Shown here one piece after another: positions 1-52,951 of a stretch of 52,951 nt of DNA. This stretch comes from Chloroflexota bacterium (lineage in GTDB: Bacteria; Chloroflexota; Anaerolineae; Anaerolineales; Anaerolineaceae), in the NCBI GenBank assembly GCA_012797815.1, contig JAAZOK010000075.1:32484-85434 (forward strand), in the 5' to 3' direction. The notes below the pieces were generated by a model. That model saw only the letters and a list, made by a program, of their open reading frames with translations. It was not told the DNA's origin and did not search any database. A program made the translations under genes and the position numbers. Every line of letters starts with the position of its first letter. Position 1 is the stretch's first letter.

Positions 1-1232
1 ATGCAACAGAAGTTGGAGCACCACGGGTTGAAACGTTTATCACGCGAACCCACACAGTTGATGATCGCCAGACGGCTGGGATTCTTCTGATCACTGGGAC
101 GGATCAGATTGCCGGTGGTCGGTCCGGCTGAGTTATTGAGGCGTTCCATTTCCATGGCGGTGATAACGTTGGGGAATTGGCTGTAACCGTATTCAGGCAT
201 GACGCTCGGGTCGAAGTGGTTGAAGCCGGTTGCCACAATGATGGAACCGACGTCTTCCCATTCCACTTTATCTTCCTGGCTGAAATCAATGGCTTCCAGC
301 CCGGCACAGGCATCCACACATTTATAACAATGGATGCAGGCTTCTTCATCAATGGTGTATAAAAGAGGAACCGACTGGCTCATAGGAACATAAGCCGCCT
401 TGCGCGGAGCCAGATTCATCTCAAAGTAATTGGGTACTTCAATAGGGCAGGCTTTGGCACATTCGCCACAGCCGTTACAGCGGTCAGCACGCACATACCG
501 TGCCTTCTCGCGCAATTGCACTTTAAAATTGCCTACATAGCCTTCTACGCGTTCTACATTCGTATATGTTCTCACATCAATTTGGGGATGACGCGCCGCG
601 TCAACCATTTTAGGTGCGAGAATTCATATACTACAGTCCATGGTGGGGAAAGTCTTGTTCAACTGTGCCATGACCCCACCGATGGTCGGTTCTTTCTCCA
701 CTAAGATCGTTTCAATACCCTGGTCCGCCAGATCGAGTGCAGCGCTGATACCTGCCACACCGCCCCCAATGACCATCGCGCGCTTGGTAACGGGAACCTT
801 GATCATGGTAAGCGGGTTCAGGAAACGGGCTTTGGCAATCGCAGCGGCGGTCAGGTCTTTGGCTTTTTCCAAGGCACCGGCTTTATCATGACCGTGCGCC
901 CAGGTGCATTGTTCGCGGATATTCGCCATCTCCATCAGAAATGGGTTCAATCCGGCTTCTGAAACCGCACCCCGGAAAGTGGTCTCATGCATACGCACCG
1001 AACATGCGGAAACAACCACTCGATTCAAATTATATTTCTTGATATCTTCCTTTATCAAAGATTGCCCACTATCAGCACAGGCATACAGAGTGTCGGTAGC
1101 ACGCACCACGCCAGGCAGGTGAGACGCCCACTCGGCTACTTCTGCCGGATCGATCACGCCGGCGATATTGGTACCGCAATGACAAATATATACCCCGATC
1201 CTTAGTTCTTCATCTGGTTTTTGTTCTGCCAT
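1..1232 (-). CDS. hdrA: HdrA-like FAD/iron-sulfur electron-transfer protein, selenocysteine-containing, partial (continues past window edge)
   Basis: Flavin and iron-sulfur subunit related to heterodisulfide reductase A, expected in the cytoplasm moving electrons for the AOR upstream. Residues 1-202 start at 1232 with a GGAG ribosome site and hold the HdrA N-terminus and the FAD-binding GGGVAG motif near 156-161. The frame then meets TGA at 624-626, exactly where HdrA has Cys in the CSxCxLxPKM motif (here CSI-stop-ILAPKM). Beyond it the same frame stays open for 208 codons to base 1. That part encodes two further [4Fe-4S] motifs (CNGCGECAKACP and CIHCYKCVDAC) and a V-A-T-G-F dinucleotide-domain segment. 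I read the TGA as selenocysteine 203. HdrA selenoproteins are known in methanogens and some anaerobic bacteria. A nonsense mutation is the alternative, less likely because of position and the intact downstream frame. Confidence 0.85.
586..606 (-). promoter_or_regulatory. Candidate bacterial SECIS element within hdrA
   Basis: Just downstream of the UGA, minus-strand TGACGC and GCGTCA form a perfect 6-bp stem closed by a GGC loop (589-603). Two more G-C pairs extend it past a U-U mismatch. The loop begins about 27 nt after the UGA and has G in its first two positions. As I recall the rules for bacterial SECIS elements, both features fit. Folding was done by eye only. Confidence 0.6.
624..626 (-). 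other. In-frame UGA, probable selenocysteine codon 203 of hdrA
   Basis: TGA on the minus strand lies between FPTMDCSI and ILAPKMVD, at the conserved HdrA cysteine. Open, HdrA-like coding sequence continues on both sides in one frame. Confidence 0.8.
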
Positions 1233-1280
1233 CTTGCTCCTTTAATGCATTCTCATTCTTGCAACTGCCATGCAGGTTGG

Positions 1281-1784
1281 CTAACCGGCAGCCTTGATGC
1301 CGATCACTTCGTCTTTGATCAATTCACGGCGGGCTTTTTGGGCTCGCTGGTCGGGGGTGGTCAGGAATAATGCCTCTTTGGGGCACCATTTTATGCACTG
1401 CGGACCATCTTCCAATTCTTCACATTGGTCACAAATCTCCGCCAGTTTAGTGGCAGGATTCATGGATATCGCACCAAAATCGCAGGCTTCCACACACCAG
1501 GCGCAGGCATCACACTTGGCAGGGTCCACATGCACGATGCCCGTCTTGAGATCCTGGGTCAACGCATCCTGCGGGCAAGCCCGCACACAGGGCGCGTTCT
1601 CGCAGGTACGGCAGGCGATAGCAGTGATGAGAACTTCGTCCACACGCACGGTGCGGATACGGCTGCGGTATGAATTATATTCGCCGGTCTTATTGAAAGA
1701 ACACACATATTCGCATAACTGGCAGCCGATGCACTTTTCCGGATCACAATCCACATACTGATATTTTGAAGTTGAAGTTGTCAT
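1281..1784 (-). CDS. Four-cluster [4Fe-4S] ferredoxin subunit of the AOR complex
   Basis: 167-residue HycB/DmsB-like polyferredoxin. Four cysteine groups are visible: CIGCQLCEYVC, CRTCENAPCVRACP, CDACAWCVEAC and CDQC...QCIKWCP, enough for about four [4Fe-4S] clusters. It has no signal peptide, so it should be cytoplasmic. It starts 11 bases after the AOR stop with a GGAG site, and hdrA follows 48 bases later. The gene order suggests it wires electrons between the tungsten subunit and HdrA. This matches known layouts such as AorA in bacterial AOR or BamC in class II benzoyl-CoA reductase; the assignment to one of these is inference. Confidence 0.85.
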   Translation of the reverse strand: MTTSTSKYQYVDCDPEKCIGCQLCEYVCSFNKTGEYNSYRSRIRTVRVDEVLITAIACRTCENAPCVRACPQDALTQDLKTGIVHVDPAKCDACAWCVEACDFGAISMNPATKLAEICDQCEELEDGPQCIKWCPKEALFLTTPDQRAQKARRELIKDEVIGIKAAG

Positions 1785-1795
1785 TATCTGCTCCG

Positions 1796-3679
1796 TTATA
1801 CACCAATCTGTTCAGCGATGTCTTCCATACCGAGCTGGATCAGTTTTTCTTTGGGGATCATACCGTCTTTAGTCCAACCCTTAGCCTTGTAATACAGATC
1901 CTTCATATATTCCAATTCTTCATCAGTGGTAACATGTCCGGCAGAAGGTCCTTTGGTCATCGGCTCATGCATCCAGCGCCACGGCAAAGTATCATCCGAG
2001 CGTTTCCAACCCTCACGAATGTTGAATGATTTTTTCATGGTAGTGGCTCGGGTGCCAATGAGATCAATATCTTCATACTTTAAATCCCAACCGGTGGTGG
2101 CGTTGATCAGGCTGGCAATGGCTGGCCAGGCACCCGCGCGGTCCGCTTTCCCGGTAAAACAACGCCGGATGAATTTGCAGAGCGGAAGGGTATCATAGAC
2201 TGCAGCATACTCTTCAGTTTCCATGGCGACTTCACCACGGGTATCATCCACACTAAAGCGATCCACATCGCCTTTGATATCAGGGTCATAGGCTGCCGAG
2301 CGGTTGTGGCAGGGTCCACGCGTCCCAACTGCAGAACCCAGCGAGAAAGTTTTGAGACCACGCGCATCATAACCGGCAGGCTCTACCCCTTTGCTCTGCA
2401 TTGCCCATTTCCAGGTCTCTGTCCCACGTTCTTTATCAACCGCCTGGCTGGCAATGCGGGTTCCTTCAGATAGCAGGGCACCAATGCCTTCCCGATCGCG
2501 GATCATCTCTGCCAGATAGACCGCCGCCTGACCATTACCGAAATATGGCTCAAAACCATCCGGATGGCTTTCACACTTGAAATCTTCTTGCTTGAAGATA
2601 CCGCGCTCAAAGGTCTCCATGGTCCAGGAAATGGTAATACCCATGCTCATGGCATCCATTCCGGAATGATCGGCAACCGAGATCAATTTAATGACGGCAT
2701 TGATATCGTTAATGCCCAGATTCGGACCATTGGCAAACAGGCACTCGTACTCGATACCGGTCATAGCGCCTTCAAACTCTCCTTTTGCCATGGACATCTG
2801 CTCACAGGCGATGGGGCATTGTGCACAAGCAATGGTCTTCACCTTGTTATGTTCGTGCAAATACTCGCCGCTCACCATTTCGGCATCTTCAAAGGTGCCT
2901 TCCTGATAATTGCGGGTGGGCAACAGCCCCAGTTTATTCATATTTAGCACATTGGTAGAAGTGCCCAAAATGCGGTACTTGGAAGTGTGTGGACCCTGTG
3001 CTTCTTTGGTGATATCAAAAGACAGCTTCATCAGAGTTTCCGGGTCGGCTACCTTTATCCCATGTGTCCCACGCACCGAAACAGCTTTCAATTTTTTAGA
3101 ACCCCACACAGAGCCGTGCCCGGTACGACCCGCCTGGCGACCATCATTGGTCACATTAGCAAAACGCACCATATTTTCACCGGAAGGACCAATGGTAGCC
3201 GAACGAACCTGGTCATCATGCAATTGCTCACGAATAGCTTCTTCCGTCTCATAAGTGCCCAATCCCAGCAGAGCTGTTGCATCACGAAACTCCACATGCT
3301 CATCATCAACGAAAATATTCACCCAATCTTCACTGATATCGTGGATAACCATGCCATCCCACCCCGCTCTCTTCAAGGCAACGGAAAACCAGCTACCCGA
3401 TAAACTATCTCCGATGAAACCCGACATGGGTGATTTGGAAGCCAGCCCATATTTCCCTCCCACAGGGACAGGCGTTCCGGCAAAGATACCATTGGCAATA
3501 CAAACCGGATTTTCCGGGGCATAAGCATCACAACCGGGTTTGATATTCTCCCAGCACAGCCGGGTTGCCATGGAAACACCCCCGATGTATTTCTTATACC
3601 ATCCTTCCGGTTTCTGCTCCGTCCAGTACTTCTTCTCTTTCAGGTCGATATGCAGAATCTTGCCATGATAACCGTACAT
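1796..3679 (-). CDS. Aldehyde:ferredoxin oxidoreductase family tungstoenzyme
   Basis: 627 residues, full length for the AOR family, which oxidises aldehydes to carboxylic acids (or reduces acids) at a tungsten bis-pterin centre. The N-terminal AOR domain is seen from YHGKILHIDL onward, with the AGRTGHGSVWGSKKLKAV pterin-binding region near 183-200. The [4Fe-4S] ligands are Cys285, Cys288, Cys292 (CAQCPIAC) and probably Cys501. The ATG at 3679 has a GGAG site. Neighbours are a sulfur-carrier protein upstream and the ferredoxin and HdrA downstream. A multi-subunit complex that may couple to a low-potential or bifurcating acceptor is likely. The actual substrate cannot be read from the sequence. 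Confidence 0.93.
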   Translation of the reverse strand: MYGYHGKILHIDLKEKKYWTEQKPEGWYKKYIGGVSMATRLCWENIKPGCDAYAPENPVCIANGIFAGTPVPVGGKYGLASKSPMSGFIGDSLSGSWFSVALKRAGWDGMVIHDISEDWVNIFVDDEHVEFRDATALLGLGTYETEEAIREQLHDDQVRSATIGPSGENMVRFANVTNDGRQAGRTGHGSVWGSKKLKAVSVRGTHGIKVADPETLMKLSFDITKEAQGPHTSKYRILGTSTNVLNMNKLGLLPTRNYQEGTFEDAEMVSGEYLHEHNKVKTIACAQCPIACEQMSMAKGEFEGAMTGIEYECLFANGPNLGINDINAVIKLISVADHSGMDAMSMGITISWTMETFERGIFKQEDFKCESHPDGFEPYFGNGQAAVYLAEMIRDREGIGALLSEGTRIASQAVDKERGTETWKWAMQSKGVEPAGYDARGLKTFSLGSAVGTRGPCHNRSAAYDPDIKGDVDRFSVDDTRGEVAMETEEYAAVYDTLPLCKFIRRCFTGKADRAGAWPAIASLINATTGWDLKYEDIDLIGTRATTMKKSFNIREGWKRSDDTLPWRWMHEPMTKGPSAGHVTTDEELEYMKDLYYKAKGWTKDGMIPKEKLIQLGMEDIAEQIGV

Positions 3680-3703
3680 ATACTTCTCTCCTTAAGAATA
3701 GAA

Positions 3704-3997
3704 TTAACCGCCCGCCAACAGAGAAAGCAAGATCAGTGTCTCACCATTGTGGGGGATCTCATTCATTTGGTCAGGTAAAATCGTGATCTTTCCATCGCGG
3801 CTAAAAACATTGGACGGAAACAGATCGTTCCTTGAATTATCGATCACATTCCCTACCAGATCAGGGTACTTGTCGGCGATCACGCGAACAACATCAGCAT
3901 AAGTACCATCGGGAGGTATCGAAACAAGCATATCATTAGCATGAGCCAGAATTCGTGAAAGTCCAGAAAATTCGATCTTGACCTGAATCATATCCAT
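3704..3997 (-). CDS. MoaD/ThiS-family sulfur-carrier protein
   Basis: Small beta-grasp protein ending in ...LLSLLAGG. The C-terminal Gly-Gly is what MoaD/ThiS proteins use as a thiocarboxylate sulfur donor. Placed immediately before the AOR gene, it probably serves tungsten- or molybdopterin synthesis, as seen next to many AOR genes. I prefer the ATG at 3997 (MDMIQVKIEF). An upstream in-frame TTG at 4024 would add nine residues but has no clear ribosome site. The 227 bases upstream are AT-rich, contain a TATAAT at about 4076-4081 read on the minus strand, and must carry the operon promoter, but no convincing -35 box was found. Confidence 0.8.
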   Translation of the reverse strand: MDMIQVKIEFSGLSRILAHANDMLVSIPPDGTYADVVRVIADKYPDLVGNVIDNSRNDLFPSNVFSRDGKITILPDQMNEIPHNGETLILLSLLAGG

Positions 3998-4224
3998 GCC
4001 GATAATCTTATCCTTTTTCTTCAACTAACTGCAATGAAAGGAACATAGATAGAAGAAAATCTTTTAACCTTGAAAATTATAATATAGGAATGATGAGAGA
4101 AGTAATTTACAGCAAGCTTTCTATCATCGAATTACTATGATATTTGGACTAATTTTATCATATTGCATTCATTAATACCTGGACTGTTATGCAAAGCCGG
4201 TGAAAACAAACTCCTACCCATTGG

Positions 4225-5388
4225 CTAATGCGGAATAGATCTCGTTTCAGATGATGGTATCAACGAAACCAATAAGCCAATTAAGGCAGCCATCATACCG
4301 AAAATGAACATGCCCCTGGCACCCTGATTAGCAAAGACCATCCCTCCTATAAAACCACCTGCGACACCTCCCAATTCAAAATATAATGCCACAAAAATGG
4401 ACTGCCCGCTGGCGTCAAATCCCTGCGGGACCAATTGCTTGACATACAGAACTCCAGTAGCCCAGAAAAGAGAGAAGGATAATCCATGTAATAGCTGTAC
4501 CAACGGAATCAGAGCCGGATTGGTCACCCTCGTGTATAAAAAACAGCGCAATGCCAGTGCGATCAGAGAGAACTGCATCACCGAGAGAGGGGAGTTCTTC
4601 TTTAAAACCAGCGGAGCGAGGAAAAAGAAAGGAATGGCACTCAAAGACGCCACCGATAAGGAAAAACCCATCAGCGCAGAATTGGTGCCGATATCTTTTA
4701 GATATATCGCCAGATAGGTGACAACCATATTAATGGACGTCCCTGCCAAAAAAGCGATTAACAGGAACTTAATCCAGCGCCAGCTACGAAAAATTTTCTT
4801 TGAAAAAACCTTGAACGAAACTATCTCTTCCTGAGGTGGAGATTTCATACGAGTGGTAACGACAATTGCTGAAAGCATGAAAATTGAATATAGCACCAGC
4901 GCTACCCGTGAGTCATAACGCTCCGCAAAAAAGCCCACTACCAGGGTGGCAAAGGCATACCCCATTGCGCCCCAGGCTCGAATCCTGCCGTATTCATGGC
5001 TTTGGTCATTCAGAACAGATACCGCCATGCCATCACACAAAGAACGCACAGGGGCAAAGCTGATAGAAAACAACAGAGTGACCAAGAATAACCACCCGTA
5101 GCTCATATCGGGCAGCATGCCAAGAGCAAATGGGATCGACAATGCCATGGTCAGAGGAAAAATCAATTTATGAATGCGCAGACTATCCGCCAGCCCTGCC
5201 CATAAAGGACCGGCGAAAAAGATCATCAGCCGCGGTAAAACGGCAAGAATGCTGATCTGCTCCAGGGGAAAACCCTTGTCTTGAAAAATAAGGGAGAGCA
5301 TTGGTTCGACAGAACCGGCGCCCGCATAGAATAAAAAAAACAAAACCAATAAATAGAATCGTTCTCGGTTCATCAATGTATTCTTCAA
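4225..5388 (-). CDS. MFS transporter, MFS_1-like
   Basis: About 390 residues with roughly 12 hydrophobic segments. The N-terminal part (FFLFYAGAGSVEPMLSLIFQ) resembles the MFS_1-like/LacY-type group of sugar or nucleoside carriers. The substrate is unknown. Start choice is uncertain. A TTG at 5388 has a GAGG site at good spacing. Alternatives are a GTG at 5415, which overlaps the yggS stop, and an ATG at 5373 without a ribosome site. It follows yggS closely, so the two are probably co-transcribed. Confidence 0.85.
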   Translation of the reverse strand: MKNTLMNRERFYLLVLFFLFYAGAGSVEPMLSLIFQDKGFPLEQISILAVLPRLMIFFAGPLWAGLADSLRIHKLIFPLTMALSIPFALGMLPDMSYGWLFLVTLLFSISFAPVRSLCDGMAVSVLNDQSHEYGRIRAWGAMGYAFATLVVGFFAERYDSRVALVLYSIFMLSAIVVTTRMKSPPQEEIVSFKVFSKKIFRSWRWIKFLLIAFLAGTSINMVVTYLAIYLKDIGTNSALMGFSLSVASLSAIPFFFLAPLVLKKNSPLSVMQFSLIALALRCFLYTRVTNPALIPLVQLLHGLSFSLFWATGVLYVKQLVPQGFDASGQSIFVALYFELGGVAGGFIGGMVFANQGARGMFIFGMMAALIGLLVSLIPSSETRSIPH

Positions 5389-5398
5389 TGTGACATCC

Positions 5399-6055
5399 TC
5401 ACGCTCTTCTCTCACCGAAGATCGCCGTACCCAGCCGGACGAGGCTGGCTCCTTCCTGAATGGCGACCAGATAATCGTGGCTCATTCCCATAGAAAGAAT
5501 CTGCAATTCCACACCGGGCAGATCCAACGCACCAATATCATCATAGATCTGGCGCGTTTTTTTAAAATACACTCTGGAATCCTCCGGATCTCCCAAACGC
5601 GGTCCCATGGTCATCAATCCGACCAAACGTAAATGCGGGAGTGTGCTGATATGAGCAGCCAGAAGCCTGGCTTGCTTGGGGTCAATACCCGTCTTCGCAT
5701 CTTCTTCTCCAATGTTCACTTCCATCATCACCCGCATTGCTTTATCGAGCATAGCAGCCTGTTTTTCAATTTCATCTGCCAGACGAATAGAATCAAGCGA
5801 GTCGATGCGGTTAAAAAGGGTAAGAGCCATCCTGGCTTTGTTGCGCTGCAGATGCCCGATCATATGCCATTGCAGAGCAGCATTTACTGCGGGGATCATG
5901 GCAGAGGCTTCCTGCACATAATTATGTCCAAAATGAGTAATCCCGGCTTGATGAGCTTCCAGCACTTCAGCCACACAACGCGTCTTGGCAGCCGCCAGAA
6001 CCGTCACATGGGTTGGGATGGAATCTAAAATACGATGTACATTTTCAGCGATCAT
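5399..6055 (-). CDS. yggS: YggS-family pyridoxal phosphate homeostasis protein
   Basis: 218 residues, the usual size for this single-barrel PLP-binding family. These proteins hold PLP and affect vitamin B6 and amino-acid balance but have no known catalysis. Seen motifs: VTVLAAAKTR near the N-terminus (the PLP lysine region), HFGHNYVQEA, WHMIGHLQRNKAR, GLMTMGP and LSMGMSHDY, all typical of the family. Start ATG at 6055 follows GGAAATTGA. It lies head to tail with the MFS gene downstream. Confidence 0.93.
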   Translation of the reverse strand: MIAENVHRILDSIPTHVTVLAAAKTRCVAEVLEAHQAGITHFGHNYVQEASAMIPAVNAALQWHMIGHLQRNKARMALTLFNRIDSLDSIRLADEIEKQAAMLDKAMRVMMEVNIGEEDAKTGIDPKQARLLAAHISTLPHLRLVGLMTMGPRLGDPEDSRVYFKKTRQIYDDIGALDLPGVELQILSMGMSHDYLVAIQEGASLVRLGTAIFGERRA

Positions 6056-6131
6056 TCAATTTCCTTGGTTTCTCCACTGCAAGTGTAATCTAAAATCATG
6101 CCTTTCATCTTTTTTGATGGATTCATTATAA

Positions 6132-6156
6132 AAAGAGCGCTGAAAAAGCGCTCTTT
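6132..6156 (-). terminator. Rho-independent terminator after gpmA
   Basis: Nine-base arms AAAGAGCGC / GCGCTCTTT around a 7-nt loop. On the minus strand the hairpin is followed by a short T run, just after the gpmA stop. Confidence 0.85.
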
Positions 6157-6179
6157 AGTTTTACATGAATGGATTTATT

Positions 6180-6926
6180 CTATTTTTTCTTGGTCTGGTT
6201 CGCCACCGCATTGATGGCATTCTGCACCGCTTCTTGATCACCCAGATAGTAATGGCGGATAGAGCTCATATTTTCATCCAGTTCATAGACCAGCGGTACA
6301 CCGGTAGGGATATTCAATCCGGGGATCTCGTCATCAGAAATATGGTCCAGATATTTCACCAGCGCGCGCAGGCTGTTGCCATGGGCTGCGATGATCACCC
6401 GTTTGCCCGATTTGATGGTGGGAGCAATGGTTTCCTGCCAATAAGGCAGAAACCGTTCCACGGTATCTTTCAAACATTCCGTCTTTGGCACTTCATCTTC
6501 GGAAAGATCGGCATAGCGGGGATCCTTTCCAGGGTAGCGCTCATCGTCTTTTTCCAATGCCGGTGGTGGAACATCATAACTGCGCCGCCACTGGTGCACC
6601 TGCTCATCTCCGTATTTTTCAGCAGTTTGCGCTTTATTCAATCCCTGCAGAGCCCCATACATACGCTCATTCAAGCGCCATGAGCGGACCACCGGGATCC
6701 ACATTAAATCCATCCCATCCAGAACTATCCATAAGGTACGGATGGCGCGTTTCAACACAGATGTGTAAGCAATATCAAATGTATACCCTTCCTGTTTCAA
6801 CAAAACAGCCGCTTGTTTTGCTTCTTGCAGTCCTTTTTCGGAGAGGTCAACATCCGTCCACCCGGTAAAAAGATTGGCTTTATTCCATTCACTCTCGCCA
6901 TGTCGCAGTAAAACTACCTTATACAT
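6180..6926 (-). CDS. gpmA: 2,3-bisphosphoglycerate-dependent phosphoglycerate mutase
   Basis: Interconverts 3- and 2-phosphoglycerate in glycolysis and gluconeogenesis. [10 protein letters not shown] carries the phospho-histidine, followed by [14 protein letters not shown], the [12 protein letters not shown] region and the second catalytic histidine in [16 protein letters not shown]. About 248 residues, full length. I chose the ATG at 6926 (MYKVVLL) because AAGGA sits 8 bases before it; the ATG at 6935 lies directly on the ribosome site. The gene is monocistronic, ending in a clear terminator, and divergent from the peroxiredoxin gene. Confidence 0.95.
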
Positions 6927-7006
6927 CCGATTCATCCTTTGCTATAATAAGTTTATTAACCATACCATGTTTTTGATTCAATCAATTCTAAACCAAAGAG
7001 GCACAA

Positions 7007-7753
7007 ATGAAACTACAAGTAGGTCAACATGCACCTGATTTTACTCTTCCAAGTCATTTGGATAAAGATGTCACTTTAAGCAGCTTGCGCGGCAAGACGG
7101 TGGTAATGGCATTCTTCCCGCGCGCCTGGACACCGGTCTGTTCCGGTCAGATCCCATCTTACCAGGTATTCTTACCAAAATATGAAGCACTAAATGTACA
7201 GATGCTGGGGCTCAGCATCGATCACGTGCCCTGTTTGAAAGCCTGGGCTGATAATATGGGTGGAATCACCTATCCCCTTCTAAGCGATTTCTGGCCGCAT
7301 GGAGCGCTCGCCGAGAAGTATGGGGTATTGCGCCCGGAAGGATTCACCGAAAGAGCCATCTTCATCATCGATAAAGAAGGGATCATCCGTTTCATAGACA
7401 TCCATAATATCGATGACGAACCCAGCAACGACTTGCTGCTTAAAGAACTGCGCAAGATCATCCCCGAGAATTTCAAGAAAGCCGGGCTCGACCAGGAAGA
7501 GAGCGATGGTTTACCGCACGGTGGTATTGTGATGTATTGCACCAGATGGTGCCCCGATTGCCGTAAAGCGCGGGTGTGGTTGAAAGAAAACAACCTGCCC
7601 TACACCGAGGTCGATATCACTACCAACCTCACGGCAGCCCGCCAGGTACGCTCTTGGGGAAATGGTCTGCAGATCACTCCCACCTTCGACATTGATGGCA
7701 CAATTGTGCTCGATTTTGATGAAGAGAAACTGAGCGAAATCCTGCTCAAATAA
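7007..7753 (+). CDS. Peroxiredoxin fused to a C-terminal glutaredoxin domain
   Basis: 248 residues in two domains. Residues 1-150 are an AhpC/TSA peroxiredoxin with peroxidatic Cys45 in WTPVCSGQ and a second cysteine at 76. Residues 172-248 are a glutaredoxin/thioredoxin-like domain with the redox motif CPDC at 182-185 and a cis-proline region ITPTF. The protein probably reduces peroxides, using its own glutaredoxin domain to recycle the catalytic cysteine. AGAGG lies just before the ATG. The gene stands alone, divergent from gpmA. Confidence 0.9.
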   Translation: MKLQVGQHAPDFTLPSHLDKDVTLSSLRGKTVVMAFFPRAWTPVCSGQIPSYQVFLPKYEALNVQMLGLSIDHVPCLKAWADNMGGITYPLLSDFWPHGALAEKYGVLRPEGFTERAIFIIDKEGIIRFIDIHNIDDEPSNDLLLKELRKIIPENFKKAGLDQEESDGLPHGGIVMYCTRWCPDCRKARVWLKENNLPYTEVDITTNLTAARQVRSWGNGLQITPTFDIDGTIVLDFDEEKLSEILLK

Positions 7754-7757
7754 AATC

Positions 7758-7779
7758 AAGGAGAGCGCTCGCTCTCCTT
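7758..7779. terminator. Bidirectional terminator between the peroxiredoxin gene and cbiO
   Basis: GGAGAGCG-CT-CGCTCTCC hairpin with A and T runs on either side, lying between two convergent stops. It can end transcription from both strands. Confidence 0.8.
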
Positions 7780-8502
7780 TTATATCCGTTCCAAACCGTG
7801 CTTTTCCAACAGATGCGCATCTTGCAGCGCACCCTGCAAAGGACCGTCATAAACGAGCCTGCCTTCATCCAAAATCAGCAATCGGCTACACAGGGTGGCA
7901 GCCAGGCGCATGTCATGCGTGGCAACCAATATCGTCTGGGATAAGTTTTTGGCGATTTGGATGAATTGTTTTTGAGCTCTGGCATCCAATCCCATGGTGG
8001 GCTCATCAAAGAGGAGAATGTCCGGTTGCATGGAGAGAACGCTGGCAATAGCAACCCTCTTTTTTTGACCCAGACTAAGATGGTATGGAACAGCTTGAAT
8101 GGAATCAAGCATACCCACATCCGCTAAAGCACGCTGCACACGATGGTCGATCTCCTCTTTTTCCATTCCCTGATAGACCAGCCCATACGCCACATCATCA
8201 TAGACACGGGTGGAAAAAAGCTGATCATCCGGAGATTGGAAGACCATGCCCATACTACGACGGATGGATGGCATGGCATGCTTTTCCAGCCGGACTCCCT
8301 TCACCACAATCTCGCCGGTGCCCTGTACCAGACCGGTCATGTTAAGGAAAAGGGTGGTCTTGCCAGCACCGTTGGGTCCGGCGATAGCGATCCTCTCTCC
8401 CGGTAGAACTGAAAAATTGATATCCGTCAAAATGCGCGGAGCATCCGGATATGCAAAATTCAATGAGCGGATCTCTATCATGGGAGAAATTTTATTTTCC
8501 AT
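7780..8502 (-). CDS. cbiO: ECF transporter ATPase, cobalt/nickel type (CbiO)
   Basis: ATP-binding subunit that powers metal uptake with CbiQ and CbiMN. Walker A GPNGAGKTTLF, Q-loop MVFQSPDDQLF, signature LSLGQKKR and Walker B LLFDEPTMGLD are all present; the SPDDQLF form is typical of ECF ATPases. I chose ATG 8502 (MENKISP), which overlaps the cbiQ stop by 11 bases. A longer in-frame start at 8556 would overlap cbiQ by 65 bases and is less likely. Last gene of the cbiMN-cbiQ-cbiO operon. Confidence 0.92.
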   Translation of the reverse strand: MENKISPMIEIRSLNFAYPDAPRILTDINFSVLPGERIAIAGPNGAGKTTLFLNMTGLVQGTGEIVVKGVRLEKHAMPSIRRSMGMVFQSPDDQLFSTRVYDDVAYGLVYQGMEKEEIDHRVQRALADVGMLDSIQAVPYHLSLGQKKRVAIASVLSMQPDILLFDEPTMGLDARAQKQFIQIAKNLSQTILVATHDMRLAATLCSRLLILDEGRLVYDGPLQGALQDAHLLEKHGLERI

Positions 8503-9292
8503 AGACGTTGTAAGCCCCAATGATAAAGCAAAATGCCAACAGGATGATGGATGCAATTTGGAATAGCTGTGAATGGCTCAATCGCTTGTACAAAACAGAA
8601 CGCACATGGCCGTCAAAACCTCGTAGCAGCATCGCCTGATAGATGCGTTCGCTGCGTTCGTAGGCGCGCACAAACAGGCTCCCCATCATGGATCCGGTGT
8701 TCCTGATATTCCAGATCACATTTCCTTTCTTTCGATGAGCACCTTCTAAAGGGGGAACGCTTCGCAAGGTGCGGGCGGCAGATATGTTGTTCGCCAGTTC
8801 TGTAAATAAAGCAAGGTAACGCCACATAAAAAGAATGATGCTCACTAAAACTGCTGGAACATGCATGGCGGATAGCGAAGTCAGCATCTCATCCGGCGGG
8901 GTGGTCATCGTGAAAAGGACCATGCACAGGATGATCAACCATGACCTGATCATTAGAACGATGATGCGGGTCAATTCCGCCGTGGATAGACTGATCGTAA
9001 CAATTTTTAAAGACAACTTGATGACAGTAGCATCCTTTTGAATGAACGGGAGAGGGACAAGGATCAGCAATAAGGGGAGTTCCACCAAAAAGGTACGGGC
9101 CAGCACCTTGGGTAGTGGTAGCGCACAACCGATCGCCATGGAAAACAGGATCGAAGCGATTAAAATGTAAACAGCCCAGGCGAAATCAGGTACAGCTAGT
9201 GTTGTAATGGCTATGATGAAAACGCCAACCCATTTCACCCGGGTGTCTACCAAAGACAAAAAATCGTTACCGGTAATATTCTTGATCGTCAA
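8492..9292 (-). CDS. cbiQ: ECF transporter transmembrane coupling protein (CbiQ)
   Basis: 266 residues, about five or six membrane segments. It joins the ATPase to the substrate-binding membrane component. The cytoplasmic coupling region with FVRAYERSERIYQAMLLRGFDG is the conserved A-R/RG signature of CbiQ/EcfT proteins. The start appears to be TTG at 9292, one codon past the cbiMN stop; no early ATG exists. Between cbiMN and cbiO in one operon. Confidence 0.9.
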   Translation of the reverse strand: MTIKNITGNDFLSLVDTRVKWVGVFIIAITTLAVPDFAWAVYILIASILFSMAIGCALPLPKVLARTFLVELPLLLILVPLPFIQKDATVIKLSLKIVTISLSTAELTRIIVLMIRSWLIILCMVLFTMTTPPDEMLTSLSAMHVPAVLVSIILFMWRYLALFTELANNISAARTLRSVPPLEGAHRKKGNVIWNIRNTGSMMGSLFVRAYERSERIYQAMLLRGFDGHVRSVLYKRLSHSQLFQIASIILLAFCFIIGAYNVYGK

Positions 9293-9295
9293 TTT

Positions 9296-10249
9296 CTATT
9301 TCTTTTGCGTGCTGTTTTTCTTTCCTTTGTATGTAAATAATGCAACGGATGCGATCAATAATACCCCAATTACTCCGGCAACGATGGTCGCCAGGCTTTC
9401 ATTATGAATGCCCGGGAACATATAATCGGGGATGATGTTATATAAGGGTCCCCTTCCCAGCGAAAGAAAACCCAGATTTTCCGCAACTTTTTCCAATCCA
9501 TCCGGATGGGAAGAAGCCAGCGGAGAGAGCACTGCCAAAATCAAAGCGATAATGACACCACCGATGAGAACAGATTTATCAACCGCTTTTCCCTTATCCG
9601 TCTGCGACAGTATTTCTTTTTTAGTCGTCGCAATGAACAGCAGGGCTGCCGCGGTGATCAATCCTTCTCCAATACCGATCAGCGCGTGAATGCCTCCCAT
9701 AGCCGGGATGGCAACATTGGCAGGGGAAGTGCCTGAAACAGCCAATTCCAGTGCGGCAGCCAGAGATGCAATAAAGATCGAGAACCAACCTGCCATGAAC
9801 CCTTTGACACCAATGCCCCATTTACTGCTCTTGATCAGATTATCCAAGAGTTTATAGACCGCATAGGAAACGGCTACACCGATGACTGCCATATTGACAA
9901 TATTCGCGCCTAACGCCAGGATACCGCCATCTTGAAAGATCAGAGCCTGTACCGATACAACGCTGGTCATCACCAACACCGCTTCCCACGGTCCAACCAG
10001 GAGAGTAGCCAGCGCAGCTCCCAACAGGTGCCCGGAAGTTCCACCTACCACCGTGAAGTTCAGCATCTGACCTGCAAAAATGGCAGCCGCCAGCACCCCC
10101 ATCAAAGGCAACTTTTGCTTCTCACTTCCTTTGGCATAGTGCCTGACCGCAAAGAAAATAACGATGATTGCGACAATCCACAATATTAAGGATAAAATTA
10201 GGGAGAGGAAGCCATCTGGAATGTGCATTAATTGTTGTTTCGTGAACAT
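9296..10249 (-). CDS. cbiM: Cobalt/nickel ECF substrate-specific component, CbiM-CbiN type fusion
   Basis: About 317 residues. MHIPDGFLS near the N-terminus supplies the metal-binding histidine of CbiM/NikM. The last third carries [15 protein letters not shown], the PDGLE-type domain (CbiN/NikN), and a final membrane segment, so M and N parts are fused. The ATG at 10249 has AAGGAG at good spacing; starts at 10285 or 10228 are less favoured. Whether the metal is Co or Ni cannot be told from sequence alone. The gene is divergent from a Fur-family regulator that probably controls it. Confidence 0.9.
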
Positions 10250-10280
10250 GAATTGTGCTCCTTGTGCAAAATATTGTAAT

Positions 10281-10294
10281 TGCAAAACTTTGCA
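10281..10294. promoter_or_regulatory. Candidate operator between cbiM and the Fur-family gene
   Basis: Perfect palindrome TGCAAA-AC-TTTGCA in the 69-bp divergent promoter region, with further TTGCAA-like half sites from 10264. TTGCAA half sites recall the published nickel-responsive Nur box. It probably binds the adjacent regulator. Confidence 0.5.
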
Positions 10295-10318
10295 TATTAT
10301 ATACTAAATGAGAAAATT

Positions 10319-10702
10319 ATGCGATCATCTTCCATATCCAATGCAATTTTTAAGATTCTAGAAGCGCACGACGATCACCTGACTGCCAAGGAAATTTACA
10401 AAGAAGTAAAAAAGACCCAGACTGCCGTGGACACCTCTACGGTGTATCGCACCCTGGAAAGATTGGTGCATGACGGAAAAGTGTCCGTTTCTGATATGGG
10501 TGGTCCGGCAGTGGTTTATGAAATGGTATCCAAGAATCCCCATCACCATTTGGTCTGCGAGAAATGCGGCAAGATGCTCACCTTTAAGAACGATGAGGTC
10601 GCCGGTTTTTTCAACCGCGTCAAGCAGGAATCAGGATTCGAGATCACCACCAACCACCTGGTCCTTTTCGGGATCTGCCCGGATTGTCAAAAAAAGAAAT
10701 GA
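10319..10702 (+). CDS. Fur-family metal-responsive repressor
   Basis: About 127 residues. An N-terminal winged helix includes VDTSTVYRTLERLVHDGKV. The metal-binding HHHLVCEKCGK and ICPDCQKKK follow, giving two CxxC zinc-binding pairs. The divergent gene encodes a Co/Ni importer, so a Nur- or Zur-like role in limiting metal uptake is the best inference. The ATG at 10319 (MRSSSISN) is preferred to one at 10280, which would place the operator inside the gene. Confidence 0.88.
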   Translation: MRSSSISNAIFKILEAHDDHLTAKEIYKEVKKTQTAVDTSTVYRTLERLVHDGKVSVSDMGGPAVVYEMVSKNPHHHLVCEKCGKMLTFKNDEVAGFFNRVKQESGFEITTNHLVLFGICPDCQKKK

Positions 10703-10755
10703 CCCGTTGAACCACGGATCATTTCATCATCCTGCGAAATCGATTTTCCCTGTTC

Positions 10756-11988
10756 TTAATCGTCCAGCAATCGCTTTTCACCCTGCAGTTGGCGCAATGC
10801 GGTGATATCCTGGGTTACCTCGATCGTTCCGCGATAAATACCTTCCTCATCAAACACCGCAAAATAGCGGATATGGATGAATTTCCCGTCCATCTGGATC
10901 CAGAAGCCAGCTTCAGCGCGTTTCTTGGCACGAAAATCATCCAGAATATGCTGCACCTTATCGACACTGGCTGGCGGATGACATAGTTGGACTTTGCGAC
11001 CGATCACCGCCGGGGTACGTGCAAAAATACGTTCACGCGATTGCGAATAGAAGGCGACCTGGTCGTTTTCATCCACAAACGTCACATCGACCGGTAGGTT
11101 GCGCAGCAGCAAATCCACCTGTTGCGCCGATAATTTTCCAACATGCAATGCTAATTCGTCCATTTTTATCTCCTCGTTCTGTGATTTTTCCTCTGATCTG
11201 ACTTTCTCACGTTCTATTTCCTCTTCACCAACCGGTTGCCAATCTTCACCCCGGCTCACATACGCAAAACCAAGCTGTTCTTCGGCACGGTAGATGGTCT
11301 CCCACTCCTGCGGCTGCAACCGCTCCAATGCACTGGGAAAGAGGATGTGGTCTTCTTTATAGAACATCTCGCGTATCGTATGCTGTAGAACTTGATAACC
11401 ATCCGTCAGGTGTTGCAATGGAGTTTCTTCATTCCGGAATTCCTCCGCCAATTTTTTAAGGGCTGCCCGAATTTCATCATGGACGCCCCACATTACCGAT
11501 GATGGTCCGCTAAAATTGTATTTCTCCAAAATCGGAAACAGCAAATTCTCTTTACGCAAATAATGCACGGTGAACTGCCCCAGCTTATCAACATCAACTG
11601 CCAGTTCTTTGCGCCGGGAGACTGAATCATGGTGCGCCAGTTGCGCAATCTTCCCATCCATGGCATGCAACAGGAGTTCCGCAAATTCATTTTCTGCGCG
11701 AAAAGTATAAATGGGATGCCCGGGTTGCATTTCAGGCGGCAATTCCTGATCGAGCGATTGCTTGAATAAAGCGACATGGATATCACATAAGAATTGGATT
11801 TGTTCGATCGGCAGTCCCTCTGCGATCAACGCCTGTTCGATCCTCACGACCTCAGCAGAAGTAGCCCCCTGTAGCAGATCGTTGAACTCTTCCCGCAATT
11901 CGGCAACAGCTTTGCCTGCATGTAATTGTTTGATAACTTCTTTCAATTGCTCTTCCCGTTTGGAGGAATTATTGATATATTCGCTCAT
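10756..11988 (-). CDS. DUF438/hemerythrin-like and PAS domain protein
   Basis: About 410 residues. An N-terminal DUF438-type helical part (about 1-70) is followed by a hemerythrin-like HHE region with scattered His/Glu (HPIYTF, LAHHDSVSRRKE, FTVHYLRKENLLFPILEKYN, VWGVHDEIR, MFYKEDHILFP). A C-terminal PAS domain (about 300-410) carries RKVQLCHPPASVDKV. Such proteins are thought to sense oxygen or NO through a di-iron site or haem; that is family knowledge. ATG 11988 has a GAAAGG site and is separated by two bases from the ferredoxin stop, so both are co-expressed. Confidence 0.85.
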   Translation of the reverse strand: MSEYINNSSKREEQLKEVIKQLHAGKAVAELREEFNDLLQGATSAEVVRIEQALIAEGLPIEQIQFLCDIHVALFKQSLDQELPPEMQPGHPIYTFRAENEFAELLLHAMDGKIAQLAHHDSVSRRKELAVDVDKLGQFTVHYLRKENLLFPILEKYNFSGPSSVMWGVHDEIRAALKKLAEEFRNEETPLQHLTDGYQVLQHTIREMFYKEDHILFPSALERLQPQEWETIYRAEEQLGFAYVSRGEDWQPVGEEEIEREKVRSEEKSQNEEIKMDELALHVGKLSAQQVDLLLRNLPVDVTFVDENDQVAFYSQSRERIFARTPAVIGRKVQLCHPPASVDKVQHILDDFRAKKRAEAGFWIQMDGKFIHIRYFAVFDEEGIYRGTIEVTQDITALRQLQGEKRLLDD

Positions 11989-11990
11989 CT

Positions 11991-12206
11991 TCATCCTTTC
12001 CATTCATTACCCGTGATCACAAACTCGCAACGCACTGCCTTGTGAGGGCAGATCTGCTCACAGAGAGTACAGAAGGTGCAATTATGGGGGTTGCAATAAA
12101 CCAATTTACCGTGCCGGAAACCCAGAACGTTTGTTGGACAAACAGCGATGCAATCTCCGCAGGCGATACATTTTTGCTCATCAATTATCGGTAACGCCCA
12201 TTCCAT
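11991..12206 (-). CDS. Small 2[4Fe-4S] ferredoxin
   Basis: 71 residues with two cysteine motifs, CIACGDCIAVCP and CTFCTLCEQICP, each expected to bind a [4Fe-4S] cluster. AAGGAG precedes the ATG. It sits between a Crp/Fnr regulator and the PAS/hemerythrin protein, so it may pass electrons to, or report redox state for, that pair. It is not a generic clostridial ferredoxin, having an extra 12-residue tail. Confidence 0.9.
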   Translation of the reverse strand: MEWALPIIDEQKCIACGDCIAVCPTNVLGFRHGKLVYCNPHNCTFCTLCEQICPHKAVRCEFVITGNEWKG

Positions 12207-12274
12207 GCGGTCTCCTTTCTATCAAGGATACCCTTTTCCCCCATAAGCTTCTATGACTTAAGTCGCATTCGGCT

Positions 12275-12931
12275 TTATTTTTCGATTTCGCTTTGTAGAC
12301 GATCGAGATCGACAAGCATGATGCGCTGGCGCTCTACTTTAATCAATCCTTCGCGCACCAGCATACCCAGCAATCGACTGATCACATCCCGTACCGTACC
12401 GATCTGGGCAGCGATCTCCTCCTGCGTCCACCCTTTAATACCCTGATCCGCCTGCTTGTTCACTAGCAGGAAACGGATCAAGCGTTGCCGGGTGGTGAAA
12501 AGGGATAGCTGTTCGACCAGAGCCGTTAGATGAGCCAGCTTCCCGGCAAAATCATGCAGGATCAGGGTAGAGAAGTCTTGAAAATGCTCGACCAGATATA
12601 TGAAATCACCCGCCTTCAGTATCCCCAATTCGGCAGCGGTCATAGCCGCGGCATGTGCATGATTTCCATCTTCGTGCTGCAAGACCGAAACGGTGTTGAG
12701 AAGTTGCCCGGGTCTGATGATATCCAGCACCTGTTCACGCCCATCCCGGGATAAGTGGAAGATCCTGATATAACCGCTCAGAACCCAATAGACCGCTTCC
12801 AGGGCATCCCCTTCCCACAGGAACTGTTCGTTCTTGGAAATATGTCGCCAGTTCAAGTGAGTATCCAGAAAGGCATTGGTCTCTTTTGATAATCTTTCTC
12901 TCGGAATGATAGGGTATTTCTCATCGGGCAT
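12275..12931 (-). CDS. Crp/Fnr-family transcriptional regulator
   Basis: 218 residues. The N-terminal cyclic-nucleotide-binding fold (about 20-130) contains LSGYIRIFHLSRDGREQVLDIIRPGQ. The C-terminal HTH_CRP domain has WTQEEIAAQIGTVRDVISRLLGMLVREGLI. No N-terminal cysteine cluster is visible, so it is not a classical Fnr oxygen sensor. The neighbouring ferredoxin and hemerythrin/PAS genes suggest a role in nitrosative or redox stress like that of HcpR/Dnr-type relatives, but no hcp gene is present here. Its start is divergent from the zinc operon, with no strong ribosome site. Confidence 0.9.
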   Translation of the reverse strand: MPDEKYPIIPRERLSKETNAFLDTHLNWRHISKNEQFLWEGDALEAVYWVLSGYIRIFHLSRDGREQVLDIIRPGQLLNTVSVLQHEDGNHAHAAAMTAAELGILKAGDFIYLVEHFQDFSTLILHDFAGKLAHLTALVEQLSLFTTRQRLIRFLLVNKQADQGIKGWTQEEIAAQIGTVRDVISRLLGMLVREGLIKVERQRIMLVDLDRLQSEIEK

Positions 12932-13005
12932 ATTTTCATTCTAGCCGAATTGAAAATGGATGGCAATCTTGTCTTGCTATTTTTATTATTCTTGTTATAC
13001 TTATT

Positions 13006-13024
13006 GAAATTGATTTTCATTTTC
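13006..13024 (+). promoter_or_regulatory. Fur/Zur-type box upstream of the zinc operon
   Basis: GAAATTGATTTTCATTTTC matches 14 of 19 positions of the E. coli Fur box and lies within a longer inverted repeat, TTATTGAAA (13001-13009) / TTTCAATAA (13021-13029). It ends 17 bases before the regulator start codon, so binding would block its own operon. A second inverted repeat ATTTTCA / TGAAAAT (12932-12957) abuts the divergent Crp/Fnr start. Confidence 0.7.
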
Positions 13025-13041
13025 AATAAGAAGGAGCGTCT

Positions 13042-13476
13042 ATGCCAGGAAAAGCAATATGGATAGAACGATTACAGACGAATGGTATGCGCATCACCGC
13101 CCAACGTGAAGCGATCGTCGATGTTCTGCTGGATAGTGATAAAGCGCTGGAACCCCTGGAGGTATTTGACCTCACCCACCAGACCCACCCTTCCATCGGA
13201 ATGGTCACCGTTTACCGCACCATGGAGTGTTTGGCAGAATTGGGGCTGCTTCAGAAAGTGCACCAGGAAAGTGGTTGTAATAAATTCCTCAAGGTAAAAG
13301 AAGGGCATAATCATCTGCTGATCTGCAACCGCTGTGGTAAAGCAATTTATTTCGAAGGATTGGATCTGGAAACGCAATTCGAAGAAATTGCCAAAAAAAA
13401 TCATTTCACTATGCAGGATCACTGGCTGCAGTTGGGTGGAATATGCCCGCAATGCCAAGCTGCAATCAACAAATAA
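13042..13476 (+). CDS. Fur-family regulator, probably Zur
   Basis: 144 residues. The DNA-binding part includes MRITAQREAIVDVLL and SIGMVTVYRTMECLAELGLL. The metal part has EGHNHLLICNRCGKAIYF and GGICPQCQ, giving the two CxxC motifs of the structural zinc site. It is followed 13 bases later by a zinc-type ABC transporter operon on the same strand, which argues for zinc sensing (Zur) rather than iron. AAGGAG precedes the start. Likely autoregulated through the box at 13006-13024. Confidence 0.88.
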   Translation: MPGKAIWIERLQTNGMRITAQREAIVDVLLDSDKALEPLEVFDLTHQTHPSIGMVTVYRTMECLAELGLLQKVHQESGCNKFLKVKEGHNHLLICNRCGKAIYFEGLDLETQFEEIAKKNHFTMQDHWLQLGGICPQCQAAINK

Positions 13477-13489
13477 AAAGGATAAAACC

Positions 13490-14392
13490 ATGAAATACAA
13501 TCATAAAATTTTTTCGATATTCAGCATTCTTCTCATCCCCATCCTGCTGCTGGCATGCAGTCCGAAGCCGGCTGCCAGTTCCGGGAAGACCATCGTCACG
13601 GTGAGCATCCTGCCGCAAAAATATTTTGTGGAACGCATCGGTGGCGATCTGGTCGATGTGAATGTGATGGTCGGTCCCGGGGAAGAACCGCATACATTCG
13701 AACCACAGCCTTCCCAGATGGAAGCGCTCAGCAACTCCCAGATTTATTTCACCATCGGGGTGGAATTCGAGGATGCCTGGTTGAGCCGGTTCAAGGATGC
13801 CAACGCAGATTTGGAAATGGTGGATACCAGTGCAGGGATCGAGAAGATCGCCATGACCGCAGAAGATCATCACGACGAAGACGCTGAAACGGATCATGAA
13901 CACGGAGAGTTGGATCCCCATATCTGGCTATCCCCCGCCAATGGAAAGATCATTGCCCAAACAATCGCAAGCGCATTATCCGCTAATGACCCTCTTAACA
14001 GCAACACCTATCAAGAGAATCTGAATGCATTCCTGATGGATATCGACAGCCTGGATCAGGAAATTCAAACTTCACTCGCTTCCATATCCAATCGACAGTT
14101 CATCACCTTCCATCCCGCCTGGGGCTATTTTGCACGCGATTACGATTTGGAGCAGATCACTATTGAGGTCGGTGGAAATGAGCCAAGCGCCGCCGAACTG
14201 GCAAATCTGGTCAGCTACGCCAACGAAAATAACATTCATTTCGTGCTCGCAGAGCCCGAATTCAGCACGAAAGCAGCAGAAACCATCGCCAGCGAGATCA
14301 ATGGGCAGGTCATTCTGGTCAGCCCACTGGCAGAAGACTGGCTGAACAACATGCGAAGCGTTGCACAATCCTTAGCAGAAGCATTAAAGTAA
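13490..14392 (+). CDS. znuA: Zinc ABC transporter substrate-binding lipoprotein (ZnuA-like)
   Basis: About 300 residues. A signal peptide ends in LLLAC, making Cys23 the lipidated residue. The mature protein is a cluster-9 metal-binding protein with metal-ligand histidines in GEEPHTFEP (His68), DPHIWLSP (His144) and FITFHPAWGYF. A His/Asp/Glu-rich loop near 125-140 (DHHDEDAETDHEHGE) is typical of ZnuA proteins. An in-frame start at 13334 would lie inside the regulator gene and is rejected; the ATG at 13490 follows AAAGGAT. Confidence 0.92.
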   Translation: MKYNHKIFSIFSILLIPILLLACSPKPAASSGKTIVTVSILPQKYFVERIGGDLVDVNVMVGPGEEPHTFEPQPSQMEALSNSQIYFTIGVEFEDAWLSRFKDANADLEMVDTSAGIEKIAMTAEDHHDEDAETDHEHGELDPHIWLSPANGKIIAQTIASALSANDPLNSNTYQENLNAFLMDIDSLDQEIQTSLASISNRQFITFHPAWGYFARDYDLEQITIEVGGNEPSAAELANLVSYANENNIHFVLAEPEFSTKAAETIASEINGQVILVSPLAEDWLNNMRSVAQSLAEALK

Positions 14393-14396
14393 ACAG

Positions 14397-15179
14397 ATGA
14401 AAAAGACAACCCCCGTCATTCAAATACAAGGCTTATGGGCAGGCTACGATTCACAACCCGTTCTGGAAGATATCAACCTGGAAGTATCACAGGGTGATTT
14501 CATCGGATTGATCGGACCCAACGGAGGAGGAAAAACGACCCTGCTGAGAACGCTGATCGGACTGATCGAACCTATGAAAGGGCAGATCAGCGTGATGGGT
14601 TCCGATGCAAAAAAAGGACGCTGCCATATCGGATATGTTCCACAGCAGGTTGCCTTTGATCGCGAATTCCCCATCTCCGTGTGGGATGTGGTTAAAATGG
14701 GGCGTCTGGGCTGTCGTGGAACATTGAAGAAAGTGAGAAGGGAGGATGAAGAGATCATCAACAATTCCCTGCACCAGGTCGAGATTGCCGACCTGGCTGC
14801 CCGCTCCATTGGCGATCTGTCGGTCGGGCAGCGCCAGCGGGTCTATATTGCGCGCGCCCTGGCTACCATTCCGCAGATCCTCTTGCTGGACGAGCCCACT
14901 GCCAGCGTCGACCCACAGGCTTCAGCCAATATCTACGAACTCCTGCACAAACTCAACGACACCATGACCATCATCATGGTCAGCCACAACATGGACGCCG
15001 TTTCATCGCATGTTAAATCGATCGGTTGCATCAATCGCCGGCTCTATTATCACGGAACAAAAGAAATCACCGAAGAGATGGTCGATGCCATCTATAACTG
15101 CCCCATCGACTTGATCGCGCACGGGGTACCGCACCGGGTATTAGCACCCCACATCCAATCCGGAGGGAAAAATGCTTGA
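14397..15179 (+). CDS. znuC: Zinc ABC transporter ATPase (ZnuC-like)
   Basis: 260 residues. Walker A GPNGGGKTTLLR, Q-loop YVPQQ, signature LSVGQRQRVYIARALA, Walker B LLLDEPTASVD and the switch histidine in MVSHNM are all present. It starts four bases after the binding-protein gene and overlaps the permease gene by 8 bases, so translation is probably coupled. It supplies energy for zinc (or manganese) import. Confidence 0.93.
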   Translation: MKKTTPVIQIQGLWAGYDSQPVLEDINLEVSQGDFIGLIGPNGGGKTTLLRTLIGLIEPMKGQISVMGSDAKKGRCHIGYVPQQVAFDREFPISVWDVVKMGRLGCRGTLKKVRREDEEIINNSLHQVEIADLAARSIGDLSVGQRQRVYIARALATIPQILLLDEPTASVDPQASANIYELLHKLNDTMTIIMVSHNMDAVSSHVKSIGCINRRLYYHGTKEITEEMVDAIYNCPIDLIAHGVPHRVLAPHIQSGGKNA

Positions 15180-15993
15180 AGCTTTGCAGTACACTTTTTT
15201 CCGTAACGCACTGATCGCCGGCGCCTTGGTGAGCATTGCCTGCGGTATCATCGGCACACTGATCATTGTGAACCGCCTGGTTTTTCTGAGCGGGGGGATC
15301 GCTCATGCCGCCTATGGTGGCATCGGCATCGCTTATTTCCTCAACCAAAACCCGGTGATCGGCGCTGTGATCTTCTCATTACTTTCCGCCCTGGGGATGG
15401 GCTACGTACAGAGAAACACCAAAGAACGCTCCGATACGGTGATCGGGGTGATGTGGGCAGTGGGGATGGCGCTGGGCATTGTCTTTCTGGATCTCAGCCC
15501 CGGGTACAAAGCCGATCTGATGAGCTACCTGTTCGGCAGTATCCTGGCAGTACCGAGCGGGGATCTGATGTTCATGATCGTGCTGGATATCCTCATCCTG
15601 CTGATCGTGGCTCTGCTCTATAAAGAGATCGTGGCAGTATCATTCGATGAGGAATTTGCCACGGTTGAGAATGTGCCGGTCAGCACCATCTTCTTCATTT
15701 TATTTGGGCTGATCGCGTTAACCGTGGTCATCACCATGCGCCTGGTAGGCCTGATCATGGTGATCGCACTGCTCACCATCCCACCAGCCATCGCCGGTAT
15801 TTTCTATAAGGACATGAAAAAAATGATGGTGGCAGCAGTCTTACTGGGCATGCTTTTTACCACCTGTGGGTTATTTCTCTCCTATTCCTTCAACCTCACC
15901 TCGGGGGCTACTATCATTCTGACCAGTGGAACTGCTTACGGGATCGCGCAGATCGGAAAAGCCATCCACGATAAACGCGCTTTGCAACCGTAG
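15172..15993 (+). CDS. znuB: Zinc ABC transporter permease (ZnuB-like)
   Basis: 273 residues with about eight or nine membrane segments, of the ABC-3 metal permease family. It contains GGIAHAAYGGIGIAYFL near 42-56 and the RLVGLIMVIALLTIPPAIA stretch typical of the family. Overlaps the end of the ATPase gene. Last gene of the operon; a strong terminator follows. Confidence 0.93.
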   Translation: MLEALQYTFFRNALIAGALVSIACGIIGTLIIVNRLVFLSGGIAHAAYGGIGIAYFLNQNPVIGAVIFSLLSALGMGYVQRNTKERSDTVIGVMWAVGMALGIVFLDLSPGYKADLMSYLFGSILAVPSGDLMFMIVLDILILLIVALLYKEIVAVSFDEEFATVENVPVSTIFFILFGLIALTVVITMRLVGLIMVIALLTIPPAIAGIFYKDMKKMMVAAVLLGMLFTTCGLFLSYSFNLTSGATIILTSGTAYGIAQIGKAIHDKRALQP

Positions 15994-16023
15994 CAGTATA
16001 TGCTGCAATATAAAACGAAAAGT

Positions 16024-16057
16024 AAAAAGTCCCTTTCATAACAGAAAGGGACTTTTT
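16024..16057 (+). terminator. Rho-independent terminator after the zinc operon
   Basis: AAAAAGTCCCTTTC / GAAAGGGACTTTTT stem of 14 bp with a 6-nt loop, followed by T residues. It lies between convergent genes and may also serve the pyrophosphatase gene. Confidence 0.92.
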
Positions 16058-16071
16058 TTATCGCAATTTTT

Positions 16072-18147
16072 TTAGAAAAGATGGAAAGCAGCGATCACGG
16101 GAGCAAACAATGAAGATACCAGGGACATAACCGTGATCAGTGTATTCAGAGAAGGACCAGCCGTATCCTTGAAAGGATCGCCTACCGTATCCCCGACCAC
16201 CGCAGCCTTATGAGCGTCAGAACCGGGACCACCGAACTTTCCGGTCTCGATGTATTTTTTGGCATTATCCCACAGACCACCCGCGTTCGCCATGAGCAGG
16301 GCAAACACGATGCCGGTGAAGATAGCACCACCCAAAAAACCACCCAGAGCATTGGGACCCAGGATGAACCCGACCAACAAAGGTAATCCGATGGCAAGGA
16401 AAGCAGGCAACACCAGTGATTTCAAAGCACCCTGAGCAGCCAATCCCACACAAGTATTGTAATCAGGCATTTCCTTACCGGCCAGAATACCCGGGTGTTC
16501 ACGGAACTGGCGGCGGATCTCCTCGATCATGTCAAAAGCATTATGTGTCACCGATAACATGGTGAGAGCGCTGAACAGCGGAGGAGTCATGGCACCCAAA
16601 AAGACACCCGCGATCACAATAGGATCGCGCAAGCTGATATTGAGGGTAATGCCACTCGCCTCGATCACCGCGGCATAAGAAGCAAATAACGCCAGCACCG
16701 TCAAAGCAGCAGCGCTGATCGAAAAACCTTTGGTGATGGCTTTGGCAGTATTTCCCGCGGAATCCAAAATATCCGCGCGTTCGATCACTTCATGATCCAT
16801 GCCGGCCATTTCTGCAATGCCACGTGCATTATCCACAATGGGTCCATAGGCGTCCGCCGAAACGATCATACCGCTGATCGCCAGCATGCCCACTGCGCTG
16901 ATGCCAATGCCATACACACCCGATAAAACTCCGGAGGCTTCTGCGAAGGAATAAGAGAGCAGCGTTGCCACCACGATCCCGATCACAGAAGGCACAATGC
17001 TGATCAGCCCATAGCTAAACCCGGTAATTATGGTAATGGCTGAACCAGAGCCAGAAACCCTGGCAGTTTCCTTGACCGGTTTATAAGCATCGGATGTAAA
17101 GTAATCTGAAGTAAAGCCAATGATCACACCCGTGATCAACCCAACCAGGGTCGCCCACAAAGCACCCTTATCATATCCACCCCACAGCACCAGAGCAGCT
17201 ACCATGGCAGCATATATGACCGCCGTGATCACGGTACCATTGTTCAATGCGGTACCGGGTTTTCCGTTCTTTCCAACGCGTACGAACTGAATGCCGATCA
17301 GGGAAGCAAAGATGCCCAGCACACACAGGATCAATGGGAAGACCACATAACGGGTATCACCCTGATTGGGCAAAGCGGCGCCCAACAGCATAGCCGCCAC
17401 CGCAGAAGCGACATAACTATCGAATATATCGGCACCCATGCCGGCCACATCACCGACATTATCGCCCACATTATCGGCTACCACTGCCGGGTTGCGGGGA
17501 TCGTCTTCCGGGATACCGATCTCGATTTTTCCGACCAGATCAGCCGCAATATCGGCGGTTTTGGTATAGATGCCGCCACCAGCTTTTGCCAACAACGCCA
17601 GGGTAGAAGCGCCAAAGCTAAAACCCAGGATCAATTCTGGGTCGTTGGTAATGAGATAAATTCCGCACATGCCGATGACCGCCAACCCCACCATCGCCAG
17701 CCCCATCACGGAACCCGCATAGAACGCAACCTTGAAAGCCTGGTTCAGTGATTTTTCTGCCGCGGTAGCACTGCGTACATTCGCTTCCACTGCCACACTC
17801 ATGCCCATATAGCCTGCCACGGCTGAGCAAATGGCACCGGCAATGAACGTAATCGCAACCTTCAGCCCTTCGGCACTGTTCACGGTGATTTCCGAGTTTC
17901 CCAATCCAGACATATCAAAACTGAAGACCAGTGCAATGACGAATCCCAAGATCACAGCCACCAGCCCCAGTGCAGAATACAGCTTCTTCAGATAAGAACT
18001 GGCACCCTCACGGATCCAACTCGCCACTTCTTGTGCTTTTTGGGAGCCTGCATCCTGCTTGCGGACCCAGAAGAACAGGTAAAATGCCACGGCCACGGAT
18101 AACAATCCGGAACCCACCCCTATCAACAACCAACTTTGTGAAGACAT
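16072..18147 (-). CDS. hppA: Membrane H+-translocating pyrophosphatase, K+-independent type
   Basis: 691 residues, about 16 membrane segments. It couples PPi hydrolysis to proton pumping across the membrane. The catalytic loops [21 protein letters not shown] (225-245, split here only for reading) and [15 protein letters not shown] near the C-terminus are intact. In the diagnostic GNTAKAIT segment, Lys469 replaces the alanine of potassium-dependent enzymes, and Thr follows three residues later; both mark the K+-independent class. AGGAG precedes the ATG. Monocistronic. It would help an anaerobe save energy from biosynthetic PPi. Confidence 0.96.
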
Positions 18148-18237
18148 AAGTACTCCTTGTAAGAAAATGATTTAAAAAAAGCCATACTTCACCCATCTGG
18201 GATTCCCAGCTACAAAGGTCATGCTATGGTTCAGGCC

Positions 18238-18999
18238 TTAGAAACTAGCGGATCGCCACCAGGAATAATTTTCCTTGATCAGCTCTTCCTGGCTCGGAAT
18301 TGGATAAAAAAGTATGTCCTTTTCATTACCAACAAACACACCATTTTTTATGGTGCGGTAAGGCAATCCTCCTGTGGGGGTGCGGTCGATCATTTTCGTA
18401 TTGACATACTTGGTGCGCAATTCCAACAGGCAATCGCGTAAGTGAAAGATGTTCTCATACGGCAGATCACCGACATCTCCATTCTGAGGATCTTCGGCAA
18501 GCTCACCCAATTTCAATTCCGCGAAACAAACGGCAGGAACTTTTACCAGGCTGGTCGGGTTGCGAACGATCAATTCATAAAATGCTTTGGGATCCAGAGT
18601 ACTGGCAACCAGAGGATTGACCGGAGCTATTTCCCGGTACAAATGCATCCCGTTATCCGTTTTGGGCAATATCTTGCTTTTCTCCAATCCCAAGGTGCGT
18701 CCATCCTGAGTGACCAGGTACAATTTACGCAGAGCCTTCAAGGGGATACGCTCCAACACGCGGTAAACCGAGATGTAGATGGATCGTTTTGGAGTACCAT
18801 CTTCATGTGGAATGCAACGTTTCAGAGCCTCCTCTATCTGGAACTCATCACTGCGCCAATCAGGGTCAATTTCAAAAAAAATCGCCTGACCACGGGATTT
18901 CTTTAATGACCCAACTGCATAATAGACACCAAACTCTTCTGGTGTTAACATAGAAGCGATCAACGCTTCTGGTAAGAGAGACAGATATAAATATTTCAC
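18238..18999 (-). CDS. Uncharacterised 253-residue protein
   Basis: I do not recognise the family. The start is GTG at 18999, supported by a full AGGAGG site 8 bases upstream. The protein is soluble, without signal or membrane segments. It has a conserved-looking core (TPEEFGVYYAVGSLKKSRGQAIFFEIDP), a central R-S-I-Y-I-S-V-Y-R-V-L-E-R-I-P stretch and an aromatic C-terminus. Its frame and ribosome site make it a real gene. It stands alone downstream of, and transcribed toward, the pyrophosphatase gene. Confidence 0.75.
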   Translation of the reverse strand: MKYLYLSLLPEALIASMLTPEEFGVYYAVGSLKKSRGQAIFFEIDPDWRSDEFQIEEALKRCIPHEDGTPKRSIYISVYRVLERIPLKALRKLYLVTQDGRTLGLEKSKILPKTDNGMHLYREIAPVNPLVASTLDPKAFYELIVRNPTSLVKVPAVCFAELKLGELAEDPQNGDVGDLPYENIFHLRDCLLELRTKYVNTKMIDRTPTGGLPYRTIKNGVFVGNEKDILFYPIPSQEELIKENYSWWRSASF

Positions 19000-19109
19000 C
19001 CTACTGACCTCCTGAAATTTAACGAAATTAATTAATTCTAATACAGTATGATTAAAATTGCGAATTTGTGAAATTTTTGCTCGCCAAAATTCAAACCAGG
19101 ATATTGAAA

Positions 19110-20324
19110 ATGCAGATCGGAATTATCGGAGCAGGAGCCAGCGGGTTATGCGCAGCCATCCAATCGAAACAATTGGGGATGGACGTGCACCTATTGGATG
19201 CCAATGCCAGCCCCGGGCGCAAATTAGGTGCCACCGGCAGCGGGCGTTGTAACATTTCCAATCAACAAGCCGCAGCAATGCAGTATTTCACCGACGATCA
19301 GAACGCCCTGCAAAAATGTTTTGCAAAAATACCGTCGGTGCAGGTGTTGACTTTTCTTGAAGCTTGCGGCATCCCCACCACTGCCAGCCAGGATGGTTGG
19401 ATCTATCCACAGTCCTATTCAGCCGCTAATGTGGTGGATATCTTGATGGACGATTTGAAGCATATCGATCTGCATACAAGTACCCTCATTACCGAAATCA
19501 CAAGAACCACAGATGGGTTCATCCTCCACAGTGCCAACCCGGCGCTACAATATCGCTGTGAAAAATTGATCCTCGCCTGCGGTAGCCCTGCCAATCCGCA
19601 ACTGGGATCCCGCGCGATCCTGTATGATTCGATCACCCGTTTAGGGCACACCATTCTACCGGTTCGTCCAGCCCTTTCCCCCATCGAAACCGACCCGGCT
19701 CCTTTTCACAAATTGCAGGGGGTGCGCCTGGATGCCGGAGTAGAATTGCGCCATGAAAATAAACCTGTCGCACAAAACATCGGCAACATCATCATTACCC
19801 AATGGGGGCTGAACGGTCCGGGAGTGATGGATATCAGCCATTGGATCGATCCTGGTAAGCCGGATTCCTATCAATTAAAGATAGACTTTGCCCCCCGATG
19901 CGGGGGAGAAATAGAACGAGCGCTAAGTGCTGCGAAGAATGCCGGGCGGAGCCTCCAGGCATTGTTGAAAGCTTATCTGCCGGCTAAAGTGGTGGATTTT
20001 TTGTTACGGCAGACCAGGTTGGAAGCACATCTTCATTGTGGGGATATGCATCAATCGCAAAAAGAAGGCTTGCTGCACGCTATCCGTAACCAGATAGTGG
20101 CGGTACGTGGTGTGCGCGGTTTCAAATTCGCGCAGGCTTCCACCGGGGGTGTCCCGCTGGGAGAGATCCACCCTGCAACCATGCAATCTAAACGATGCCC
20201 GGGCTTATTCTTCGCGGGGGAAATCGTGAATGTACTGGGACCCTGTGGAGGATTCAACCTGCACTGGGCATTCCTATCCGCTTTGATCGCAGCCAACGGA
20301 CTGGTCGAAAAGGAGAGGGATTAG
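19110..20324 (+). CDS. FAD-dependent oxidoreductase of the HI0933/BaiN family
   Basis: About 404 residues. The N-terminal FAD motif IIGAGASGLCAAI is followed by NASPGRKLGATGSGRCNISN, typical of the HI0933-like flavoproteins. The C-terminal FAD-binding end GLFFAGEIVNVLGPCGGFN is also present. Related BaiN proteins act in bile-acid reduction, but for most members no reaction is known. ATG 19110 is preferred (AGGA 8-9 bases upstream, directly before the FAD motif) over 19068. The stop overlaps the convergent neighbour by four bases. Confidence 0.92.
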   Translation: MQIGIIGAGASGLCAAIQSKQLGMDVHLLDANASPGRKLGATGSGRCNISNQQAAAMQYFTDDQNALQKCFAKIPSVQVLTFLEACGIPTTASQDGWIYPQSYSAANVVDILMDDLKHIDLHTSTLITEITRTTDGFILHSANPALQYRCEKLILACGSPANPQLGSRAILYDSITRLGHTILPVRPALSPIETDPAPFHKLQGVRLDAGVELRHENKPVAQNIGNIIITQWGLNGPGVMDISHWIDPGKPDSYQLKIDFAPRCGGEIERALSAAKNAGRSLQALLKAYLPAKVVDFLLRQTRLEAHLHCGDMHQSQKEGLLHAIRNQIVAVRGVRGFKFAQASTGGVPLGEIHPATMQSKRCPGLFFAGEIVNVLGPCGGFNLHWAFLSALIAANGLVEKERD

Positions 20325-20908
20325 CTCAGCATCGAAAGGAATTCACGATGCACCAAACGATAATGGGGATCGTATTTCGTACGATATGCTTCTGAATGAT
20401 GTACTACGGGAAATTTATTCTCGACCAGCCAACGCTGATATTTTTCTACATTCACAGGATCGAACTTGGGGATCTTACGACTTTTGCACAGTTTATAGAA
20501 AGTATCGAAGGCGTTGGCAATATTTTCCGATCCGCCTTTTTCTTTTTCTGAAATTTCTGCCGTCCAGAGACACAACGTCAGCAGCAAACTGAAATCTAAA
20601 GCATGGGCTTTGTAAGCCGGTAAATTGACACGCACGATCTTGCCTTCAGGATGGATCGATTCCCATAAAGGTTGATTTTTATCTTCTGTGATCCGCTCAA
20701 ATTCATCCTGTAGAACGGTCTCGAAACCCGCACGGGTGGACGACTGCAAAGCATGCGCTGACCCAAAAACCCCCTGGTAGAACAATTTATAAACGTCCTG
20801 AATTTCCATAAGGTGATACCGGCGGAAATGACTCACCAGTAGCTTAAAAACATCCTGCTGAGATTTCCAGATATTCCCCACCCGGTAGCACCCCAATTTG
20901 ATCTGCAT
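20321..20908 (-). CDS. Uncharacterised 195-residue protein
   Basis: I do not recognise the family. It is soluble and charged, with HFRRYHLMEIQDVYKLFYQGVFGSAHAL near the start and aromatic/basic segments at the end (HHSEAYRTKYDPHYRLVHREF). It begins 16 bases after a small membrane-protein gene on the same strand, so they are probably co-transcribed. AGGG precedes the ATG. Confidence 0.7.
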   Translation of the reverse strand: MQIKLGCYRVGNIWKSQQDVFKLLVSHFRRYHLMEIQDVYKLFYQGVFGSAHALQSSTRAGFETVLQDEFERITEDKNQPLWESIHPEGKIVRVNLPAYKAHALDFSLLLTLCLWTAEISEKEKGGSENIANAFDTFYKLCKSRKIPKFDPVNVEKYQRWLVENKFPVVHHSEAYRTKYDPHYRLVHREFLSMLS

Positions 20909-20923
20909 TAAGAACCCTAGTGT

Positions 20924-21172
20924 TTATTTAGCAATATAAATATCAAAAATCCAAATCAATGCTGCCATCACATAACCGATCAGGTTTAGCGTTTGCACAC
21001 GTTTCGGATTCTTGATGGTTTCATTGTCCTTGTTAAAAGTAGTGAGGACGCTCATCAATAAGAATGCCAGTGCCGCCACGCTGTAGTAATCTTTCTGGAA
21101 GAAACTGAATACTGCCATGGCGAACACTGCGATACCGATAAAATACTTATTCTTTTCGTTAATTACCTGCAT
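20924..21172 (-). CDS. Small membrane protein, 82 residues, unknown function
   Basis: Three hydrophobic segments (about 10-25, 30-45 and 62-80) around a polar loop with NKDNETIKNPKR. AGGATG lies before the ATG. It follows an MFS gene and precedes an uncharacterised gene on the same strand. No family recognised. Confidence 0.65.
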   Translation of the reverse strand: MQVINEKNKYFIGIAVFAMAVFSFFQKDYYSVAALAFLLMSVLTTFNKDNETIKNPKRVQTLNLIGYVMAALIWIFDIYIAK

Positions 21173-21211
21173 GTTTTCATCCTATAACTAATATTTTTAT
21201 TCTCTCTCATT

Positions 21212-22453
21212 TTAACCGTTGTTTTGTGTTTTGGATGCTGGCTTCCAGAATCCAAATAAGATAGCCGCCAGGCAAGCCGTTCCGGCGCCAAAAAGAAACG
21301 GCGCTGACGGGCCAAATCCACTCCAATTTCCCATCCCCTGCCACAGGATACCAGCGATCAGGGATGCCGGGAAATCTAAAATGCCCATGATTCCATTATA
21401 GGTACCGTAGGCGGTCCCGCGCAGTTCCACCGGGACGATATCTGCCACCATCGCTTTGATCGTCCCATAGGTCAATCCATAGTAAATGCCGTAGATGATG
21501 TAGAAGACATAAATATGCCAGGCTTGTTGTGCCAGTCCAAAGCCGAGATATACCAGCGCATAAATGAACCAACCGCCGATGATGATCTTTTTACGCCCAA
21601 TCCGGTCAGATAGGATCCCCGCCGGAGTCGAGATCAGGGTATAAACCAGGTTGAAAACGATCAGCATGACCAGAATGCCCAGTACGCTCACTCCTCTTTC
21701 CTGGGCGCGCAAAGTAAGGAACGCATCGGATGAGTTGCCGATATCGAATAAAGAGACGATCGCCATGAAGATCGCAAAATCTTTGCCCAGTGTTTTGAAA
21801 CTGATCCGCGGCAGGGAATGTTTAGACTCAGCCGGGACATCTTTCGATCCCACGATTAATGAAATCACCGCTAAAAAAGCCGGCACCAGACTCAAGAGCA
21901 CAATAAAACGAAAGGTACCCGCCGTCAACAAACCCGAGGAACGCTGCGTCAACCACACCACCAGCGCAGCCACCACCAGCCCCATCACGGCACCCAGTGT
22001 ATCCGCTGCCCGGTGGAAACCAAAAGCCAGTCCGCGTTGTTTTTCTTCGATCGAATCAGCCACCAGCGCATCACGTGGTGCGGTGCGCACGCCTTTCCCC
22101 ACCCTGTCCGCCCAACGGATGGCTGCCACGGCTCCCCAGGATTGGGCAAAATAGAAAAAGGGTTTTGAAATGGCAGAAATACCATACCCCAGCACTGCCA
22201 ACCACTTGCGTGTTTTGAGTTTATCGGAAAGCCAGCCGGAAACCATTTTCAATAAACTGGCAGTAGCCTCGGCAATCCCTTCGATCAGCCCAATGATATT
22301 GGTCTTCACTCCCAGCACATTGGAAAGGAATAAGGGCAGGATATTGATAACCATTTCGCTGGAAATATCCATAAAGAAACTGGTAAGACTGACCGCCCAA
22401 ATATTACGCGGCAGGTCCTTGATGCGCACACGATCTTCAGATTTATTTTTCAT
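21212..22453 (-). CDS. MFS transporter
   Basis: 413 residues, 12 predicted membrane segments. The loop RVGKGVRTAPRDALVADS between segments is a signature of one MFS subgroup of drug or unknown exporters. LSDRIGRKKIIIGG is the usual MFS motif A repeat. Substrate unknown. AGGAAG precedes the ATG. Divergent from the small holin-fold membrane protein gene. Confidence 0.9.
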   Translation of the reverse strand: MKNKSEDRVRIKDLPRNIWAVSLTSFFMDISSEMVINILPLFLSNVLGVKTNIIGLIEGIAEATASLLKMVSGWLSDKLKTRKWLAVLGYGISAISKPFFYFAQSWGAVAAIRWADRVGKGVRTAPRDALVADSIEEKQRGLAFGFHRAADTLGAVMGLVVAALVVWLTQRSSGLLTAGTFRFIVLLSLVPAFLAVISLIVGSKDVPAESKHSLPRISFKTLGKDFAIFMAIVSLFDIGNSSDAFLTLRAQERGVSVLGILVMLIVFNLVYTLISTPAGILSDRIGRKKIIIGGWFIYALVYLGFGLAQQAWHIYVFYIIYGIYYGLTYGTIKAMVADIVPVELRGTAYGTYNGIMGILDFPASLIAGILWQGMGNWSGFGPSAPFLFGAGTACLAAILFGFWKPASKTQNNG

Positions 22454-22576
22454 ATACGATGCTTCCTATCGATTTCATTTGAATCATGGTTTTTAAACCT
22501 TTTCGGAATTTCCTGTTCCATATTTTGCATCCACCTGCTACACCCTGTTCTGTATATAAATCATTTATTATCGTTT

Positions 22577-22605
22577 TTGAATAATAGCTATCCCTATTAT
22601 AAAAT
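22577..22605 (+). promoter_or_regulatory. Candidate sigma-70 promoter for the 22644 gene
   Basis: TTGAAT (22577-22582) and TAAAAT (22600-22605) are separated by 17 bases, about 39 bases before the start codon, inside the divergent region. Confidence 0.5.
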
Positions 22606-22643
22606 CGGTTATCATAAATAGACAAAAGAGGAAAGGACAAGAA

Positions 22644-23021
22644 ATGAAATTAATTATCCGCTGGCTCGCTACTTCTTTGGCACTATTTGCCGCTGCTTAT
22701 TTCGTACCCGGTATCCATGCCGACAGCCCGGAAGCCTGGAAGATATTCGCAGTGATGGCAATCATCCTGGGTCTGGTAAATGCCATCATCCGCCCCTTCC
22801 TGAAGTTATTATCATGCCCGTTGATCATTTTAACACTTGGATTGTTCACCATCATTATCAATGCGGTATCCTTCATGATCGCCAGCCGCATTGCAGAAAG
22901 CTGGTTCCATGTGGCTTTCTATGTGGATGATTTTTGGGCTGCCCTGCTGGGATCATTGATCGTAAGCGCAGTCTCTATTGTGGTGAATACCTTCCTGAAG
23001 GATGGCAAAGCTACCGCGTGA
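22644..23021 (+). CDS. Small membrane protein of the phage-holin-4-2-like (Mycobacterium PE-free DUF360) fold
   Basis: 125 residues with four hydrophobic segments. The motif LVNAIIRPFLKLLSCPLIILTLGLF is typical of the chromosomal family often named phage holin 4. Despite the name, members are mostly housekeeping membrane proteins of unknown function, and no other phage gene is nearby. The start follows GGAAAGG. Its stop is two bases from the convergent peptidase-like gene. Confidence 0.85.
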   Translation: MKLIIRWLATSLALFAAAYFVPGIHADSPEAWKIFAVMAIILGLVNAIIRPFLKLLSCPLIILTLGLFTIIINAVSFMIASRIAESWFHVAFYVDDFWAALLGSLIVSAVSIVVNTFLKDGKATA

Positions 23022-23023
23022 GC

Positions 23024-23866
23024 TCAATCAGCAGCGCGGTAAACCACCATATTGCCGAGGATGCCCCACGAGTTTAGAAAGTATTCGGTCGGGATGTCAT
23101 AGAACTTCCCATTGTTCATATACCGGATATGCTCCTCGGAATATCCGGTCACAATGACCACATGCTCGTAAGCAGCTACCACGGTGGTGTTCCCCTGTGA
23201 ATCGGTAAACTCATAGGGAACACCTCCGACTACATTTCCCACAACCCAGGCTATCACCGGTCGGTCGGCTGCGATTTCCTCTTTCAATTGCTCCACAGAA
23301 AAATCCTTTACCCCTACGGCTGGTATTCCATAATACTCCTGCAGCACGGCGGCAACGGGTGCGGCATGCACACCATAGGCATAAGGTGGCACCTGCCCCC
23401 ACGGTCCGTCCACACTTCCCACAAACCCCAGATCGGGATTATCCGATTGCGGTAACTGGTACTGGAAATTGAATTCATTGATCTCCACGCCGAAATATTT
23501 TGCCCAATCCGTTGCCGCGGATGCTTCACAGCCAATGGCGAAATATTGGCGATGACCCCAAATATCGTAAATATAATGCGCCGCAGGGAGATTCCCCGTT
23601 TCAGAGATCTCATCCGGGGTTTCATCAACCTGTACTTCCTGGGTGATCTCGATCGAATGTTCGTTAGGTTGGGCATCCGCCTGTCCATCTGCGACGGGAG
23701 TTAAGCTCATTTCAAGTTGAAATGCTTGCATCGTTTGAGCTACCAATTCTTCGACAGAGATGGTGGGAACAGCATCTTCTTCATTAACGATCATGGCACG
23801 GCAGGCTGCCGTATTCACCAGGCAGAAGAGCAACAGGAAGACGACAATTTTTCGTTTAGAGATCAT
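23024..23866 (-). CDS. Exported C39-like cysteine peptidase domain lipoprotein
   Basis: About 280 residues. A signal peptide with a lipobox-like TAAC suggests a lipoprotein. A linker of about 80 acidic residues is followed by a peptidase C39-2 type domain. The putative catalytic Cys is in AIGCEASAATDWAKYFG and the His is in EHVVIVTGYSEE, with an Asn/Trp region near the end (YFLNSWG). It may cleave or bind peptides outside the cell. ATG 23866 fits the signal peptide; 23890 would add eight polar residues. Confidence 0.82.
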   Translation of the reverse strand: MISKRKIVVFLLLFCLVNTAACRAMIVNEEDAVPTISVEELVAQTMQAFQLEMSLTPVADGQADAQPNEHSIEITQEVQVDETPDEISETGNLPAAHYIYDIWGHRQYFAIGCEASAATDWAKYFGVEINEFNFQYQLPQSDNPDLGFVGSVDGPWGQVPPYAYGVHAAPVAAVLQEYYGIPAVGVKDFSVEQLKEEIAADRPVIAWVVGNVVGGVPYEFTDSQGNTTVVAAYEHVVIVTGYSEEHIRYMNNGKFYDIPTEYFLNSWGILGNMVVYRAAD

Positions 23867-23886
23867 GACCGTTTTGTTGTACCAGA

Positions 23887-24156
23887 TCACTTCATAAAAT
23901 AGCGATAAATCCGGCAGCGCTTGAAGATTCCGCCCTCCATGCCTTCTGCCAGCTCGGGCGTTCTGTGGTGATCATTTGAGATCAGTGAAAGATCAAGCCC
24001 TCGATATCCTTTTTCTTTTAATGTGGAGGGAGAATACCACACCAGCATAAAAGCCAAGGCATCCGATGGCGCACCGCGGATGGTTCCGGTGAGACTGAAC
24101 CCGATATCCCCGGCTCCGTCGATGAATTGGAGCCAAACGGATCGTTTATTCTTCAA
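23887..24156 (-). pseudogene. Possible remnant of a GPH/MFS sugar transporter
   Basis: The frame reads KRSVWLQFIDGAGDIGFSLTGTI, close to the N-terminus of GPH transporters. Compare IVYGSGDFGYSMTNSI in the intact gene just upstream. It then changes to unrelated sequence, ending in a segment that could be a transporter tail (ALAFMLVWYSPSTLKEKGYR). It lacks a clear start of its own and is far too short, so I read it as the leftover of a deleted paralogue. An overlapping small gene cannot be excluded. Confidence 0.35.
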
Positions 24157-24169
24157 TTGGTACCTTCGA

Positions 24170-25543
24170 TCAATCTTCTGATGTCGAGCCCTGTTTCTTG
24201 GCAGCCCGTTGTAGCTCCAACTTATCCACAATGGCATTGAATTCTTTGCGCTCCAATGGATAACGCAATGCGAACACGATCCCGATGATCAGGAACAATG
24301 CCGGGATGGGTCCCATCAGGAAGCGGATCCCGATCATGGCTGATTCGGGTTGTGAAAGGGAGTTGGGAATATAACCGGTGAATTCCAGTACGAACGCGGT
24401 AAGGGGAATAGCAATTGAGGATGCGACTTTCGCCATTAAAGTCACCAGAGAATAGAAAACTCCTTCATGGCGTTCCCCGGTATCCAATTCACCATACTCG
24501 ATGGCATCCGGGATCATCGCCCAGGGCAGCACATGCGCCGCAGAAACACCCACACCGGCTACAACGCACAATACCAGTACGAAGGTCGTGGAAGATGAGG
24601 CACTCAAAGTGATCAGTAAAAGCTGTGCCAGTGCCCAGAAGGAAATACCCAGCGCATACGCTTTTCTCTTGTCCAGCTTTTTGGATACCCAGTTCCACAG
24701 CGGTAATGCGATGATAGCGGTGATGAAAATGGAACCCATCAGAATGTCGCTCATGGCTTCTCTCTGCAGGATGTATTTCACATAGTACAGCAAGACAGTT
24801 TGCACAACGTTCATAGAGGTCCAGGTTGCCAGATAGACCACCGCTCCCAGCACGAAGGGGCGATTTTTAAGCGCCAATTTGATCGAATTGAAGATATTGG
24901 GTTTTTTATATTCGCCTTGGCTGTGACTCTCACGCGTTTTGAGGAATATAAAGAACAATGGGATAGCGCTTAATATACCGAAAATGATACCCATCTTTTG
25001 TACGCTGGATGCATTATCGGGAGAGAAACCACCGATCACCATCAAGGGTAATGTGAAAGCCACCAGACCACCGATGATGTTGAACACCATGCGGTAGGAA
25101 GTAAGGGAGGTGCGTTCATCATAATCATCGGTCAGATCGGGAGTCAAAGCAAAGAACGGCATGAAAACAAAAGTTTGGGCTGCATCATAGAAAATATACG
25201 CCAGAGAAAAATAAATTGCCAGTGCGGTAGGATCGCTGAAAGCCGGTTTGTGCCACAGCATGGCAAAGGTCACGGCAAAAGGAATCGCTCCAAACAAAAT
25301 GAACGGGCGTCTGCGACCCCACTTGGTATGGGTACGGTCGGAAATATTTCCGATCAGTGGGTCATTGATATAATCCCAGGTCCGACCGACCAGGATGGCG
25401 ATCCCGGCCACTGCCGGGGATAAACCAACCACATCGGTCAGGAAAAGCAGAAAATAGGCAGCGATGATCGAATTGGTCATACTGTAACCAAAATCACCCG
25501 AGCCGTAAACGATCTTTGTCCAGAGCGGAATCTTTTTATGCAT
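24170..25543 (-). CDS. GPH-family (melibiose-type) sugar:cation symporter
   Basis: About 457 residues, 12 membrane segments. GSGDFGYSMTNSIIAAYFLL and RTWDYINDPLIGNISDRTHTK are hallmark GPH motifs, followed by WGRRRPFILFGAIPF. Such proteins import oligosaccharides or glycosides with H+ or Na+; the substrate is unknown. ATG 25543 has AGGGAG seven bases upstream and is preferred to 25576. No glycosidase lies next to it. Confidence 0.92.
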   Translation of the reverse strand: MHKKIPLWTKIVYGSGDFGYSMTNSIIAAYFLLFLTDVVGLSPAVAGIAILVGRTWDYINDPLIGNISDRTHTKWGRRRPFILFGAIPFAVTFAMLWHKPAFSDPTALAIYFSLAYIFYDAAQTFVFMPFFALTPDLTDDYDERTSLTSYRMVFNIIGGLVAFTLPLMVIGGFSPDNASSVQKMGIIFGILSAIPLFFIFLKTRESHSQGEYKKPNIFNSIKLALKNRPFVLGAVVYLATWTSMNVVQTVLLYYVKYILQREAMSDILMGSIFITAIIALPLWNWVSKKLDKRKAYALGISFWALAQLLLITLSASSSTTFVLVLCVVAGVGVSAAHVLPWAMIPDAIEYGELDTGERHEGVFYSLVTLMAKVASSIAIPLTAFVLEFTGYIPNSLSQPESAMIGIRFLMGPIPALFLIIGIVFALRYPLERKEFNAIVDKLELQRAAKKQGSTSED

Positions 25544-25642
25544 GGTTTTCTCCCTTAATAAAGAATTGTCTTTCATTATTTCATCTGATAAATATGGAAC
25601 AATTCTAATAGAAAAAAGGTTTTCAACTTAAATCTCTCATAC

Positions 25643-25670
25643 GAGATATTTCACAAATGTGAAATATCTC
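25643..25670. repeat. 28-bp perfect palindrome with 4-nt centre
   Basis: GAGATATTTCAC-AAAT-GTGAAATATCTC, twelve-base arms. There is no T run after it, so an operator (for the GPH gene or the peptide locus) is more likely than a terminator. Confidence 0.6.
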
Positions 25671-25768
25671 AGCACACTATGAGCCCCCTTTGCAGCCCGC
25701 AGAAATCCATAATTGGAGAAATTGAGGTTGTTGATCAAATGCCCTCCGAACAATTACCTCATCGCTCG

Positions 25769-25797
25769 GCAATGCCCCCTGAAATAGGGGGCATTGC
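25769..25797. terminator. GC-rich hairpin, terminator-like but without a T tract
   Basis: GCAATGCCCCC / GGGGGCATTGC, 11-bp stem with a 7-nt loop, about 130 bases before the DUF5317-like gene. Lacking a U tract, it could be a transcript-stability hairpin or attenuator in the 5' leader. Confidence 0.45.
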
Positions 25798-25925
25798 TTA
25801 GAGAAGGTACGAGGTACCCGTTGCATTTTTAAATAATAGCAATTATTGAAAATAAATCAATTTTTCTACAAAAATTCCAGAATTTGACCGGGCTTTTTGG
25901 AAGAAAACGTGGGTAATATATAACA

Positions 25926-26531
25926 ATGGTACTGCTGATCGCTGTTGGTCTTGGCTTCATCGCCGCTCTCATTCGAGCCCTGGTTCGTCAGGAAAAGCTG
26001 GGCACTGTTCAATTTAAAGCAGTGTGGCTGGTATTTCTCGCGTTTTTACCACAATATCTGGCTTTTTCCTTACCCAGCACCCGAACCAGAATCCCGGATT
26101 CCTGGATCCCCGCTATTTTATTGGGGTCCCAAACCCTGCTGATCGTCTTTGTTGTGATCAATCGCAAAAAACCCGGCATGGGATTGATGGGAATAGGATT
26201 GATCTTGAATTTTGTGGTGATCGCATTGAATCATGGCTTCATGCCGTTAAGCCCTGCAACTGCCCAACAGCTCATTCCCGCTGGTGTATCGGTGAACCTC
26301 ACCCTTGGGGAACGGGTTGAATATGGAAAGGATATCCTGCTGCTTCCTGAAAAAACCAGAATGGGATTCCTTTCCGATATTTTCCTGCTACCACACTGGT
26401 TCCAGAATTACCGGGCAGCTTTCAGCATCGGCGACCTCATCTTAAGTTGTGGAGCGTTTTGGTATCTGTGGTCCCTCGGCGGACCCGCTCCCATCCATAC
26501 CGCGGAGGTAGAACATGCTCAGAATCTATAA
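25926..26531 (+). CDS. DUF5317-like membrane protein
   Basis: 201 residues with about five hydrophobic segments. The pattern is typical of DUF5317: an N-terminal segment, R-T-R-I-P-D, NRKKPGMGLMGIGLILNFVVIALNHGFMP and an amphipathic middle followed by FLSDIFLLPHWFQNYRAAFSIGD. Function unknown. It starts the tandem peptide locus and overlaps the next gene by 17 bases. It might be the membrane partner (export, processing or immunity) of the small peptides downstream; this is only inferred from position. No good ribosome site precedes the ATG. Confidence 0.75.
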   Translation: MVLLIAVGLGFIAALIRALVRQEKLGTVQFKAVWLVFLAFLPQYLAFSLPSTRTRIPDSWIPAILLGSQTLLIVFVVINRKKPGMGLMGIGLILNFVVIALNHGFMPLSPATAQQLIPAGVSVNLTLGERVEYGKDILLLPEKTRMGFLSDIFLLPHWFQNYRAAFSIGDLILSCGAFWYLWSLGGPAPIHTAEVEHAQNL

Positions 26532-26769
26532 TTTACAACCCACCCACTTGAAAGTACAGAAAAAAGGCAACAGAGAGATCAGCCGTATTCTCAGTGCGGC
26601 TGTGATCAATGAGGGTTTCTGTTCATCACTTTTAAAAACCCCCTCCATCGCCATTGATTCCGGGTATTATGGCGAATTTTTCAATGTGAATGCGCAGGAG
26701 AAGGCGAAGATCGAAGCCATCCATGCATCCAACCTGGTAGATTTTGCTACCCAAATCACACAAATCTAA
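26515..26769 (+). CDS. Small NHLP/Os1348-like protein, copy 1
   Basis: 84 residues. From residue 23 it reads SRILSAAVINEGFCSSLL-K-T-P-S-I-A-I-D-S-G-Y, then an acidic middle and IHASNLVDFATQI. This resembles the leader-like proteins of the NHLP/Os1348 clan associated with RiPPs in Chloroflexota; I judge that from memory of the pattern. About half of the residues in the shared region match copy 2. A strong GGAGG site is placed six bases before the ATG, inside the preceding gene. No separate core peptide follows a Gly-Gly in this protein, so it may be a partner rather than a precursor. Confidence 0.7.
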   Translation: MLRIYNLQPTHLKVQKKGNREISRILSAAVINEGFCSSLLKTPSIAIDSGYYGEFFNVNAQEKAKIEAIHASNLVDFATQITQI

Positions 26770-26792
26770 ATCAACAAAAAAGGAGAACAATC

Positions 26793-26924
26793 ATGCAAGA
26801 CATCAAGAACAAACTCAGCGTTTTCGCAGGACAAAAAGGTCAATTCGTGTTGGCGATCCTCACCATCGCCCTGTTCGTATTAGCCGCCGGCGCTCCCAAC
26901 GCCACCATCGGCATCGGTCGCTGA
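26793..26924 (+). CDS. 43-residue secreted or membrane peptide, copy 1
   Basis: Too short for routine gene calling. The reading is MQDIKNKLSVFAGQKGQ, a 15-residue hydrophobic stretch (FVLAILTIALFVLAA), then GAPNATIGIGR and TGA. AGGAG sits seven bases before the ATG. The layout (basic N-terminus, one membrane span, short polar tail) fits a signal-peptide-like or membrane-anchored peptide. Cleavage after Ala-Ala would release about 11 residues. A second copy lies 449 bp downstream. Function unknown: a pheromone, a RiPP-like product or a hydrophobic toxin are options. Confidence 0.75.
   Translation: MQDIKNKLSVFAGQKGQFVLAILTIALFVLAAGAPNATIGIGR
26808..26921 (+). repeat. 114-bp near-identical repeat, copy 1 (peptide gene body)
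   Basis: Codons 6-43 match copy 2 at 27257-27370 in 111 of 114 bases; the three differences are synonymous (AGC/AGT, GTG/GTA, GCT/GCC). Confidence 0.95.
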
Positions 26925-26954
26925 TCGACATCATCCCTTTTAGGAGTATTTACT

Positions 26955-27203
26955 ATGCTTAAGAAAATCGAAAACTTCTCTTACAACAACCAGTCCACTT
27001 CCTCGCAAGAGTACAGCCGCTTGCTTTCCGCTGCCGTCATCAACCGCAGTTTCTGCAACATGCTGCTCTCCAATCCCTCCAAAGCCATCACCAGTGGGTA
27101 CAGTGGCGAGAAATTCAACCTCAGCAAAGATGCCGAAGAAAAATTATCCACCATCCATGCTTCCTCTTTGCAGGAATTCGCTGCCAAATTAGCAGCGCTG
27201 TAG
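26955..27203 (+). CDS. Small NHLP/Os1348-like protein, copy 2
   Basis: 82 residues. From residue 21 it reads SRLLSAAVINRSFCNMLL-S-N-P, then S-G-Y-S-G-E-K-F-N-L and IHASSLQEFAAKLAAL, parallel to copy 1 with about half identical residues. The first 20 residues differ entirely. AGGAG precedes the ATG at good spacing. The pairing with a following 43-residue peptide repeats exactly the order of unit 1. Same unknown role as copy 1. Confidence 0.7.
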   Translation: MLKKIENFSYNNQSTSSQEYSRLLSAAVINRSFCNMLLSNPSKAITSGYSGEKFNLSKDAEEKLSTIHASSLQEFAAKLAAL

Positions 27204-27241
27204 ATCAATCAGAGACAACTTCTTTCAGGAGAAAAACGATC

Positions 27242-27373
27242 ATGAAGAACATCCAGAACAAACTCAGTGTTTTCGCAGGACAAAAAGGTCAATTCGTATT
27301 GGCGATCCTCACCATCGCCCTGTTCGTATTAGCCGCCGGCGCCCCCAACGCCACCATCGGCATCGGTCGCTAA
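27242..27373 (+). CDS. 43-residue secreted or membrane peptide, copy 2
   Basis: Differs from copy 1 only at residues 2, 3 and 5 (MKNIQNK versus MQDIKNK); residues 6-43 are identical. AGGAG lies about ten bases upstream. It ends in TAA where copy 1 has TGA. Two tandem copies with identical products suggest gene-dosage benefit or recent gene conversion. Confidence 0.75.
   Translation: MKNIQNKLSVFAGQKGQFVLAILTIALFVLAAGAPNATIGIGR
27257..27370 (+). repeat. 114-bp near-identical repeat, copy 2
   Basis: Partner of the copy at 26808-26921; period 449 bp. The intervening NHLP-like gene is not part of the identity. Confidence 0.95.
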
Positions 27374-27501
27374 GAGATAACTGCAGAACACTTCGAATAT
27401 TTAAAGCCTGAATAAATGTTTGTTAAGAAATATTCTGGCATTTAAATTGCAATTTGATTAATGTTAACTTTATTTAATGGCTGACGAACTAAGATAATTT
27501 A

Positions 27502-28122
27502 ATGGAAAATTTGACGCAAACGAAGCATATTCAGTCTATTCTGGTGACCAGTACGCGCACCTATATCAACAACGCATCCATCGCAGCCGACCTGGCAGCT
27601 ATGGTCGCACAAACCGGAAAAAAGACCCTTTTAATGGATGCTGATCTGAACAGACCGGTCATCCATCGAGTCTTTGAATTACCCAACCGGGTAGGGTTGA
27701 GCGATGTATTACAGGGGCAACGGGATGTCAACGGGATCATGCATTCACTGATCAATGGAAATCTGCACGTGATCACCAGCGGTATCATGCCGACCATTAC
27801 CAAAGACCTGATCGGGACGAAAGAAATGAGCAACCTGATCAAGACGCTCAAACAGGATTATGAAAAAATCTTCATACACGGTCCGGCTTTCTTCTATAAC
27901 GAATCCACCCTGCTGGCTTCTCAGGTGGATGGGGTTGTGCTGCTCATCAATCCCAGCTATGCCAAATCCGAAGCCACCCAGGCGATCGTCGAGAGATTCC
28001 AAAAAACGGGTGCCACCATCGTTGGCATCGTCATGCGCGATCAGCCCAAATATCAGTCCAACCAATCCGCATTCATCAACCGTTTATTGAGCTACGATAA
28101 ACATAACCGTGTTGGTTCTTAA
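27502..28122 (+). CDS. BY-kinase/ParA-like ATPase homologue with a lost P-loop
   Basis: 206 residues, CpsD/CapB-like fold. The family normally has a GxGKST P-loop after the first strand; here residues 15-27 read VTSTRTYINNASI, without the glycines and lysine. The second motif LLMDADLNRP (43-52, Walker A') is intact, and the Walker B aspartate is replaced (IFIHGPAF at 123-130). No tyrosine cluster is seen at the C-terminus. It may bind nucleotide weakly or act as a scaffold instead of a kinase. It lies 128 bases after peptide copy 2 and could belong to the same locus. Confidence 0.75.
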   Translation: MENLTQTKHIQSILVTSTRTYINNASIAADLAAMVAQTGKKTLLMDADLNRPVIHRVFELPNRVGLSDVLQGQRDVNGIMHSLINGNLHVITSGIMPTITKDLIGTKEMSNLIKTLKQDYEKIFIHGPAFFYNESTLLASQVDGVVLLINPSYAKSEATQAIVERFQKTGATIVGIVMRDQPKYQSNQSAFINRLLSYDKHNRVGS

Positions 28123-28226
28123 TTAATTCACTCTCAGCATCCACCTTTTTGATTTGGCGGTGTAAAACAAATACCGCACTTATTTTTGATTTAAATCATC
28201 TACAATAAATTAAAAAGGCAGGAGAT

Positions 28227-29378
28227 ATGCCCGATCAAACCGTCACCGGTCCTCTGCAGCAAATGCAGCGCATGATTCAACCCTGGCACCAAGCCCTCCA
28301 GGATCCACAAAAAGCCCAGCAGGCCGTGCTGGAGCGCAATCTCGCCATCTACGCCCAAACCCGCTATGGCAAGGAACATCATGCCGGTCACATCGCTTCT
28401 CTGGCAGAATACCGCCGGGCTTTCCCGGTACAGACCTATGAGAGCTATAAATCCCTCATCCAACAGGTGATGGCAGGTGACACCGGATTATTATTGAACG
28501 AAGAACCGGTGGGCTGGGCGATCACGCGCGGCACTACCAAAAAGGAAAACAAATTCATCCCCATGACACCCACCGATCTCAAGCTGCGCGTTTCCGCCGG
28601 CAGGGCGGTCATCAACTATGCCCTGCAGAGCAAACATTTCGAGATCTTTCAAGGGGTAAATCTGAACCTTAATTTTCCCAGCGTGGTGGGCAGCATCAGG
28701 GTGGGAGAAAAGGACCTGGAATACGGATATAGCTCCGGCATCTACACCAAACACGTCAGCACCCTTACCCCCGTTCACTCCGTCCCCAGCCAGGCTGAGA
28801 TCGATGCGCTGGGAGGAGGGAAAACCTTACGCGATTGGCAGGCACGTTTCGAGCTGGCATACACCCAATGTGAGAGACAAAATGTGACCCTGGTAGGAGG
28901 GGTGGCACCTACCGCGCTGCAGTTCGGCAAGTTCATGAAACGTGCGCACCGGTGCTATCCCAAAGATCTCTGGAAGGTGCTGGTGATGACGCTTGGCTCG
29001 GTGCCGGGCATCAACACGCGCCTGGCAGACACACTATGGGCTTTATATGGCAGGCAGACTGCCATCCGTGAGATCTACGGCGCCACCGAAGGCATGTTCG
29101 GGCAGCAAATGGATGAGCAGCGCGCCTGGGTACCTAACTATGACCTGTTCCTGTTCGAGGTGGAAACCCGCTCCGGCATCAAGATGCTGCACGAGATGAA
29201 AACCGGAGAAAGTGGTAGCCTGATCGTTTCTACCCCCATTTTAGCCCGCTACCGCATCGGAGATCGCATCCTGGCGTTCAGAGCCCCTTATTTCCGCTGT
29301 ATCGGCAGAGACACCTGGAGCACCCCCATCAAATATGCCTGGAACGAATTCAGCACGCTCAATCTGGGACGTCTATGA
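28227..29378 (+). CDS. Short GH3-type acyl-adenylating protein
   Basis: 383 residues. GH3 enzymes join acids to amino acids through an acyl-AMP. The nucleotide motif is recognisable at 99-112 (ITRGTTKKENKFIP), though Ser of the usual SGT is replaced by Arg. YGATEGMFG (284-292) matches the family's Y-G-x-x-E-G-x-x-G. ILARYRIGDRI near the end fits the GH3 acceptor region. Most family members run 500 or more residues, so the C-terminal lobe is missing or reduced. GGAGAT precedes the ATG. Its place downstream of the peptide genes makes a peptide-tailoring role possible but unproven. Confidence 0.8.
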   Translation: MPDQTVTGPLQQMQRMIQPWHQALQDPQKAQQAVLERNLAIYAQTRYGKEHHAGHIASLAEYRRAFPVQTYESYKSLIQQVMAGDTGLLLNEEPVGWAITRGTTKKENKFIPMTPTDLKLRVSAGRAVINYALQSKHFEIFQGVNLNLNFPSVVGSIRVGEKDLEYGYSSGIYTKHVSTLTPVHSVPSQAEIDALGGGKTLRDWQARFELAYTQCERQNVTLVGGVAPTALQFGKFMKRAHRCYPKDLWKVLVMTLGSVPGINTRLADTLWALYGRQTAIREIYGATEGMFGQQMDEQRAWVPNYDLFLFEVETRSGIKMLHEMKTGESGSLIVSTPILARYRIGDRILAFRAPYFRCIGRDTWSTPIKYAWNEFSTLNLGRL

Positions 29379-29813
29379 TCACTTTTGCAGCAGGGTGCCG
29401 AAAAGGACAGATGCCCCCAACGCCAGAAAGAATCCCGGTATCAGGATGACCGGTTCGAACAGCCCGCTGCTGCCAACAGCCAGCCCGAGGAAGATGAACA
29501 TGTACATGATCAGGGCAGTCAGGTTATGGCGATAGCGCTTCACGGCTACCCGCAAGATCAGTTCCAATGCCAGGATGGCGGCATTCCCCAGCAACAATAA
29601 CGGGGTGACGCGAAAATCAAAGGCATATTTTCCCAACCAATCCCGTAAAAATGGAAACCATACCAGGTTGGGGAGATGCCAGTCAGCCACCCAGTGATTG
29701 AAACCAGCCAGCAGGCAGGTGCCGGTCCACAGCAGCATCACTGCCCACACCACCGCCGCCAAGCGGTCATTTACCAGAACTTCATCGCGATCGCGCAGTC
29801 CAAGATCATCCAT
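29379..29813 (-). CDS. Membrane protein, unknown, paralogue of the 29888 gene
   Basis: 144 residues with four hydrophobic segments. It shares the pattern of the neighbour upstream: an acidic start, a W-A-x-x-L-I-W-A/T-G-x-x-x-L first span, then a long loop. No family recognised. Its stop abuts the convergent GH3 stop. Confidence 0.7.
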   Translation of the reverse strand: MDDLGLRDRDEVLVNDRLAAVVWAVMLLWTGTCLLAGFNHWVADWHLPNLVWFPFLRDWLGKYAFDFRVTPLLLLGNAAILALELILRVAVKRYRHNLTALIMYMFIFLGLAVGSSGLFEPVILIPGFFLALGASVLFGTLLQK

Positions 29814-29887
29814 GGCGCTCTATTATAAATCGAAAAGTGGCATGGATGGATGATCACCATGCCACCTGTTTTTTCAAATCGTTCGAA

Positions 29888-30361
29888 TCACTTCTTGCGC
29901 AGCAACCCACCCAGCATCACGCTCACACCCAGGGCGATCAGCATCATGGGCCAGATGACATACCAGTTCAGGAAGGGTGAAAGCCCCCACCCGATAAAAA
30001 ACGCTGCCAGCACCAATTTACCGCCCACACGGCTATGAAAGGTGGGTATCAACAAACGCGCCAGTACTTCTAAAATGATGATAAAACCGGCTCCCAATGC
30101 GATCATGTGAAAGGTGTTGAACGCCATCAACTGGCGGATGCCGATGAAATACCAGCGCTGCTCCACATTCAACCCTAACGCCTGCCACCAGCCCAGATTA
30201 TGACCCAGGAAGACCAGGCCTGCCCAGATCAGGATGGCTGCCCAGGCGATGGTGCTCAGCATATCCCGTTCTTCTACTTTCTCATGGTGTTTTTCAAGCT
30301 CTTTTTCGTCTTTTTCATCGACCATTTTTTCATCTTTTTCATGGAAATCTTTATCAGACAT
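29888..30361 (-). CDS. Membrane protein with highly charged N-terminus
   Basis: 157 residues. The first 35 or so are Lys/Glu/Asp/His-rich and helix-prone (DEKDEKELEKHHEKVEE). Four hydrophobic segments follow (from WAAILIWAGLVFLG), with a short basic tail. ATG 30361 has a GGAGG site; the longer start at 30391 is not favoured. It lies upstream of its paralogue in the same direction. Function unknown. Confidence 0.72.
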   Translation of the reverse strand: MSDKDFHEKDEKMVDEKDEKELEKHHEKVEERDMLSTIAWAAILIWAGLVFLGHNLGWWQALGLNVEQRWYFIGIRQLMAFNTFHMIALGAGFIIILEVLARLLIPTFHSRVGGKLVLAAFFIGWGLSPFLNWYVIWPMMLIALGVSVMLGGLLRKK

Positions 30362-30465
30362 TTCTAACCTCCGTGGTCTCTCTTCTCTCATTCAATATTT
30401 AATACGGATTAACCCACCAGGGGTTGCATGAAAAACTGCGAACCTCCCGCGAACGCCGCTGGTTC

Positions 30466-31575
30466 TTATTTCAATTTCTGATCGAAGAAGGCAGTCACGC
30501 GTTGGATGAAAAGTGTGTCTCCGCTGTTTTGGAAGGTGTGCGGCTGATCTTCGTAGAAAGAACAATACACTTCCTTTTGCAGGGTAGCCAGATCCGTACA
30601 AAGCTGGTCCGACCAGGCGGTCGGCACCACCGTATCGGCATCGCCATGATGGATGCTGAGCGGCGTTACAATGCGATCCAGATAGGTGCTGGGGGAAAGC
30701 GATCGCAGTACCTCATCGGTGCTTTGCAGTTTGAAATTCCCGCGCCCGTCAAACTCGAAGAATTCCAGATTGATCTTTTCATCGGCATTGATGGAAGCGT
30801 ACAGCACCGCTGCGTCGATATCCCGGTCGATCTCCAGCACATGCAACACGATGCCGCCCCCCATGCTATGCCCCCAGATGCCGATGTGCTCCCCATCCGC
30901 TTCTTCCAGCGGACCGGGCACACCCGCCTGGGAACGCACCAGGGATAACAGGTTGAGGATATCGATGACATCCCCGATACCTACCGGGTTATAGCCATCC
31001 TCGGAAGCACCGTACCCGCGCAGATTGGGGTGCAGCACAATATAACCGGCGCGCGCCAGCGCGTCGGCGTAGCGGGTGGAATAATCGAGCATGCTGTATT
31101 CCGCCGGATCGACATAACCGTGCATCATCACCACCACCGGGAAAGGACCCTGCCCTGTTGGGATATCCACGAAGCCATACAGGTCCAGCCCTTCACTGCG
31201 GTATTTGAAGATAGAGCGGGTGAACGCATTACTCTTGGTAAGCGTGCCCTCGATCTGGATAACCCCGCCGCCGTAGCTGCGCTGGCTGAGCGCATCCACA
31301 CTGTATTGGGCATAGGGATTGGGAGTGGGGGTGATGGTGGGCAGCGGTGTGGTGGTGAAACGCGGGGTGAGCGTAGCGGTGGGAGTGAAGGTCGGGATAA
31401 GAGTGGCGGTAGCCGCGGCTACTGCTACCTGTGGGGTGGGAAGATTTCCTTCCGCTTCAAGGGAGGAGAAGACACTGCATCCCACCAGAGAGAAAACAAA
31501 AACTGCACTTATCAGCAGCCATACAGGGTATTTTGAGGATATCCCCGTACGGATCTCTTTTAGGAAATTTCGCAT
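30466..31575 (-). CDS. Exported alpha/beta hydrolase lipoprotein
   Basis: 369 residues. The signal ends in a lipobox SLVGC (Cys33). A Thr/Pro-rich linker follows (about 60-90), then an alpha/beta hydrolase domain. The nucleophile is in GHSMGGG (IGIWGHSMGGGIVL); the domain starts with VVVMMHGYVDPAEY, and LHPNLRGYGAS holds the oxyanion region. A late DADTVVP supplies the acid, and QPHTF the histidine. It probably acts on esters or peptides outside the cell; the exact substrate is unknown. Confidence 0.9.
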   Translation of the reverse strand: MRNFLKEIRTGISSKYPVWLLISAVFVFSLVGCSVFSSLEAEGNLPTPQVAVAAATATLIPTFTPTATLTPRFTTTPLPTITPTPNPYAQYSVDALSQRSYGGGVIQIEGTLTKSNAFTRSIFKYRSEGLDLYGFVDIPTGQGPFPVVVMMHGYVDPAEYSMLDYSTRYADALARAGYIVLHPNLRGYGASEDGYNPVGIGDVIDILNLLSLVRSQAGVPGPLEEADGEHIGIWGHSMGGGIVLHVLEIDRDIDAAVLYASINADEKINLEFFEFDGRGNFKLQSTDEVLRSLSPSTYLDRIVTPLSIHHGDADTVVPTAWSDQLCTDLATLQKEVYCSFYEDQPHTFQNSGDTLFIQRVTAFFDQKLK

Positions 31576-31632
31576 GTCAGAGATAATACTATGAAAATTT
31601 ATTAAATCAGTACTGTTATTTTTTATTCCGTA

Positions 31633-31672
31633 AAATAAGACGAACGGTGCGGGAACACCGTTCGTCTTATTT
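31633..31672. terminator. Strong bidirectional hairpin terminator
   Basis: AAATAAGACGAACGGTG / CACCGTTCGTCTTATTT, 17-bp stem with a 6-nt loop. It lies between the hydrolase start and the end of the polyol operon, and most likely ends the operon on the minus strand. Confidence 0.8.
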
Positions 31673-31710
31673 GGCTGATAGCATACCTTTAATAGTCTTA
31701 CCCTTAATCT

Positions 31711-32178
31711 TTACAGCTCAGTTTTGCTACAGCGCTCCGATTCTTCAATTTCAATTATTCTCTTCACCTTGGGGAAAGAACGCCCTCCCGCAAATTCCGA
31801 TCGAAGCCATTCATTGATTATCACTTTGGCCAATTCAATGCCGATCACCTGCGCCCCTAATGTAATCACCTGCGCATTGTTGCTCTTTCTTGCTCTTTCC
31901 GCAGAATATACATCATGACAGCAAGCCGCTCGGATACCATGCATTTTATTGGCCGCAATCGCCATTCCAATTCCGGTTCCACAGATCAGAATGCCCCTTT
32001 CATTGTCTCCTTTTTGAATAGACTGGCATACGCGATAAGCAATATCAGGATAATCGATCTCCTCATGTAGGTAGATACCCATATCCGCAACGGTTACATT
32101 TTCCCTGCTCTCCAAAAAATGCACAATGCTGTTTTTCAGATCGATTGCGTTTTTATCACACCCAATAGCTATTTTCAT
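31711..32178 (-). CDS. RpiB/LacAB-family sugar-phosphate isomerase
   Basis: 155 residues. The family interconverts aldose and ketose phosphates (ribose 5-P, galactose 6-P, tetrose 4-P). Active-site Cys66 is in ILICGTGIGMAIAANK, and His88 is in CCHDVYSAERAR. The substrate-site HAG of RpiB is replaced by KNA (residues 9-11), so the substrate may be another sugar phosphate. A ribosome site GAAGGAAAG precedes ATG 32178. It is the last gene of the polyol operon. Confidence 0.88.
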   Translation of the reverse strand: MKIAIGCDKNAIDLKNSIVHFLESRENVTVADMGIYLHEEIDYPDIAYRVCQSIQKGDNERGILICGTGIGMAIAANKMHGIRAACCHDVYSAERARKSNNAQVITLGAQVIGIELAKVIINEWLRSEFAGGRSFPKVKRIIEIEESERCSKTEL

Positions 32179-32190
32179 CTTTCCTTCTCG

Positions 32191-32916
32191 TTAATTAAGG
32201 TCGCCCAATATTTCGCCGCTATCGAGGACTATTTTCTTCCCGGTTAAGGCATTCCATGGATCAAGGAGGAGTGACAGAACGATATCCGTTAGTTGTTCTA
32301 TTGAAATAAAAGCAGTCAATACTTGATTATGCCGGATGCCATTCTTTACATAGGTATGAACCTGTTCCTTTGAATTGATACAGATGGAGTTAAATGAAAT
32401 ATCGTATTTTCCTAGTTCAAGCGCCAAACAGGCATCGAGCAGGCTTTGTGCTGCGAACGCTGATGAATAACAGGATGCGTTCACCCGCGGAATGATGCTG
32501 GAAGTGGTTGAAATACAGATCACTTTACACGGTTTCTTTTTGGAGATCATTGATTGGGTGAACGTTTTCACCAAGAAGAAGTAATCCTGCAGGGCAGAAT
32601 GATATACATAATCCCATTCTTCTTCGTCGATCTCTAGAAAGGATTTCTGCAATTGTTCATTTTGCGTAAAAATTATAGAATCCACCATCCCAAAATTTTC
32701 TTCTACCTGCCGCTCGAGAGCCATGAGTTCATCTTCATTTTTAAAATCACACTTGAATACCTGCACATCGGTCTTATTTTCAAATTCCAGATACAGGGGA
32801 AGGTCTTGTGAGTACACACAACAAGCAACTTTTATTTTCTGTGACACCAGATTTTTTGCCAGAGAAATATTCATCTCATGGTTCTTCCCGGTGATGAGAA
32901 TAACTTTATTGTCCAT
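32191..32916 (-). CDS. Short-chain dehydrogenase-like protein with degenerate active site
   Basis: 241 residues with the SDR fold. The cofactor glycine motif (TGxxxGxG) is replaced by TGKNHEMN. The catalytic Tyr remains (CYSSAFA) and a serine patch is present upstream, but the Lys four residues later is missing (Phe). It may therefore be inactive as a dehydrogenase. It lies between the intact SDR and the isomerase in the polyol operon, possibly pairing with the intact SDR. Confidence 0.75.
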   Translation of the reverse strand: MDNKVILITGKNHEMNISLAKNLVSQKIKVACCVYSQDLPLYLEFENKTDVQVFKCDFKNEDELMALERQVEENFGMVDSIIFTQNEQLQKSFLEIDEEEWDYVYHSALQDYFFLVKTFTQSMISKKKPCKVICISTTSSIIPRVNASCYSSAFAAQSLLDACLALELGKYDISFNSICINSKEQVHTYVKNGIRHNQVLTAFISIEQLTDIVLSLLLDPWNALTGKKIVLDSGEILGDLN

Positions 32917-32935
32917 GTTTTTTACATTTCTTCTT

Positions 32936-33697
32936 TTATTTAGAGATTGGGTTTACATACGTCATGGCTTCTCCGCCATCAATATTTACCACCTGCCCGG
33001 TGATATGATCAGACAAGTCCGATGCCAGAAACAGCGCACCTTTCGCCTGATCAATAGGCAACGCCATCTTTCCCAGCGGAATGTAATGTCTTCCCAGATA
33101 ATCATCTGGATCTACCGGAGCAATTTGCGGAGTAATGGTTGGGCCGGGCGAAATTGCATTTACATTGATCCCATAACGTGCCAGCTCCAGAGCAGTACAT
33201 TTTGTAAGCCGAATCGCAGCCGCCTTAGAAGCGGCATAATGAGATTTTTCCGCCTGCACTATTTCTCCGGAGATGGATGCAATATTGATAATCTTCCCTT
33301 TGATTTTTTGCTTTATGTAATACTTTGCAACAACCTGTGAAAAGAAAAATAGACTCTTTACATTAACATCCATCATCAGTTCCCAGTCCTCAAAACTGAG
33401 ATGGTAAATATCTTTCCTGAAAAAAATCCCGGCATTATTGACCAGAATATCGATATGGTTATAGAAGGCATAGATCTCCCCAACCGCTTTCTCGATCTGG
33501 TCTACGTTTGTAACATCCACCTGATATACACTATGAGGACCGGATTTTTGATTTAAGATTTCCAGTACTTTTTTGATCCCCTCAAGATTTTTATCGCACA
33601 AAGCTACGGAAGCGCCCATTTCAGAAAATAATTCCGCGATAGCCTTTCCAATACCTTGTGCAGCGCCAGTAACTATTGCTACTTTGTTTTCAAGCAT
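32936..33697 (-). CDS. SDR-family polyol-phosphate dehydrogenase
   Basis: 253 residues, full SDR. TGAAQGIG binds NAD(P), NNAG is present (DILVNNAGIF), and the catalytic triad is Ser (ASISG), Tyr-Lys (HYAASK). ITGQVVNIDGGEAM is the usual end. In this operon it probably oxidises the phosphorylated polyol from the PTS to the ketose phosphate. The polyol (sorbitol, or a pentitol) cannot be read from sequence. Confidence 0.9.
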   Translation of the reverse strand: MLENKVAIVTGAAQGIGKAIAELFSEMGASVALCDKNLEGIKKVLEILNQKSGPHSVYQVDVTNVDQIEKAVGEIYAFYNHIDILVNNAGIFFRKDIYHLSFEDWELMMDVNVKSLFFFSQVVAKYYIKQKIKGKIINIASISGEIVQAEKSHYAASKAAAIRLTKCTALELARYGINVNAISPGPTITPQIAPVDPDDYLGRHYIPLGKMALPIDQAKGALFLASDLSDHITGQVVNIDGGEAMTYVNPISK

Positions 33698-33721
33698 TTC
33701 AAAGGACCTCTATTGTTAAAT

Positions 33722-34096
33722 TTAAACATCATGTACTGAGAACAGCTTAACTTTATTTCCGAGACAAATATCCGGGAATGGTTCTCTCTCAACTGAAATA
33801 TCTCCGGGAAGTTCTGTCTCTCTCAATCCATTATTCTTAAGAATCAAATGCCCCAGATCACCGAGGTTTTTATTTGCCACATCACCGACACCGGTTATGG
33901 TGAACTCTTTGTCGCATAGAACAATGTGATCACCTATATGGATATTTTCTTTTAGATCTGAATGTGTATGCAAAATAGAAAATTCGGCGAGCTCGTCAGG
34001 AGCGCCTTCTTGGAAGAATACCAATATTCCTTTTGACAAGAATTGATCCACCAATCTTCCAATACGGGTAATACACATCTCATATTTGACATGCAT
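33722..34096 (-). CDS. srlB: PTS glucitol/sorbitol-family EIIA (SrlB-like)
   Basis: 124 residues. The sequence FFQEGAPDELAEFSILHTHSD carries the phospho-acceptor histidine at about 43 as in E. coli SrlB. DKEFTITGVGDVANKNLGDLGHLILK and the late ELPGDISVE are also shared. The protein accepts phosphate from HPr and passes it to EIIB. EI and HPr are not in this window. Confidence 0.93.
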   Translation of the reverse strand: MHVKYEMCITRIGRLVDQFLSKGILVFFQEGAPDELAEFSILHTHSDLKENIHIGDHIVLCDKEFTITGVGDVANKNLGDLGHLILKNNGLRETELPGDISVEREPFPDICLGNKVKLFSVHDV

Positions 34097-34118
34097 GTTC
34101 TTTTCCTCAGAAGAGTAG

Positions 34119-34502
34119 TCAATCGATTAGTTGGATATCTTCTTCCTTAACCCCTGAGACAAAAATATCCTCTGTGATAAAATGCGCCAATGGTCCGGTT
34201 GGGTTGGTGGGATAGATATCTACTGTCGGGACTTTTTTCATCGGGTAAACGCCAATCCTCGCCGTTCCGCCACAATCTATAACAACGAGAGCCATCTTTT
34301 CAAATGGAACACCCTTCTTAAAGCCATCCACCGCTTCCGCACCGGTAAGATCCGCCACTCTTTGAGCCAACGGATGGATTCCTCCACCTGTCACGGAACA
34401 AATCACATTCTTATTTTCATCTGGCGCGATAATTAAAGGACCACCCCAACCTCTATTTCCTTTGGTAATTTTTACTTTCTTATATTTCGTAGACATATCC
34501 AT
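34119..34502 (-). CDS. PTS glucitol/sorbitol-family EIIB
   Basis: 127 residues, equal to the N-terminal third of E. coli SrlE. The phosphorylated cysteine is in VVIDCGGTARIGVYP (Cys77), preceded by RGWGGPLIIAPDENKN and followed by HFITEDIFVSGVKEEDI. In E. coli this domain is joined to a membrane part (EIIBC); here it is a separate gene. CGGAG precedes the ATG. Confidence 0.9.
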   Translation of the reverse strand: MDMSTKYKKVKITKGNRGWGGPLIIAPDENKNVICSVTGGGIHPLAQRVADLTGAEAVDGFKKGVPFEKMALVVIDCGGTARIGVYPMKKVPTVDIYPTNPTGPLAHFITEDIFVSGVKEEDIQLID

Positions 34503-34532
34503 ATACTCCGATATGATAGAATTTATTTGTAC

Positions 34533-34567
34533 GGGAGAACGTAATAACTTTGTTATTATGTTCTCCC
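34533..34567 (-). promoter_or_regulatory. Intercistronic hairpin in the polyol operon
   Basis: GGGAGAACGTAATAAC / GTTATTATGTTCTCCC, 16-bp stem (one G-T pair) with a TTT loop, between the EIIC2 and EIIB genes. No T tract follows on the minus strand, so it likely sets mRNA processing or relative expression rather than termination. Confidence 0.6.
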
Positions 34568-34592
34568 AGTCCGTTTAATATAGATATTTCAA

Positions 34593-35132
34593 CTAGAATT
34601 TCATCCCGAAGCTAGCAAAATAACCGATGATCACCGCAAGAGGTCCGGTAACCATACGAGAAAAAAGCATTGCTGGAACAGCTTTTTCTACCGTATCGGG
34701 TTCAGCTTCAGCCATCGCCATCGCAACCGGAATAAAATCGCAACCTGCCTGACCATTGATGGCATAAAGTGCCGGTAGTGCCATGGTCACAGGTACATTC
34801 CCCTGACCGATTTCAACACCCACCAGTGTTCCAATGATTTGAGCAATCACCGCACCAGGTCCCAAGACGGGGGACAGAAAAGGAAGAGTACAGATAAAGG
34901 ACATGAGTAATAATCCCGGTACAGTTGATGCAAGAGGGCTCAGGAAATTTGCAATCCATGTTCCAACGCCAGTTTTCAGGATAATACCGATGATCATGGA
35001 GATGAAAGCCATGAATGGTATTACGCTGCTGATGACCAAATTGATCGTATCGCGTCCAGCCTGGTAAAAAACTCCTACGACCTTCCCTACACCACGACCA
35101 ACATTTTCCAAAAATTTCGTTATTGATTTCAT
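34593..35132 (-). CDS. PTS glucitol/sorbitol-family EIIC2 membrane subunit
   Basis: 179 residues matching the C-terminal membrane part of SrlE. It begins NVGRGVGKVVGVFYQAGRDTI, then FMAFISMIIGIILKTGVG and late GQAGCDFIPVAMAMAEAEP. About four to five membrane segments. It is separated from its EIIB partner, unlike the fused E. coli protein. AGGAG precedes the ATG. Confidence 0.88.
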   Translation of the reverse strand: MKSITKFLENVGRGVGKVVGVFYQAGRDTINLVISSVIPFMAFISMIIGIILKTGVGTWIANFLSPLASTVPGLLLMSFICTLPFLSPVLGPGAVIAQIIGTLVGVEIGQGNVPVTMALPALYAINGQAGCDFIPVAMAMAEAEPDTVEKAVPAMLFSRMVTGPLAVIIGYFASFGMKF

Positions 35133-35148
35133 TGCATTTTTCTCCTGA

Positions 35149-35691
35149 CTAAGCTTTCTTATCCGATGTTTTTTTAGTCATTGCGAAGTAGATTCTTTCA
35201 GTCAATGTTCCTCGGATCAGGATGACCAGGAAACCGGATAAGAAATAACGCATGGCAAGATCAGAAATGTTAAGACCCAGCGTTGTAACCCCGGTAGCAA
35301 TCCCAGCCCACGTAAAAATTTCTCCGGCATTGATATGGGGGAAAATACCGATGGGGAATTGCATGGTGGTCAGCGCAGAGTCGATCCAGCCGATTTTGTA
35401 TTTTTCTGGTAAGAACCTTCCCATGGTATATGCCATCGGATTGGTAAGGAAGAAACAAGCCAAAAACGGTAAAACTGCGTAACGCAATGGGTAGTAAAGA
35501 ATCCCTTCCTTTCCGGATGCCTTGGCAATATTGTCGATCTTTTCAGGACCGATTAACCTGATGAGTGAATTTACAGCAGTCATTAAGACCACCATTGAAG
35601 GAATGATCCCGGTGATCAGTCCCACAAAGTTTTCGCCGCCTGCTTTGAATACACCACTAAATGCTTCTGCTAAGTTAGCTAAGAACTCCAT
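35149..35691 (-). CDS. srlA: PTS glucitol/sorbitol-family EIIC (SrlA-like)
   Basis: 180 residues, about four membrane segments. The motifs AEAFSGVFKAGGENFVGLITGI and LIRLIGPEKIDNIAKA are typical of SrlA, with NPMAYTMGRFLPEKYK. It forms the sugar channel with EIIC2. AAGGAG precedes the ATG. It lies just upstream of EIIC2. Confidence 0.9.
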   Translation of the reverse strand: MEFLANLAEAFSGVFKAGGENFVGLITGIIPSMVVLMTAVNSLIRLIGPEKIDNIAKASGKEGILYYPLRYAVLPFLACFFLTNPMAYTMGRFLPEKYKIGWIDSALTTMQFPIGIFPHINAGEIFTWAGIATGVTTLGLNISDLAMRYFLSGFLVILIRGTLTERIYFAMTKKTSDKKA

Positions 35692-35752
35692 TTCTTACTC
35701 CTTTTACATTTTTTTCTTAAAAATGAGAGTCGCTTTTATCTTTTTTTCCCGG

Positions 35753-36172
35753 CTATGCCACCTCCTCCTCTTCCATATTTACAGATAGTTCCTTGTTCTT
35801 GTTCACAAGGTAGTCTGCAGCGGATTTAAATGCATCCAGTATTTTTTTTGAAGTTCCTTTATCAGCCTTAAAATTCTCAATAAAATCTTGAAGACCAATT
35901 CCCTTTAAGGTATCAAAGGGTTTTAATTTAGCAAACACCGTCCAACCCGACAGCACTTCCGCATTGATGATTGTGTCGTATTGATCAACCACTAAGAACC
36001 CATAGACTTTTCGTTTATATATATTCCCGGAAGTTCCGATTCCAACGCGTCCAAAACCGCGCAATTCATTGATTCTTCTGAATACCTTCTTTAGCTGGAG
36101 GATCGATAAGATAGATTGCAGTCCCCAACCCAAGAAAAGCATTACGATCAGGACAATGGCAGTTTTATTCAT
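35753..36172 (-). CDS. gutM: GutM-like glucitol operon activator
   Basis: 139 residues. An N-terminal membrane segment (AIVLIVMLFLGWGLQSIL) is followed by RINELRGFGRVGIGTSGN, matching GutM family proteins. In E. coli GutM activates the glucitol operon, but its N-terminal membrane anchor makes the mechanism unclear. ATG 36172 lies one base after the transketolase stop; a TTG at 36181 is less likely. Confidence 0.82.
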   Translation of the reverse strand: MNKTAIVLIVMLFLGWGLQSILSILQLKKVFRRINELRGFGRVGIGTSGNIYKRKVYGFLVVDQYDTIINAEVLSGWTVFAKLKPFDTLKGIGLQDFIENFKADKGTSKKILDAFKSAADYLVNKNKELSVNMEEEEVA

Positions 36173-36173
36173 C

Positions 36174-36992
36174 TCAATCAACTCTTGATAGCTCCTGAAT
36201 AGCGGCTACGGCTTCCTCAACAGAAGGGGCTTTTGCGTGATACGCTTGGTTCCCTTCCATAAAGGACACCCCTTTCCCTTTTACCGTATGGGCGATGAGC
36301 ATTTTTGGCTTTCCGGTTTTTCGTTGGGCATCATCAATGGCTGTGATCAATTCGCTGACGCTGTTCCCATCCATATTCCAAACATCCCACCCGAATGCTT
36401 TCCATTTGTCCGTAACGGGCTCGAGCTTGAAGACTTCTTCCGTTTTCCCCTCATATTGATGTAAATTCCTGTCCAAAAAGACATACAGGTTATCCAACTT
36501 GAATTGGGCGGCAAAAAGAGCTGCTTCCCAAATTTGTCCCTCATCCGATTCGCCATCACCGATCAGGCAATACACATTGGAAACTGCTTTTTTTATTTTT
36601 GCAGCTAATGCCATTCCACATGCGATCGAAAGACCCACCCCTAACGAACCACTTGTGCAATCGATGCCCGGGGTTTTGACCGAAGGATGACCCTGTAAAT
36701 TTCCGTTGATTTTTCTGAAACCTGTGATCTGCTCTTTTTCTATGAAATTATGCAGGATCAACATCGCATACAGGGCAGGTGCGGCATGCCCTTTCGAAAG
36801 AACGAACCTGTCGCGGGTGAGCCAATGGGGGTCATGCGGGTCTACTCGCAGGTATTTGGAATACAATGTCGCCATAATATCGATGACCGATAGAGAGGGT
36901 CCGGGGTGACCACTATTTGCCTTGGCAGTCATCTCAACAATCAATTTACGTCCCTCGCGGGCTTTGTTTTCAATTTCCTTAATTTCATCCAT
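36174..36992 (-). CDS. Transketolase N-terminal subunit
   Basis: About 272 residues. Thiamine pyrophosphate region GDGESDEGQIWEAALFAAQF is present, with SKGHAAPALYAML and GSLGVGLSIACGMAL. Split transketolases (separate N and C chains) are common in anaerobes. It probably moves two-carbon units in the pentose phosphate pathway with its partner just upstream. ATG 36992 starts eight bases after the partner's stop (37000); the longer ATG at 37043 would overlap it. Confidence 0.92.
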   Translation of the reverse strand: MDEIKEIENKAREGRKLIVEMTAKANSGHPGPSLSVIDIMATLYSKYLRVDPHDPHWLTRDRFVLSKGHAAPALYAMLILHNFIEKEQITGFRKINGNLQGHPSVKTPGIDCTSGSLGVGLSIACGMALAAKIKKAVSNVYCLIGDGESDEGQIWEAALFAAQFKLDNLYVFLDRNLHQYEGKTEEVFKLEPVTDKWKAFGWDVWNMDGNSVSELITAIDDAQRKTGKPKMLIAHTVKGKGVSFMEGNQAYHAKAPSVEEAVAAIQELSRVD

Positions 36993-36999
36993 GTTCAAT

Positions 37000-37950
37000 T
37001 CACTTTTCCTCGAAATATGCTGTGATTTCTTCAATGATCGCATCGGCGGTCAATCCGTATTTTTTCCGTAGATCAACGCTGCTTCCCGATTCGGCAAATT
37101 GATCCTTGATAGCAATAGACTTCACTAGCGCGTTGCTCTTAATCCCCGCAACAACCTCCGAGACGGCAGAAAACAGCCCGCCGATAGAATTGTGATCTTC
37201 AACCGTCACCATCAATTCGGTTTCAAGTGCCGCGCTTTTGATCAAATCCACATCGATTGGTTTCAGAGATCGCATATTGATTACACGCGCGGATATCCCT
37301 TGCTCCTTTAGTTGCTCCGCCGCAATAATTGCCTGCTCAACCATGGACCCAATTGCCATGATTGTCACCTGACTGCCAGGAACAATTACTTCGCTTTTTC
37401 CATATTCAAATGCTTTCAGGGGATGATCAAGATCCGAAGAAGGCGCACGCTCAAGGCGAATGTAAACCGGCCCTTTATGCTTGAGCGCTAATTCCACTGC
37501 ACTTTCGACTTCCGAACTATCTGAAGGCGTTAAAACCAGCATGTTCGGAACTGCTCTGAAAAAAGCGAGGTCGACAATCGATTGATGAGTTGGTCCATCC
37601 GGACCGACATTGATCCCTCCATGAGTGCCAATTATTTTTACATTCAGATTGGGATATGCGATCCCGTTGATAATCGGATCACTTGCCTTTCCGAAGGCAA
37701 AAGCCGCGTAGAGTGCGACAACCGGGATGTAATGGAAACTGGTCAACCCTGCAGCAACACCAAAAGCATTCTGCTCTGCTATGCCACAGCTTATATATCG
37801 CTCGGGAAATTTCTCTTTAAAATCAATAGCATGGGTGGAAATACCCACATCCGGTGAGATAACGATCAATTCGGGGAAGAGACTCCCGTATTTTACAAGA
37901 GCTCTTCCAAGTGCTTTGCGCGGTTCATCAACATTGTTCAAAATAATCAT
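37000..37950 (-). CDS. Transketolase C-terminal subunit
   Basis: 316 residues. The pyrimidine-binding domain has the catalytic Glu in CGIAEQNAFGVAAGL, and THGGINVGPDGPTHQSIVDLAF contains conserved transketolase residues. The C-terminal domain has VTVEDHNSIGGLFSAV. First gene of the polyol operon after its regulator. An AGGA site precedes the ATG. Together with the N-subunit it would feed pentulose or hexulose phosphates into central metabolism. Confidence 0.92.
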   Translation of the reverse strand: MIILNNVDEPRKALGRALVKYGSLFPELIVISPDVGISTHAIDFKEKFPERYISCGIAEQNAFGVAAGLTSFHYIPVVALYAAFAFGKASDPIINGIAYPNLNVKIIGTHGGINVGPDGPTHQSIVDLAFFRAVPNMLVLTPSDSSEVESAVELALKHKGPVYIRLERAPSSDLDHPLKAFEYGKSEVIVPGSQVTIMAIGSMVEQAIIAAEQLKEQGISARVINMRSLKPIDVDLIKSAALETELMVTVEDHNSIGGLFSAVSEVVAGIKSNALVKSIAIKDQFAESGSSVDLRKKYGLTADAIIEEITAYFEEK

Positions 37951-37983
37951 GGGATCCTACTTCGAAAGATTTGTGTATTTCTA

Positions 37984-38721
37984 TTACTTTGGTTTGATTT
38001 CGGTGCCAACGGCAAATCGAAAGCGGTCGCTTCGATATAAAGCTTTGGCAAAACGTTGAGGATTTAATTTCTCATCATAGGAAATACCCGAGATGAGCAA
38101 CAACGGTGTGCCTTCCGGGACTTCTAATAGCCTGGATTCCTCTGTGCTACAAATTACCGCTTCGGCATAGTCAACTGAATTGATTATTCTCAATCCCAAC
38201 ATATCTTCCATCAATTCAGACATCGGGTTCGATTCAAGATCGGTTTCAATGATTCGTTCGAATCTTTTCGCCGGAAGATAGGTCATGTCAATTGAAACCG
38301 GTTCGTCATTCGCAAAACGTAACCGCTTGATGAACACTACCGGTTGTTCTATTTCAATTTCGAGAGCATTGGCAATTTTTGTGGATGCTTTTTCAATTTT
38401 TCTGTCAAGAATATGGGTGTGTACTTTGTACCCCAGGTTGTTCATATTTTTTGAGAAACTAAACAAAGTCGAGGGTGAAAAAGAGACTTTGGAATCAGTG
38501 ACGAAGGTGCCCTTCCCTGCCATGCGTATGACCAGCCCCTCATTCACAAGGACATCGATGGCTTTTCTGGCCGTCATCCGGCTGATGCCGTACATCCTGG
38601 TAATCTCAAGTTCGGATGGCAAAGAGTCATCAGGCAGCAGTTTTCCTTCATTAATTTGCGCCCGAAAGAAATCTGCAATTTGTTTATAGATCGGTTGAGA
38701 GGAGTTGATATTCATTTCCAT
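37984..38721 (-). CDS. GntR-family (HutC/UTRA type) regulator
   Basis: 245 residues. The N-terminal winged helix (about 1-75) contains PIYKQIADFFRAQINEGKLLPDDSLPSE and RMTARKAIDVLVNEGLVIR. A UTRA ligand domain follows (about 90-240), expected to bind a sugar phosphate. It is the first gene of the polyol operon. A palindromic operator lies just upstream, so it most likely represses the operon until induced. Confidence 0.92.
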   Translation of the reverse strand: MEMNINSSQPIYKQIADFFRAQINEGKLLPDDSLPSELEITRMYGISRMTARKAIDVLVNEGLVIRMAGKGTFVTDSKVSFSPSTLFSFSKNMNNLGYKVHTHILDRKIEKASTKIANALEIEIEQPVVFIKRLRFANDEPVSIDMTYLPAKRFERIIETDLESNPMSELMEDMLGLRIINSVDYAEAVICSTEESRLLEVPEGTPLLLISGISYDEKLNPQRFAKALYRSDRFRFAVGTEIKPK

Positions 38722-38730
38722 AGGTTTGTT

Positions 38731-38758
38731 GTATATACTTGTATATATAAGTATATAC
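38731..38758. promoter_or_regulatory. Candidate operator of the GntR regulator
   Basis: GTATATACTT-GTATATAT-AAGTATATAC, perfect ten-base arms, starting ten bases before the regulator's start codon. The position and symmetry fit autoregulation. Confidence 0.7.
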
Positions 38759-38795
38759 TAGTTCAGGAAAGCTGTTTTGTCAAGAGCTTTTATAC

Positions 38796-38831
38796 AAAAA
38801 CAGAGGTCGAATTTCGCCAACCTCTGTTTTT
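38796..38831 (-). terminator. Terminator downstream of the ABC transporter operon
   Basis: AAAAACAGAGGT / ACCTCTGTTTTT, 12-bp stem with a 12-nt loop and T run on both sides. It is upstream of the GntR gene and 250 bases beyond the ATPase gene, probably ending that operon. Confidence 0.75.
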
Positions 38832-39078
38832 ATATAAGTTTCCGACAAGGAACTGCAACAATTTGATGGAATGCTCGAATGTGAAAAGCGGTACGCAGAA
38901 GCGCTTTTACTATTCCGGCCTGCCGTTCACCTTTCCATCCCGCTTCGGCGGTATTCGGAAATAGAACGGGTGAGAGCCCTGTGCCCGACAAACGTACCCG
39001 CGATTTGGGTGAATCCGCCATCGCTGCATTGGGTGAACGCGCCCCACCACACGGGCAAAGGGAGCAACAAATATGACG
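38832..39078. other. 247-bp gene-free segment with hairpins, unexplained
   Basis: Part of the 357-bp gap 38722-39078. No coding frame with a ribosome site is convincing. It contains a CCGC-TTCG-GCGG tetraloop hairpin (38940-38951), the AAAAGCG / CGCTTTT pair (38884-38908) and TTGGGTGAA twice, 24 bp apart (39005, 39029). Base content is more GC-rich than its surroundings. A structured RNA or a decayed element is possible. Confidence 0.4.
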
Positions 39079-40596
39079 TTATTGTTCGATCGAATTGCCC
39101 TTCCGTTGCACGATATGCAGTAAGAATTCTTCCGTCACGTTCTTCACGTCTTTCAGTTCTTCGATAATTTCTCCCTGACGGAGGATGAGAATGCGATCGC
39201 ACAGTTCCAGCAGCTCTTCCATTTCTGATGACACCAAAATGACGCCGTTTCCCCGTTCTGCCACCATACGAATGATATTGGCAATTTCTTTTTTCGTGCC
39301 GATATCCACTCCCACCGTTGGATCGTCAAGCAACATGACCGTCGGTTCCACCGCCAGGCATTTGGCAAAGACCGCTTTTTGCTGGTTTCCTCCCGACAGG
39401 TGTTCCATCAACTGGTCGATACTGGTGGCTTTGATGTGCAGATCTTCACTGAAAGAACCAGCCATCTTTCTGCCCTTCCTGTCATTGATCAACAGGGCAG
39501 TTGTTATCCTCTTCCAGACCGGCAACAGGATGTTCATGTATAAAGATTGCCCTAAAATCACACCGTTGTTCCTGCGGTCTTCGGGAACGTAGATGATCCC
39601 ATTCTTGATCGCGTCGGAGGGATTCCTGATCGAAACCGTCTTTCCGCGCATTTTGAAGCGACCACTGTCAGGTTTTAAAATGCCGTAGATGCTTTTCAGG
39701 ATCTCTGACCTGCCGCTGCCCATCACGCCGGCAATCCCAACGATCTCCCCCTGGAATAATTTCAGATCGATATTTCTATATTTGCTCCCCAAACCAAGCC
39801 TGTCTATTTCGAGGAGAGGATTCTCCAGATCGATGGCTTTCTTATGGCGTTCCTTTTCTGCCAGCTTTTTCCCCACCATTTCGGCGATGACCTGCTCTAT
39901 GGTAAGGGTACTGGTTATATCCGATAAGACGATTTTCCCATCACGCAGCACGGTGATGCGGTCACAGATATCCATGACCTCGTTTAGATGGTGGGAAACA
40001 AAGATGATGGAAATCCCTTCTTTCTTCAACTTCCGGATGATGGTAAACAGCGATTCGATCTCGTTACTGGTCAATGAAGCAGTCGGTTCATCCATAATGA
40101 GGATGGAAGCATTCCGGCTTAAAGCCTTGGCAATCTCTACGATTTGCTGTTCACCGACGGGCAAATTCTCAACCAGCGCATGCGGGTCGATAATGACTTC
40201 CAGTTCATCGAAAATTTGTGCCGCCCTCTTATTCGCAACGGCATCATCGGTCAATAAACCATTCCGCGGTTCATGCGAGAGAAATATATTCTGCGCGACC
40301 GTCATGGATGGGATCAGGCTGAATTCTTGAAATACCATGCCGATGCTGTACTGGCTGGCTGCCTTTGGAGAATCATAGTCAGCCCGTTTCCCGCGCACGT
40401 AGATTTCTCCCTTATCCTTTGTGTAAACACCGTTGATGATCTTCATCAGGGTCGATTTGCCTGCCCCATTTTGACCTACCAACCCGTGGACTTCACCCGG
40501 CTTGATATTGAAATTGACATCATGCAGCACTTCATTATCGTTGAAAGACTTGGTCGCATGAAAGACTTCCAGTGAATATACCGTGTCACTTTCCAA
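39079..40596 (-). CDS. Ribose-type sugar ABC transporter ATPase (two domains)
   Basis: About 505 residues with two nucleotide-binding domains. The first has GQNGAGKSTLMK and LPVGEQQIVEIAKALS. The second has the weaker GVMGSGRSEIL loop and LSGGNQQKAVFAKCLA with LLDDPTVGVD, as in RbsA/MglA. I chose the TTG at 40596: GAGGAGG lies six bases before it, inside the end of the preceding gene, whose stop it overlaps. ATG starts at 40632 and 40695 would overlap further. It powers uptake with the permease and binding protein of the same operon. Confidence 0.9.
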   Translation of the reverse strand: MESDTVYSLEVFHATKSFNDNEVLHDVNFNIKPGEVHGLVGQNGAGKSTLMKIINGVYTKDKGEIYVRGKRADYDSPKAASQYSIGMVFQEFSLIPSMTVAQNIFLSHEPRNGLLTDDAVANKRAAQIFDELEVIIDPHALVENLPVGEQQIVEIAKALSRNASILIMDEPTASLTSNEIESLFTIIRKLKKEGISIIFVSHHLNEVMDICDRITVLRDGKIVLSDITSTLTIEQVIAEMVGKKLAEKERHKKAIDLENPLLEIDRLGLGSKYRNIDLKLFQGEIVGIAGVMGSGRSEILKSIYGILKPDSGRFKMRGKTVSIRNPSDAIKNGIIYVPEDRRNNGVILGQSLYMNILLPVWKRITTALLINDRKGRKMAGSFSEDLHIKATSIDQLMEHLSGGNQQKAVFAKCLAVEPTVMLLDDPTVGVDIGTKKEIANIIRMVAERGNGVILVSSEMEELLELCDRILILRQGEIIEELKDVKNVTEEFLLHIVQRKGNSIEQ

Positions 40597-41800
40597 AGGA
40601 ACCCTCCTCAAACCAGTCTGCTCTTCTTCCATCGCTTGTAAAAACCCCCTCGACCTCCGGTCGATCGGTCGAAATGCCTGAAATGGCGCTGACATAGGCT
40701 CTGGTCACGAACACCTGCGGTCGAAAACCGAATACTACCGTATCGCCGATATGGACTGCATTGCTTTTCTGCTCTTCGACGATGCCATAGTAGTCGATGG
40801 CATTGGCAGGCGGGAGCGTGACCGACAGCTTTTGTTCAAGCGCCTGTTGTGCACCGGACCCGACCAGCGCCTTGACAGCATAATCCGGGAAGACGGGGTC
40901 GATATATAACCCTCCGCCAAAACAGTAGGGATGCCCCGCATGGATGTGAGAGATCTCCGTCACATACAGAAACGCGGGAGTTTCAGCCAGATTTTGGAGC
41001 GCATGCGGCGGGGTTGTGCCCGTCAGCCCGTGACCGGGCTCCACCTGGGTTGCTCCGGCAGAAGCCAGCAGATCCATCACAAGATGCGAGGTAGTCCCGG
41101 GCATGTTCACTTCCATATTGGTCCGTCCCGCCTTCTGTAATTTCGCGAGGGCGGTTTCGAGCGTTTTCAGATTATGGGTCGCTTCTACCTGTTGTTCCTC
41201 CTGGTTGAACAGTAAAGCCGGGAAAGTGGTGATTCCGGCGAAATATACATTGGGAAGAGCGTCAAGCATATCCGCAACTTCAAGGATATTTTTCGCGGGA
41301 AAACCGCCTTCATGCCCCATATAGAAAATATCGCCCTCGTCGAAGATCCGTGCCATCAATGCCAGTTTCACATCCTGCTTTTCTGCTGCTTTTGATATTT
41401 CTATGGCTTTTTCTTTACTGAAAACGGTCCAATAGGCTGGCTTCATGGAAACAGCGCTGTCGATTTCTGCCCTGGGGGTTTGCACAAGGTGACCCAGATG
41501 CCCGATATGCAGACCCTGATCGTGGATCTGGTAAGCACCACTCATGTCAACCGCCACAAATGCGTCCAGCCCTGCCTTTGCCAGGATTTTGTTCGCCGCC
41601 GGGTTTCGCCCGATTTGTTTGGTCATCGGGAATACTTTCATGCCCAGCCGTTTCCCATCCTCTGCCAGAATAGCGGCGTTTTTCCCGATCGCGTCCAGGT
41701 CAAGCACATAAGAATTGGCGGGGATCTTTCCATCCTGTTGGAAATCAACCACACATTTGATGAAGTCGGGATTTCTTTCGATAAGTTTATTCAGAAACAT
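40586..41800 (-). CDS. YhfX-family PLP-dependent enzyme (alanine racemase-like fold)
   Basis: 404 residues. The N-terminal alanine-racemase-type barrel has PLP lysine 61 in KVFPMTKQIGRNP. FLNKLIERNPDFIKCVVDFQQ and GKIPANSYVLDLDAIGKNA closely recall E. coli YhfX. The C-terminal part has THAGHPYCFGGGLY-type sequence (SHIHAGHPYCFGGGLYIDP). The reaction is unknown; YhfX is not a proven racemase. It sits between the permease and ATPase genes of a sugar transporter operon, so it may act on the imported compound. Confidence 0.85.
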   Translation of the reverse strand: MFLNKLIERNPDFIKCVVDFQQDGKIPANSYVLDLDAIGKNAAILAEDGKRLGMKVFPMTKQIGRNPAANKILAKAGLDAFVAVDMSGAYQIHDQGLHIGHLGHLVQTPRAEIDSAVSMKPAYWTVFSKEKAIEISKAAEKQDVKLALMARIFDEGDIFYMGHEGGFPAKNILEVADMLDALPNVYFAGITTFPALLFNQEEQQVEATHNLKTLETALAKLQKAGRTNMEVNMPGTTSHLVMDLLASAGATQVEPGHGLTGTTPPHALQNLAETPAFLYVTEISHIHAGHPYCFGGGLYIDPVFPDYAVKALVGSGAQQALEQKLSVTLPPANAIDYYGIVEEQKSNAVHIGDTVVFGFRPQVFVTRAYVSAISGISTDRPEVEGVFTSDGRRADWFEEGSFGK

Positions 41801-41827
41801 CTTTCATTCCCTTCCTGATCGTCTTTA

Positions 41828-42784
41828 TTACCTCTCTAATTTTTCGCGCAAACTTAGAGACACGGCAATAATGATGATGACGCCGCGGGCGATCATCTGC
41901 TCTGACACAGTCAGACCCATCAACAACAGACCATTGTTCAGCATGCCCATCACAATAGAGCCGATGATGGAGCCGGTAATGGAGCCCTTCCCACCGGAGA
42001 AAGACGTGCCGCCAATGACCACTGCAGCGATCACGGTCATCAGATCCGCCTCTCCCAGTGTATAGCGTGCACCATGCAACCGACCTGCATATAACAAGCC
42101 TGCCATGGCGGCGGTGAGAGAACTGATGATCAGCACAATAATGCGAATTCGATCCGTATGGACACCCGAATAACGAGCTGCCGACCGGTTCCCGCCGGTG
42201 GCATGTACCGCTCGCCCGAAAGGGGTCTTCTTCAACAACAGGTGCCCGATAATCGTCAAAACAATTGTCCATATGAATAATGTAGAAAATGGACCAATAT
42301 TCCCTGAACCAAATAGAAAATTGAAACTTTCATTCGTGATCGGCACCGCTTCAAGATTCGTGATCGTGCGCGCCAGACCGCTGATCGCTCCGGAAGTACC
42401 CAGGGTGACCAGAAAAGCAGGAATTCTAACCTTCGCGGTTATGACCCCATTCACCAACCCCACCACAAAACCAACCGCCAGCCCTGCCAGCACAGCCACA
42501 ATGACGGAATAGGACCTTAATGCCAATGCAGTTACTAACGCCGCTAATGCGACGGTAGATCCGATAGACAGATCGATATCTCCTGCGGTGATCGTAAAGG
42601 TCATTCCAATCGCCATCACCGAGACCATGGCGGTCTGGCGCAGGACGTTCATCATGTTTCCCCCGGAGAGAAACCCTTTATCCTTCAAAGTGATCCCAAA
42701 AAATAACAGGATCAAGATAAAACTGAGGTACACAACGTATTTTTGGAGATTGAAGCTTTGAATTCTTTTTTTAATATCCATCAT
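41828..42784 (-). CDS. Ribose-type sugar ABC transporter permease
   Basis: About 318 residues with eight to ten membrane segments, of the RbsC/BPD-2 class. GITLKDKGFLSGGNMMNVLRQTAMVSVMAIGMTFTI and GDIDLSIGSTVALAALV are the usual signature parts, then ATGGNRSAARYSGV and RYTLGEADLMTVIAAVVIGGTSFSGGKGS. ATG 42784 follows AGGAG by ten bases; a start at 42808 is less likely because it would sit inside the palindrome. Confidence 0.92.
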   Translation of the reverse strand: MMDIKKRIQSFNLQKYVVYLSFILILLFFGITLKDKGFLSGGNMMNVLRQTAMVSVMAIGMTFTITAGDIDLSIGSTVALAALVTALALRSYSVIVAVLAGLAVGFVVGLVNGVITAKVRIPAFLVTLGTSGAISGLARTITNLEAVPITNESFNFLFGSGNIGPFSTLFIWTIVLTIIGHLLLKKTPFGRAVHATGGNRSAARYSGVHTDRIRIIVLIISSLTAAMAGLLYAGRLHGARYTLGEADLMTVIAAVVIGGTSFSGGKGSITGSIIGSIVMGMLNNGLLLMGLTVSEQMIARGVIIIIAVSLSLREKLER

Positions 42785-42806
42785 CCTGATTGTTCTCCTA
42801 AGAAAC

Positions 42807-42840
42807 AACTCTCAGGCAGCCGGCCGGCTGCCTGAGAGTT
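42807..42840 (-). promoter_or_regulatory. 34-bp perfect palindrome between binding-protein and permease genes
   Basis: Arms AACTCTCAGGCAGCCGG / CCGGCTGCCTGAGAGTT join without a gap. It lies just after the binding-protein stop. No T tract follows, so it is more likely an mRNA-stabilising or attenuating hairpin that keeps binding-protein levels high. Confidence 0.7.
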
Positions 42841-42849
42841 TCAGAGTTC

Positions 42850-44022
42850 CTATTTTGCCAAGGCATCCAAGATGTCTTGAGGAGGATCCATGTTCAAAGC
42901 TCTATTCCATGCCTCCACAACGTTGTCGTTTGTCACTTTCATGAGGTCAACCACGACAAAAGACGGCGCTTCTTTGCCCAGCAATTTATAGGCTGCCATG
43001 CGTGCCATGGTCGCGCCAATGTCATAGGGTAAGTCGATGGTTTTTCCGTACATATTTCCGTCCATCACCATATCCAGGTCATTGTTCGCGCCCAGATCCT
43101 CGGTAACCACTTTGACATCCGTACGACCCGCCGATCGCAATGCGGCGATGACACCTTCTGCTGCCACATCCCACGCCACATAAATGCCGTCGATCTCAGG
43201 ATGCTGTACCAGCATCGCGGATGCAACTTCTTCCGTCTTGTTTTCTTCGGTGAAGCCGCTGACGGCCACGATCTTGATACCGGGATAGTCCTGCGCGATA
43301 CGGCAGGCAAAAGTGAAGTCGCGGTTATTGGTCACGAAATAATCAGCATCATAGAAGATGAAGCCGATTTCTCCGCTTCCTCCAAGTGCCGCATCCATCA
43401 GGTCGGCAGAACCTCGTCCCATTCCGTAGTGGTTGCCGGTCACAATTCCGATATATTGGTCGCCCGCAGTGTACCCATCGACCCCGTTGTCGGCGAAGAC
43501 GATCGCCACACCCTCATCAACAGCAGGCTGGAAAGCCTGTGCAGCCGAAACGGGATCCACCGGCAGAGTTAAGATGATGTCCGGCTGCAAAGCCAGCGCG
43601 GTCTCGACGTCGGTGGCTTGCTTGGCAGGATCGAATTGAGCGTCAGAGGTAGCGACTACTTCGATGCCCAGTTCTTCGAACACTGCTTTTGCACCATCGG
43701 TCAAGCCGTTATACCATTCACCCGCACCTGCCCACAGCAGAGCCGCCGTGTAGTTCCCCGCCTGTATTTCTGCGATTTCCGCATCGCTGAGGGTGACATC
43801 ACTGGCGGGTACCGCATCTTCACCATTAGGTCCCTTGGCATATTCCGCAGAATATTCTGAACAATCAATACCAAAGCTGGCCAGATCTACTGCACTGCTT
43901 TCCTGGTTATCCATCGAATCGGCTGCTTGAGCCTGTTCAGATGTTGTACCATTTGAACAGGCACTGAGGACAAGTGCCAGAATCACGATAACCAACATAA
44001 AAAATTTTTTTGTATTTCTCAT
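42850..44022 (-). CDS. Ribose-type sugar-binding lipoprotein
   Basis: 390 residues. A signal peptide ends in the lipobox LSAC (Cys22). The mature part is a periplasmic-binding-protein-1 fold similar to RbsB-type proteins, with long N-terminal acidic segment and conserved pieces such as QPDIILTLPVDPVSAAQAFQPAV and YVAWDVAAEGVIAAL. It captures the substrate outside the cell; the sugar is unknown. First structural gene of the transporter operon. Confidence 0.92.
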   Translation of the reverse strand: MRNTKKFFMLVIVILALVLSACSNGTTSEQAQAADSMDNQESSAVDLASFGIDCSEYSAEYAKGPNGEDAVPASDVTLSDAEIAEIQAGNYTAALLWAGAGEWYNGLTDGAKAVFEELGIEVVATSDAQFDPAKQATDVETALALQPDIILTLPVDPVSAAQAFQPAVDEGVAIVFADNGVDGYTAGDQYIGIVTGNHYGMGRGSADLMDAALGGSGEIGFIFYDADYFVTNNRDFTFACRIAQDYPGIKIVAVSGFTEENKTEEVASAMLVQHPEIDGIYVAWDVAAEGVIAALRSAGRTDVKVVTEDLGANNDLDMVMDGNMYGKTIDLPYDIGATMARMAAYKLLGKEAPSFVVVDLMKVTNDNVVEAWNRALNMDPPQDILDALAK

Positions 44023-44091
44023 CTCTCTTTACCTTTACTTTGTTTTTTTGACGAAAACAAGAATTTCCGTTCACCTCCTAAAATTGATTTC

Positions 44092-45285
44092 TCAAGATAG
44101 TTTTCTCACGACATAAAAATCGGAAACATTATGTAAAAGATTGATCATGGCACCCAACATCGCCGCCTGGTGCCCCAGAGTCGAGGCTACAATGGGAGGA
44201 ATTACCGGAATTCTTCCCTGTAACTTCTTGGTAATGGGACCGATCAGGAGATCGGCTGATTGAATGACGCCGCCGCCCAGCACGATCACTTCCGGATCGA
44301 AAAAGGTGATCACTGCTGCCAGTGCAATGGCCAGATACTCCACCGTTTCATCGATGATCTTTGCAGCCCAGGTCTCCCCTCGGCGATGCGCATCGAAGAC
44401 AAATTCTGCGGTGATTTCTTCATCCCCTTTTAATCGCCCGCGCGCTTCCAGTTCGCGCCTGGCGCATTCCGCAATTCCGGTCCCCGCAGCTTGCAGTTCC
44501 AGAGCACCGAAACCGGGGTATTCTTTTTCCAGAAATTCACGACCCGGCAGAAGATAGCCGATCTCACCGGCCATCTGATGGGATCCGCGATACAACGCGC
44601 CGTCGATGACCACTCCCGCGCCAATTCCGGTGCCGATATAGATGGTGACAATATTCTGCGCATCTTTGCCGGCTCCAAACCACATTTCCCCCAAGGCTGA
44701 CATGTTCACATCGTTGTCGACCACCACGGGAATATGAAATTCTCCTTCCAGGCGTTCTTTCAGTGGGAAATTTTTCCATTCGAGGCTGGGAGCCCACGAG
44801 ATCATTCCGCGGTCATGGTAAGTGACGCCGGGTGCGCCCACCCCAATCCCCAGGATCTTTTTCCCGGTGCTCTTGGATTGCTCCAACAACTCGTTGATCA
44901 GGTTGACGACCAGCTTATAGCTTTCTTCTTGCTTGGTATTGTGCTTGGAATATTGTTTTTCGAAAATAACTTCACCACCCAGGTTTGCGACCGCCCCATA
45001 GAACTTCGTCCCGCCCAGGTCGACGCCGATGGTCAGGAAATCCTTCGTGTTGAACTCGATCAGAGAGCGTTTTCTGCCCCCGCTCCATTCTTTTTCGTTA
45101 GTTTCGATCACAAAACCTTCTTCGATCAGTTCATCCACGATCCGCATCACCGTCGGCAAACTTACTTTCAGGGTCTCAGCGATATAGGAGCGTGATGTTG
45201 GACCTTCCACGCGGATAATCTCAAGGATGGCAGTGCGATTGATCCCTCGCATTTCTGTGGCAGTGATCGTTTTGATTTGCTTCAT
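44092..45285 (-). CDS. ROK-family regulator (NagC/XylR-like) without the zinc motif
   Basis: 397 residues. The N-terminal winged helix includes GPTSRSYIAETLKVSLPTVMRIVDELIEEGFV, and the ROK domain follows (about 75-390). The ATP loop TIGVDLGGTKFYGAVA and the VVVDNDVNMSALGEMWFG region are intact. The CxCGxxGCxE zinc cluster of most ROK proteins is absent at the expected place, where FLEKEYPGFGALELQAAG is found. It is likely a repressor or activator of the operon downstream. GAGGAAGG precedes the ATG. Confidence 0.9.
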   Translation of the reverse strand: MKQIKTITATEMRGINRTAILEIIRVEGPTSRSYIAETLKVSLPTVMRIVDELIEEGFVIETNEKEWSGGRKRSLIEFNTKDFLTIGVDLGGTKFYGAVANLGGEVIFEKQYSKHNTKQEESYKLVVNLINELLEQSKSTGKKILGIGVGAPGVTYHDRGMISWAPSLEWKNFPLKERLEGEFHIPVVVDNDVNMSALGEMWFGAGKDAQNIVTIYIGTGIGAGVVIDGALYRGSHQMAGEIGYLLPGREFLEKEYPGFGALELQAAGTGIAECARRELEARGRLKGDEEITAEFVFDAHRRGETWAAKIIDETVEYLAIALAAVITFFDPEVIVLGGGVIQSADLLIGPITKKLQGRIPVIPPIVASTLGHQAAMLGAMINLLHNVSDFYVVRKLS

Positions 45286-45305
45286 AAATCCTTCCTCGCG
45301 CTACT

Positions 45306-45348
45306 TAATTACAGTATGTAATAATTACTAACATTGTGTAAGTAATTA
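45306..45348. promoter_or_regulatory. Candidate ROK operator cluster
   Basis: Inverted and direct copies of TAATTAC/GTAATTA: TAATTAC (45306-45312), GTAAT-A-ATTAC (45318-45328) and AATTACT / AGTAATT (45323-45347). They lie just upstream of the ROK start and probably bind it. Confidence 0.55.
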
Positions 45349-45687
45349 TATACGGGATAAGCAGGAAAAATCAACACCCCTTCCAATATTTAAGGTTGGA
45401 TTCGAGTTGCTCAAAAAGACCGGAAGAAGAAAAACACCATCTTTTTTAAAACGGATTTATCCCACTGGCAAATTGAAAAACCCCAAAAAGGAGACCAAAA
45501 AGAATAATTATTTAAAAGGTTCTTAAAAACATCCATTCTGTATTGCTCGTTTTTGTATGAATGACCATATTTGACGCCCATATTTTATTAAAAATAGACC
45601 GATTATTCTCGCGCGATGGAAATTACCAGAATGCTTCATCTATAATTACAGGATATACATTACAGAATAATTCAGGAGAACAACATC
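45349..45687. other. Gene-free intergenic region, part of the 402-bp gap 45286-45687
   Basis: AT-rich; no ORF with a ribosome site or RNA gene recognised. It contains a candidate promoter for the lipoprotein gene, TGGAAA (45617-45622) and TATAAT (45641-45646) with an 18-bp spacer. Confidence 0.55.
45617..45646 (+). promoter_or_regulatory. Candidate promoter for the large lipoprotein gene
   Basis: A perfect TATAAT -10 with a weak TGGAAA -35, 18-bp spacer, about 42 bases before the start codon. Confidence 0.35.
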
Positions 45688-47814
45688 ATGAAAGTCAGGG
45701 CTATAACATTCCTTATCCTTTGCATACTCGTCTTTTCAAGCGCATGTTCGGCGGTTCCTCCAACTCAAGGCATGCCGACCGAGGCAGCCGTCACGCAGGC
45801 TGCCGCTTCCACCAGCCTACCCTTAACCCCCACTGTGAATCCCTATCTGTTAGACGAAGATCTGCAGCCGTACAATGCTACTATTTTTGGCGGCGGTAAT
45901 ATCGATCGCAGTTTTCTTTCGCAGGATGGATCCACAATTTTAGTGCAAACTGCACTTGGCATCTTCATCTATGATGTGGAAAGTGGAGAAGAATTGGGTT
46001 TCGCCCAGCCCTGGCTGAAAGTGGTTGCCTTTGATGGAAGATATGGATATTTTATAAAGCCAACTACAATTTCTACCAATGACGCGGGGGAGCTTACCTA
46101 TGAATACCGCAATTTGGTGCCCTTCATTTGGGATGGAAGAAGGATCGTGACCAGAGCAGGGCGCTCGTTGTATGGGGAAGATGGGGAGGAACTGGATATC
46201 TACGAATTCGTCGTCGATTCAACGAATGGTTTCATCTACGGTGTCACGCAGTATGAAAGGAGTTCGGGAGGAACTATCTTGCTGGGATCTCCCCGGCAAA
46301 AAATCCTATGGTCGCAAGACGGCGATGTGTATCTTGATCGGTTTTCTGTAAGTAATGTCTGGGATGCGGTCTTCGCACCGAATGGCAGCTACTTGGCAGT
46401 CTCGAACGTGCAGGGGGACAATGCATCGGTGAGGTTGGTGAAATTCGATAGTGAAGAAGGGGTGAGTTCTGTTCAATTGATCCAAACGCATGTCGATACG
46501 TTTATTGAAAACATGGCTTTCTCCACGAATTCCGGCAAAGTACTCTCTGCCGATTATGTCGGTGAGGTCTTTGTGTATGATATCAACGATGGCAGTAAAT
46601 ACCAGCTGGCATTGACAGCAGAAGATTGTTTTGAAGATAATAATGCTCGTCCGATTGGGAAAGCCGTTTTCCTTGATGAAGAACGGGTAGCGATCGGTAC
46701 CAACACCGGTATGTTCATTATCTGGGAACCCGCAACAGGCAGTATTGAAAAACTTAATCCGACTCAGAAACCCATCACCGACATTCATGTTTTGTCTGGT
46801 GATGAGGCACTCATCGTCACACGCGATGGTGTTACCCGTTTCACGATCAGCACAGAGGAAGTCGCCCCTGTTGTGACCCTCGAAGGTTCTAGCTGGAGCA
46901 AACTCTATGTCCGGGAGAATCGTTTATTAAGGGTAAGATCTCTGAATAATGACCGGCTGCAGTTCGATCTCTGGAATACTGAGACTTTCTCAAAAATAAG
47001 CAGTGAAGTGCTGTCTACCGAGCTCGGCATGGATTATTCGATGAATCTATGGGAGACAAACGATGGTCAGCCTGTGGTGGGATTCTCCAGATACAGTGCC
47101 GATGTCAATCCGTTGCTGTTATTGGATCAGGAAAATTTCGATGTGATCGATAGCAACTACGAGAATGAAAATCTTTCCGCCGGATTTTCCCCGGTTTATA
47201 TAGACGCATTGGATCAATATGTCGGTGTCGGGCTATCCGGTTATGAACTGGTATTTACCGGCGGCGATGACCCGCTGTTCAGAGAACCGGTTGCCCGAAA
47301 GAGTACACTGCGTGAGATCCGCAGTTTCACAGTTTCGCCTGATGGATCGATGGCATACGCGCTCACCGAGGGAATGATTCAGGCTTATGGACTGCTTGAT
47401 CCGTCACGATCCTTCACGATCACGAATTCTGGGCTCTCTTCCTACTATGGCATCGACGCGGTGAATGAGGAGAATCTGCTGCTGACCTACAACTCAAGTC
47501 GAGATACGCGTTTTGCTCTTCTCAACCTTGCCAGTCAGGAAATAACTCCGGTAGCCCTGCCCACACTGTCTGATGCGAGATTGGAAAGCATATCGAGAGG
47601 GAAGGAATATCCAGAAGGTATATATGTGTTCTGTTATGAGAATTGGGGCTTGATCGAATACGATATTCTTAACGAGCGCGCTGTGAAACAGATCTTGATG
47701 ACAAATGATCCAAGCGGTCTTTATTGGCAATATGATTTTTTCCCGGAGGAGAATCTGGTGATTGGGATGGCAGGTGGGTACTATAAACTTCAAAAAGTAA
47801 ATATTAGTTTCTAG
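45688..47814 (+). CDS. Large propeller-like lipoprotein
   Basis: 708 residues. Signal peptide and lipobox SSAC (Cys20) lead into a Thr/Pro-rich linker, then a domain of about 600 residues with short repeated strands ending in patterns like V-x-x-D-G-x-x-x-Y/L-V and F-S-x-D/N-x-S. Examples are FAPNGSYLAVSN and FTVSPDGSMAYALT, typical of WD40 or beta-propeller proteins. CAGGAG precedes the ATG. It stands alone, ended by a strong terminator. Function unknown; surface binding is likely. Confidence 0.82.
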   Translation: MKVRAITFLILCILVFSSACSAVPPTQGMPTEAAVTQAAASTSLPLTPTVNPYLLDEDLQPYNATIFGGGNIDRSFLSQDGSTILVQTALGIFIYDVESGEELGFAQPWLKVVAFDGRYGYFIKPTTISTNDAGELTYEYRNLVPFIWDGRRIVTRAGRSLYGEDGEELDIYEFVVDSTNGFIYGVTQYERSSGGTILLGSPRQKILWSQDGDVYLDRFSVSNVWDAVFAPNGSYLAVSNVQGDNASVRLVKFDSEEGVSSVQLIQTHVDTFIENMAFSTNSGKVLSADYVGEVFVYDINDGSKYQLALTAEDCFEDNNARPIGKAVFLDEERVAIGTNTGMFIIWEPATGSIEKLNPTQKPITDIHVLSGDEALIVTRDGVTRFTISTEEVAPVVTLEGSSWSKLYVRENRLLRVRSLNNDRLQFDLWNTETFSKISSEVLSTELGMDYSMNLWETNDGQPVVGFSRYSADVNPLLLLDQENFDVIDSNYENENLSAGFSPVYIDALDQYVGVGLSGYELVFTGGDDPLFREPVARKSTLREIRSFTVSPDGSMAYALTEGMIQAYGLLDPSRSFTITNSGLSSYYGIDAVNEENLLLTYNSSRDTRFALLNLASQEITPVALPTLSDARLESISRGKEYPEGIYVFCYENWGLIEYDILNERAVKQILMTNDPSGLYWQYDFFPEENLVIGMAGGYYKLQKVNISF

Positions 47815-47820
47815 GACAAC

Positions 47821-47858
47821 GAAAAAGCCCCGTACTCCATGGAGTGCGGGGCTTTTTC
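47821..47858. terminator. Bidirectional terminator
   Basis: GAAAAAGCCCCG / CGGGGCTTTTTC with inner ACTCC-AT-GGAGT, 18-bp stem (one T-G pair). It ends the lipoprotein gene on the plus strand and the ABC gene set on the minus strand. Confidence 0.93.
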
Positions 47859-47888
47859 TACAGGCTGAACATGGAAGATTGTTAAAGG

Positions 47889-48764
47889 CTATTGGTGCAT
47901 CAGCCGGATGTAGCCATCCTCCAATCCCGGCTTCACCGCTTTCGCCGACCCATCTGCCGGCTGATGTTCCCCTACCAGGCGGTAACGGATGCCATCACTC
48001 TGGTGCAACATGGATACGATCGTCAATCCCCCATCCGGCTTTTCCGTAGAGGTGGTGGTAAGTTCCCACACATGTCCTTCCGCCTTCCGGATCAGCTCGG
48101 ATGGGCTCCCTACAAACTGAATGTCGCCGTGCGAAAGTACCGCCATCTTCTGGCTGGTCAGCCCGATATCTTCCACAATGTGCGTGGAAAGCAGGATCAC
48201 ACGGTCGGCTGCCATTTTCACCAGCAAATTGCGGAAACGGATGCGCTCTTCGGGGTCGAGCCCGGCGGTCGGTTCATCCACGATCAAAATGCGCGGGTCA
48301 TTGACGATCGCCTGCGCAATGCCCACCCGGCGTTTCATGCCTCCCGAAAACCCTTTGATCTTGCGATCGGCATTTTCCTGCAAGCCGGCCAATTCCAGAA
48401 CTTCACGGATGCGTTTGCGCCGTTCCGAATCTGTGTGCATGCCCTTCAGAATAGCCATGTAATCGATGAATTCCCGTGCGCTCAGGTCGGGGTATAAGCC
48501 CAATTCCTGTGGCAGGTAGCCTAACTGGGCTTTGAGACGCTGTTTGTCCTTTTCCTGTGAAAGATCCAAGCCATTGATCACCACCTGCCCGCGGCTGGGT
48601 TGGACGATACCTGCCAGAATGCGCATCAGGGTGGTCTTGCCGGCTCCATTGGGTCCCAGCAAGCCAAACATGCCCTCCTCGATCTGCAGGGTGACTTCAT
48701 TGAGTGCCCGTACAGCCTGGTTTCCTTTCCCATAAAATTTGGTCAAATTCCGAATATCGATCAT
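47889..48764 (-). CDS. ABC-2-type transporter ATPase
   Basis: 291 residues. Walker A GPNGAGKTTLMR, signature FSGGMKRRVGIAQA, Walker B LIVDEPTAGLD and the switch histidine in LLSTHIVED are present. It is of the bacitracin/multidrug-export (CcmA-like) class. An extra C-terminal segment of about 70 residues follows the core, with STEKPDGGLTIVSML. It is encoded with three permease-like genes, so an export or membrane-stress complex is likely. Confidence 0.92.
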   Translation of the reverse strand: MIDIRNLTKFYGKGNQAVRALNEVTLQIEEGMFGLLGPNGAGKTTLMRILAGIVQPSRGQVVINGLDLSQEKDKQRLKAQLGYLPQELGLYPDLSAREFIDYMAILKGMHTDSERRKRIREVLELAGLQENADRKIKGFSGGMKRRVGIAQAIVNDPRILIVDEPTAGLDPEERIRFRNLLVKMAADRVILLSTHIVEDIGLTSQKMAVLSHGDIQFVGSPSELIRKAEGHVWELTTTSTEKPDGGLTIVSMLHQSDGIRYRLVGEHQPADGSAKAVKPGLEDGYIRLMHQ

Positions 48765-48784
48765 TGCTTCAATCCTTCTTTGTT

Positions 48785-49459
48785 CTAAATGTAACGTTCC
48801 TGCCTCTTCAGTAAGAAGGCAGACAGAAAAACCAACCCCACACCGGTCAGCGTCAGGCTGATCTGGTTTTCAACCAGCATGCTTCCACCCATGGGGAAGG
48901 TCGCTCCCATGAAGAGCACCAGGTTGCGTGCGAGCGGTTTGCTCAATAAATATCCTCTCAACGTCAGCTGGAAGATCCATAATCCTCCGGTGAAAACGGA
49001 TCCGCTCGTTGCCTGTCTGAAAGCCAGCGCGGTAAAACAACCCAGCGCCAGCATCGCCAGACTGGGGACCAGCCACACCAACTGGCGTTGCCAGAAGCCC
49101 CCCAGATATGCCAGGTCCACTCCCATCCATACCATGCAACCCTGGAAAACAAGGCTGGTCGCCAGGATGACCGCAGCCAACACACCGTAGCGGGCAGCCA
49201 GCAACCGCCAGGCTGAGATGGGAGATGCAAAATGCAGTTCCAGCGCGGGGTCGGAGAGGATCGAGGAGGATGCCAGAATACCGGTGATCAGCGGCAGCAT
49301 GTAACCCAAAAAAGCAGTCGCCATGCCGTTAGCGCGTTCCTCATTCAGAAAGAACGCGGTCAAAATGAGGAAGAGTGCCAGAAATGCCGGTGGCATCCAG
49401 AATTGTTCTTTGCGATATGTCTTCATGGCATAGCGCAACGGTATTTTCGACGAAGTCAT
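48785..49459 (-). CDS. ABC-2-type membrane permease, short
   Basis: 224 residues with six hydrophobic segments. The piece SDPALELHFASPISAWRLLAAR matches NDPALELTLATPVSAQQILMAR in the anti-sigma fusion gene upstream, so the two permease domains are paralogous. Starts 10 bases after the next permease gene with an AGGAGG site. Confidence 0.85.
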   Translation of the reverse strand: MTSSKIPLRYAMKTYRKEQFWMPPAFLALFLILTAFFLNEERANGMATAFLGYMLPLITGILASSSILSDPALELHFASPISAWRLLAARYGVLAAVILATSLVFQGCMVWMGVDLAYLGGFWQRQLVWLVPSLAMLALGCFTALAFRQATSGSVFTGGLWIFQLTLRGYLLSKPLARNLVLFMGATFPMGGSMLVENQISLTLTGVGLVFLSAFLLKRQERYI

Positions 49460-49468
49460 CCATCCCTC

Positions 49469-50239
49469 CTATACCGTTGCTTCGCGGCGGCTGATGATGC
49501 GTTCTTCGGCGAACAGTGCAGTCGTCGCCAGGACGACGATCACCAGCAGGTTCAGAAGCGCGTCGACATAGGTATATCCACGCGCACCACCGTATACGAT
49601 CCCCCAGTAGCCTTCCAATGGATAAAGCCCGGCAACGTTCAGGATGGTGTCACTGATCGAAAAGAACTTTTCCGCGTTGAGGTAGTTTCCCCAATACCAG
49701 TAGCCGGTGAACAGGATCTGGTAGATGCGCACCGGCATGAGGCTGGGGCACATCACCGAGAAGGCGTTCACAAACAACACCGCCGGGACGTTGACCGCCA
49801 GTGAGACCAGCAGGCCCATGGGGATGATCTGCACGGGGAACCCGATCAGGATGAATGAAATCCCGGTGAATACCACCATGAGTAGAATACAGGTGATCTC
49901 CGATAAGGTCACACCGAGATATTTCCCCAGTACATATTGTCGATTGGTCAGGCTGGTTGTGCGCAGTAATTCGCGCATGCTCAGTTTTTCGTCGCGTACG
50001 ATACGATCGGAAGCCAGGATACCGCACACCACCGGGATGAACAGATTGATGCTCATCACAAACGAAGAAGCGCTCGACCACAGGTTCTCTTCGACGGCTG
50101 CACCCGCTAAAAGCTCCTCCTGTTGGGTAAACGTGGTCACGATAAAAAACAGCGTGAACAGTGCGAAGATGACCAGCAACCCGGTGCGTTGGATGGACAT
50201 CTTGTATTCATAACGAAACACACCACTTAAAAAACTCAT
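49469..50239 (-). CDS. ABC-2-type membrane permease
   Basis: About 256 residues with six hydrophobic segments. FRYEYKMSIQRTGLLVIFALFTLF starts the membrane part. RIVRDEKLSMRELLRTTSLTNRQYVLGKYLGV is typical of ABC-2 permeases. ATG 50239 has GGAGG eight bases upstream; the open frame to 50383 contains a cysteine-rich, unlikely N-terminus. Probably heterodimerises with the other permease genes. Confidence 0.87.
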   Translation of the reverse strand: MSFLSGVFRYEYKMSIQRTGLLVIFALFTLFFIVTTFTQQEELLAGAAVEENLWSSASSFVMSINLFIPVVCGILASDRIVRDEKLSMRELLRTTSLTNRQYVLGKYLGVTLSEITCILLMVVFTGISFILIGFPVQIIPMGLLVSLAVNVPAVLFVNAFSVMCPSLMPVRIYQILFTGYWYWGNYLNAEKFFSISDTILNVAGLYPLEGYWGIVYGGARGYTYVDALLNLLVIVVLATTALFAEERIISRREATV

Positions 50240-50288
50240 ACAACAAACCTCCACAACGGTTATTTTTGATAGACAACTGCACAAGAGC

Positions 50289-51146
50289 TCATGCCAGCAA
50301 CCTGACCTGCTTCTTGCCGGTGAACCACATGGCAAGCACAAAAAGCAGCAGGGAAAGGAACAAGAGATGGGATGGGCTCGCAAATTTGCCGAGAAGATTC
50401 GTCAGGCTGACAAAGCCGGCGGCATACCGACCGGAAAATTCGAGTTCCGGCATGATGCCTTTGATGACCCACAGGGAGTACGCCACCATCACCGCGTTGA
50501 CGCTTCCCCACAGCAGCGAGCAGAACAGTGCCAGAGAAGAGAGAAAAGCCATGGGCGCCATCCAATCCAGCAGCACTGCCCAGGAGAACTGGGCAACCTG
50601 CCCATGGATGAACAGGATCAACAGCGATGAGGAAAAAGTGAGCAGGATGTTATAGCCGAACACCAGCGCCAGCCGTGCCATCAGGATCTGTTGTGCCGAG
50701 ACAGGGGTCGCCAGGGTCAGTTCCAGCGCCGGGTCGTTCTGCATGCCATAGATATATGCCACCCCGGCTGCCGAGATGAAGGGGGCTAAGAAATAGACCG
50801 CGTTGACGGTTTCCATCAGCAACGCCACGATGATGCCCAGCACGGACACCAGCGCGGATGACAGCCAGATCTCCGTGCGGATCAGGGCGACCTGCGAGCG
50901 CAGGATATACCAGGCTTTCCACAGATGTCTGGCTGATTTCCTGACCGGGACCTGCCGCAGTTCAGGCGCTCGTATGGTCTGATCGGAAGCGCGGATCTCC
51001 TGCGACACGCCTTGCCATAAGCTCAGCTCCGCCCGGCAATCGGGGCACTGCCGCAGGTGCTGCGCGACCCGGGCACGCTCCTCCTCGGAGAGGGTGCCGG
51101 CAGCGTAGAAGGGGATCCATTCTTTCAGTTTCTCATGTTCGTTCAT
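50289..51146 (-). CDS. Anti-sigma zinc-finger domain fused to an ABC-2-type permease domain
   Basis: 285 residues. The first 40 are a zf-HC2 (ZAS) anti-sigma finger: HxxxCxxC with His30, Cys34 and Cys37 (QHLRQCPDCRAEL). Around 85-280 is a six-segment membrane domain, paralogous to the permease encoded at 48785 (NDPALELTLATPVSAQQILMAR). A typical anti-sigma factor has only one span, so the fusion is unusual. It is placed four bases after the sigma gene stop. It may hold the sigma factor at a transporter complex and release it when the transporter senses a signal; this is inference. Confidence 0.85.
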   Translation of the reverse strand: MNEHEKLKEWIPFYAAGTLSEEERARVAQHLRQCPDCRAELSLWQGVSQEIRASDQTIRAPELRQVPVRKSARHLWKAWYILRSQVALIRTEIWLSSALVSVLGIIVALLMETVNAVYFLAPFISAAGVAYIYGMQNDPALELTLATPVSAQQILMARLALVFGYNILLTFSSSLLILFIHGQVAQFSWAVLLDWMAPMAFLSSLALFCSLLWGSVNAVMVAYSLWVIKGIMPELEFSGRYAAGFVSLTNLLGKFASPSHLLFLSLLLFVLAMWFTGKKQVRLLA

Positions 51147-51149
51147 GGC

Positions 51150-51746
51150 TCATCCTTTAGTATCCAGTCCGTCTCTGGTTAAAATACCGCGCAGTTGTTG
51201 GCGTGCGTAGCTGAGGCGGCTCTTCACCGTCCCCAGCGGGCAGCCGCACACCTGCGCGATTTCCTTTTGATTCAAGCCCTGGTAGAAAACCAGCTCCAGC
51301 ACCTCGCGGTGTTCGGGCGACAGGCGCTGCAGCGCTTCACGCACTCTGCTGCGCTCGTCCTGCTGCGAGAGAGCTTTTTCCGGGGAGGGATCTTCATCGG
51401 CGAAATCCAGGTCATGGCTTTCGATGGATTCTGCCGGCTTCTGGCGGAATAACTGCATGCATTTATGGCGCACGATGCCCAGCAGCCAGGCTTGCACGCT
51501 GCCTTCTCCCCGGTAGGTGGCAGCCTTGCGCCACACGATCAGCATGCACTCCTGCAGGATGTCTTCCGCCAGGGCAGGATTCTCCGTCAGGCGCAGGGCG
51601 TAAGCATACAGCCGCTGCCCGTAGCGTTCATACAGGTGGTTAAATGCCATTTGATCCCCCCGGGTTATTCGTCGCAATAACCCTTCATCCTCCGACGAAG
51701 AGGGATCAAGAAAGTTGGTATGGGACATGATCCTTTCCGCTTGCAT
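51150..51746 (-). CDS. ECF sigma factor
   Basis: About 198 residues. Sigma-2 is visible in FNHLYERYGQRLYAYALRLTENPALAEDILQECMLIVW, and sigma-4 in LQRLSPEHREVLELVFYQGLNQKEIAQVCGCPLGTVKSRLSYARQQL. Start ATG 51746 (MQAERIM) has GAGG eight bases upstream. The open frame to 51824 begins with TTG and has no ribosome site. Its product probably drives this operon and is controlled by the zinc-finger protein encoded just downstream. Confidence 0.92.
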   Translation of the reverse strand: MQAERIMSHTNFLDPSSSEDEGLLRRITRGDQMAFNHLYERYGQRLYAYALRLTENPALAEDILQECMLIVWRKAATYRGEGSVQAWLLGIVRHKCMQLFRQKPAESIESHDLDFADEDPSPEKALSQQDERSRVREALQRLSPEHREVLELVFYQGLNQKEIAQVCGCPLGTVKSRLSYARQQLRGILTRDGLDTKG

Positions 51747-51974
51747 CCAGTTTACCTCGAACAACGCCGCTTTTCTGCGGCTATCTATCTGTAGTATGTC
51801 GCGCAAGGGAGAAAAAAGGTTCAAAATTCATTTCCCATACAGGGAAAAATCGTATGGGTACCACCCCTAACTGAACCTCAAATCCGGTATAAGAAGCAGG
51901 GAAGAGTTATTCAAGAGTGAGTTAATTACCCCATTAAATGAGCAAGCTCTCATGCTATCAAGTGAACCTCTCCA

Positions 51975-52727
51975 TTACGGCTCAAATAAGGAGAATTTAT
52001 CGAAATTAACAATCGAGGTATTCCCCTCACCCGGATCTGCCACACCCAGTGCGAAATCGCCTTCTTTCAATTCCGCATCCTGCACATCGAACAGCACCTC
52101 CCCGTTCACGATGAACAGGATCCGCGCGTCATCACACAACAGATACAGATTGTTGAACACCCCCGCGTCGTTCACACGGGCGCCGGTCTGCCAGCCGATC
52201 AAATCCTCATCGGGTGCTGCGATGCGACGTTTTTGGAGGCGGTAAGCGCCATCAAAACGGAAATAAGCAACATACGCCTGCACATTTTCGGTCACGTCTT
52301 TCCCTTCATCCTCATAGAGGACGCGGCAGGCAAGAAAAACCGTGGTCTGTGCGGGTGCCGTCACGGGCAGGGCAAAGGTGGTGAGGTTTGCATCATTCAC
52401 ATTTCCCAATCCCGACACAAGGAAATAATTATCCGCTGTAGAAACCTCGATCTCAATGCCGTACGGGGCTTTGCGCTGCACGATGCCCTCGCGCACGATT
52501 CTTTCAAAATCGTCCGCCAGGCTTTCGAAATTTTCAAACAATAACTGCCCTTCAGGGATATATACCGTCGCGGTGGGAGCAGGCGTGGCGCTCGGGATCA
52601 CCTGCCGGGCAGGGTTCAACACCACGGGGGTAGGTTCCATGGATCCCTCTCCTGCGCAGGCACAGAGGACCATCAGAATGATAACCAGGGATACTCCAAT
52701 GCGATAACGACTAAGCTGGATGCGCAT
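51975..52727 (-). CDS. Lipoprotein with a laminin-G/3-keto-glycoside-hydrolase-like fold
   Basis: 250 residues. A signal peptide ends in LCAC (lipobox). A Thr/Pro-rich linker (about 40-55) leads into a beta-rich domain with LLFENFESLADDFERIVREG, GRVxxxxDGAYRL-like strands (FRFDGAYRLQKRRI) and late FIVNGEVLFDVQDAELKEGDFALGV. This resembles DUF1080-type concanavalin folds that bind sugars. GGAGG precedes ATG 52727. Nothing else was found in the last 224 bases (52728-52951) apart from ATTTCCCATA, also seen before the sigma gene. Confidence 0.78.
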   Translation of the reverse strand: MRIQLSRYRIGVSLVIILMVLCACAGEGSMEPTPVVLNPARQVIPSATPAPTATVYIPEGQLLFENFESLADDFERIVREGIVQRKAPYGIEIEVSTADNYFLVSGLGNVNDANLTTFALPVTAPAQTTVFLACRVLYEDEGKDVTENVQAYVAYFRFDGAYRLQKRRIAAPDEDLIGWQTGARVNDAGVFNNLYLLCDDARILFIVNGEVLFDVQDAELKEGDFALGVADPGEGNTSIVNFDKFSLFEP

Positions 52728-52951
52728 GCTTCCTCCGGATTATGTGAGATATGCTTTCAATAAATGTAGTATAGAAGGGGCACAAAAATCAAGCAAATAA
52801 ACCGATCCTTTTAACTATGATGTGGCCGGTAAAAGCAGCTTTGCTGTAAGTGTCTCTCACCCCTATACTGTGAAAAGGAAATTTCCCATAAAAAAGTGGG
52901 GCTATTGGCATCTATTTTGAGGATATTTCATCATCGCAGTTTAATTGATAA

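Follow-up and report, generated by a model that had tools for sequence, protein, structure and literature searches.

Can an anti-sigma factor be built on one half of an ABC exporter, and would such a protein pass the state of a transporter directly to RNA polymerase? This question is raised by a locus in the window, a stretch of 52,951 nucleotides from a draft Chloroflexota assembly (179 contigs, 2.7 Mb, about 92% complete). The first-pass annotation of this DNA described a zf-HC2 finger joined to a six-span transporter-like domain, placed directly after an ECF sigma gene and before three transporter genes, and proposed from this arrangement a link between sensor, transporter, and transcription.

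Organization of the Operon

As read directly from the DNA, five genes form a minus-strand array that runs from 51746 to 47889 with gaps of 3, 49, 9, and 20 bases, and no minus-strand terminator-like sites were found in the gaps between them. The order is ECF sigma factor, anti-sigma/half-permease fusion, permease P1, permease P2, and ABC ATPase, so that both the position of the fusion behind the sigma gene and the three transporter genes downstream are as originally described. The sigma gene (51150–51746, minus strand) encodes sigma-70 regions 2 and 4 (Pfam Sigma70_r2, E 2.7e-17; Sigma70_r4, E 1.7e-16) and starts at the ATG at 51746 or at the ATG at 51728, while the TTG at 51824 is ruled out as a start because it overlaps the promoter. 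The fusion gene (50289–51146, minus strand) encodes 285 amino acids, in which Pfam, profile, and structure-model evidence place a zinc anti-sigma domain at about residues 1–60 and the membrane half of an ABC type V exporter at about residues 66–284.

The next gene, P1 (49469–50239, minus strand), is assigned as an ABC-2 permease by its conserved place in the operon and by matches to ABC2_membrane_2 (E 5.3e-06) and ABC2_membrane_4 (E 6.3e-06), both just below the Pfam cut-off. It is followed by the ABC-2-like permease P2 (48785–49459, minus strand), which is the closest relative of the membrane half of the fusion in the genome, and by a DrrA-like ABC ATPase (47889–48764, minus strand; ABC_tran E 7.9e-35, DrrA model 197 bits, which is under the cut-off of that model). 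Outside the array, a 708-aa lipoprotein-like beta-propeller (WD40-like) protein is encoded at 45688–47814 on the plus strand, convergent with the ATPase gene; it has no homologue among the first 13 related loci, and its link to the module was therefore rejected. Upstream of the sigma promoter lies a gene for a 250-aa lipoprotein-like protein (51975–52727, minus strand) with weak carbohydrate-related domain matches.

The Zinc Anti-Sigma Domain

The N-terminus of the fusion matches zf-HC2 at residues 8–38 with E 1.4e-10 and 41.5 bits against a cut-off of 22.2. Residues H30, C34, and C37, already named in the first-pass annotation, make up the Hx3Cx2C signature and are invariant in eight close zinc-type homologues; a histidine near position 4 (H4), which that annotation missed, is kept in most homologues and is an additional likely zinc ligand. 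The zinc site of ChrR has four ligands, and H4 together with H30, C34, and C37 fits a four-ligand site of this kind.

When a profile is made from the eight close homologues, its N-terminal part hits anti-sigma factors of known structure, namely ChrR, RsiW, and RslA. In the AlphaFold2 model the signature is placed where helix 21–33 runs into helix 35–57, and the Foldseek superposition on RslA (3hug) gives an rmsd of 1.0 Å over 48 columns, a TM-score of 0.73 by target, and a probability of 0.99, with an E-value that is high for a match so short. According to these data the N-terminus is predicted to be a class I zinc anti-sigma domain, which would hold the sigma factor inactive.

The Membrane Half

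The AlphaFold2 model of the fusion, built from 35 homologues (mean pLDDT 80.8, pTM 0.65), comprises a helical N-terminal domain, a connecting helix (residues 73–89), and then six spans, with a short helix (residues 139–146) between spans 2 and 3, at the place of the coupling helix of type V exporters. The top Foldseek rows for this model are PmtCD, NosDFY, and ABCG5/G8, with weak E-values (0.026 at best). In VIA-align all 50 listed entries are ABC exporters, with Z from 12.9 to 16.3 over about 200 residues, the best match being ABCG5 (Z 16.3), with an rmsd of 4.2 over 206 residues. Pfam ABC-2 models have no match in the window fusion, and ABC2_membrane_2 is matched by 5 of the 35 homologues (best E 5.8e-06). 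Residues of about 66–284 are thus predicted by modelling to form a six-span half of a type V (ABC-2/ABCG-like) exporter, in agreement with the six-span domain proposed earlier.

The first-pass annotation also made this domain a paralogue of the neighbouring permease, which holds as far as kinship with an ABC-2-like permease is concerned but not for the permease meant: the membrane half shares 24% identity with P2 (E 3.5e-4) and the profile matches of the two are reciprocal, whereas no profile cross-match was obtained with the adjacent P1, and kinship with P1 was rejected. All 35 aligned proteins, whether or not they have the zinc motif, carry the same two residues in the membrane half, E142 of the coupling helix and R158, and this invariance argues for a lasting contact with an ATPase.

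Conservation and Variation of the Module

A search of other genomes, suggested by the first-pass annotation, returned the same fusion repeatedly. Profiles made from eight operons were used to fetch 71 distinct loci across the phylum by similarity to the fusion, and every one of them has an ECF sigma gene directly upstream; since the loci were picked by the fusion, this linkage is an independent result. An ATPase is encoded near the fusion on the same strand in 64 of the 71, and several of the other seven stop at a contig border. Presence is patchy: the fusion profile found matches in 24 of 251 genomes in the order-wide search and in 35 of 400 in the phylum-wide search, and some of these matches cover no more than the zinc finger. 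The scan of named genomes, which detects close motifs only, found 35 loci, all in Chloroflexota, and the plasmid search gave a single match, to the zinc finger only. Among isolates the module is carried by Pelolinea submarina MO-CFX1 (L099) and Longilinea arvoryzae KOME-1 (L110). Up to six fusion-profile matches per genome were seen in two genomes (G431 and G584), where the modules may have multiplied with different substrates.

The N-terminal domain is the variable part of the protein. The Hx3Cx2C motif stands ahead of the membrane part in 38 of the 71 loci and is absent in 33, which keep the sigma gene, the half-permease, and the transporter. The model of the zinc-less N-terminus shows three helices at modest confidence, with no anti-sigma factor among the matches listed. 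In some large-genome relatives HEAT repeats occupy the place of the zinc finger directly behind the ECF sigma gene, as assigned by Pfam (L089:5404-6654 and L090:6097-7476) or by resemblance (L146:4953-6059 and L147:1881-3050), and it is possible that HEAT repeats ahead of the half-permease are a new kind of anti-sigma domain. The half-permease and the transporter are retained behind different N-terminal domains, which makes it more likely that the membrane part, and hence the transporter fold, receives the signal.

Other differences concern the permeases. In three loci (L143, L144, and L090) P1 is the sole other permease found in the operon, and an exporter of two halves would there need the fusion. 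In one case a single 629-aa ORF (L080:7145-9034) contains the zinc finger, the half-permease, and P1; if real, it suggests that the fusion and P1 pair physically. A zinc-less subgroup has one of the operon permeases fused to an alpha/beta hydrolase (Abhydrolase_1, TAP-like; L116:3629-5896, L119:7840-10161, and L124:8124-11378), which suggests a link of transport with hydrolysis. The DrrA-like ATPase and the hydrolase-fused permeases of the zinc-less relatives may hint at peptide or drug-like substrates.

Promoter and Regulon

A block upstream of the sigma gene is shared between the window and its nearest relative (L095) and was also recovered when seven other loci were aligned with each other. 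The ECF-type promoter within the window (51795–51823, minus strand) has the form TGAACCTT-N16-ACATA, representing the -35 and -10 elements, and with at most one mismatch this pattern lies upstream of the sigma gene in 21 distinct loci, always with a spacing of 16, whereas shuffled sequence would give about one match. In the loci that lack the zinc motif the pattern TGAACC-N14-TCGTA is found in 11 of 14, with the same -35 and a different -10.

An exact copy of TGAACCTT-N16-ACATA is present at a single place in the 2.7-Mb genome, 51823–51795 of the window. When up to three mismatches were allowed across the whole genome, one site with two and four sites with three were found, against one and one in the reversed control, so a second target is unsupported. 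The pattern looks like that of an autoregulated ECF operon, and as far as sequence can indicate the sigma module is self-regulating and probably serves only its own exporter; against a one-operon regulon it must be noted that a second target promoter could be missing from an assembly of about 92% completeness. The anatomy of the module and its autoregulation are held with very high confidence.

Proposed Mechanism and Rival Explanations

The preferred reading, to which we give a probability of roughly 0.55, is that of a sigma module complete in itself and dedicated to a single exporter, with the fusion coupled to the transporter. The anti-sigma domain would hold the sigma factor at the membrane, while the half-permease would dock with P1, the ATPase, or both, in the manner of its paralogue P2. 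The substrate or nucleotide state of that complex would shift its cytoplasmic face, to which the connecting helix ties the anti-sigma domain, and sigma would be freed. Free sigma would then transcribe its own operon, supplying extra exporter and extra anti-sigma factor, and once the substrate had been cleared it would be recaptured and the loop closed. We infer that sigma is bound, that a complex forms with P1 or the ATPase, and that the transport cycle governs when sigma is released; coupling is favoured because of the sigma linkage in 71 of 71 loci, the self-directed promoter, the invariant coupling-helix residues, and the operons with P1 alone. The link between sensor, transporter, and transcription proposed in the first-pass annotation fits the same observations, although the neighbour that it named as paralogue was the wrong one. 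Against coupling stand the weak Foldseek E-values (best 0.026), the faster evolution of the fusion than of P1, P2, and the ATPase in comparison with the nearest relative, and the presence of P2 in most operons, where the fusion may not be needed for a complete exporter. A stronger form is put forward tentatively, being possible but doubtful: the fusion would be a true working exporter half, one of the subunits of the ABC transporter would itself be the anti-sigma factor, RNA polymerase would be informed directly by each pump complex of its substrate or ATP state, and P2 and the fusion would compete for P1 and the ATPase as the pump and the signalling form.

The fusion could be thought to result from a frameshift or misassembly that joined two genes, since the window comes from a draft of 179 contigs, but this outcome, which the first-pass annotation had named as one that would overturn its reading, was not found and has a negligible probability. 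The nearest relative has the same continuous ORF with 81% identity, the ORF is also unbroken in assemblies made independently, among them the complete chromosome of Pelolinea submarina and the assembly of Longilinea arvoryzae, and dN/dS of the fusion against the nearest relative is 0.21 (0.06–0.12 for P1, P2, and the ATPase), which indicates purifying selection across the whole gene. A rather unlikely explanation, although a much more substantial one, is that the membrane half is a captured copy of P2 that serves as a mere anchor or as a stand-alone receptor of membrane or drug stress, the ABC transporter being its regulated output and not coupled to it. P1, P2, and the ATPase could suffice for export in most operons, and there are other multi-span anti-sigma factors that are unrelated to transporters. 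A precedent is also given by MibW of microbisporicin producers, which is thought to respond to the peptide or to envelope stress, with separate ABC transporters as the output (PMC4973701). The invariance of E142 and R158, the operons in which P1 is the sole other permease, and the natural fusion with P1 in L080 speak against a captured anchor or receptor.

Two further explanations are both improbable. The zinc finger may be an oxidant or metal sensor as in ChrR or RsrA, with the membrane half only as a tether, which accords with an HHCC-type site near the N-terminus and with ChrR among the best solved relatives; however, the 33 loci of 71 without Hx3Cx2C retain the sigma gene, the half-permease, and the transporter. 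Alternatively, sigma may be freed by stress-induced cleavage in or near the membrane, as with RsiW. The anti-sigma domain does match RsiW in sequence, and ECF sigma factors are commonly released by proteolysis (PMC8999054), but the model has only short loops between the spans and no extracytoplasmic sensor domain, and the conserved operon contains no protease gene.

Comparison with Known Systems

Classes of paired ECF sigma factors and class I anti-sigma factors have been described (PMC7406223), and membrane anti-sigma factors, zinc anti-sigma domains, and ECF operons with ABC transporters are already known (PMC7406223, PMC8999054, PMC4973701). In the literature searched, outside whose scope lay the main ECF classification, which may number this group without noting its fold, no anti-sigma factor with an ABC exporter half as its membrane part was found. 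The architecture is thus apparently an undescribed variant of ECF/anti-sigma systems. In many ECF groups the signal of the anti-sigma factor is unknown, while here the candidate sensor is a recognizable transporter fold, and a direct coupling of the gene switch to the pump is likely. As the regulon looks like one operon and there are two cultured carriers (Pelolinea submarina and Longilinea arvoryzae), transporter-gated transcription could be tested in a small reconstituted system, and parts of the module could serve as a self-regulated efflux switch.

The sigY-yxlCDEFG operon of Bacillus subtilis also combines an ECF sigma gene with negative regulators and an ABC exporter, a likeness drawn by description. 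Its regulators, however, are separate small proteins, and we know of no permease fusion in it; YxlFG is listed as an ABC exporter of unknown function (PMC11466899). MibX/MibW of microbisporicin is alike in having an ECF sigma factor, a co-transcribed membrane anti-sigma factor, and target genes that include ABC transporters, but it controls a whole lantibiotic cluster (PMC4973701). The LytTR Regulatory Systems, in which a transcription regulator and a membrane inhibitor are autoregulated and some operons contain ABC genes (PMC6193735), offer an analogy only, since both the regulator family and the membrane protein differ. Within Chloroflexi, the ECF271 group has zinc anti-sigma factors (PMC8999054), which, as compared by description, are soluble, unlike the membrane fusion of the window.

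With the type V ABC exporters NosDFY, PmtCD, and the ABCG family the fusion shares the predicted fold, the number of spans, and the coupling helix, but here one half bears a putative anti-sigma domain on a connecting helix. With the ChrR, RsiW, and RslA pairs the module has in common the zinc anti-sigma fold, the adjoining ECF sigma gene, the membrane location, and the autoregulated promoter; it differs from them in its membrane part, a predicted half of an ABC exporter, and in an output that seems limited to the one operon encoding this exporter.
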